From an uncultured Eubacteriales bacterium (GTDB lineage Bacteria; Bacillota; Clostridia; Lachnospirales; Lachnospiraceae): DNA of 35,210 nucleotides. Below the pieces are notes generated by a model that was not told where the DNA came from, searched no databases, and saw nothing but the letters and a program-made list of their open reading frames with translations. Below are positions 1 to 35,210 of this stretch, piece by piece. The position numbers and the translations under genes are program-made. Where the stretch lies: contig CASEML010000076.1 of assembly GCA_949289145.1 (NCBI GenBank), positions 1 through 35,210 on the forward strand, given 5' to 3'. The number at the start of each line of letters is the position of its first letter. Positions within the stretch are counted from its first letter, which is position 1.

Positions 1-912
1 ATCGAGAGCATGGGAGCCAATTCCATCTGTATCAAGGATATGGCCGGCCTGCTGGTTCCCTATGAGGCGGACAGGCTGATCCGTGCCCTGAAGTCCGCGA
101 CGAAGCTGCCTATTCAGCTTCATACCCACTACACCTCCGGTGTTGCGTCTATGACATATTTGAAGGCAGTAGAAGCGGGCTGTGATATCATTGATACAGC
201 AATATCTCCATTCTCTATGGGAACCAGCCAACCGGCTACAGAAGTTATGGTTGAAACTTTTAAAGGAACACCATATGATACGGGGTTGGATCAGAAATTG
301 CTGGCAGAAATTGCTGATTACTTCAGGCCAATGAGGGAAGAAGCGTTAGAGTCAGGGCTTATGGATCCTAAGGTGTTGGGAGTTAACATTAAGACTTTGC
401 TGTATCAGGTACCGGGTGGTATGTTGTCGAATATGGTCAGCCAATTAAAGGAACAGAATGCGGAAGACAAATATTACGATGTGTTAGAAGAAATTCCGAG
501 AGTACGAAAAGATCTTGGCGAACCGCCTCTTGTTACACCATCTTCACAGATTGTGGGTACACAGGCTGTATTCAATGTTCTTATGGGCGAAAGATACAAA
601 ATGGCTACCAAAGAAACAAAAGCAGTACTTGCCGGTGAATATGGTGCTACCGTAAAACCTTTTAACAAAGAAGTACAGAAGAAATGTATCGGTGATAAGG
701 AACCAATTACTTGTCGGCCAGCAGATCTGTTAGACAATGAATTAGACAAGATAGAAGCAGAAATGTCTGAGTGGAAAGAGCAGGACGAAGATGTATTATC
801 TTACGCACTGTTCCCACAGGTTGCACTTGATTTCTTCAAATATCGTCAGGCACAGAAGACAGCAGTAGACCCGGCAGCAGGAGACAAAAAGAACGGAACC
901 TATCCGGTATAA
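1..912 (+). CDS. Oxaloacetate decarboxylase alpha / pyruvate carboxylase subunit B-type carboxyltransferase, C-terminal part (5' end outside window)
   Basis: The reading frame is open from base 1, so only the C-terminal ~303 residues are present. This family moves a carboxyl group between biotin and pyruvate/oxaloacetate in a TIM barrel. Visible active-site signatures are SICIKDMAGLL, whose Lys corresponds to the carbamylated metal-bridging lysine of transcarboxylase 5S, and LHTHYTSG with the two metal-binding histidines. A helical carboxyltransferase C-terminal domain follows. The protein ends in KKNGTYPV with no biotinyl AMKM motif, so the biotin carrier must be a separate polypeptide, probably encoded outside the window. 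Whether the partner is a sodium-pumping decarboxylase membrane complex or a pyruvate carboxylase subunit cannot be told here. A hairpin terminator follows directly. Confidence 0.9.
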   Translation: MESMGANSICIKDMAGLLVPYEADRLIRALKSATKLPIQLHTHYTSGVASMTYLKAVEAGCDIIDTAISPFSMGTSQPATEVMVETFKGTPYDTGLDQKLLAEIADYFRPMREEALESGLMDPKVLGVNIKTLLYQVPGGMLSNMVSQLKEQNAEDKYYDVLEEIPRVRKDLGEPPLVTPSSQIVGTQAVFNVLMGERYKMATKETKAVLAGEYGATVKPFNKEVQKKCIGDKEPITCRPADLLDNELDKIEAEMSEWKEQDEDVLSYALFPQVALDFFKYRQAQKTAVDPAAGDKKNGTYPV

Positions 913-928
913 GTATAAATAGGGAAAG

Positions 929-961
929 AAAAAGCTTCAGGCTATGGCTTGGAGCTTTTTT
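929..961 (+). terminator. Rho-independent terminator after the carboxyltransferase gene
   Basis: A 14-bp stem (929-942 with 947-961, including two G-U pairs) with a TATG loop begins in an A run and ends in a T run. It starts 17 bases after the stop codon at 912 and separates this gene from the nitroreductase promoter. Confidence 0.8.
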
Positions 962-981
962 AAAAGGAGTCTAACTCCGTC

Positions 982-1010
982 TTGCAACTGCCGCCCATTT
1001 ATTATATAAT
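982..1010 (+). promoter_or_regulatory. Sigma-A type promoter of the nitroreductase gene
   Basis: TTGCAA (982-987) and TATAAT (1005-1010) are separated by 17 bp. The -35 box coincides with a possible in-frame TTG start codon at 982, which argues that the longer reading frame starting there is not the real gene start. Confidence 0.65.
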
Positions 1011-1038
1011 ATACAAAATGCCAAAAGGAGGAAACGTG

Positions 1039-1575
1039 ATGAACACAATTGAATGTATTAATACCCGTCGTAGTATCCGTAAATTTACAGAAGAGCCGGT
1101 AGCACATGATGTGATACAAAAAATTGTAGAAGCAGCTGCCATGGCACCCTCTTGGAAAAATACGCAGATTACCCGCTATACCGTAGTGGAAAGTAAAGAA
1201 TTAAAAGATAAAATAGCAGCAGAGGCAACGATACCTTTTAATGCCGATACTATCAATTCAGCAGCGGCTGTAGTTGCTGTTTCTGTTGTGAAAAACAGAT
1301 GTGGTTATGAAAGAGATGGCTCCTTTTCCACAGTAAAAAAGGATTCCTGGCAGATGTTTGATGCAGGGGTGGCAGTTCAGACTTTTTGTCTGGCAGCTCA
1401 TGAGTATGGTATCGGAAGTGTAGTGATGGGAATTTTTGATTATGATAAGGTAGCGCAGATGGTGGAAATGCCCCAAACACAGGAAATGGTGGCATTGGTA
1501 GCTATTGGTCACCCGGCAGAAAATCCGGAGGTACCAAAGCGTAAAACGGTAGAAGATTTATTAACATATAAATAA
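1039..1575 (+). CDS. Nitroreductase family protein (FMN-dependent)
   Basis: This is a 178-residue nitroreductase-fold protein. It opens with MNTIECINTRRSIRKF, the typical N-terminus whose RRSIR motif binds the FMN phosphate. It continues with an APSWKNTQ segment and GIGSVVMGIFD and AIGHPAE near the C-terminus, as in small homodimeric nitroreductases using NAD(P)H. The physiological substrate cannot be inferred. The ATG at 1039 was chosen because AGGAGG (1026-1031) lies 7 bases upstream; an in-frame GTG at 1036 is an alternative. The gene appears monocistronic: it has its own promoter and is followed by about 130 bp of structured leader before pyrB. Confidence 0.88.
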   Translation: MNTIECINTRRSIRKFTEEPVAHDVIQKIVEAAAMAPSWKNTQITRYTVVESKELKDKIAAEATIPFNADTINSAAAVVAVSVVKNRCGYERDGSFSTVKKDSWQMFDAGVAVQTFCLAAHEYGIGSVVMGIFDYDKVAQMVEMPQTQEMVALVAIGHPAENPEVPKRKTVEDLLTYK

Positions 1576-1582
1576 ACGGGAA

Positions 1583-1659
1583 CAATAGAAAGTACGAATT
1601 GTGAACTTTCTGTTGTGTAATGAATCGTAATAGAAAGTCCGAGAACCGGGCTTTCTATT
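1583..1659 (+). promoter_or_regulatory. Two related hairpins in the pyrB leader, possible attenuator-like structure
   Basis: Hairpin 1 pairs 1583-1593 with 1605-1615. Hairpin 2 pairs 1629-1641 with 1647-1659 and has a 5-base loop. Both left arms contain AATAGAAAGT, so the left arm of the first can also pair with the right arm of the second. Neither is followed by a T run, so they are not ordinary terminators. A TATAAA at 1673-1678 lies downstream, with no good -35. A role in pyrimidine-dependent control of pyrBI is an inference, and I see no clear PyrR-binding loop. Confidence 0.4.
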
Positions 1660-1706
1660 CTTGCGTAAGTAGTATAAATGCAAAATAACCATAAAAGGAG
1701 ATTAAA

Positions 1707-2627
1707 ATGAGACATTTAATGAGCCCATTGGATTTTACCGTAGAAGAACTGGATCAAATTTTGACTTTGGCAGGAGAGATTGAAAAAAATCCGGGAAAAT
1801 ATGCACATACCTGTGAAGGGAAAAAGCTTGCCACTTGTTTTTATGAACCTAGTACTAGAACAAGGTTAAGTTTTGAGGCAGCTATGATGAATCTTGGAGG
1901 AAATGTAATAGGATTTTCATCGGCAGCCAGCAGTTCTGCGGCAAAGGGAGAAAGTGTAGCTGACACCATCCGTATGATTTCCTGTTATGCAGATATCTGT
2001 GCCATGCGTCATCCAAAAGAAGGAGCACCGTTGGTAGCTTCCCTTCATTCCTCTATTCCGGTGATCAATGCAGGAGATGGTGGTCACCAACATCCTACAC
2101 AGACTATTACGGATTTATTGACTATCAGATCTTTAAAAGGGAGACTGGACAATCTTACCATTGGACTATGCGGTGATCTGAAATTCGGACGGACTGTTCA
2201 TTCTTTGATTCATGCATTATCCCGTTATGAAAATGTAAAATTTGTGCTGATTTCCCCGGAAGAATTAAGGGTGCCGGGATATATCAGAGAAGAAGTGTTA
2301 GAAGCAAAACATATGGAATATAAAGAAGTAGTACGGTTAGAAGAAGTAATGCCAGAACTGGATCTTTTATACATGACAAGAGTGCAGAAAGAACGTTTCT
2401 TCAACGAAGAAGATTATGTGCGAATGAAAGACTTCTATATCTTAGATAAAAAGAAAATGAAGTTGGCTTCACAGGACATGCTGGTATTACACCCCCTTCC
2501 AAGAGTAAATGAAATTTCTGTGGAAGTGGATGATGATCCGAGAGCAGTGTATTTTAAGCAGGTACAGTATGGCGTTTATGCACGAATGGCACTAATACTT
2601 ACTTTACTGGAAATCGAAGTGGATTAG
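1707..2627 (+). CDS. pyrB: Aspartate carbamoyltransferase catalytic subunit
   Basis: PyrB condenses carbamoyl phosphate with L-aspartate in the committed step of pyrimidine synthesis. The 306-residue length is normal for catalytic chains. The carbamoyl-phosphate motif STRTRLSFE is at residues 49-57, a lysine-bearing AAKGES loop lies near residue 80, and GGHQHPTQ and LHPLPR are present further on. The start is supported by AAAGGAG at 1694-1700. It lies 9 bases before pyrI, so the two are surely co-transcribed, as expected for a catalytic/regulatory holoenzyme. Expression may respond to pyrimidines through the leader hairpins at 1583-1659. Confidence 0.97.
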
Positions 2628-2636
2628 GAGGAAATT

Positions 2637-3068
2637 ATGTTAAACGTTGGCAAATTAAACGAAGGTTTTGTGTTGGATCATATTGAAGCAGGAAAAAGCA
2701 TGTCTATTTACCATGACTTAAAGCTGGACAAGCTAGACTGCTGTGTTGCCATTATTAAAAACGCCCGAAGCCAAGTGATGGGAAAAAAGGATATTATCAA
2801 AGTAGAATGTGACATTGAAAAATTAAATTTAGATACGCTTGGTTTTATTGACTGCAATATTACCGTAAATATCATTAAAGACGGTGAAATCGTAGAAAAG
2901 AAGAAATTAAATCTCCCGGAAACCATTGAAAATGTGATTAAGTGTAAAAATCCACGGTGTATTACTTCCATTGAACAGGAATTAAAGCAGGTATTTGTTT
3001 TAACAGACAAAGAAAAGAAGATTTACCGCTGCAAGTATTGCGAAGAAAAATACGGCGAAAAAAAATAA
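2637..3068 (+). CDS. pyrI: Aspartate carbamoyltransferase regulatory subunit
   Basis: PyrI is the allosteric chain that binds nucleotide effectors and, through a zinc domain, holds PyrB trimers together. The 143 residues comprise an N-terminal nucleotide-binding domain and a C-terminal zinc domain with cysteines at 103, 108, 132 and 135. This C-x4-C-x23-C-x2-C spacing matches the E. coli regulatory chain. An AGGAG site lies 8 bases upstream of the ATG and overlaps the pyrB stop region. Its presence indicates an E. coli-like regulated ATCase rather than the unregulated Bacillus-type PyrB trimer. Confidence 0.96.
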   Translation: MLNVGKLNEGFVLDHIEAGKSMSIYHDLKLDKLDCCVAIIKNARSQVMGKKDIIKVECDIEKLNLDTLGFIDCNITVNIIKDGEIVEKKKLNLPETIENVIKCKNPRCITSIEQELKQVFVLTDKEKKIYRCKYCEEKYGEKK

Positions 3069-3097
3069 CACAGAAAAAAGAAGAACAGAGGTGTGCT

Positions 3098-4408
3098 ATG
3101 GATTACAGACAGGCACGAGAGTATATAGGAGAACTGAATCGTTATGGCAGCGTGTTAGGATTAACTAATATCAAGGAACTGTTGAAACGGCTAAATCATC
3201 CGGAGCAGGAACTTTCCATTATTCATGTGGCAGGAACGAACGGAAAGGGTTCGGTGGTTTCCTATCTTTCCACTATTTATGGGGAGGCAGGATATAAGGT
3301 GGGGAGATATGTTTCGCCCACTATATGTAAATACAGAGAACGTATTCAGGTCAATAACAGATATATAGAAAAAAATGATTTTGCGGAGGGAATTACTTTA
3401 ATTCAGAATATTGCAGAAGAAATGGTGACAGAAGGATTTTCACATCCCACACCCTTTGAAGTGGAAACGGCACTGGCATTGTGGTACTACAACCGCTGCT
3501 GCTGTGATCTAGTAATTTTGGAGTGCGGGTTAGGCGGCAGTGAGGATGCCACCAATGCCATGGAAAAAAAGATTTGCGCTGTATTTACCTCCATCAGCAG
3601 AGATCATATAGGAATTTTGGGAGAAACATTGGAGGAAATTGCCGCGGCAAAGGCAGGAATTCTGCGGAAAAATGTTCCAGCAGTGTCCATACAGCAGGAA
3701 CCTGTGGTGGAGCGGGTGTTAAAACAGAAAGCGGCAGAAATTGGAACGGAACTTATTTTAGCGAATGATTCTAAGATAAAAATGTTGCAAAGTAATTTAG
3801 ACCATCAGATATTTTCTTATGAAGATTTTGAAAATATAGAAATCGGACTAACAGGAGCGCACCAGGTCAGCAACGCAGTACTGGCACTAAAAGTGATTCA
3901 GACTTTACAGGAGAAAGGATTTCCGGTAAAGCGGGAAGCTGTCTATCAGGGATTTGCAAAAACGAAATGGATAGGCAGATTTACTGTGATTCATAAGAAT
4001 CCTTTGGTTATTGTGGATGGCGCTCACAATGAAGATGGGGCCAAGAAGCTGGCACATACCATAAAAGAACAGCTGAGAGGCAAAAAACTGATATTTCTTA
4101 TGGGAGTTTTTAAAGATAAGGAATATGAAAAGATCATAAAGGAAACTGCTTTCTTGGCAGATCAAATCATTACTTTTACCATACCGGACAATGAGCGTGC
4201 CTTATCGGCTATGGATTTGGCTTATGCGGTGAGAGTCTGCAATGAAAATGTGACGGCGGCAGACAGTTTGAAAGAGGCAATGGAAATGGCACTTTTGTTA
4301 GCCGGAAAAGAGGATGCGATTCTTGCTTTTGGTTCCTTATCTTTTACAGGAAGATTAATGGAACTGTTGGAAGAAATGAAGAAGAAAAGAAAGCCTATTG
4401 GCGTATGA
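3098..4408 (+). CDS. folC: Bifunctional folylpolyglutamate synthase / dihydrofolate synthase
   Basis: FolC adds glutamate to dihydropteroate and extends the polyglutamate tail of folates, using ATP. The 436-residue protein has the Mur-ligase-type P-loop [15 protein letters not shown] near residues 46-60. Also visible are the [15 protein letters not shown] loop, the [13 protein letters not shown] stretch in which most homologues have a GLGGRLDATN-like motif, and the C-terminal glutamate-ligase part with [11 protein letters not shown]. The longer open frame from 3038 overlaps pyrI; the ATG at 3098 with AGAGGTG just upstream is preferred. Its stop overlaps the folE start (ATGA), suggesting translational coupling. 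Confidence 0.94.
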
Positions 4409-4977
4409 AAGGCTTGGTGTACATGGATCAGGAAAAAATTAAACAGGCAGTGACTCTTTTGTTGGAAGGAATCGGTGAAGACATAAACAGAGAAGGATTA
4501 GAGGAAACGCCGGATAGGATAGCAAGAATGTGTGAAGAAATCTTTGGCGGATTGACAGAGGATGCCGGAGCACATTTGGAAAAGACATTTACGGTAGAAC
4601 ATAATGAAATGGTGTTGGAAAAAGATATTACCTTTTATTCCACCTGTGAACATCATTTAATGCCTTTTTATGGAAAGGCCTGTATTGCGTATATACCGAA
4701 CGGTAAAGTGGCAGGTTTAAGTAAACTTGCCAGAACAGTGGAGGTTTTTGCAAAACGCCCTCAGATACAGGAAAAGGTGACAGGGCAGATTGCAGATGCC
4801 ATGATGAAATATTTAGAACCACAAGGCGTTATGGTAGTCTTGGAGGCGGAGCATATGTGTATGACCATGCGGGGAGTGAAAAAGCCCGGAAGCAAAACGG
4901 TAACGGTTGCTGTAAGAGGCGTATTTGAACAGGATGAAAATTTGCAGAATCAATGTTTTCAGATGATGAAATTATAG
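4405..4977 (+). CDS. folE: GTP cyclohydrolase I
   Basis: FolE converts GTP to 7,8-dihydroneopterin triphosphate, the first pterin step of folate synthesis. The 190 residues show the zinc site [12 protein letters not shown] (Cys81, His84) and the distal MCMTMRG (Cys152), with the same 68-residue His-to-Cys spacing as the E. coli enzyme. [10 protein letters not shown] and the PGSKTVT region are also typical. The ATG at 4405 overlaps the folC stop. A second in-frame ATG at 4423 (MDQEKIKQ) is a realistic alternative because neither start has a strong ribosome binding site. It is part of the folC-folE-HD-folP-folBK run. Confidence 0.96.
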
Positions 4978-4983
4978 TAGGGA

Positions 4984-5475
4984 ATGGTGAAAATGGAACG
5001 AGTAAATCAGATTCTTGCTCATGAACTTTTTGTCAGGTGCTATAAACAAATTGAAAAATGGGAGAAAGAAAGAAAATTTTGCCGCCATAATATGGCACAT
5101 TTTCTGGATGTTGCAAGAATAGCCAATATATACAATATGGAAGAGGAGCTAAACATAGAAAAGGAATTGATCTACGCTGCAGCACTGCTTCATGATATTG
5201 GAAGATTCAGGCAGTATGAGGATAACACGCCTCATGAAAAAGCCAGCTTAAAATATGCACCTGAGATTTTGGCAGACTGCGGATTTTCAGAAGAAGAAAT
5301 TGCAGTGATTTCTGAAGCGATTGGAGAGCACAGAAATAAAGAAATTGCAGAAGAACACAGCTTCCGGGGGATATTTTATCGGGCGGACAAGGCTTCCAGA
5401 GCCTGTTTTGCCTGCAAAAGCGAAAAGGAATGCAACTGGAAAAACGAAAAGAAAAATCTTAAGTTATTTATTTAA
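4984..5475 (+). CDS. HD-domain metal-dependent phosphohydrolase in the folate operon
   Basis: This 163-residue protein has the HD-superfamily signature: histidines 35 and 39, the doublet His70-Asp71 in LLHDIGRFRQYE, His116 in GEHRNKE and Asp135 in FYRADKASR. Such proteins usually hydrolyse phosphate esters or phosphoanhydrides. It carries a cysteine cluster, C-x2-C-x5-C at 141-150 followed by NW, plus Cys33 next to a metal-site histidine. It sits between folE and folP, and no Nudix or other candidate for dihydroneopterin triphosphate dephosphorylation is nearby. That step (FolQ-like) is a plausible but unproven role. ATG 4984 is very close to the weak AGGGA site at 4979-4983; the in-frame ATG at 4993 may be the true start. 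Confidence 0.8.
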   Translation: MVKMERVNQILAHELFVRCYKQIEKWEKERKFCRHNMAHFLDVARIANIYNMEEELNIEKELIYAAALLHDIGRFRQYEDNTPHEKASLKYAPEILADCGFSEEEIAVISEAIGEHRNKEIAEEHSFRGIFYRADKASRACFACKSEKECNWKNEKKNLKLFI

Positions 5476-5502
5476 AATAGTAAGGTATAGGGAGGAACAG
5501 GT

Positions 5503-6309
5503 ATGAAAATCGGAAATAAAGAATTTAAAATCGGAAGCCACACTTATATTATGGGAATCTTAAATGTGACACCGGACTCTTTTTCAGACGGCGGAAAGTT
5601 TAATACCATGGATGCCGCATTAAAACAGGCGGAAAGAATGATTGCAGAGGGAGCAGATATCATTGATATTGGCGGAGAATCCACCAGACCGGGTTATACT
5701 CTTTTGAGCGATGAAGAGGAAATTGCCAGAGTGGTACCCACAGTGGAAGCGGTGAAAAAGCAGTTTGATATCCCGGTTTCCGTAGATACTTACAAGGGAA
5801 ATGTGGCAAAAGCGGCAATCGATGCCGGAGCAGATATGATCAATGATATCTGGGGATTAAAGTTTGATGATGTTATGGCGGGAGTGATTGCTGAAAGCGG
5901 TCTGCCATGCTGTCTTATGCATAACCGCAAAGAACCGGATTATAAGAATTTCATGTTGGACATGCTTTCTGACTTATATGAAACGGTACAGATTGCAGAA
6001 AAAGCAGGGATTGCAGATGAAAAGATTATCTTAGATCCAGGTGTGGGCTTTGGAAAAACTTATGAAAATAATCTGGAAGTTATCAACAAATTAGAACAGC
6101 TGCATGCGCTGGGTTATCCTGTTTTACTTGGCACCTCCAGAAAATCTGTGATCGGTCTGACCCTGGATCTGCCGGTAGATGAGAGAGTGGAAGGCACTTT
6201 AGCAACTACGGTAATGGGTGTAATGAAAAAATGTTCTTTTGTGCGTGTACACGATGTAAAGGAAAATAAACGGGTAATTACCATGACAGAGGCAATTTTA
6301 GCAAGATAG
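5503..6309 (+). CDS. folP: Dihydropteroate synthase
   Basis: FolP joins 6-hydroxymethyl-7,8-dihydropterin pyrophosphate to p-aminobenzoate and is the sulfonamide target. The 268-residue TIM-barrel protein shows both family signatures, ILNVTPDSFSDGG (residues 19-31) and IDIGGESTRPG (54-64). It also has NDIWG, LDPGVGFGKT, GTSRKSVIG and the C-terminal VRVHDV substrate loop. The start is backed by AGGGAGG about 8 bases upstream. It follows the HD gene by 27 bases and precedes folBK, so its substrate is made by adjacent gene products. Confidence 0.97.
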   Translation: MKIGNKEFKIGSHTYIMGILNVTPDSFSDGGKFNTMDAALKQAERMIAEGADIIDIGGESTRPGYTLLSDEEEIARVVPTVEAVKKQFDIPVSVDTYKGNVAKAAIDAGADMINDIWGLKFDDVMAGVIAESGLPCCLMHNRKEPDYKNFMLDMLSDLYETVQIAEKAGIADEKIILDPGVGFGKTYENNLEVINKLEQLHALGYPVLLGTSRKSVIGLTLDLPVDERVEGTLATTVMGVMKKCSFVRVHDVKENKRVITMTEAILAR

Positions 6310-6368
6310 GTAATCTGACAGATTCTTTTGTCGGCGAAATCATAAAACATAGAGAGGAGAGGTGTGAT

Positions 6369-7187
6369 ATGGATAAGATAAAGATCAAGGATTTGGAAGT
6401 TTATTGCAATCATGGTGTTAATAAAGAGGAAAATGTCCTTGGACAGAAGTTTTTAGTATCTGCTGTTTTATATACAGACACCAGACTGGCAGGCACAAGG
6501 GACGATTTAACGAAATCCATTGATTACGGTATGATCTGCCATAAAATCACACAATTTTTAAAGGAGCATACCTATCAGTTGATTGAAGCGGCAGCGGAAC
6601 AGCTGGCGAAATTTTTGCTGTTGGAGGTTAAAAATTTAGAAAAGATTTCTATTGAAATTAAAAAGCCATGGGCACCGGTGGGGTTGCCGATAAATACGGT
6701 TTCGGTAGAAATGGAACGTCAATGGCATACGGCTTTTATCGCTCTTGGCTCTAATATGGGAGATAAGGAAGGCTATATCAACCAGGCACTGGAAAGTCTG
6801 GAAGAGCAGGAGGAATGTGAAATTGTCAAGCGTTCTGACTTGATCGTAACGGCACCCTACGGAATGACAGAACAGGAAGAATTTTTAAACGGTGCTTTGG
6901 AGCTTCGTACATTGCTGTATCCGTTAGAACTTTTAAAGCTTTTAAATCGCATAGAAAAGGAAGCCCACAGAGAACGGATCATTCACTGGGGACCGCGTAC
7001 ACTGGATTTAGATATCATTTTTTATGATGACATGGTGCTGGATTCAGAAAAACTTACTATACCTCACGCAGATATGAAAAACCGGGATTTTGTGCTCCGG
7101 CCATTGGCACAGATTGCTGGGTGGAAAAGACATCCTGTATTTGGAAAGACGGTAGCAGAAATGCTTCGGGAGTTGGAAGAAAAATAG
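6369..7187 (+). CDS. folK: Fused dihydroneopterin aldolase and 6-hydroxymethyl-dihydropterin pyrophosphokinase
   Basis: This bifunctional protein of 272 residues carries out two consecutive steps: dihydroneopterin cleavage (FolB) and pyrophosphorylation of the resulting hydroxymethyl-dihydropterin (FolK). Residues 1 to about 118 form the FolB domain, with CNHGVNKEENVLGQKF and the lysine-containing IEIKKPWAP. Residues from about 122 form FolK, with FIALGSNMGDKEGYI, the GPRTLDLDIIFYDD metal and ATP motif, and NRDFVLRPL. GAGAGG precedes the start at 6369. It is the last gene of the folate run and is followed by a strong terminator. Confidence 0.95.
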   Translation: MDKIKIKDLEVYCNHGVNKEENVLGQKFLVSAVLYTDTRLAGTRDDLTKSIDYGMICHKITQFLKEHTYQLIEAAAEQLAKFLLLEVKNLEKISIEIKKPWAPVGLPINTVSVEMERQWHTAFIALGSNMGDKEGYINQALESLEEQEECEIVKRSDLIVTAPYGMTEQEEFLNGALELRTLLYPLELLKLLNRIEKEAHRERIIHWGPRTLDLDIIFYDDMVLDSEKLTIPHADMKNRDFVLRPLAQIAGWKRHPVFGKTVAEMLRELEEK

Positions 7188-7217
7188 AATAAAAGGCTGC
7201 GTTGGAAAAAGAATTAG

Positions 7218-7266
7218 AAAGTACAGAACGATTATGAACATTTGTTCTGTACTTTTTGTTTTTTTT
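7218..7266 (+). terminator. Strong rho-independent terminator ending the pyr-fol block
   Basis: A perfect 12-bp stem (AAAGTACAGAAC at 7218-7229 with 7244-7255) has a 14-base loop and is followed by TTGTTTTTTTT. The right arm overlaps the LexA-box-like palindrome at 7236-7247, so one sequence may serve both the upstream terminator and uvrB control. Confidence 0.88.
7236..7247 (+). promoter_or_regulatory. LexA (SOS) box-like palindrome upstream of uvrBA
   Basis: GAACATTTGTTC matches the Gram-positive LexA core GAAC-N4-GTTC at all eight fixed positions. It lies about 145 bp upstream of uvrB, a LexA-regulated gene in Bacillus and many relatives. It sits within the loop and right arm of the folBK terminator and just upstream of a possible promoter (7256-7283). 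Binding is inferred from motif and location only. Confidence 0.55.
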
Positions 7267-7283
7267 ATGGTAAGATGTATATT
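7256..7283 (+). promoter_or_regulatory. Candidate promoter of uvrBA
   Basis: TTGTTT (7256-7261) and TATATT (7278-7283) are separated by 16 bp. The -35 lies in the T run of the preceding terminator, and the LexA-like box ends 8 bp before it. The match is imperfect and other placements are possible. Confidence 0.35.
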
Positions 7284-7392
7284 AAGATATGTAATCACTA
7301 ATATGATCTGTGAAAATGTTTTGCACAATTTGTTTACTTGGAATGAATGAGAAAGGTCAAATAATAAAATGTCTGGAGAGGTAAATATAAAA

Positions 7393-9399
7393 ATGAAAAC
7401 AGTAACACAAGAATCTACGTTCAAATTACATGCCCCATATCAGCCCACCGGCGATCAGCCGCAGGCCATCACAGAACTTGTGCAGGGCTTTAGGGAAGGC
7501 AACCAATTTCAAACCCTACTGGGTGTGACCGGTTCCGGTAAGACTTTTACTATGGCAAATGTAATACAGGCGTTGAATAAGCCAACGCTTATCATTGCCC
7601 ACAATAAAACATTGGCGGGGCAGCTGTATAGTGAATTTAAGGAATTTTTTCCTGAAAACGCAGTAGAATATTTTGTGAGTTACTACGATTATTACCAGCC
7701 GGAAGCCTATGTGCCATCCACTGATACCTATATAGCCAAAGACTCAGCGGTAAATGATGAAATCGATAAGTTGCGTCTGTCAGCTACTTCATCTCTGACA
7801 GAACGAAAGGATGTTATTGTTATAGCCAGTGTTTCCTGCATTTATGGTTTGGGAAGTCCGGAAGATTATATGGGAATGATGATTTCTCTGAGACCGGGAA
7901 TGGAGAAGAACCGAGATGATGTTTTGCGAGAACTGGTGGATATTCAGTATACCAGAAATGAAATGGATTTCAAACGAGGTTCCTTCAGAGTGCATGGAGA
8001 TGTGTTAGAGATTATTCCAGCAAACTTTTCAGACACTGCTATTCGTATTGAATTTTTTGGTGATGAGATTGACCGGATTACAGAAATTGATGTTTTGACC
8101 GGGGAAATCAAAGGAGCCTTAGAGCATGCGGCAATTTTCCCGGCCTCCCACTATGTGGTACCTCAGGAAAAGATTAATCGTGCGGTGGAGGATATTGAAA
8201 AGGAATTAGAAGAACGGGTGGCTTATTTTAAAAGCGAAGATAAGCTTTTAGAGGCACAGCGAATTGCAGAGCGTACCCACTATGATATGGAAATGCTGCG
8301 AGAGACAGGTTTTTGTTCTGGTATTGAGAATTACTCCAGACACCTAAACCATATGCCCGCAGGGGCACCGCCCCATACACTGATGGATTATTTCCCAGAC
8401 GATTTTTTAATTATTGTGGACGAGTCTCACATTACAATTCCTCAGATTAGAGGAATGTTTTTTGGAGATCAGTCCCGAAAGAATACTTTAGTAGATTATG
8501 GGTTTCGTCTGCCGTCTGCCAAGGATAACAGACCTCTTAACTTTGAAGAATTTGAAAGCAGGATATGCCAGATGATGTTTGTGTCTGCCACCCCTTCCGT
8601 ATATGAGGAGGAACACGAACTGTTGCGGGCAGAGCAGATTATACGGCCTACCGGACTTTTGGATCCGGAGATTTCAGTGCGGCCCATCGAAGGGCAGATT
8701 GATGATCTGATTGGCGAAGTAAACAAAGAAGTGGAGAAACACAATAAGGTATTGGTGACTACTTTGACCAAAAAGATGGCGGAGGATCTGACAGAATATA
8801 TGAGGGAAGTGGGTATTCGGGTCAAATATCTTCATTCTGATATTGATACGTTAGAGAGAGCAGAAATTATCCGTGATATGCGTCTGGATGTGTTTGACGT
8901 GTTGGTGGGAATTAACTTATTGCGGGAAGGTCTGGATATTCCTGAGATTAGTCTGGTTGCCATATTGGATGCGGACAAGGAAGGGTTCCTTCGTTCGGAA
9001 ACTTCTTTGATACAGACGGTGGGACGTGCGGCAAGAAATGCGGAAGGCCATGTTATCATGTATGCAGATATGATCACCGATTCTATGAAAAATGCCATTT
9101 CCGAGACAGAGCGCAGACGAAAAATCCAGCAGCAGTATAATGAAGAACATGGGATTACGCCTCAGACCATTAAGAAGAGTGTTAGGGATTTGATCAGCAT
9201 TTCTAAGGAAATTGCCAAGGAGGAAGAAAAGTTTTCTAAAGACCCTGAATCCATGAGCAGGAAAGAATTAGAGAAGTTAATTAAAGATATGGATAAGAAG
9301 ATGAAGAAGGCAGCGGCAGAGCTGAACTTTGAGGCAGCAGCAGAATTGCGGGATAAAATGTTAGAATTAAAGATTCATTTAAGTGAGATAGAAAAATAA
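7393..9399 (+). CDS. uvrB: Excinuclease ABC subunit B
   Basis: UvrB is the helicase-like damage-verification subunit of nucleotide excision repair, loaded by UvrA and recruiting UvrC. The protein has the [10 protein letters not shown]-terminal signature and Walker [15 protein letters not shown]. It also has the beta-hairpin region [18 protein letters not shown], the [13 protein letters not shown] motif, helicase motifs V and VI ([11 protein letters not shown] and QTVGRAARN) and a C-terminal UVR domain that contacts UvrC. The length of 668 residues is normal. GGAGAGG at 7375-7381 favours ATG 7393; the ATG at 7369 would add eight residues. It is co-transcribed with uvrA 10 bases downstream, probably under LexA control. 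Confidence 0.95.
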
Positions 9400-9409
9400 A
9401 GGAGCAGAT

Positions 9410-12247
9410 ATGAGTGAAAACAGCAGACAATATATAAAGATACGTGGTGCCAGTGAGCATAATTTAAAAAATATTGATTTGGATATTCCAAGAAATGAAT
9501 TTGTGGTATTGACGGGATTAAGCGGTTCCGGTAAGTCTTCCCTCGCCTTTGATACTATTTATGCAGAAGGACAGAGAAGATATATGGAGTCTTTGTCTTC
9601 CTATGCAAGACAGTTCTTGGGGCAGATGGAGAAACCAGAGGTGGAAAGCATTGAAGGATTATCGCCTGCCATATCTATCGACCAGAAATCCACCAACCGC
9701 AACCCACGTTCTACGGTGGGAACTGTAACCGAGATATATGATTATTTCCGTCTGCTTTATGCAAGAATCGGTATTCCTCATTGTCCAAAATGCGGCAAAG
9801 AAATTAAAAAGCAGACAGTGGACCAGATGGTGGACCGGATCATGGAACTACCGGAACGGACGAAAATTCAGTTGTTGGCACCGGTAGTCCGGGGAAGAAA
9901 GGGGGAGCATGTAAAACTTTTTCAGCAGATTAAAAAGAGCGGCTATGTGCGTGTGCGTGTGGACGGCAATATGTACGAACTGTCTGAGGAGATTAAGTTA
10001 GATAAGAATATTAAGCATAATATTGCAGTAGTGGTAGACCGATTGGTAATCAAAGAAGGGATTGAAAAACGTCTGACGGATTCCATCGAAAATGTATTAG
10101 AGCTGGCAGAGGGCTTACTGATTGTGGATATTATTGATGGGGAACCTATGAATTTCAGTCAAAGTTTTTCCTGTCCGGACTGTGATATTAGTATTGATGA
10201 GATTGAACCGAGAAGCTTTTCCTTTAACAATCCGTTCGGGGCTTGTCCACACTGTCTGGGACTGGGCTATAAGATGGAATTTGATGTAGATTTAATGATT
10301 CCGGATAAGTCGGTGAGTTTAGCAGACGGAGCAATTATTGCCATGGGCTGGCAGTCAAGTTCGGAGGAAGGTAGCTTTACCAATGCAATTTTGCAGGCAC
10401 TGGCCAAAGAATACCAGTTTGATCTGAGTACACCATTTGACGAACTGCCGGAAAATATTCAAGATGTGATTATTAACGGAACCAATGGAAAAGTGGTGAA
10501 AGTATATTATAAAGGTCAGCGGGGAGAAGGTGTCTATGATGTGGCATTTGAAGGTCTGATCCGCAATATGCAGAAACGTTACAGAGAAACAGGTTCCGAT
10601 ACAATGAAAGCAGAGTACGAAAGCTTTATGCGGATTACACCGTGTAAGACTTGTAAGGGACAGCGGTTAAAGAAAGAATCCCTTGCCGTAACAGTAAGCG
10701 GAAAAAATATTTATGAAGTAACCTCCATGTCTGTAAAGCAGCTGATTCATTTTCTGGAAGAACTGAATCTGACGAAACAGCAGCAGCTTATTGGTGCCCA
10801 GATATTAAAAGAAATCAAAGCGCGCGTGAAATTTTTGATGGATGTGGGACTGGAATATCTTAGTCTTTCCAGAGCTACAGGTACCTTATCCGGTGGTGAG
10901 GCGCAAAGAATCCGGCTGGCAACACAAATTGGTTCGGGGTTAGTTGGAGTTGCATATATTTTGGACGAGCCAAGTATCGGACTTCATCAGAGAGATAACG
11001 ATAAATTAATTGCAACCTTAAGGCATTTGAAGGAGTTGGGAAATACATTGATCGTAGTAGAGCATGATGAAGATACCATGTTTGCGGCAGATTATATTGT
11101 AGATATCGGACCGGGAGCAGGAGAACATGGCGGAGAGGTGGTTGCCGTAGGAAATGCTCAGGAGATTATGGCAAATGAAAATTCTGTCACAGGAGATTAT
11201 TTAAGCGGAAGAAAGAAAATTCCGGTACCGGAGGTTAGAAAGAAACCTACCGGATTTTTAAAGGTGGTCGGTGCTGCAGAAAACAATTTAAAAAATATTA
11301 ATGTGGACATTCCGCTGGGAGTTATGACCTGTGTTACCGGAGTGTCCGGTTCAGGAAAAAGTTCTCTGGTAAATGAGATTTTATATAAAACTTTGGCAAA
11401 AAAATTAAACCGTGCCAGAACCATTCCCGGAAAGCATAAGGAAATTCGAGGTATGGAACAGTTAGATAAGGTCATTGACATTGACCAGTCCCCAATCGGA
11501 AGGACACCCCGCTCCAATCCGGCCACCTATACAGGAGTATTTGATCAGATACGCGACTTGTTTGCAGCAACGGCAGATGCCAAAGCAAAAGGGTATAAAA
11601 AGGGAAGATTCAGCTTTAACGTAAAAGGAGGGCGATGCGAAGCCTGCAGTGGTGACGGTATTTTAAAGATAGAAATGCATTTCCTGCCGGATGTATATGT
11701 GCCTTGTGAAGTCTGCGGAGGAAAACGTTACAACAGGGAAACCTTGGAGGTAAAATATAAGGGAAAGAGCATATTTGACGTGCTGGATATGACCGTGGAA
11801 GAGGCAATGGGCTTTTTCGAAAATGTTCCCTCCATTCATTGTAAAATAAAAACATTAAACGATGTGGGTCTTTCTTATATTAAGTTAGGACAGCCCTCCA
11901 CTACACTTTCCGGAGGAGAAGCACAAAGAATTAAACTTGCTACAGAATTAAGTAAGAGAAGTACAGGTAAGACCATCTATATTTTAGACGAACCTACCAC
12001 CGGACTGCATTTTGCCGATGTACACAAGCTGGTGGAAATTCTGCAGCAGTTAGCAGAAGGCGGCAATACGGTGGTGGTGATTGAACATAATCTTGACGTA
12101 ATTAAAACAGCGGATTATATTATTGATATTGGACCGGAAGGCGGCGAGGGCGGCGGAACCATTGTAGCTGCCGGCACACCGGAAGAAATTACAAAATGTA
12201 AAGAGTCTTATACAGGAAAGTATATTAAAAAATATTTGGAAAAATAA
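9410..12247 (+). CDS. uvrA: Excinuclease ABC subunit A
   Basis: UvrA is the ABC-type ATPase dimer that recognises bulky DNA lesions and delivers UvrB. The 945 residues contain two ABC modules: Walker [17 protein letters not shown] near the N-terminus and [15 protein letters not shown] in the second half. Signatures are [12 protein letters not shown] and [12 protein letters not shown], each followed by a Walker B ([16 protein letters not shown]). CxxC zinc-binding pairs are visible ([32 protein letters not shown]). A good AAAGGAG ribosome site precedes the ATG. UvrC is not in the window. Confidence 0.98.
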
Positions 12248-12262
12248 AGCAGGAGGATACCA

Positions 12263-12829
12263 ATGAAGCTTATTTTAGCATCGGAATCACCAAGAAGAAA
12301 AGAACTGCTAAAGCAGATTGGCATGGAGTTTGAAGTTATGTCCTGTGGCGGAGAAGCGCCGGTTACAGTGACCTTGCCCTATCAGATAGTGGAAGAACAT
12401 GCAATGCAGAAAGCAAAGGCTGTGGCTGGAAAAATAATGGAACCTGCCATCATTATAGGGGCAGATACGGTGGTGGCATTGAAAGACTGTATTTTGGAGA
12501 AGCCGAAAAATAAGGCAGAGGCAAAGGAAATGCTGCAAAAGCTTCAGGGAAATACCCATGAAGTTTATACTGGTGTGGTGATCATAAAAAGGTATGAAGA
12601 TGGAACCCAAAAGCAAGTGAAATTTCATGAATGTACCAAAGTGACTTTTTATAAAATGTCAGCTCAGGAAATAGAGGATTACGTAAATACAGGAGAACCT
12701 ATGGATAAAGCAGGTAGTTATGGGATTCAAGGGATTGGTGCCAAATACGTGAAAGAAATCGTCGGTGACTATAATAATGTGGTGGGACTGCCTGTGGCAC
12801 GTTTGTATCAGGAGCTAAAGGAGAAATAG
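12263..12829 (+). CDS. maf: Maf family nucleoside triphosphate pyrophosphatase
   Basis: Maf proteins hydrolyse non-canonical or modified pyrimidine nucleoside triphosphates to monophosphates and pyrophosphate. This 188-residue protein begins LILASESPRRKELLKQIG, the substrate-binding SPRR motif. It continues with GADTVVALKDCILEKP containing the conserved catalytic Asp, THEVYTGV and DKAGSYGIQG. GGAGGA is 7 bases before the start. It lies directly downstream of uvrA and is followed after one base by the HAD gene, so an operon is likely. Confidence 0.93.
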   Translation: MKLILASESPRRKELLKQIGMEFEVMSCGGEAPVTVTLPYQIVEEHAMQKAKAVAGKIMEPAIIIGADTVVALKDCILEKPKNKAEAKEMLQKLQGNTHEVYTGVVIIKRYEDGTQKQVKFHECTKVTFYKMSAQEIEDYVNTGEPMDKAGSYGIQGIGAKYVKEIVGDYNNVVGLPVARLYQELKEK

Positions 12830-12830
12830 T

Positions 12831-13649
12831 ATGATAAAACTGATTGCAAGTGATATTGATGGAACGTTAATTGCGGAAGGCACTCATGAGTTTCCCAAGG
12901 AATTAGGTGATGTGATCGATCGATTGAAGAAGCAGGGGATTATGTTTGTGGCTGCCAGCGGAAGGCAGTATAAAAGTATGTATCGTTTATTTCAGGATAA
13001 GGCGGAAGATGTCATATTTGTATCAGGAAACGGCTCCTATATCCGGTGTCGTGATTATGATATCAGAGAATATCGTATGCCCAAAGACATATTGCAGCGG
13101 TTAGTAAAAGAAATCCGTTCTATGGAACAGGAAGGATATTGCTTTATGGCAGAATCTAAGGATACAGCCTATGTGGAAGTAAACAGTGAGGAATTTAAAG
13201 ATTTGCTGGTGAATGGATACCATTATGAAATTACGCCGGTAAAGGATATTTTGAAAGAATGTGATGATGTGTTGAAAATTTCACTATACCATAAAACAAA
13301 TATTCAGGCGGCTGCAGACAAAATGATTCCTCAGTGGCAGCAGGAATTAAAAGTACTGCGCTCCGGTACCAACTGGGTAGATTTTATGCCGGCTGGAGTA
13401 GATAAAGGAAATGCCATAGCATCAATTCAGCAAGTGATGGGAATCAAAAAAGAAGAAACAGTTGTGTTTGGCGATAATAACAACGATGTGGGAATGTTTG
13501 AACAGGCAAAATACAGTTATGCAGTAGAAAGTGCGCCGAAAGAAGTGATAAAACAAGCGGCATATATTGCAAAAACTCCGGAAAAACAAGGGGTAATCAG
13601 ACTGCTGCAGCAGCTGACAGACAGGCTGGAACAGGGAATGGAAATTTGA
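12831..13649 (+). CDS. Cof-type HAD-IIB phosphatase
   Basis: A 272-residue haloacid dehalogenase-like hydrolase of the Cof/YidA class, which removes phosphate from sugar phosphates, FMN or similar small molecules. Motif I is SDIDGTLI (nucleophile Asp8 and general-acid Asp10). Motif II is the Ser in AASGRQ, followed by a C2 cap of about 100 residues. Motif III is the lysine in VDKGNAI, and motif IV is VFGDNNNDVGMF. The substrate cannot be predicted. The start follows the maf stop by one base, indicating translational coupling. Confidence 0.9.
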   Translation: MIKLIASDIDGTLIAEGTHEFPKELGDVIDRLKKQGIMFVAASGRQYKSMYRLFQDKAEDVIFVSGNGSYIRCRDYDIREYRMPKDILQRLVKEIRSMEQEGYCFMAESKDTAYVEVNSEEFKDLLVNGYHYEITPVKDILKECDDVLKISLYHKTNIQAAADKMIPQWQQELKVLRSGTNWVDFMPAGVDKGNAIASIQQVMGIKKEETVVFGDNNNDVGMFEQAKYSYAVESAPKEVIKQAAYIAKTPEKQGVIRLLQQLTDRLEQGMEI

Positions 13650-13670
13650 ATAAAGTGGGAGGATAAGAAC

Positions 13671-13928
13671 ATGTATGACAAAATGTGTTTACAGTGTTTT
13701 TTAGATAATCAGTTAAAATTGTTTCCGGAAAAGGTGGCAGAAACCTTGGAGGAAGCAGAAAAATTTTTAGAGGATTGTATGGCAGTGGTATGCAACAATG
13801 CAAAAGAAGTAAAAGCATACTGGGAAGAGTGTGGTATGGATATCAGTGGTATGACCATAGAGGAAATAAAGGAATCAGAGGAAGTTTTTTCCCTTCCGGA
13901 CGGAAGATTTCTTATTGTAGAAGGGTAG
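13671..13928 (+). CDS. Small conserved-looking protein of unknown function
   Basis: An 85-residue acidic protein preceded by GGGAGGA at a normal distance and placed tightly between the HAD phosphatase and the histidine phosphatase. It begins MYDKMCLQCFLDNQLKLFP, with a Cys-x2-Cys pair at residues 6 and 9. It is predicted mostly helical and ends in a short FSLPDGRFLIVEG segment that looks like a beta strand. There is no signal peptide or membrane segment. I do not recognise a characterised family. The spacing and codon use look like those of a real gene. Confidence 0.7.
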   Translation: MYDKMCLQCFLDNQLKLFPEKVAETLEEAEKFLEDCMAVVCNNAKEVKAYWEECGMDISGMTIEEIKESEEVFSLPDGRFLIVEG

Positions 13929-13938
13929 AGTTTGTCTG

Positions 13939-14571
13939 ATGAAACTGCTGTTGATCCGTCATGGGATGACCAAAGGAAATGAAAAGAAAAGATATATAGG
14001 AATTACCGATGAAGAATTGTCAGAGCAGGGAAAAGTCCAAGTCTATACATTAAGGCAGCAGTTGACACTTGAAGGAATGCTGGAGAAAAACATGGAAAAA
14101 ACCTATATTGTAGTCAGTCCTATGAAACGCTGTAAACAAACGGCAGAAGGGCTAAATCTATGGAAGCCGAAAGAATTAGGGGAGCAAGGTTCTGCAGTAG
14201 TGGTGAAGGAAGATAGACTGCGGGAATGCAATTTTGGACTGTTTGAAAATAAAAATTATCTGGAATTAAAGGATGAGCCGTTGTATCAGGAGTGGATTGA
14301 CAGTAACGGAACCATGGATTTTCCTCAAGGAGATAACCTTCGGCAGTGGAAGAATGGCTGTGTTCAGGCATTTGCTTTTCATGTGAAAAAGGCAGAAGAA
14401 CAAGGCTGTGAACAGATTATTTTTGTAATACACGGCGGAAGTATTATGGCAATTATGGAGCAATATGATGAAGAAAAAAAGGGATATTATGATTACCATG
14501 TGAAGAATGCAGATGGGTATTATGGAGAAATTATAAATATGCGTATCTGCAGCAAAAGAAAAATTGTTTGA
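13939..14571 (+). CDS. Histidine phosphatase (phosphoglycerate mutase-like) family protein
   Basis: A 210-residue protein of the branch-2-like histidine phosphatase superfamily. It has the phospho-acceptor motif LLIRHGMTKGN at the N-terminus, SPMKRCKQTAEGL with the second catalytic arginine, RLRECNFGLFENKNY with the acidic general acid, and VIHGGSIMAIME with the second histidine. Members dephosphorylate alpha-ribazole phosphate, phosphoglycerate and other metabolites; CobC-like and GpmB-like roles cannot be separated here. It ends the uvr-maf-HAD run and is convergent with the minus-strand lipoprotein gene. Confidence 0.88.
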   Translation: MKLLLIRHGMTKGNEKKRYIGITDEELSEQGKVQVYTLRQQLTLEGMLEKNMEKTYIVVSPMKRCKQTAEGLNLWKPKELGEQGSAVVVKEDRLRECNFGLFENKNYLELKDEPLYQEWIDSNGTMDFPQGDNLRQWKNGCVQAFAFHVKKAEEQGCEQIIFVIHGGSIMAIMEQYDEEKKGYYDYHVKNADGYYGEIINMRICSKRKIV

Positions 14572-14590
14572 TAATCATCAGATGCTGTTA

Positions 14591-14657
14591 CAGCAGGGCA
14601 GAGGTAAAATATGTCAGACATATGTTATGTCAGAGGGATGGTTTTTCTGCCCTGTTG
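14591..14657. terminator. Nested stem-loop between convergent genes, possible bidirectional terminator
   Basis: A 12-bp outer stem (14591-14602 with 14646-14657, core CAGGGCAGA/TCTGCCCTG) encloses a second perfect 7-bp hairpin, ATATGTC-A-GACATAT (14609-14623). It lies between the ends of the histidine phosphatase and the substrate-binding protein. No strong T run follows on either strand, so termination is likely from position but not certain. Confidence 0.45.
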
Positions 14658-14680
14658 GTTTTATGATATTTAGAAAGCAA

Positions 14681-15715
14681 TTATGGTGTTATTGTGGTAT
14701 TTTCGGCAGAGGTATCTCCGTTAGCTGCCTCTGTGGCAAATTCGGTGTTTACAATCTCTTCGTAAGGTACACGCTGGCTCAATTCGCCTGCTTCTTCTAA
14801 AATATTCTGTAATAGTGTAAAACTATCTTCTTCAAAGATCAGATTTTCTTTCCATGTATTTTGTTCTAAGTAGCGGTTAAGAATGGTGACTAAAGTATCC
14901 GTGTCGGTATCCGTAAACTGGGGAGCGATTACTTTGGCGATTTCTTCCGCAGTATGGGTGTTTACATAGTCCATGCCTTTTTGCAATGCTTTTGTGAAAG
15001 CAAGCACTGTATCCGGATTGGAGGATAGGAAACTTTTCTTGGCACTGTAGGCTGTGTAAGGAACGTATCCAGATTCCACACCCAAAGAGGCAACTACATA
15101 ACCTTTTCCTTCCTGCTCGATTAAAGTAGCAGATGGCTCAAATTCTACGGTGAAGTCCCCCTGACCGCCGGTAAAGGCTGCGGCAGTGGAGCCAAAGTCA
15201 ATGCTTTGATTAATGTTTAAATCCTCTGGCTGAATACCGTTCTTTTTTAAGATATATTCAAACACCATTTGCGGCATTCCGCCTTTTCGACCACCTAAAA
15301 TTTCCTTTTCCTGAAGCATATCAAAAGAAAAGTGATCCAGTTTTTCACGGCTGACTAAAAAGTTCCCAGCACGCTGTGTCAGCTGGGCGAAATTTACCAC
15401 ATAGTCGTCGGTATCACCAAGATACACATAGATGGAGGATTCGGAGCCCATAAATCCAATATCGGCTTCTCCGGATAAAAGGGCGGTCATAGTTTTATCA
15501 GCGCCGAATCCAGTAACCAGTGTAAGGTCAATACCTTCTTCGGCAAAATATCCTTCTTCAATGGCAACGTACTGAGGGGCATAAAACACGGAATGAGCCA
15601 CTTCGTTTAATACCAGCGGGGTGCCGCCTGTGCCGGAACTTTTGTTTGTGCAGCCGCTGAAAGTCAGAAGTAAAAGGCAAAAAAGTGCCGCCAGTGACAA
15701 TACTTTCTTTTTCAT
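14681..15715 (-). CDS. SsuA/THI5-like ABC transporter substrate-binding lipoprotein (orphan)
   Basis: A 344-residue secreted lipoprotein. It has a basic N-terminus, a hydrophobic stretch and a lipobox FSGC with the lipidated cysteine at residue 22. The mature part is a periplasmic-binding fold of the NMT1/THI5/SsuA class, with LVLNEVAHSVFYAPQYVAIE and YFAEEGIDLTLVTGFGADK. Relatives carry sulfonates, nitrate, thiamine or riboflavin precursors; the ligand here is unknown. No permease or ATPase gene adjoins it. AGGAGG precedes the ATG. The first 25 residues and a Thr/Glu-rich tail are typical of surface lipoproteins. Confidence 0.87.
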   Translation of the reverse strand: MKKKVLSLAALFCLLLLTFSGCTNKSSGTGGTPLVLNEVAHSVFYAPQYVAIEEGYFAEEGIDLTLVTGFGADKTMTALLSGEADIGFMGSESSIYVYLGDTDDYVVNFAQLTQRAGNFLVSREKLDHFSFDMLQEKEILGGRKGGMPQMVFEYILKKNGIQPEDLNINQSIDFGSTAAAFTGGQGDFTVEFEPSATLIEQEGKGYVVASLGVESGYVPYTAYSAKKSFLSSNPDTVLAFTKALQKGMDYVNTHTAEEIAKVIAPQFTDTDTDTLVTILNRYLEQNTWKENLIFEEDSFTLLQNILEEAGELSQRVPYEEIVNTEFATEAANGDTSAENTTITP

Positions 15716-15734
15716 AGAAACCTCCTAAATTATA

Positions 15735-15762
15735 TGATTCGAATATTACAAGAGACGAATCA
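15735..15762. promoter_or_regulatory. Inverted repeat upstream of the lipoprotein gene
   Basis: TGATTCG (15735-15741) and CGAATCA (15756-15762) are perfect 7-bp half sites whose starts are 21 bp apart, about two helical turns. They sit 20 bp upstream of the minus-strand lipoprotein gene, next to a minus-strand TATAAT (15734-15729). This is the place expected of a repressor operator; the regulator is unknown. Confidence 0.4.
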
Positions 15763-15810
15763 ATACATACTGATATAGTATATGAAAATCGTAAAAAAAG
15801 GTTACACTTA

Positions 15811-15839
15811 TTGACGGAGGAAAAACAAATCACTATAAT
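15811..15839 (+). promoter_or_regulatory. Sigma-A promoter of the PHP phosphatase gene
   Basis: TTGACG (15811-15816) and TATAAT (15834-15839) with a 17-bp spacer, 42 bp before the start codon at 15882. Confidence 0.75.
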
Positions 15840-15881
15840 TGAAGCAGTAAAACAGAAAATGTCAGTAAAAGGAGCGACAAT

Positions 15882-16592
15882 ATGAAATATATTTTAGATA
15901 CTCATACCCATACCGTAGCAAGCGGACATGCATATAGTACGGTAGATGAAATGATTAACGCGGCAGCAGAGAAGACCTTGGAACTTCTGGCAATTACAGA
16001 ACACGCACCGAAAATGCCCGGAAGCTGTCAGGAAATTTATTTTAGTAATTTAAAAGTACTTCCAAGAGAGAAAGAGGGCATACAGCTGTTGTTTGGCGTA
16101 GAACTGAATATTATGGATTATCAAGGCAATGTTGATTTGCCGGAACGCCTGCTGCAGCAGATGGATATTGTAATTGCAAGTATGCATACTCCATGTGTTC
16201 CTCACGGAACAGTAGAACAAAATATGTCTGCTTTTATAGGAGCGATGAAAAATCCATATGTGAATATCATCGGGCACCCGGATGATGGTAAATATCCGGT
16301 GGATTATGAAGAACTTGTACTTGCAGCAAAGAAGTATCATAAATTATTGGAAGTAAATAATAATTCCCTGATGCCTCATTCTTTCCGAGAAAACGCAAGA
16401 GAAAACGACATTACAATGTTAAAATTCTGTAAAAAGCATCAAGTGCCAGTAGTTGTGGGCAGTGATGCACACCATACGGATTATGTGGGACGCCATGCAG
16501 AAGCATATGAAATTTTCGAAGAAATCGATTTTCCGGAAAGCTTAGTAGCTAATGCAGATAAAGAATTGCTGTTGGCATTTTTAAATAGGTAA
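15882..16592 (+). CDS. PHP-domain phosphatase (YcdX-like)
   Basis: A 236-residue PHP-family metal-dependent hydrolase with the full metal-ligand set. Visible are DTHTHTVASGHAYS (His8, His10, His16), ITEHAPK, GVELNI, SMHTPCVPH, GHPDDGKYP and GSDAHHTDYVGRH. Together these are typical of the trinuclear-zinc YcdX subgroup, which hydrolyses phosphomonoesters. AAAAGGAG lies 8 bases before the ATG. The stop codon TAA at 16590-16592 lies inside a repeat end (GTAACAGTTCGG from 16589), so the last bases of this gene are probably supplied by that element. Confidence 0.92.
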   Translation: MKYILDTHTHTVASGHAYSTVDEMINAAAEKTLELLAITEHAPKMPGSCQEIYFSNLKVLPREKEGIQLLFGVELNIMDYQGNVDLPERLLQQMDIVIASMHTPCVPHGTVEQNMSAFIGAMKNPYVNIIGHPDDGKYPVDYEELVLAAKKYHKLLEVNNNSLMPHSFRENARENDITMLKFCKKHQVPVVVGSDAHHTDYVGRHAEAYEIFEEIDFPESLVANADKELLLAFLNR

Positions 16593-16650
16593 CAGTTCGG
16601 CTTTATTGGTTATGTGCTGTTCTTCGAAACCGATAGGTTTGAAAATTTAC
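16589..16650. repeat. Short, decayed member of the GTAACAGTTC palindromic element family
   Basis: The left end GTAACAGTTCGGC followed by TTTATTGGTTA matches the ends of the pcrA-flanking elements. The downstream CTTCGAAACCGATAGG then resembles their right-end CTTCTAACCAATAAGCC, and the segment closes with GAAAATTTAC. The whole is an imperfect palindrome of about 62 bp lacking the long core hairpin. The first three bases after 16589 supply the stop codon of the PHP gene. Confidence 0.5.
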
Positions 16651-16663
16651 AGTAAACCTTCTA

Positions 16664-16708
16664 TAGACTTTTTTACTTTAATATGTTAAACTGTAAAGTG
16701 TTAAAGTG
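16664..16708 (+). promoter_or_regulatory. Candidate yerC promoter with repeated TAAAGTG motifs
   Basis: TAGACT (16664-16669) and TAAACT (16687-16692) are 17 bp apart, the latter preceded by an extended TG. TAAAGTG occurs twice in direct orientation (16694-16700, 16702-16708), and an inverted ACTTTAA is at 16675-16681. These may form an operator overlapping the promoter; autoregulation by the TrpR-like product is an inference. Confidence 0.35.
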
Positions 16709-16725
16709 AAAGGAAGTAGTGGAAC

Positions 16726-17022
16726 ATGAATAAAAAATTGCGTTCAGAGGCAGCAGATCAGCTGTTTGATGCCATTTTAAGCTTAGAAACAAGAGAAGAA
16801 TGTTATGCATTTTTTGAAGATTTATGTACGGTAAATGAATTGTTGTCCCTGACACAGCGTTTGGAAGTGGCAGGGATGCTGCGTGAGAAAAAAACTTATT
16901 TGGAAATTGCGGAAAAGACCGGAGCTTCTACTGCCACTATCAGCAGAGTGAATCGTTCTTTAAATTATGGAAATGATGGATATGACATGGTGTTTCAACG
17001 TATGGATTCTTTAGAAGGATAA
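16726..17022 (+). CDS. YerC/YecD family TrpR-related DNA-binding protein
   Basis: A 98-residue all-helical protein with the TrpR-type helix-turn-helix: LLSLTQRLEVAGMLREKKTY followed by LEIAEKTGASTATISRVNRS, in which the recognition helix is evident. This family (YerC in Bacillus, YecD in others) is widespread in Firmicutes; its targets and any co-repressor are poorly known. GAAAGGAAG precedes the ATG at a slightly long distance. It stands alone between the PHP gene and the convergent DUF1836 gene. No trp genes are in the window. Confidence 0.9.
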   Translation: MNKKLRSEAADQLFDAILSLETREECYAFFEDLCTVNELLSLTQRLEVAGMLREKKTYLEIAEKTGASTATISRVNRSLNYGNDGYDMVFQRMDSLEG

Positions 17023-17027
17023 GAGGT

Positions 17028-17091
17028 AAAAAGATAAAGCTAAAAATGCCCCACAGTTTACTGTGGGGTATTTACTTAGCTTTATCTTTTT
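17028..17091. terminator. Bidirectional terminator shared by yerC-like and DUF1836 genes
   Basis: The outer stem AAAAAGATAAAGCTA (17028-17042) pairs with 17077-17091. The inner stem GCCCCACAG (17048-17056) pairs with 17061-17069 around a TTTA loop. A and T runs on both flanks make it functional in both directions. The right outer arm also encodes the last residues of the minus-strand DUF1836 protein. Confidence 0.88.
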
Positions 17092-17695
17092 TTGATTCTG
17101 CCGACTGGGAAGGAGCAATGTCGTCCACCAGCTTTTCAATTAATAGTTTTTTTACATATACATCAAAGCTTAACATACAAATAAAGGAAAATAAGTGAAG
17201 GAAATCTTTGGCTTCCTCAGGTGCATCGGAAAATGATGTAAAAGACTTTTTGTATTCCACCAGAATGTCTTTCACCAAACGGTCTGCTTGTTCTTTTTCA
17301 AAACTAAACACTTCATTATAAATATCCTGAAGATTCATTCCCTCTTCGGCATTGAAATATTTTTCAGTCAACGGTGTTAACAGGTTTTGGATATCTGTAA
17401 TAGATAAGATATTTTTAAAATAGTAAATGAAAATCAGCAACAGCATATGCTCTTTGGAATATTTCTTTTTCACCGGTGGTGGAAGCAGATTATTTTTGGC
17501 ATAATTGTTGATCATGGTTTTAGTTAATATTTTATCGGAATCGTAACGTTTTGTGGATTCTAAATGCTCATCCATAAAAGTGGTTACCTGATCCATATAT
17601 AGTTCAATATTGGGAATATCCTCAGGCTTGATATAGTCGATATTTTTTATTTTATCCAATACGCTTCTCAAGTAATCGGATGTATTGCTGCTCAT
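17072..17695 (-). CDS. DUF1836 domain protein (MerR-like HTH, putative regulator)
   Basis: A 207-residue cytoplasmic protein. The DUF1836 core near residues 50-110 contains ILTKTMINNYAKNNLLPPP followed by KKYSKEHMLLLIFIYYFKNI, which resembles a MerR-type DNA-binding domain. The rest is helical and ends in the lysine-rich SKKDKAK tail, encoded in the shared terminator stem. Its targets are unknown. The open frame begins with GTG at 17713, but the ATG at 17695 with AGAGGTG 7 bases upstream is the better start. It is downstream of the lrp-like gene on the same strand, with a 52-bp gap. Confidence 0.82.
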   Translation of the reverse strand: MSSNTSDYLRSVLDKIKNIDYIKPEDIPNIELYMDQVTTFMDEHLESTKRYDSDKILTKTMINNYAKNNLLPPPVKKKYSKEHMLLLIFIYYFKNILSITDIQNLLTPLTEKYFNAEEGMNLQDIYNEVFSFEKEQADRLVKDILVEYKKSFTSFSDAPEEAKDFLHLFSFICMLSFDVYVKKLLIEKLVDDIAPSQSAESKKDKAK

Positions 17696-17747
17696 TGTAA
17701 TCACCTCTACCACACATTATATAGTATTTAAAACTATATGACAAGAC

Positions 17748-18200
17748 TTATTCTATAAAATCCTCGTCGGGAATAGCAATGCCTCTGGGTTCTACCGGTG
17801 TGGAAAATACAATCTGTGTACTGGTTTTGCCAAAGTGCTGTAATCTGCCGATAAAGGTGTCCAACTCCATGGTACTGTGAAAGGCAACCTTCAACAGCAT
17901 ACTGTAATCTCCGGTGACACAGTTGCATTCTAAAACATTAGGTTCCTGCGTAATAAAAGGATAAAATTCGGCCTTTTGATTAGGTTCCATAGCCAGGTTG
18001 ATAAAGGCCGTAATGTGATAACCTATTTTGTGCCGGTTAATTCTGGCGCGGTAGGAAGTAATAATTCCCTGTTTTTCTAAATTGTCAATGCGGGCAGAAA
18101 CAGCCGGTGAAGATAAGTACACTTTTTCAGCAATGACTTTTAAGGGTGTTCTTGCGTTTTTTTGCAAAATGCGAATAATCTGGCGGTCAATTTTGTCCAT
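17748..18200 (-). CDS. Lrp/AsnC family transcriptional regulator
   Basis: A 150-residue regulator with an N-terminal winged helix-turn-helix (MDKIDRQIIRILQKNARTPL, then VYLSSPAVSARIDNLEKQGI) and a C-terminal RAM/ACT-like effector domain (ECNCVTGDYSMLLKV). Members sense amino acids and bind AT-rich palindromes as octamers. GAAGGA lies 6 bases before the ATG. It diverges from aspartate ammonia-lyase across a 323-bp region holding an AT-rich palindrome, so control of aspartate catabolism is a reasonable guess. A long palindromic repeat sits directly upstream of its start. Confidence 0.93.
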   Translation of the reverse strand: MDKIDRQIIRILQKNARTPLKVIAEKVYLSSPAVSARIDNLEKQGIITSYRARINRHKIGYHITAFINLAMEPNQKAEFYPFITQEPNVLECNCVTGDYSMLLKVAFHSTMELDTFIGRLQHFGKTSTQIVFSTPVEPRGIAIPDEDFIE

Positions 18201-18234
18201 AGCAATCCTTCTTTCTTAAAATCATGTATTTTAT

Positions 18235-18321
18235 GTAACAATTCCGCTCATGGTATGTTATACAAGTGCATTTTATGCCAGTATAACGCACTTGTATAAT
18301 ATACCATGGCTGAACTGTTAC
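18235..18321. repeat. 87-bp imperfect palindrome with GTAACA(G/A)TTC ends (third member, different core)
   Basis: The left end GTAACAATTCCGC and the right end GCTGAACTGTTAC are inverted copies of the termini seen in the pcrA-flanking elements. Inside, CATGGTATGTTATACAAGTGC at about 18249-18269 pairs with 18288-18308 with few mismatches. The core sequence is unrelated to GACGCCCCTAGCGG of the other copies. It lies 35 bp upstream of the lrp-like start codon and may carry or disturb that gene's promoter. Confidence 0.75.
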
Positions 18322-18344
18322 TATTTTACCGGGAACTTATTTTG

Positions 18345-18392
18345 ACTTAATTAAATTAAGTTTGAAACGATTATAACACGCAAAATTAAGTT
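18345..18392. promoter_or_regulatory. AT-rich palindrome plus repeated half site, candidate Lrp/AsnC operator
   Basis: ACTTAAT-TAA-ATTAAGT (18345-18361) is a perfect 7+7 inverted repeat. A further half site ATTAAGTT recurs at 18385-18392, 30 bp from the first ATTAAGTT, about three helical turns. It is located between the divergent lrp-like and aspA genes. Phased AT-rich palindromes fit Lrp-family binding, but the assignment is inference. Confidence 0.4.
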
Positions 18393-18436
18393 AGTCCACA
18401 AAATAAAATAAATTATCAAGAGTTTTAGGAAACATA

Positions 18437-18466
18437 TTTACTTTTTGGAATCTTGTGTGCTATGCT
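18437..18466 (+). promoter_or_regulatory. Candidate aspA promoter
   Basis: TTTACT (18437-18442) and TATGCT (18461-18466) have an 18-bp spacer and an extended TGC before the -10. It lies 57 bp upstream of the start codon. The rest of 18201-18523 holds only the palindromes described separately. Confidence 0.45.
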
Positions 18467-18523
18467 TCAGGGGTCAACAAAAATCACTTAAATGCAAAAC
18501 AGTAAGCAGACAAAAAGAAAGGT

Positions 18524-19921
18524 ATGGTAAAAGATATGAGAACAGAATTTGATTCTATTGGAGCCCTTGAAATTCCTGAGGAGGCATATTATGGTGTACA
18601 GTCATTACGAGCAAAACAAAACTTTCAAATTACAGGACGCAGGCTTCATCCTCAGTTTATTACCAGCTTGGTGAAAATAAAAAAAGCTGCGGCCATCACA
18701 AATTTCGAAGCAGGAAAATTATCACAGGAGATTGCAGATGCTATTATAAAATCATGTGATGAAATTGCCGAGGGAAGTTTAAGAGAAGAATTTATTGTGG
18801 ATGCCATTCAGGGAGGTGCGGGTACTTCAGCAAACATGAACGGAAATGAAGTGATTGCCAATCGGGCTATTGAACTGTTGGGCGGTGTAAAAGGAGATTA
18901 CACCATAGTTCACCCCAACGATCATGTAAATATGGCTCAGTCTACCAATGACGTAATTCCCACAGCAGGAAAACTTACGGTATTAACAATGCTTCCCGGA
19001 TTAATTGATGAATTACGAAAACTGGAGAAAGAATTGAATAAAAAATCCATAGAATTTGATTCTATACTAAAGATGGGACGGACTCAGCTTCAGGATGCGG
19101 TTCCCATGCGGCTGGGACAGTCTTTTCATGCATTTGCCAGTGTAGTCGCAAGAGACATTACAAGAATAAAAAAAGCTTCCAAAGAGATGATCACAGTAAA
19201 TCTTGGGGGCACCGCCATTGGTTCTGCAATCAATGTAAGCCCACTTTATATGGGAAGAATTGTTCCGAATCTTTCCAAAATAACAGGAATTACGTTTATG
19301 CAGGCAGATGATTTGTTTGATGCCACACAGAATCTGGATGGCTTTGTGACTGTATCCAGTGCATTAAAGACTTGTGCGGTGAATTTGTCAAAAATTTGCA
19401 ATGATTTAAGACTGTTGTCCAGCGGTCCTCGCACCGGAATTCATGAGATTAATCTTCCTGCAAAACAGAATGGTTCCTCTATTATGCCTGGAAAAGTAAA
19501 TCCTGTGATTCCTGAGGTAGTAACACAGGTGGCATATCAGGTGATTGGTCATGATATCACCATTACCATGGCGGCAGAAGCAGGACAAATGGAACTGAAT
19601 GCCTTTGAACCGGTTCTGTTTTATGATTTATTTGAATCCATCGATCAGCTTCGAGGGGCGGTAAGTACATTGACAGAGAACTGTATCAGCGGAATCACGG
19701 CAAATAAAGAAGAATGTAAGAAGCATTTAGAAGCCAGTGTTGGAATATCAACAGCACTTTGCCCCTATATTGGTTATAAGAAGGCGGCAGATATTGCAAA
19801 AAAATCATTAAAGACAGGAATGAAAGTAAAAGAACTGGTGTTAAAAGAAGGTCTGCTTACAGAAGGAGAACTGGCAGCTATATTAGAACCGGCACACCTG
19901 ACCCAGCCTATGCATGCTTAA
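18524..19921 (+). CDS. aspA: Aspartate ammonia-lyase (aspartase)
   Basis: AspA reversibly splits L-aspartate into fumarate and ammonia. The 465-residue protein belongs to the fumarase/aspartase superfamily. GAGTSANMNGNEVIANRA and HPNDHVNMAQSTNDVIPTA favour aspartase over fumarase, which normally has GSGTQTNMN. The SS-loop signature GSSIMPGKVNPVIPE carries the catalytic serine. The ribosome site AAAGG almost abuts ATG 18524, while the in-frame ATG at 18536 is 13 bases away, so the start is uncertain by four residues. It is monocistronic, bounded by an Lrp-type regulator upstream and a repeat element downstream. Confidence 0.93.
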   Translation: MVKDMRTEFDSIGALEIPEEAYYGVQSLRAKQNFQITGRRLHPQFITSLVKIKKAAAITNFEAGKLSQEIADAIIKSCDEIAEGSLREEFIVDAIQGGAGTSANMNGNEVIANRAIELLGGVKGDYTIVHPNDHVNMAQSTNDVIPTAGKLTVLTMLPGLIDELRKLEKELNKKSIEFDSILKMGRTQLQDAVPMRLGQSFHAFASVVARDITRIKKASKEMITVNLGGTAIGSAINVSPLYMGRIVPNLSKITGITFMQADDLFDATQNLDGFVTVSSALKTCAVNLSKICNDLRLLSSGPRTGIHEINLPAKQNGSSIMPGKVNPVIPEVVTQVAYQVIGHDITITMAAEAGQMELNAFEPVLFYDLFESIDQLRGAVSTLTENCISGITANKEECKKHLEASVGISTALCPYIGYKKAADIAKKSLKTGMKVKELVLKEGLLTEGELAAILEPAHLTQPMHA

Positions 19922-19946
19922 GTTTCGTGATTTATAGAAATTTATA

Positions 19947-20087
19947 GTAACAGTTTGCTTTGATGGTTATCAGGACGCCCCTAGCGGATACCCTTCTTCT
20001 TAGAAAGGCAGAACATTTAACAGCCTTTCTAAGAAGAAGGGTATCCGCTAGGGGCTGTTCTTGAAAAATCACAAGCCTAAATGTGAC
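19947..20087. repeat. 141-bp palindromic element, copy A (upstream of pcrA)
   Basis: The core hairpin has perfect 33-bp arms (19977-20009 and 20023-20055) around a 13-base loop AGAACATTTAACA. The flanks form weaker inverted repeats ending in GTAACAGTTTGC on the left and AAGCCTAAATGTGAC on the right. Length, arm layout and loop are the same as in copy B at 22578-22718. No coding capacity is seen. It fills most of the 371-bp aspA-pcrA gap, along with a possible further decayed copy and the pcrA promoter. Confidence 0.88.
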
Positions 20088-20166
20088 TATTTCAGTGGAT
20101 TAGGTTACTGTGTTTCATAAACTCCAAAACGTAAAAGTGTTCTAACCAATACGGCTAAACTGCTAC
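20083..20166. repeat. Possible second, heavily decayed element copy abutting copy A
   Basis: The right part TTCTAACCAATACGGC followed by TAAACTGCTAC (to 20166) clearly matches the right end of copy B (TTCTAACCAATAAGCC, then TGAACTGTTAC). The left part beginning GTGACTATTTCAG is a weak inverted match. This suggests a tandem neighbour sharing the junction with copy A, or a duplicated right end only. Confidence 0.4.
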
Positions 20167-20196
20167 AATTTTATAGAATAATCCTGTAAAACATCA

Positions 20197-20225
20197 TTGC
20201 AATAAGAACGTCTGTTTGATATAAT
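20197..20225 (+). promoter_or_regulatory. pcrA promoter with an embedded LexA-like site
   Basis: TTGCAA (20197-20202) and TATAAT (20220-20225) are 17 bp apart, with an extended TG before the -10. In the spacer, GAACGTCTGTTT (20206-20217) matches the GAAC-N4-GTTC LexA core at seven of eight fixed positions. A repressor bound there would block polymerase, but the LexA reading is tentative. Confidence 0.6.
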
Positions 20226-20292
20226 TATAAAAAAGTTTCAAAAGGATGTTGCTTGCTGTTAACAGCAGGAAAAGCATGATGGAGGAAATAAC

Positions 20293-22497
20293 ATGAGCAT
20301 TTATGATTCATTAAATGATATGCAGAGACAGGCAGTGTTTCAAACGGAAGGTCCGGTTTTAATACTGGCAGGTGCAGGATCGGGAAAGACAAGAGTGCTG
20401 ACACATAGAATTGCATATTTAATAGAAGAAAAAGGGATAAATCCATGGAATATTATGGCAATTACCTTTACCAACAAGGCGGCTTCTGAGATGAGAGAGC
20501 GAGTGGACAATCTGGTAGGATTTGGATCAGAAAGCATCTGGGTCAGTACCTTTCACTCCACTTGTGTCCGGTTTTTACGGCGTTACATTGACCGTTTAGG
20601 TTATGACACTAACTTTTCTATTTACGACACAGATGACCAGAAAAGTGTTATGAAAGAAGTGTGCAAGAAGCTTCAAGTGGACACCAAAATATATAAAGAA
20701 AGAAATCTGCTTTCTGCTATTTCCAAGGCTAAAAACGAAATGATACTTCCAGAAGAATTTGAAGCCAATGCAGGCGGCGATTACGGTTTGAAAAAGGTAG
20801 CGGCAGTTTATCATGAGTATCAAAAACGCTTAAAAAGTAATAATGCACTGGACTTTGATGATTTGCTGGTAAAGACCGTGGAACTGTTACAAAACAATCC
20901 CGATGTGTTAGATTACTATCAGGAGCGGTTTCGTTATATTATGGTGGATGAGTATCAGGATACTAATACCGTACAATTTAAATTTATCAGTCTGCTGGCG
21001 GCAAAATACAGAAATCTTTGTGTGGTAGGCGATGATGATCAGTCCATATATAAGTTTCGCGGAGCTAATATCCGTAATATTTGGGATTTTGAAAAGGTGT
21101 ATCAGGAAGCAATGGTGATTAAACTGGAACAGAACTATCGCTCCACACAAAATATTCTGGATGCTGCCAACAGTGTAATCCGAAATAATTCACAGCGTAA
21201 AGAGAAATCATTGTGGACAGACAACGGAACCGGAGAGAAAATAGATTTTCATCAGTTTGACTCTGCATATGAGGAAGCAGAATACATAACTTATGATATT
21301 TCAAAACGGGTGCGGGAAGGAATTCATCAGTATAATAATTGTGCTATTTTATATAGAACAAATGCCCAGTCCCGTATGTTTGAAGAAAAGTTTGTGGCAT
21401 CTAACATACCCTATAAAATCGTAGGCGGTGTAAATTTTTACGCAAGAAAAGAAATTAAGGATATTTTAGCGTATTTAAAAACCATTGACAACGGAAAAGA
21501 TGAAATTGCAGTAAAGCGTATTATCAATGTTCCAAAGCGGGGAATCGGTGCCGCAAGTCTAGGAAAAGTGGATTATTATGCACAAGAACAGGGAATCAGC
21601 TTCTATGATGCATTAAAAAGAGCAGACGAAGTTCCGGGTCTGGGCAGGGCTGAAGCAAAAATACGCCCGTTTGTGACCATGATACAGGCATACAGAAGCA
21701 AGCTTCCATATATGAAATTAACAGAAATTGTAGAAGAACTAATCGAAGAAACAGGGTATGTGAAGGAACTGGAAGCAGAAGGTACCGATGAGGCAGAAGC
21801 AAGAATTGAAAATATTGATGAATTGCTCAACAAACTTATGGATTATGAAGATAAAGAAGAAAATCCTACTCTGAGCGGATTTTTAGAAGAAGTGGCATTG
21901 GTGGCAGACATAGATAATTTAGAAATGGGCAGTGATTATGTTGTGTTAATGACAATGCACAGTGCGAAAGGGCTGGAATTTCCAAATGTTTATCTGGTGG
22001 GGATGGAGGACGGTGTTTTTCCCAGTTATATGACCATAACTTCAGATGACAAAATGGAAATTGAGGAAGAGCGAAGACTGTGCTATGTGGGAATTACAAG
22101 AGCCATGGAAAAACTTCATATTACATGTGCTAAAATGCGTATGATGCGTGGAGAAACTCAGTACAACAAAATGTCCCGTTTTGTAAGGGAAATTCCTGTA
22201 GAACTTTTTGAAACACAGCCCCAAAAAGAAAAATTTATGCCGGAAGAAAAAGCTTCTGCTTATCAACAGGCAAAAGCGGTATTCCGCACAAAACCGGTTG
22301 CCACAAAACAGTTTACGGTCACAAAGGCAGAATCCTTGGATTATAATGTGGGAGATACTGTTTTGCATAAAACCTTCGGACAAGGCTTGGTTAAGGATAT
22401 CACCGAGGGAGGCAGAGACTACGAAGTAACCGTGGAATTTGGCAAGGTCGGAGTAAAGAAAATGTTTGCTTCCTTTGCTAAACTGCAGAAAATATAA
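20293..22497 (+). CDS. pcrA: ATP-dependent DNA helicase PcrA (UvrD/Rep family)
   Basis: PcrA is a 3'-5' superfamily 1A helicase used in nucleotide excision repair, plasmid rolling-circle replication and removal of RecA or stalled polymerase. The 734 residues show Walker A ILAGAGSGKTRVLTHR (residues ~23-38), TFTNKAASEMRERV, Walker B MVDEYQDTN (~217), VVGDDDQSIYKFRGA, QNYRSTQNI, TMHSAKGLEF and RRLCYVGITRA. The C-terminal Tudor-like tail (GDTVLHKTFGQGLVKDI) contacts RNA polymerase in homologues. TGGAGGA precedes the ATG. The gene is flanked on both sides by the 141-bp palindromic elements. Confidence 0.96.
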   Translation: MSIYDSLNDMQRQAVFQTEGPVLILAGAGSGKTRVLTHRIAYLIEEKGINPWNIMAITFTNKAASEMRERVDNLVGFGSESIWVSTFHSTCVRFLRRYIDRLGYDTNFSIYDTDDQKSVMKEVCKKLQVDTKIYKERNLLSAISKAKNEMILPEEFEANAGGDYGLKKVAAVYHEYQKRLKSNNALDFDDLLVKTVELLQNNPDVLDYYQERFRYIMVDEYQDTNTVQFKFISLLAAKYRNLCVVGDDDQSIYKFRGANIRNIWDFEKVYQEAMVIKLEQNYRSTQNILDAANSVIRNNSQRKEKSLWTDNGTGEKIDFHQFDSAYEEAEYITYDISKRVREGIHQYNNCAILYRTNAQSRMFEEKFVASNIPYKIVGGVNFYARKEIKDILAYLKTIDNGKDEIAVKRIINVPKRGIGAASLGKVDYYAQEQGISFYDALKRADEVPGLGRAEAKIRPFVTMIQAYRSKLPYMKLTEIVEELIEETGYVKELEAEGTDEAEARIENIDELLNKLMDYEDKEENPTLSGFLEEVALVADIDNLEMGSDYVVLMTMHSAKGLEFPNVYLVGMEDGVFPSYMTITSDDKMEIEEERRLCYVGITRAMEKLHITCAKMRMMRGETQYNKMSRFVREIPVELFETQPQKEKFMPEEKASAYQQAKAVFRTKPVATKQFTVTKAESLDYNVGDTVLHKTFGQGLVKDITEGGRDYEVTVEFGKVGVKKMFASFAKLQKI

Positions 22498-22577
22498 TAG
22501 ATATATAAAAATTTTATCACAATTTTGGGATTATTTAAAAATGCCGCTTATATTTGAGAGCATCGAATCAGTGGTGT

Positions 22578-22718
22578 GTATCAGTTCAGCTTTGATGGTG
22601 ATCAGGACGCCCCTAGCGGATACCATTTTTCTCAGAAAGGCAGAACATTTAACAGCCTTTCTGAGAAAAATGGTATCCGCTAGGGGCGTCCTTCTAACCA
22701 ATAAGCCTGAACTGTTAC
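22578..22718. repeat. 141-bp palindromic element, copy B (downstream of pcrA)
   Basis: The core hairpin has perfect 38-bp arms (22604-22641 and 22655-22692) and a 13-base loop with the same AGAACATTTAACA sequence as copy A. The flanks give a near-perfect outer inverted repeat, CAGTTCAG (22582-22589) with CTGAACTG (22707-22714). Short apparent reading frames on both strands are only mirror images of the palindrome. With the promoter at 22748-22776 it accounts for the 339-bp gap between pcrA and the zf-HC2 gene. Confidence 0.9.
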
Positions 22719-22747
22719 AGTGGTGTTTTGTGACATAATGAAACACA

Positions 22748-22776
22748 TTGAATATAAAGATAAAATGTGATAAAAT
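22748..22776 (+). promoter_or_regulatory. Promoter of the zf-HC2 gene and probably polA
   Basis: TTGAAT (22748-22753) and TAAAAT (22771-22776) have a 17-bp spacer and an extended TGA before the -10. It lies 60 bp upstream of the start at 22837, just outside repeat copy B. Confidence 0.55.
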
Positions 22777-22836
22777 GGGGAAAGTATTTGGTGAATTGAA
22801 AACAGGAATGTTAGGAAACAGACCGGAGGCGGTATC

Positions 22837-23214
22837 ATGAATTGCAAAGAAGCGGAACGGCGGATTCCGTTCTATTTAAATGAACAACTAGAAGAAAAAG
22901 AAACAAAAGAATTTCTAATGCATATGAAATCATGTGAATCTTGTTATGAAGAAATGGAAATAACATATATGGCTTCCATAGGTTTGGAACGACTAGAAAG
23001 TGCTTCATCTCTTGATATTAATGAAGAAATGCATCGGATCTTGCAGCAATCAGAAAAAAAATTAAAAAAAAGGCAAATAATAAGACGAGCCGGGCTGGTG
23101 ATCAACACACTTGCTATGGTTTCGGTGGTGATTACGCTTTTATTTCAAATCAATCTATGGGTGACTGGGGAAGTGCCGAAAATTCCTTTTTTCGAAATTA
23201 CCTTCAGCCATTGA
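22837..23214 (+). CDS. Zinc-finger (zf-HC2) single-pass membrane protein, anti-sigma-factor-like, orphan
   Basis: A 125-residue protein with the zf-HC2 metal motif C3-H29-C33-C36 (HMKSCESC), typical of zinc anti-sigma factors. A helical linker follows, then one membrane segment around residues 86-108 (GLVINTLAMVSVVITLLF) and a short outer tail. The N-terminus would be cytoplasmic. No sigma factor gene is adjacent; polA follows after 15 bases, so the two are probably co-transcribed. It may be an orphan anti-sigma factor or another zinc-sensing membrane protein. GGAGGC precedes the ATG. Confidence 0.75.
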   Translation: MNCKEAERRIPFYLNEQLEEKETKEFLMHMKSCESCYEEMEITYMASIGLERLESASSLDINEEMHRILQQSEKKLKKRQIIRRAGLVINTLAMVSVVITLLFQINLWVTGEVPKIPFFEITFSH

Positions 23215-23229
23215 AAATAGGAGAAAATT

Positions 23230-25869
23230 ATGGGAAAAATAGTATTAATTGACGGACATAGTATTTTAAACAGAGCGTTTTATGGACTTCCTATGTTGAG
23301 TAATTCCAAGGGAGTGCCAACCAATGCAATCTACGGATTTTTAAATATTATGTTTAAAATATTAGAAGAAGAAAAACCAGAATATTTAACGGTGGCTTTT
23401 GATGTGCATGAACCGACCTTTCGCCATAAAATGTATGCGGAATATAAGGGAACTAGAAAACCAATGCCGGAAGAATTGAGAACACAGGTGCCGTTAATTA
23501 AAGATATGCTGCGGGCCATGGGGGTAAGAATTGTAGAACAGGCAGGCTACGAAGCTGATGATATTTTAGGAACCATTGCAAAAAAAGCAGAACGTCAGGG
23601 AATGAGTGCCGTTATTGTTTCCGGAGACAGAGATTTACTGCAGCTGGCCTCCAAGGAGATTAAGATCAGAATTCCAAAAACTAAGAAAAGCGGAACGGAA
23701 ATTGAAGATTATACAGAGGAACAAGTAAAAGCAGTTTATGGAGTGACACCGGAAGAATTTATTGATATGAAGGCGTTGATGGGAGATACTTCTGACAATG
23801 TTCCCGGGGTACCTGGCATCGGAGAAAAAACGGCAGGCTCTATTATTGCGGCCTTTGGAAGTATTGAAAATGCCTATGCTCATCTGGAGGAAATTAAACC
23901 CAACCGGGCAAAGGAAAATCTGAAAGAATTTTATGAACAGGCGAAGTTTAGTAAAAAACTGGTAACAATCTGTACCGAAGCTGATATTTCTTATGAAATT
24001 CAAAGTGCGGAACTTTCTGATCTTTATACGGAACAGGCCTATGTACTTTGTAAAGAGTACGAATTTAAAAATTTTTATTCGAGATTTGAAGGAAAGGGAA
24101 AAGACACAGCAGATGAAAAATGGAAGATTCAACAGGTGGATGATTTTCCGGAAGCAGAAGAGATCTTTGCAAATCTCCCAGGGAAACATTTTGCTTTCCA
24201 GTATGTAATGGCAAAGGAGGAAGTGAAGGCACTGGCATTTACCGGAGATGGTCAGAGGATTTATTATATAGAAAAACAGGGATTTTTTACGGAAGGATAT
24301 TTTTCTGACAAAGTATCAAAGGCAATAGCCAAAGCAGAATCCGCAGCTACCTTTGATCTAAAATCCCAGTTATCTTATATTGAAAATTACAGAGAAATAC
24401 AGGATAAGATTCATGATCTTACCATTGGGGCATATTTGTTAAATCCGCTGAAAAGCGAATATGCTTATGATGAAATTGCCAAGGAGTATTTAGAGCAAAT
24501 GCTGCCTTCAGTGGAAGATTTATTTGGAAAAGTAAAGTTAGAGAAGGCAGTACTTACGCAAGAAGAAGGCGTTGTAAAATACTTTGCTAATATGGCAGGC
24601 TGTGCTTTTTTTGCCTGTGAAAAAATGTTAGACAACCTGAAACAGGAGGAAATGTATCACCTGTATGAAGATATTGAAATGCCATTGGTATTTACTTTGT
24701 ATGAAATGGAGCAGGCAGGCGTTAAGGTTGAGGCAGAAGAACTAAAGAAGTACGGCGAAGAATTAAAAATAAAAATTAAAGAGATGGAACAGGAAATTTA
24801 TAAGGAAGCAGGAGAGGAATTTAATATTAATTCTCCGAAACAGCTAGGTGAAGTTTTGTTTGAACATATGAAACTTCCCAATGGAAAGAAGACAAAAACA
24901 GGATATTCCACAGCAGCCGATGTGTTAGAAAAGCTGGCAAAGGATTATCCCATTGTATCAAAAATATTAGAATACAGACAGTATACAAAACTAAATTCCA
25001 CTTATGCAGAAGGACTGGTAAGCTGTATCAAAGAGGATGGCAGAATTCATTCTAAGTTTAACCAGACCATAACGGCCACCGGACGTATCAGCAGTACGGA
25101 ACCCAATTTACAGAATATTCCTATTCGTATGGAGCTTGGCAGGCTGATTCGTAAAGTATTTGTGGCAGAAAAAGATTATGTGCTGATCGATGCGGATTAT
25201 TCTCAGATTGAACTTAGGGTACTTGCTCATATGTCAGAAGACGAAAGACTGATCCAAGCATATAAAACAGATGAGGATATTCACAGAATTACGGCGTCTC
25301 AGGTATTTCATATTCCCTTTGAGGAAGTGACACCTTTGCAGAGAAGAAATGCCAAGGCAGTAAATTTTGGGATTGTATATGGCATCAGTTCCTTTGGCTT
25401 AAGTGAAGATTTAAGTATTTCCAGAAAAGAGGCAGCAGAGTATATTGAACAGTATTTTGCCACATATCCCGGAGTAAAACAGTTTTTGGATCATCTTGTG
25501 GCAAAGGCAAAGGAATGTGGCTATGTAACCACTATGTTTGGAAGAAAAAGACCCATTCCTGAATTAAAATCCTCCAACTTTATGCAGCGTTCGTTTGGGG
25601 AGAGAGTAGCCATGAATTCTCCCATTCAGGGGACTGCTGCAGATATTATTAAAATTGCTATGATTCGCGTGCGGCAGCGATTAAAGGAAGAAAACTTACG
25701 TTCTAAACTTATTTTACAAGTACATGATGAGCTTTTGATCGAAGCTCACAAAGAAGAAGTGGAGCGGGTAAAGGCAATCTTAATGGAGGAAATGCACGGG
25801 GTGGCTGATTTGAGGGTGCCGCTGGATATTGACATGAATACCGGAGCAAATTGGTATGAAGCACATTAA
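23230..25869 (+). CDS. polA: DNA polymerase I
   Basis: PolA removes RNA primers and fills gaps in replication and repair. The 879 residues comprise an N-terminal 5'-3' exonuclease with VLIDGHSILNRAFYGLP, YEADDILGT, SGDRDLLQL and GDTSDNVPGVPGIG. A 3'-5' exonuclease-like middle domain follows, then the family A polymerase domain with DADYSQIELRVLAHMS (motif A, ~655), RRNAKAVNFGIVYG (motif B, ~704) and QVHDELLIEA (motif C, ~829). The DxE motif of the proofreading site is not recognisable (FAFQYVMA at the expected place), so the middle domain is probably inactive, as in Bacillus homologues. AGGAG precedes the ATG; coaE follows after 11 bases. Confidence 0.97.
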   Translation: MGKIVLIDGHSILNRAFYGLPMLSNSKGVPTNAIYGFLNIMFKILEEEKPEYLTVAFDVHEPTFRHKMYAEYKGTRKPMPEELRTQVPLIKDMLRAMGVRIVEQAGYEADDILGTIAKKAERQGMSAVIVSGDRDLLQLASKEIKIRIPKTKKSGTEIEDYTEEQVKAVYGVTPEEFIDMKALMGDTSDNVPGVPGIGEKTAGSIIAAFGSIENAYAHLEEIKPNRAKENLKEFYEQAKFSKKLVTICTEADISYEIQSAELSDLYTEQAYVLCKEYEFKNFYSRFEGKGKDTADEKWKIQQVDDFPEAEEIFANLPGKHFAFQYVMAKEEVKALAFTGDGQRIYYIEKQGFFTEGYFSDKVSKAIAKAESAATFDLKSQLSYIENYREIQDKIHDLTIGAYLLNPLKSEYAYDEIAKEYLEQMLPSVEDLFGKVKLEKAVLTQEEGVVKYFANMAGCAFFACEKMLDNLKQEEMYHLYEDIEMPLVFTLYEMEQAGVKVEAEELKKYGEELKIKIKEMEQEIYKEAGEEFNINSPKQLGEVLFEHMKLPNGKKTKTGYSTAADVLEKLAKDYPIVSKILEYRQYTKLNSTYAEGLVSCIKEDGRIHSKFNQTITATGRISSTEPNLQNIPIRMELGRLIRKVFVAEKDYVLIDADYSQIELRVLAHMSEDERLIQAYKTDEDIHRITASQVFHIPFEEVTPLQRRNAKAVNFGIVYGISSFGLSEDLSISRKEAAEYIEQYFATYPGVKQFLDHLVAKAKECGYVTTMFGRKRPIPELKSSNFMQRSFGERVAMNSPIQGTAADIIKIAMIRVRQRLKEENLRSKLILQVHDELLIEAHKEEVERVKAILMEEMHGVADLRVPLDIDMNTGANWYEAH

Positions 25870-25880
25870 AGAGGAATGTT

Positions 25881-26474
25881 ATGAAGATTATAGGAATTAC
25901 AGGAGGCGTTGGCGCCGGAAAAACACATATTCTGTCTTACATTGAAAAAAAATATAAGGCAAGAATCATAAAGACCGATGAAGCGGCAGAGTTTGTGCGC
26001 ACTCCGGGACATCCGGGATATGAGAAAATAGTGGAGCTTTTAGGAACAGAGATTTTAAATGAAGATAAAACCATTGATAAAAAGAAAATGGCAGCTATTA
26101 TTTTTGCAGACAGTGAAAAGCTGAAAAAAATAAATGAGATTATGCATCCTGCTGTAAACCAATATGTGGCGGAAGAAATAGAAAAGGAAAGAAAGAAAAA
26201 TAAAGTGCAGTATTTTTTTATTGAATCTGCATTGCTGATTGAGAATCATTATGATAAAATTTGCGATGAATTGTGGTATATTGATACAAAAGCGGAGGTA
26301 CGGCGGGAACGTTTGAAGCAGGCAAGAGGCTACTCCGATGAAAAAATTTCAGATATTATGAGCAAGCAGCTGCCAGAGGAAGAATTTAAGAAGTATTGTC
26401 AGGTGATTTTAGATAATAATGGAAAAAAAGAAGATGTTTATGAGCAGATAGATCGTAATATGGGAGGAATATAG
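25881..26474 (+). CDS. coaE: Dephospho-CoA kinase
   Basis: CoaE phosphorylates the 3'-hydroxyl of dephospho-CoA in the last step of coenzyme A synthesis. The 197-residue P-loop kinase has IIGITGGVGAGKTHILSYI, where the usual Ser after GK is replaced by Thr. It then has the Asp in IKTDEA, a HPAVNQYV region and a lid with RRERLKQARGYSDEKI. GAGGA is 8 bases before the ATG. The gene sits between polA and the FtsA-like gene, whose GTG start follows the coaE stop directly. Confidence 0.93.
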   Translation: MKIIGITGGVGAGKTHILSYIEKKYKARIIKTDEAAEFVRTPGHPGYEKIVELLGTEILNEDKTIDKKKMAAIIFADSEKLKKINEIMHPAVNQYVAEEIEKERKKNKVQYFFIESALLIENHYDKICDELWYIDTKAEVRRERLKQARGYSDEKISDIMSKQLPEEEFKKYCQVILDNNGKKEDVYEQIDRNMGGI

Positions 26475-28502
26475 GTGGAGGAACAAAAAAAATATGCCGG
26501 TCAGCTTATTTTTGGTTTGGATATTGGTACCAGAAGCATTGTGGGAACCGTAGGCTTTAAAACCAATGAGCGGTTTGAAGTTGTGGCGCAATACGTGAGA
26601 GACCATGATACCAGGGCTATGATGGATGGGCAGATTCATGACATTAATGCAGTAGGCGAAACAATTATAGAAGTGAAGAAAGCGTTAGAACAGCAGACAG
26701 GACGAAAACTACAGGAAGTCTGTATTGCCGCAGCCGGTCGTGTGCTTCGTACTCTGACGATTCACGGTGAGCAGGAATTTGAAGAAGAAACAGAAATTAA
26801 TGCAGAACATATTTATTCTTTGGATTCTTTCTGTGTGGAAAAAGCCCATGGTGAAATTGCAGACTTAAAGGAAAACGGCATGAAATTTTACTGTGTAGGA
26901 TATACGGCAATCAGGTATTATCTGAATGATTATCCAATCAGTACTTTGGAAAATCATAAGGCAGGAAAAATCGGAGCAGATATGCTGGTTACCTTTCTGC
27001 CGGAGGATGTAGTGGATGGTCTTTATAAGGCGGTTGCTATCGCAGGACTGGAAGTGGCATCACTGACTTTGGAGCCTATTGCTGCTATGAATGTAGCGAT
27101 TCCACAGATGTATCGCATGTTAAATATTGCGTTGGTTGACGTGGGAGCGGGAACTTCAGATATTTGTATCACAAAAGACGGAAGTATCATAGCCTATGGT
27201 ATGATTCCTTATGCCGGCGATGAAGTGACAGAAGCCATAGCCAGAGAGTATTTGTTGGACTTTAAAAGTGCAGATAAATTAAAAATGGATTCCGGCTTAA
27301 AAAAGGAATTCATTTCCTATAAAGATATTATGGGAATTACTCACCAGGTTTCACCGGAGGAGGTGGTGAAAACGGCAGCGCCGATAGTAGAGGATATCGC
27401 CGGAAAAGTTGCAGAAAAAATTGTGGAATTAAATGGGGGAAAACCGGTCAGTGCAGTATTTATCGTAGGTGGTGGCGGAAAGATTACCGGCTTTGCAGAA
27501 CATTTAGCAGATAAGCTTGGTATTGTCAGAGAACGTGTAGCGCTCCGCGGAGAAGAAGTGATGGATGATATTTATTTTTGGCAGAGCGATATCAAGAAAG
27601 ATCCTCTTTTGGTTACTCCGATTGGTATTTGTCTGAATTTCTATGATCAGAAAAATAATTTTATCTATGTAAACTTTAACGAGCAGAGGATCAAGCTGTA
27701 TGATAACAGTCATCTGACCATTGTAGATGCGGCAATGCAGGCGGACTTTCCAAACGGAGCCTTATTCCCTAGAAGAGGAAAAGAGCTTTCCTTTACAGTG
27801 GATGGAAAACAACGTATGATAAGAGGAGCATTAGGTGAGCCGGCAGTGGTTACACTGGATGGGGAACCGGCAAGCATCAATGCAGCCATTGAAGCAAATA
27901 TGAAGATTGTGATTCAGGAATCTACTGCCGGGGATCCGGCAGAATTAATGGTAAAACAGCTGCCTGAATACAGCAGCACAATTACATTTTTAGTAAATGG
28001 TAAGAAGGTGGAATGTCCTAAATTTGTTCAGGCAAACGGAGAACTGGTATCCGGATATTACAGTATACAAAATGGGGATGATATCCGGTTGCTAAAGTAT
28101 TATACCGTAAGCCAGATTTTAGAATTTATGGATATAATACTGGATAGCAATGTGGATATTTATGTAAACAATCAACCCGCGTATCGTGACACCATTGTAT
28201 ATGAGAATTTTTCCATTGATTGGCAAGCAGAGGAAGTTACGGCAGCAGAAACTTTAGAGAGTGCATCAAAGAAAGTTGATTCCATTGAGCAAATGATTCA
28301 CGATATTCATGTAACAGTAAACGGAAAACTATTTACTTTAACAGGGAAAAAGAAGTATACTTTTATTGACGCCTTTGATGCTTTTGGATTTGATGTGTCC
28401 TCCGGTAGGGGAAAAGAGCTGGTTCTTTTAAATAACGGCATTGCAACACAGTTTATTTCCGAAATCAAAGACGGAGATACCATAGAAATATATTGGAAGT
28501 AG
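26475..28502 (+). CDS. FtsA/PilM-like actin-fold protein with a long C-terminal extension
   Basis: A 675-residue protein starting with GTG at 26475, immediately after the coaE stop and with GGGAGGA upstream. Residues 1-370 show an FtsA/PilM-type actin ATPase: FGLDIGTRSIVGTVGF (phosphate 1), VDVGAGTSDICI (phosphate 2), VFIVGGGGKITGF (adenosine). About 300 further residues contain several segments that look alike. Each has a VNG(K) turn, then a strand and helix, then GK(E)L.., an N-G-x-x-A turn and a closing I..GD-I.I strand; the last is IHVTVNGKLFTLTGKKKYTF to IKDGDTIEIYWK. They may be tandem beta-grasp-like domains. The canonical FtsA C-terminal amphipathic membrane helix is not evident. The role is unknown, possibly in division or envelope assembly. 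Confidence 0.8.
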   Translation: MEEQKKYAGQLIFGLDIGTRSIVGTVGFKTNERFEVVAQYVRDHDTRAMMDGQIHDINAVGETIIEVKKALEQQTGRKLQEVCIAAAGRVLRTLTIHGEQEFEEETEINAEHIYSLDSFCVEKAHGEIADLKENGMKFYCVGYTAIRYYLNDYPISTLENHKAGKIGADMLVTFLPEDVVDGLYKAVAIAGLEVASLTLEPIAAMNVAIPQMYRMLNIALVDVGAGTSDICITKDGSIIAYGMIPYAGDEVTEAIAREYLLDFKSADKLKMDSGLKKEFISYKDIMGITHQVSPEEVVKTAAPIVEDIAGKVAEKIVELNGGKPVSAVFIVGGGGKITGFAEHLADKLGIVRERVALRGEEVMDDIYFWQSDIKKDPLLVTPIGICLNFYDQKNNFIYVNFNEQRIKLYDNSHLTIVDAAMQADFPNGALFPRRGKELSFTVDGKQRMIRGALGEPAVVTLDGEPASINAAIEANMKIVIQESTAGDPAELMVKQLPEYSSTITFLVNGKKVECPKFVQANGELVSGYYSIQNGDDIRLLKYYTVSQILEFMDIILDSNVDIYVNNQPAYRDTIVYENFSIDWQAEEVTAAETLESASKKVDSIEQMIHDIHVTVNGKLFTLTGKKKYTFIDAFDAFGFDVSSGRGKELVLLNNGIATQFISEIKDGDTIEIYWK

Positions 28503-28510
28503 GAAAGAAA

Positions 28511-29308
28511 ATGAATTTATGCAGTATATGCAGCGGCAGCAGTGGAAATTGTATTTATGTAGGTGATACTGGTACACATATTATGGTGGATGCAGGTGTC
28601 AGCGGCAAAAAAATGGAAAGCGGCATGAATGAGATCGATCTGTCGCTGAAAGATATGAATGGGATTTTAATAACGCATGAACATTCAGACCATGTAAAGG
28701 GATTGGGTGTGGTGGCAAGGAAATATGGAATTCCTATTTATGCCACAGCAGGGACCATTGAGGCAATTCAAGGAATGAAACAGCTAGGACAGATTCCCAA
28801 GGAATTGTTTCATGAAATTAAGGCGGACAGGGATTTTAAGATTAATGATATTTTAGTGAGACCCTTTGAAATATCCCACGATGCGGCAGAACCGGTGGGC
28901 TATCGCTTTGAAAAAGGCGATAAATCCATAGGAATTGCTACAGATTTAGGTGAATATAGCGATTATACTATAGACAAACTGCGGGGATTGGATGTATTAT
29001 TGTTAGAGGCCAATCATGACGTACATATGCTACAGGTGGGAGCTTATCCTTATTACCTGAAGCAGAGAATTCTTGGGAAAAGAGGGCACTTGTCCAATGA
29101 AACCTCAGGACAGCTTTTAAGCAGGCTTTTACATGATGGACTAAAGGCAGTACTGCTTGGACATTTAAGCAAAGAAAACAATTATGAAGAACTTGCATAT
29201 GAAACAGTACGTTTAGAAATCACCATGGCAGACAATCCATATAAAGCGGATGATTTCCCGATCTATGTGGCTGCCCGTGAGAAAAATTCCGTGCTGGTAA
29301 CGGCATAG
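28511..29308 (+). CDS. YycJ/WalJ-type metallo-beta-lactamase fold hydrolase
   Basis: A 265-residue MBL-fold protein with the metal motif ITHEHSDHVKGLGV (HxHxDH), the third ligand region FEISHDAAEPVGY, IATDLGEYSD and LLGHLSKENN. It belongs to the WalJ/YycJ group, linked in Firmicutes to DNA processing or cell-wall and replication coordination. In many genomes it lies in the walRK locus; here it is instead behind the FtsA-like gene. The frame opens upstream of the FtsA-like stop, but the ATG at 28511 with AGGAAAG before it is the better start. Confidence 0.9.
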   Translation: MNLCSICSGSSGNCIYVGDTGTHIMVDAGVSGKKMESGMNEIDLSLKDMNGILITHEHSDHVKGLGVVARKYGIPIYATAGTIEAIQGMKQLGQIPKELFHEIKADRDFKINDILVRPFEISHDAAEPVGYRFEKGDKSIGIATDLGEYSDYTIDKLRGLDVLLLEANHDVHMLQVGAYPYYLKQRILGKRGHLSNETSGQLLSRLLHDGLKAVLLGHLSKENNYEELAYETVRLEITMADNPYKADDFPIYVAAREKNSVLVTA

Positions 29309-29364
29309 GAAATGACTATAGTAAAAAATCTATGATAAATTATAGGTAAAAAATGGAGGATAAC

Positions 29365-29637
29365 ATGAAGAAAACAATTATAACAGTAATCGGAAAAGAC
29401 ACAGTAGGAATTATCGCAAAGGTATGTACATATCTGGCAGATACCAACATTAACATTCTTGATATTTCACAGACTATCGTTCAGGATTATTTTAATATGA
29501 TGATGATTGTGGATATGAACAATGCATCTAAAACCTTTGGAACGGTTCAGGCAGAGTTAGATAAGATAGGAGAAGAAATCGGTGTGGCCATTAAATGTCA
29601 GCATGAAGATATCTTCAACAAAATGCACCGCATCTAA
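29365..29637 (+). CDS. ACT domain protein, UPF0237 family
   Basis: A 90-residue stand-alone ACT domain. KKTIITVIGKDTVGIIAKVC with the following ADTNINILDISQTIVQDYF is the typical ligand-binding beta-alpha-beta start. ACT modules sense amino acids or related small molecules. The ATG at 29365 is preferred, with TGGAGGA just upstream; the open frame extends to 29353. It is followed after 44 bases by the PFL-family gene, a pairing that recurs in many anaerobes, so the two products likely act together, with this one perhaps regulatory. Confidence 0.9.
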   Translation: MKKTIITVIGKDTVGIIAKVCTYLADTNINILDISQTIVQDYFNMMMIVDMNNASKTFGTVQAELDKIGEEIGVAIKCQHEDIFNKMHRI

Positions 29638-29681
29638 AAGTGAAAATAATTGTGAAATAGAACAGAAAGGTAGAAAAACTT

Positions 29682-31046
29682 ATGATTAATATGTTTGAGG
29701 TGAACGAAACCAACAAAATGATCGAACAGGAGAATTTAGACGTAAGAACCATTACCCTTGGCATCAGTTTGTTGGATTGTATCGATTCTGATTTAAAGGA
29801 AGTGAGCAGAAAGATATATGAAAAAATTACAACCCTTGCAAAAGATTTGGTGGCAACCGGTGAAAAAATTGAACATAAATACGGCATTCCCATTGTAAAC
29901 AAGAGAATTTCTGTGACCCCTATTGCTATTGTAGGAAGTGCTGCCTGTAAATGTCCGGAAGATTATGTTGTTATTGCAGAAACACTGGATAAAGCAGCAA
30001 AAGAAGTGGGCGTAAACTTTATCGGCGGTTATTCTGCACTGGTTTCTAAGGGAATGACTACTTATGATGAATATTTGATTCGCTCCATTCCGCAGGCTTT
30101 GGCAAAGACGGAAAGAGTGTGCAGTTCTGTCAATCTTGGCTCTACCAAGACAGGTCTTAACATGGATGCTGTCAGATTAATGGGCGAAATTGTGAAGCAG
30201 ACTGCAGAATATACCAAGGAATCTGATTCTTTAGGCTGTGCGAAATTGGTGGTATTTTGTAATGCACCGGATGACAACCCGTTTATGGCAGGCGCATTCC
30301 ATGGTGTTACGGAAGCAGATGCTGTGATCAATGTAGGTGTATCAGGTCCTGGTGTTGTGAAAACAGCGCTGGAAAAGGTTCGCGGAAAAAGCTTTGAAGT
30401 ACTTTGTGAAACCATCAAAAAGACAGCATTTAAGATTACCCGTGTGGGACAGCTGGTGGCACAAGAAGCATCTAAGGAACTGGGTATTCCTTTTGGTATT
30501 ATTGATCTTTCTTTGGCGCCCACACCGGCTATTGGCGACAGTGTTGCTGACGTGTTAAAAGAAATCGGATTAGAGCATCCGGGAGCACCGGGAACCACAG
30601 CCGCATTAGCGCTGTTAAATGATCAGGTGAAAAAGGGCGGAGTTATGGCATCTTCTTATGTGGGAGGTTTAAGTGGTGCATTTATTCCGGTCAGTGAAGA
30701 TCAGGGGATGATCGATGCGGTTACTGCGGGAGCACTTACCATTGAAAAGTTAGAGGCAATGACTTGTGTATGCTCTGTAGGTCTTGATATGATTGCCATT
30801 CCGGGAGATACTTCAGCCGCTACGATTTCCGGTATGATTGCCGATGAAATGGCCATTGGTATGGTAAACCAGAAGACCACAGCGGTGCGTGTGATTCCGG
30901 TGATTGGAAAAGATGTTGGGGAAATTGTAGAATTTGGCGGCTTACTGGGATATGCACCGGTTATGCCGGTAAATAGATTTTCCTGTGAAGCTTTTGTGGG
31001 AAGAGAGGGAAGAATCCCGGCTCCGATTCATAGCTTTAAAAATTAA
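29682..31046 (+). CDS. PFL family protein, UPF0210 (DUF711)
   Basis: A 454-residue cytoplasmic protein of the UPF0210/DUF711 family. Recognised features are [19 protein letters not shown] near the N-terminus, [24 protein letters not shown] and GVSGPGVVK. Toward the C-terminus are [33 protein letters not shown] and [18 protein letters not shown]. The family resembles pyruvate formate-lyase-like folds but lacks the glycyl-radical motif, and its reaction is unknown to me. AAAGG lies upstream; an in-frame ATG at 29691 is a minor alternative. It is paired with the ACT protein and ends in a terminator located in the convergent tmcAL gene. Confidence 0.9.
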
Positions 31047-31082
31047 AATACAGCTTAAGTAAATAAGGAGCCTCTTGGCGGC

Positions 31083-32315
31083 TTATAAAATAATAAGAGG
31101 TCTGGCATACTCATTGTATGCCGGCCCTTTTTTGCATGGACGGCTGTGGTAAAGTTCTGAGGCTTTTAAGTCCTGCTGCAGCATTTGCTGCCCCGTAGAG
31201 GACAAGAGAGAGGCAGCATGGGAGAGTTTTGTAATCAACGGAATACTGCTGTTGCTTTTTATGGATTTTAAAAGGGGAGCTGCTTCCCGTTTAAAAGCAA
31301 GTGCTTTTGCATAAAAGCAGATACCCTCGGACAGATAAGTGTTCATGTGCTTCTTCTGAATGTTTAACATAACATGACAGAGACTGCGTGTAATTCTGGT
31401 GTGGGTATAGGCTTTTGTTTTAAGTAAATCCGCAAATTCCATATAACTTTTATAATTAGGAAGATGTTTCACAATTCTGTCAGAAAGATCCTGATCTATA
31501 TCCAGATAATCTGTCAGGTGGTCTTTTCCCATCAACAGGGCATAGGAAAGAAAAGCTGAAAAATCATTGGCAGTTGCCGGAGCGGTGGCAGAGAGGGCAG
31601 ATATCATTACATCATATGCTCTGGGAGGCATCTGCTGCTGCAATATATTTTTGTAATCAGGGTCATTTAACATAGTTTTCCGTAAAGCAGTGGCAGAACT
31701 GAAGTCGGAAGAAAGCCCCTCCGCATGGTAGCTTGCTCCTGCCCGCTGTATGGTTACAGGGACAAGAGGGCTGTTTTGCTTTTTCAGTGACTTAAGATAT
31801 TCTAAGGCAAGAATGTTGTTAGGTGCTGCTAAAATGGCTGATAGATCAGCAGTCCTATCATTCATTGTTTCTAAAAGGGCAGCGGCACGTGCAGAAGGGT
31901 AAGATTTTCCAAACTGCAAGTGAGATTTTAAAGCAGTTTCATATTCAGAAGGATTTTTCAACAGAAAATCTGCCACATGGGAGAGTAAAGAAATATCACC
32001 ACATTCGCTGCCAAAGCACAGATAATCTATACAGCCTAAATTGGTCAGCAGAGAAACGGCACCTTGAGCGAAAAATTCTGCGCTGGCAGAGGCATAAATA
32101 CAAGGAAGTTCCAGCACTAAATCTGCGCCCTCCGAAAGTGCCATGTGTGCCCGGGTAAATTTATCCATAATGGCAGGTACACCACGCTGCACAAAATCCC
32201 CGCTCATTACCACCACCACCCGGTCAGCTCCCGTCAGTTCTTTGGCTTTCTTCAGATGATATAAATGCCCCTTATGGAAGGGGTTGTATTCTGTGATCAA
32301 TCCTACAGTTTTCAT
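31083..32315 (-). CDS. tmcAL: tRNA(Met) cytidine acetate ligase
   Basis: TmcAL (YlbM) makes N4-acetylcytidine at the wobble base of elongator tRNA-Met from acetate and ATP via acetyl-AMP. The 410-residue protein starts with the nucleotidyltransferase signature TVGLITEYNPFHKGHLYHL (HxGH site). It continues with VVVMSGDFVQRGVPAIMDKF, GADLVLELP and FGSECGD, and has a helical C-terminal half. AAGGAG precedes the ATG. It is divergent from pta across a 264-bp region; both enzymes deal with activated acetate, so shared control is conceivable. Its last codons form the terminator of the convergent PFL gene. Confidence 0.92.
   Translation of the reverse strand: MKTVGLITEYNPFHKGHLYHLKKAKELTGADRVVVVMSGDFVQRGVPAIMDKFTRAHMALSEGADLVLELPCIYASASAEFFAQGAVSLLTNLGCIDYLCFGSECGDISLLSHVADFLLKNPSEYETALKSHLQFGKSYPSARAAALLETMNDRTADLSAILAAPNNILALEYLKSLKKQNSPLVPVTIQRAGASYHAEGLSSDFSSATALRKTMLNDPDYKNILQQQMPPRAYDVMISALSATAPATANDFSAFLSYALLMGKDHLTDYLDIDQDLSDRIVKHLPNYKSYMEFADLLKTKAYTHTRITRSLCHVMLNIQKKHMNTYLSEGICFYAKALAFKREAAPLLKSIKSNSSIPLITKLSHAASLLSSTGQQMLQQDLKASELYHSRPCKKGPAYNEYARPLIIL
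31095..31133 (+). terminator. Terminator of the ACT-PFL operon inside the tmcAL coding end
   Basis: The core stem GGCATAC (31104-31110) pairs with GTATGCC (31116-31122) around TCATT. It extends outward through AAGAGG/CCTTTT-type pairs with one mismatch and ends in six Ts at 31128-31133. On the opposite strand these bases encode the C-terminus of TmcAL (NEYARPLIIL). Confidence 0.75.
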
Positions 32316-32349
32316 GAGATCTCCTTGTTTTTAATAAAAATATTTTTGG

Positions 32350-32424
32350 TAACATTCATGTTAGCATAGCTTTTGGAAATCTTCAAGGAGGTTTAAAATT
32401 GATAAAACTTTGACATTCATGTTA
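32350..32424. promoter_or_regulatory. Pair of TAACATTCATGTTA-type palindromes between tmcAL and pta
   Basis: TAACAT-TC-ATGTTA (32350-32363) is a perfect palindromic site. A near copy, TGACATTCATGTTA, lies at 32411-32424, 61 bp away (about six helical turns), and overlaps a TTGACA at 32410-32415. Phased duplicate sites suggest a looping dimeric regulator acting on one or both divergent genes. The regulator is unknown. Confidence 0.45.
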
Positions 32425-32460
32425 AAAAAATATCGAGCTGTTTTTTATTCAATACATGTC

Positions 32461-32496
32461 TTGTATACAAAAGCCATTTATTGTACAATGTATACA
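32461..32496 (+). promoter_or_regulatory. Candidate pta promoter overlapped by TGTATACA palindromes
   Basis: TTGTAT (32461-32466) and TACAAT (32484-32489) are 17 bp apart. The -35 lies in the perfect palindrome TTGTATACAA (32461-32470). A second TGTATACA (32489-32496) overlaps the end of the -10. The arrangement is typical of operators for GntR-like dimers, but no regulator is identified. The long leader to the ATG at 32580 (about 84 bp) shows no obvious hairpin. Confidence 0.45.
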
Positions 32497-32579
32497 ATCT
32501 GAAAATATTACGGGAATAATCCGATAGAAAAAGTTTTCAAGACGGCATATAGGCGTAGAAAAATGAAAGGGGAACAAAA

Positions 32580-33581
32580 ATGGCATTTATTGATGTGATT
32601 AAGAACAGAGCAAGACAAGATAAAAAAACAATCGTACTTCCGGAAACCAAGGATAAAAGAACTTTAATCGCAGCGGCACAGGTAATCAAAGAAGGTATTG
32701 CAGATATTATTATGGTTGGCGTGGAAGAAAAAATATTAGATGGTGCCAACTGGCTGGATGTTGATTTGAGTGGGGTGAAGATTGTTGAGCCGCATAATAC
32801 GCCAAAATTAGACGAATACGTTGAGCTTTTATATGAAACACGTAAAAATAAAGGAATGACCAGAGAAAAGGCAAGGGAAACGCTTTTAAATGATTGGCTG
32901 ACGTTTGGTGTTATCATGGTAAAGGCAAAGGATGCAGACGGAATGGTGGCAGGTGCATGTCATGCCACGGCAGACGTGTTGAGACCCTCTTTGCAGATAT
33001 TAAAAACTGCACCGGGAACAAAATTGGTATCGGGCTTTTTTATTTTAGATGTGCCAAATTGTGAATATGGAGAAAACGGAACCTTTCTGTTTGCAGATTG
33101 TGGTTTGAATCAGGATCCTACAGCAGAAGAAATGGCAGCTATTGCAGACAGCAGTGCAAAAAGCTTCCGTAATTTAGTCGGAGCAAAACCGGTAATTGCC
33201 ATGCTTTCCCATTCTACCAAAGGAAGTGCAAAACACCCATTGGTGGATAAGGTAGTGGAAGCAACAAGAATTGCAAAAGAGCAGTATCCGCATTTGACAT
33301 TAGACGGAGAGCTTCAGACAGATGCTGCTTTAGTTCCTTCCATTGGTGCTTCTAAAGCACCGGGCAGTGAAGTAGCAGGTCATGCAAATGTATTATTGTT
33401 TCCGAATCTGGACTGTGGTAATATTGGATACAAACTGGTGCAGCGTTTGGCAAAGGCAGAAGCTTACGGACCAATGTTACAGGGAATTGCAAGACCGGTA
33501 AACGACTTATCCAGAGGCTGCTCTGCTCAGGATATTGTAGGTGTTATTGCATTGACAGCGGTGCAGGCACAGTTAGTATAA
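32580..33581 (+). CDS. pta: Phosphate acetyltransferase
   Basis: Pta interconverts acetyl-CoA and acetyl phosphate; with acetate kinase it yields ATP and acetate in fermentation. The 333-residue single-domain protein has KKTIVLPETKDKRTLIAA at the N-terminus and TFGVIMVKAKDADGMVAGA. It also has FADCGLNQDPTAEEMA, MLSHSTKGSAKH, the DGELQTDAAL substrate loop and VLLFPNLDCGNIGYKL near the C-terminus. AAAGGGGA precedes the ATG. The usual partner ackA does not follow; DUF177-rpmF comes next behind its own promoter. Confidence 0.96.
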   Translation: MAFIDVIKNRARQDKKTIVLPETKDKRTLIAAAQVIKEGIADIIMVGVEEKILDGANWLDVDLSGVKIVEPHNTPKLDEYVELLYETRKNKGMTREKARETLLNDWLTFGVIMVKAKDADGMVAGACHATADVLRPSLQILKTAPGTKLVSGFFILDVPNCEYGENGTFLFADCGLNQDPTAEEMAAIADSSAKSFRNLVGAKPVIAMLSHSTKGSAKHPLVDKVVEATRIAKEQYPHLTLDGELQTDAALVPSIGASKAPGSEVAGHANVLLFPNLDCGNIGYKLVQRLAKAEAYGPMLQGIARPVNDLSRGCSAQDIVGVIALTAVQAQLV

Positions 33582-33597
33582 GCTAACCTTGTAATAA

Positions 33598-33611
33598 GTA
33601 ACAGTTCAGCT
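33598..33611 (+). repeat. Isolated end of the GTAACAGTTCAGC repeat family
   Basis: GTAACAGTTCAGCT exactly matches the consensus terminus of the palindromic elements elsewhere in the window, but no matching inverted end is visible nearby. It may be a remnant left after loss of an element between pta and DUF177, or a chance match. Confidence 0.4.
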
Positions 33612-33639
33612 ATAATACATAAAAAAATTAATTTATCGG

Positions 33640-33668
33640 TTGACAAATAGGAAAGACATGGGTATAAT
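33640..33668 (+). promoter_or_regulatory. Perfect-consensus sigma-A promoter of DUF177-rpmF
   Basis: TTGACA (33640-33645) and TATAAT (33663-33668) are separated by exactly 17 bp, ideal for sigma-A. It lies 26 bp upstream of the DUF177 start codon, leaving a short leader with AGGAG. Strong constitutive expression fits a ribosomal protein operon. Confidence 0.85.
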
Positions 33669-33694
33669 TGTTTAGGTGTGAATAGGAGACTATT

Positions 33695-34222
33695 ATGCAA
33701 ATACATTTATCAGAAATTTTGTCCAAAGAAGGCAAAAGCATAGAAAAAGAAATTGAGTTTGGTCAGGAAAACTTTAAAGTAGCAGGACAGGATTACAAAA
33801 TTGTGAAGCGGAAGCCTATAAAACTGACCATTTCTAATCAGGGAAATCAGGAGTTGTTGATTTCGGCAAAAACGGATTTGGCGGTGGCTATTCCGTGTAG
33901 CAGGTGCCTTAAGGACGTAATTACTGAATTCTGCTTGGATTTTTTCAGAGAGGTGGATATGAAAATGTCACAGGAGGAAAAAGGTGAGCAGATCGATGAA
34001 AACAATTATATAGCAGGATATGAGCTGGATGTGGATGCATTAATTGCAGACGAACTGGTTCTTCAGTGGCCAATGAAGGTTCTCTGTAAAGAGGATTGTA
34101 AGGGTATTTGTCCTGTTTGTGGAAAAAATTTAAACGAACAGGAATGTGAATGTGACAGAACAGTTTTGGACCCACGTATGGCAGCGTTCCTCGATATATT
34201 TGATCAATTTAAGGAGGTGTAA
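33695..34222 (+). CDS. YceD family protein (DUF177), metal-binding
   Basis: A 175-residue protein of the DUF177/YceD family, found almost everywhere upstream of rpmF and linked to 23S rRNA or large-subunit accumulation. It has the AIPCSRCLKD region and a C-terminal cysteine-rich CKEDCKGICPVCGKNLNEQE segment that probably binds zinc. AGGAG precedes the ATG. Only three bases separate its stop from the rpmF start, and the rpmF ribosome site AAGGAGG lies in its last codons. Confidence 0.92.
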   Translation: MQIHLSEILSKEGKSIEKEIEFGQENFKVAGQDYKIVKRKPIKLTISNQGNQELLISAKTDLAVAIPCSRCLKDVITEFCLDFFREVDMKMSQEEKGEQIDENNYIAGYELDVDALIADELVLQWPMKVLCKEDCKGICPVCGKNLNEQECECDRTVLDPRMAAFLDIFDQFKEV

Positions 34223-34225
34223 CAT

Positions 34226-34405
34226 ATGTCTATCTGTCCAAAGAATAAATCTTCTAAAGCAAGAAGAGATAAAAGAAGAGCAAACTGGAAAATGTCTGCT
34301 CCAACTTTAGTAAAGTGCAGTAAATGCGGAAAATTAATGATGCCTCACAGAGTTTGTAAAGCTTGTGGCTCATATAACAAGAAAGAAATCATTGCAGTTG
34401 ATTAA
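34226..34405 (+). CDS. rpmF: 50S ribosomal protein L32
   Basis: A 59-residue basic protein with an AAGGAGGTG ribosome site 6-7 bases before the ATG. It opens MSICPKNKSSKARRDKRRA, the L32 N-terminal signature. It continues to a zinc ribbon with two CxxC pairs, C31-C34 (CSKCG) and C44-C47 (CKACG), i.e. the zinc-binding C+ form of L32. Translational coupling with DUF177 is likely. In many relatives plsX, acpP and rnc follow; here a terminator and AT-rich DNA follow instead. Confidence 0.95.
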   Translation: MSICPKNKSSKARRDKRRANWKMSAPTLVKCSKCGKLMMPHRVCKACGSYNKKEIIAVD

Positions 34406-34468
34406 TGCTTAAAAATCAAGGGTTTTCAGCATTTTAAATTGGGATAAAGTTATGATTTAACCCAATTT
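34404..34468 (+). terminator. Two consecutive hairpins after rpmF
   Basis: The first hairpin (AATGCT at 34404-34409 with AGCATT at 34428-34433, extended by AAAA/TTTT) includes the last bases of the stop codon and is followed by TT. The second (AAATTGGG at 34436-34443 with CCCAATTT at 34461-34468) ends in a short T run. Together they probably terminate the DUF177-rpmF transcript. Confidence 0.6.
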
Positions 34469-34571
34469 TAACCCATTTGAAACTGTACAATTAAATAGTT
34501 GGATATGATATTGTATGTATAGGGATAAAGATTTTTTTCTTTGTCTCTATTTTTGTTTAAAAGGGAGAGAT

Positions 34572-34916
34572 GTGTTTGAGAAAAATAATAAATGCAATGT
34601 TGAATGTGTTTTGAAAGACTACAATATAAACTTGTCTATGTTTATAAAAATAATAGATGAAAAGACTGCCATGATTCTTTTGGCAGAAAAAGAAATATTC
34701 ATAGAAAGCAACGAGCAACATATTATAATTGATGCAGTTAATCTATCTAATATATACAAAGAAAAATATGGTGATGTTGCTTTTTCAGATAATAAAGAAA
34801 AATTATCAAAAGCAGAAATAGAAGAAATTCTCATTAATAGATTAGAAAGAATTGTTAAATTGAAAATATATACAATTTTGGAGAATTATATAGATTCAAT
34901 TAAAGATATAGTTTAG
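34572..34916 (+). CDS. Unrecognised small protein in AT-rich DNA
   Basis: A frame of 114 residues if started at GTG 34572, which has AAGGGAGAG just upstream; the frame is open from an ATG at 34515 with no ribosome site. The sequence is lysine/isoleucine/glutamate-rich. It appears to form a beta-strand region (FIKIIDEKTAMILLAEKEIF) followed by long helices (KLSKAEIEEILINRLERIV, LKIYTILENYIDSIKDIV). There is no signal peptide or membrane segment. Base composition is far more AT-rich than the neighbouring housekeeping genes, suggesting acquired DNA. I cannot name a family. Confidence 0.55.
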   Translation: MFEKNNKCNVECVLKDYNINLSMFIKIIDEKTAMILLAEKEIFIESNEQHIIIDAVNLSNIYKEKYGDVAFSDNKEKLSKAEIEEILINRLERIVKLKIYTILENYIDSIKDIV

Positions 34917-35095
34917 ATAGATAACAATGAAAATATTATATATAATGGCATAGATAAATAGTTCATATTTGACACTTGCATATAATAATCATTCCCACAA
35001 AAAAGATTAATTTAATTCTAATAAAAAATATGATTAGTTTAAAATTATCCTTAAATTTCGCTTTACATAATCAAAATATATTTTATTATTGGCGT

Positions 35096-35138
35096 AAAAA
35101 ATAGGGATAGAAGAGCATTGTAGCTCAACTATCCCTAT
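35096..35138 (-). terminator. Minus-strand rho-independent terminator near the window end
   Basis: ATAGGGATAG (35101-35110) pairs with CTATCCCTAT (35129-35138), with an inner GAGC/GCTC stem and an ATTGTA loop. The A run at 35096-35101 reads as six Ts on the minus strand after the stem, so it terminates transcription entering from the right. The rest of 34917-35095 is AT-rich DNA without a credible gene. Confidence 0.75.
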
Positions 35139-35169
35139 AATTATTATAAATTGGAAAATATTTATTATA

Positions 35170-35210
35170 TCATTTTAGTTTATTTTCAACCTGCGCTCGC
35201 CATTTTGTGG
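35170..35210 (-). CDS. Possible C-terminal tail of a minus-strand gene extending beyond the window
   Basis: The terminator at 35096-35138 implies a minus-strand gene ending close to the right edge. Two minus frames are open at the edge. One ends TKWRAQVENKLK with its stop at 35172-35170; the other ends PQNGERRLKIN with its stop at 35177-35175. Either could be the real tail, and too little is present to identify the protein. Confidence 0.2.
   Translation of the reverse strand, partial: TKWRAQVENKLK

Follow-up and report, generated by a model that had tools for sequence, protein, structure and literature searches.

Two hairpin elements beside pcrA are reduced copies of a structured repeat of gut bacteria whose folded shape, probably of DNA, appears to be what is kept

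The window (the whole stretch of 35,210 nucleotides analysed here) contains two hairpin elements, copies A and B, that are reduced copies of a wider structured hairpin repeat of gut bacteria. The repeat forms a family with covarying arms, a conserved core, conserved feet and a tendency to occur as inverted pairs, and in the window's genome its members carry IS66-type ends and target duplications. Together these features suggest that a folded shape, probably of DNA, is what is kept. Our best explanation, whose chances we put at about even, is that A and B are IS66-ended insertions with a reduced hairpin unit and that the unit is a REP/IS200-like mobile DNA recognised in its folded state. Our confidence in this REP/IS200-like mechanism is moderate. 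Below, G000 denotes the window's genome, G001, G002, G003 and G004 its genus-mates, and L with a number a fetched locus. The elements around pcrA are as follows.

19939..19946, no strand: left flank of copy A, AATTTATA, an imperfect match to the right flank at 20167-20174, AATTTTAT
19947..20166, + strand: copy A, full extent 220 bp, from the sequence as read and its identity to L002; layout 5' to 3': TIR1, GGAC foot, hairpin with perfect 33-bp arms, TGTTCTT foot with degenerate central module, TIR2
19977..20055, + strand: hairpin of copy A; arms 19977-20009 and 20023-20055 pair with 0 mismatches around a 13-nt loop
20293..22497, + strand: pcrA, 734 aa, between A and B and outside either element; TIGR01073 956.5 bits (cut-off 911.2)
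22570..22577, no strand: target-site duplication of copy B, AGTGGTGT, repeated at 22719-22726 (8/8)
22578..22718, + strand: copy B, 141 bp, GTATCAGTTCAG...CTGAACTGTTAC, an end-to-end palindrome with the central module absent
22609..22687, + strand: hairpin of copy B; arms 22609-22641 and 22655-22687 pair with 0 mismatches around a 13-nt loop

The preliminary description had presented A and B as twin 141-bp palindromes. This is correct for B, including its ends, whereas A ends at 19947 and 20166 (GTAACAGTTTGC ... CTAAACTGCTAC), measures 220 bp and is perfect only within its 33-bp arms. A 141-bp palindrome is ruled out for A, as its arms are flanked by unlike modules, TIR and GGAC on the left and TGTTCTT... 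on the right. Positions 19947-20150 match the first 204 positions of copy L002 (258 bp) with 77% identity. As had been described, both hairpins are perfect and share a 13-nt loop, AGAACATTTAACA, with 0 mismatches in either 33-bp arm pair, and the three differences between the arms of A and B (C/A, C/T and T/C) are each compensated on the opposite arm. In B, perfect pairing continues 5 bp outward of the arms. Copy B folds with z = -14.7 as RNA and -15.2 as DNA, and the stretch containing copy A with z = -11.1; in both cases 0 shuffles were equally stable.

The two copies belong to a conserved-structure element family, for which the preliminary description had looked to further copies of arm and loop in the genome and its relatives. 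A structure model built from eight G000 hairpin copies, A and B included (R1), found ten hairpin copies in G000, with A at 105.6 and B at 105.8 bits as members of the model; across 116 relatives, it gave matches only in G000. Among the eight copies, 11 of 33 pairs are changed on both sides, compared with 2.9 +/- 1.3 in shuffles (0/500 as high) and 0-2 with slid partners, which bears out the earlier view that the compensation between A and B is not drift. Five of these 11 two-sided changes are of the transversion type and thus cannot pass through G-U. That differences are only ever compensated holds between A and B but not in the family, where 6 of the 8 G000 copies carry 1-3 one-sided mismatches. 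In the same frame, the loop of two copies, L002 and L004, is the reverse complement of the loop in the rest of the G000 copies. The inversion was probably a single event, since L002 and L004 share an identical left arm.

The 258-bp L002, used as a query, matched two G003 sites (E 3.4e-7 and 9.4e-5). These have related arms, with a folded core of ~115 nt in place of the 13-nt loop. Queries made from one G003 site and the partner hairpin of another then located further members in G003, G004, G001 and G002, and the matches that locate the G003 and G004 copies mostly cover the core. The full unit consists of a GGAC foot, hypervariable paired arms of ~34 bp, a core of ~115 nt with conserved internal-loop bases, and a TG foot. 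It spans ~185 nt in its full hairpin form and 79 nt in its reduced form. Over 82 hairpins, the G, G, A and C of the first foot occur in 67, 57, 70 and 71, and the T and G of the second in 71 and 70. The core is better conserved than the arms in G003, at 81.2% versus 71.3% identity in a class of eight hairpins and 80.7% versus 73.7% in a class of four. In an alignment of 21 full hairpins from three genomes (A2), 17 of 28 internal-loop columns are invariant, but only 8 of 68 arm columns.

The unit also has a characteristic disposition. Wherever two core-bearing hairpins lie within 400 bp (8/8 loci), the first is in + and the second in - orientation. Such inverted pairs are present in two genus-mates and two other genera, and many other loci have a single hairpin. 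Among the 30 core-bearing hairpins examined, L160 has a shortened core, the arms of L138, L141 and L158 are not complementary, and those of L144 are partly paired. L252:4590, from another set, likewise has the core without complementary arms.

The covariation that the preliminary description had proposed to look for over aligned copies is present in A2 as it is in G000, with paired changes above shuffles. In A2, 97.1% of 1193 cells are paired, and 48 of 57 pairs are changed on both sides (33.0 in shuffles, 16-24 with slid partners), as are 309 cells (90.8 and 28-53, respectively). In a set of 40 hairpins, within-copy complementarity of the arms averages 96.5% (47 mismatches over 1350 arm bp), compared with 59.3% identity between copies (780 pairs), although these statistics lean towards paired arms because both the hairpin finder and the model R2 described below select for pairing. 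For the 21 hairpins of G003 alone, the values are 97.1% within and 60.7% between copies. Arm lengths vary from 24 to 36, yet the arms pair end to end (the finder allows no gaps). The one-sided mismatches of the 40 hairpins are rich in transitions (35:12 over transversions). Across 42 close hairpin pairs, there are 145 compensated cells, 67 of transition and 78 of transversion type, and 94 uncompensated cells, a number not far below the compensated. The finder, run with a score of at least 20, listed 48 hairpins. Nine were left out of the arm statistics: the short end-type palindromes L073, L133, L139, L011 and L012, which include reduced family members; L009, which belongs to the family and has 3 mismatches; the truncated L168; and L138 and L141, which have only the core with arms that are not complementary. 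L010 was added after removal of one unpaired base, giving 40.

To follow the unit further, we used R2, a structure model built only from sequences of other genomes. It places the unit in 17 of 295 relatives and 13 of 251 genera, with at most eight candidates scored per genome, so that copy numbers are lower bounds. Of 42 hairpins that represent 11 further genera, 39 have GGATYT or TGATTT and 41 have RRCTW, and the arms are 92.8% Watson-Crick over 1243 ungapped positions, with an arm identity of 46% between genera. The 42 derive from 47 rows after removal of three reverse-strand duplicates, L239:1538 (arms split by an insertion, as judged by eye) and L252:4590 (no arms). In a general genome-contig collection, the core pattern was found in 13 stretches of two goat-gut MAGs, RGIG2151 and RGIG1694. 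Distant blastn searches of phages and plasmids with the L140 and L243 elements gave no matches, nor did two exact core patterns in viral contigs, and the literature searches turned up no description of the structured repeat family. On the window itself, R2 gave no matches with default filters, missing both A and B; with filters off, A scores 57.2 and B 57.1 bits. Unrelated palindromes score 40 bits (a perfect 31-bp hairpin) and 28 bits, so about 15 bits are specific for A and B. Their link to the wider unit rests mainly on sequence matches of the L002/G003 type and on the shared feet.

Outside the hairpins, A and B look like non-autonomous IS66-type MITEs that carry the hairpin unit, and this is how we file them. 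The nearest counterparts on this side are IS66-family (ISBst12-like) insertion sequences and the MITEs derived from them. The ends start with GTAACAG and GTAGCAG in A and with GTATCAG and GTAACAG in B, where one end has a mismatch, so both copies show the GTAA start. With at most three mismatches, the end pattern occurs at 33 sites in G000 (reversed-pattern control 0) and at 3, 3, 5 and 4 sites in G004, G003, G001 and G002 (controls 0, 1, 0 and 1). The exact pattern has 0 matches in the general genome-contig collection, and with two mismatches it was found among 299 family genomes only in G000 and at one G002 site. Three further features of the window belong here.

16589..16651, no strand: truncated copy, with a TIR2-type end and the start of the central module
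18235..18321, no strand: 87-bp palindromic MITE, GTAACAATTCCG...CTGAACTGTTAC, with the same end type and a different stem
33598..33609, + strand: half-site, GTAACAGTTCAG; no second end was seen close by

An 8-bp target duplication of IS66 type is present in G000 at B, L013 and L018 (8/8 each) and at L011 (7/8). The 87-bp MITE has flanks TATTTTAT/TATTTTAC that match at 7/8, the duplication at copy A (AATTTATA/AATTTTAT) is imperfect only, and other two-ended G000 elements have weak ones (L002 2/8, L006 5/8, L012 5/8, L016 6/8). For hairpin elements outside G000, no target duplication was established. Since L013 and L018 are copies of 53-54 bp that lack the hairpin yet have perfect duplications, IS66-type movement does not need the hairpin. 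A relative with a transposase is found in the genus-mate G004, at L054:1154-2968. This is a single-ORF IS66-like element with the same 14-bp ends, GTAACAGTTCAGCC, and its 505-aa product matches PF03050 (DDE_Tnp_IS66) at 76.8 bits (cut-off 23.1); against the NCBIfam IS66 equivalog NF033517, it scores 157.9 bits, below the cut-off of 180. A target duplication was looked for at this element and none was seen. In G000, the only IS66 gene found is a fragment of another one. The preliminary description had pointed to target duplications and to a RAYT/TnpA-REP or transposase gene with matching ends; both duplications and transposase were found, but the transposase is IS66-like rather than a RAYT. A scan of 272 sequences (the window and overlapping loci) with an HUH motif gave one probably spurious frame, and no transposase was found beside a hairpin in the same set.

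The proximity to pcrA, which had been thought possibly coincidental, looks to be just that, as family members sit at many other sites. A link to PcrA function was rejected on this ground and on the comparison of orthologous sites. Upstream of pcrA in G003, an end-like GTAACAGCTCAG remnant, identified by eye, occupies the site orthologous to copy A. Copy A may thus go back to an old insertion that has lost its hairpin in G003. For copy B, there is no orthologous neighbourhood in G003, where a different gene lies downstream of pcrA. Among 36 placed elements, 32 lie between two ORFs of at least 90 aa (the neighbours being unannotated ORFs), and the L001 and L117 elements also fall within an open frame of at least 90 aa.

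From these observations we infer that selection acts on the folding of DNA, with mobility as the function selected for. A mobilising enzyme would recognise the unit as folded DNA, either a single-stranded hairpin or a cruciform, by analogy with the recognition of REP/REPIN by TnpA-REP and of IS200/IS605 ends by TnpA. The available parts of two sources describe TnpA-REP as acting on a folded single strand (PMC8266576, PMC3733652). Because only correctly folding copies would be copied onward, the arms of active lineages would change by paired substitutions; after insertion, a copy would decay by scattered one-sided mutations. In its most specific form, which we hold somewhat more tentatively, the proposal is that Lachnospiraceae contain a class of mobile DNA, previously undescribed, that is recognised by its structure, with two inverted hairpins of ~185 nt, 34-bp arms that are free in sequence but strictly Watson-Crick paired, a deeply conserved internal-loop core, and a mover that reads DNA shape.

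The same pattern might arise in other ways. Helices that covary around invariant unpaired bases are the classic signature of a functional RNA, and a core that recurs across many genera would suit a transcribed non-coding RNA or an mRNA 3' element in which the fold is selected and the internal loops are tertiary motifs. We consider this unlikely. G-U is expected far above A-C in RNA helices, but here G-T mispairs are no commoner than A-C, at 12:23 in the 40 hairpins, 11:17 in A2 (an overlapping set) and 11:24 in the 42 from other genera. Read from the opposite strand, the ratio becomes about 2 to 1, which is still low against the general expectation for RNA. The absent G-T preference fits DNA rather than RNA folding. 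Moreover, paired hairpins lie opposite in all eight loci, so that one transcript would contain one hairpin in sense and the other in antisense. The genes around the 36 elements are not clearly biased in their arrangement, with 18 cases tandem, 8 convergent, 6 divergent and 4 undetermined, and no Rfam family matched at gathering score in the eight loci searched. The window gave only sub-threshold Rfam matches, of microRNA and other types; the microRNA-type matches look like generic hairpin matches and were set aside.

The preliminary description had weighed a selected structure against templated repair or transposition as what keeps the arms identical. This is a good framing, in which the conserved unpaired core bases and the few copies with non-complementary arms point to selection on the fold rather than to templating alone, although the inverted loop of two copies keeps templating in play. 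Template switching or arm-to-arm conversion would preserve complementarity with no selection on the fold, and the available part of one source gives multiple compensations and inverted loops as its predictions (PMC8794818). The loop of L002 and L004, inverted relative to its flanks, bears this mark, though it may reflect one event. Arms of unequal length between copies that nevertheless pair end to end agree with templating, as do the common transversion-type compensations, which outnumber transitions here while 61.0% of instantaneous compensations in rRNA are of the transition type (PMC8794818, available part). Template switching may thus contribute. As the sole explanation, it is improbable: under templating, the invariant internal loops of the core should disappear, yet they persist from genus to genus, and the conserved core and feet are left unexplained; copies with non-complementary arms remain; and the one-sided mismatches are transition-rich whereas the compensated changes are not. 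Helices vary while unpaired bases do not, a pattern that templated arm copying by itself would not give. Equally improbable is an ordinary IS66-type MITE with the hairpin as its passenger, in which perfect arms reflect recent copying of a few palindromic masters. The GTAA ends, the 8-bp duplications, the IS66-like element with the same ends and the target duplications of hairpin-less copies would all agree with this. Recent copying, however, does not give G003 arms that are ~60% identical between copies yet ~97% complementary, and in the other genera inspected no GTAACAG end is evident in the 70 nt outside the unit.

Compensated changes in a stem are usually taken to prove that an RNA is functional. 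The repeat described here is multi-copy DNA that covaries near-perfectly without a G-U preference, and its copies within one genome therefore provide a natural experiment on the evolution of paired stems under folded-DNA selection, RNA selection or template switching. If mobility does depend on the fold, a major gut family would contain a large REP-like system whose enzyme is still to be found. We know of no REP-like system from Lachnospiraceae, of no sequence relation between the hairpin unit and the pneumococcal BOX and RUP repeats, and of no IS66 description that includes a covarying hairpin unit.

Among known systems, the IS66 family, as described in the available part of one source, has 8-bp repeats and ends that start with GTAAGCG (PMC11946415). 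The elements here share the GTAA start and the 8-bp duplication and have a relative that combines a DDE_Tnp_IS66 domain with matching ends, but start with GTAACAG. Pneumococcal BOX and RUP are similarly modular or MITE-like, tightly folded repeats, and the available text of their description contains no words in covari- or compensat- (PMC3049150). The CGTC-tagged palindromic repeats are likewise tagged palindromes that occur mostly as dimers and have no known transposase, according to the available part of PMC3733652. They differ in their stems of 8-9 bp and loops of 4-5 nt, compared with a stem of ~34 bp here, and in having a CGTC tag and a CCA tail in place of the GGAC and TG feet, with the tag on a different side. 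REP/REPIN (BIME) elements share a short conserved foot beside a hairpin, conserved stem mismatches, a mostly intergenic location, many copies and an arrangement in inverted pairs, which here extends to all eight loci with two hairpins within 400 bp. The phyla named for REP/RAYT in the available part of PMC3733652 do not include Firmicutes, and no RAYT was found in the loci fetched here. In addition, the REP foot is GTAG (or GTGG) rather than the GGAC of most of the 82 hairpins, REP hairpins measure 20-50 nt compared with ~185 nt (full) or 79 nt (reduced), and the unit described here has a large conserved core with arms nearly free in sequence. In its way of working, the unit comes closest to a REP/REPIN system, though its foot and size set it apart from REPs.

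In several hairpins, perfect pairing continues outward past the arm defined by our structure model of the hairpin unit. Among the eight hairpins of genome G161 (L253-L260), six pair perfectly for a further 14-22 bp, and two hairpins of G030 do so for 17 bp (L241) and 11 bp (L246). In 17 of the 82 hairpins, the 55 nt that flank the GGAC foot on its outer side contain a run of at least five G, reading inward; C runs occur there in 3 of the 82. The left and right arms of two core-bearing hairpins of the genus-mate G004 (L138:1501-1605 and L141:1448-1551) seemingly belong to two different arm types; these hairpins look as if a deletion had joined both cores of one element.

The window also carries a palindromic MITE of a second kind, with ends of the type seen in copies A and B and an unrelated stem:

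18235-18321, palindromic MITE of the second kind

Stems resembling that of this MITE are found at L016 (1330-1492), L133 (1324-1383) and L139 (637-696). Elsewhere in the window's genome, locus L024 (G000:C170:8985-9161), close to a contig end, holds only a fragment of a different IS66 transposase, and the GTAACAGTTCAG ends are absent from this fragment.

Within pcrA, positions 22039-22136 give a sub-threshold match (54.2 bits, against a gathering threshold of 65.2) to Rfam n00280, which is described as a C. difficile sRNA located in a helicase gene.
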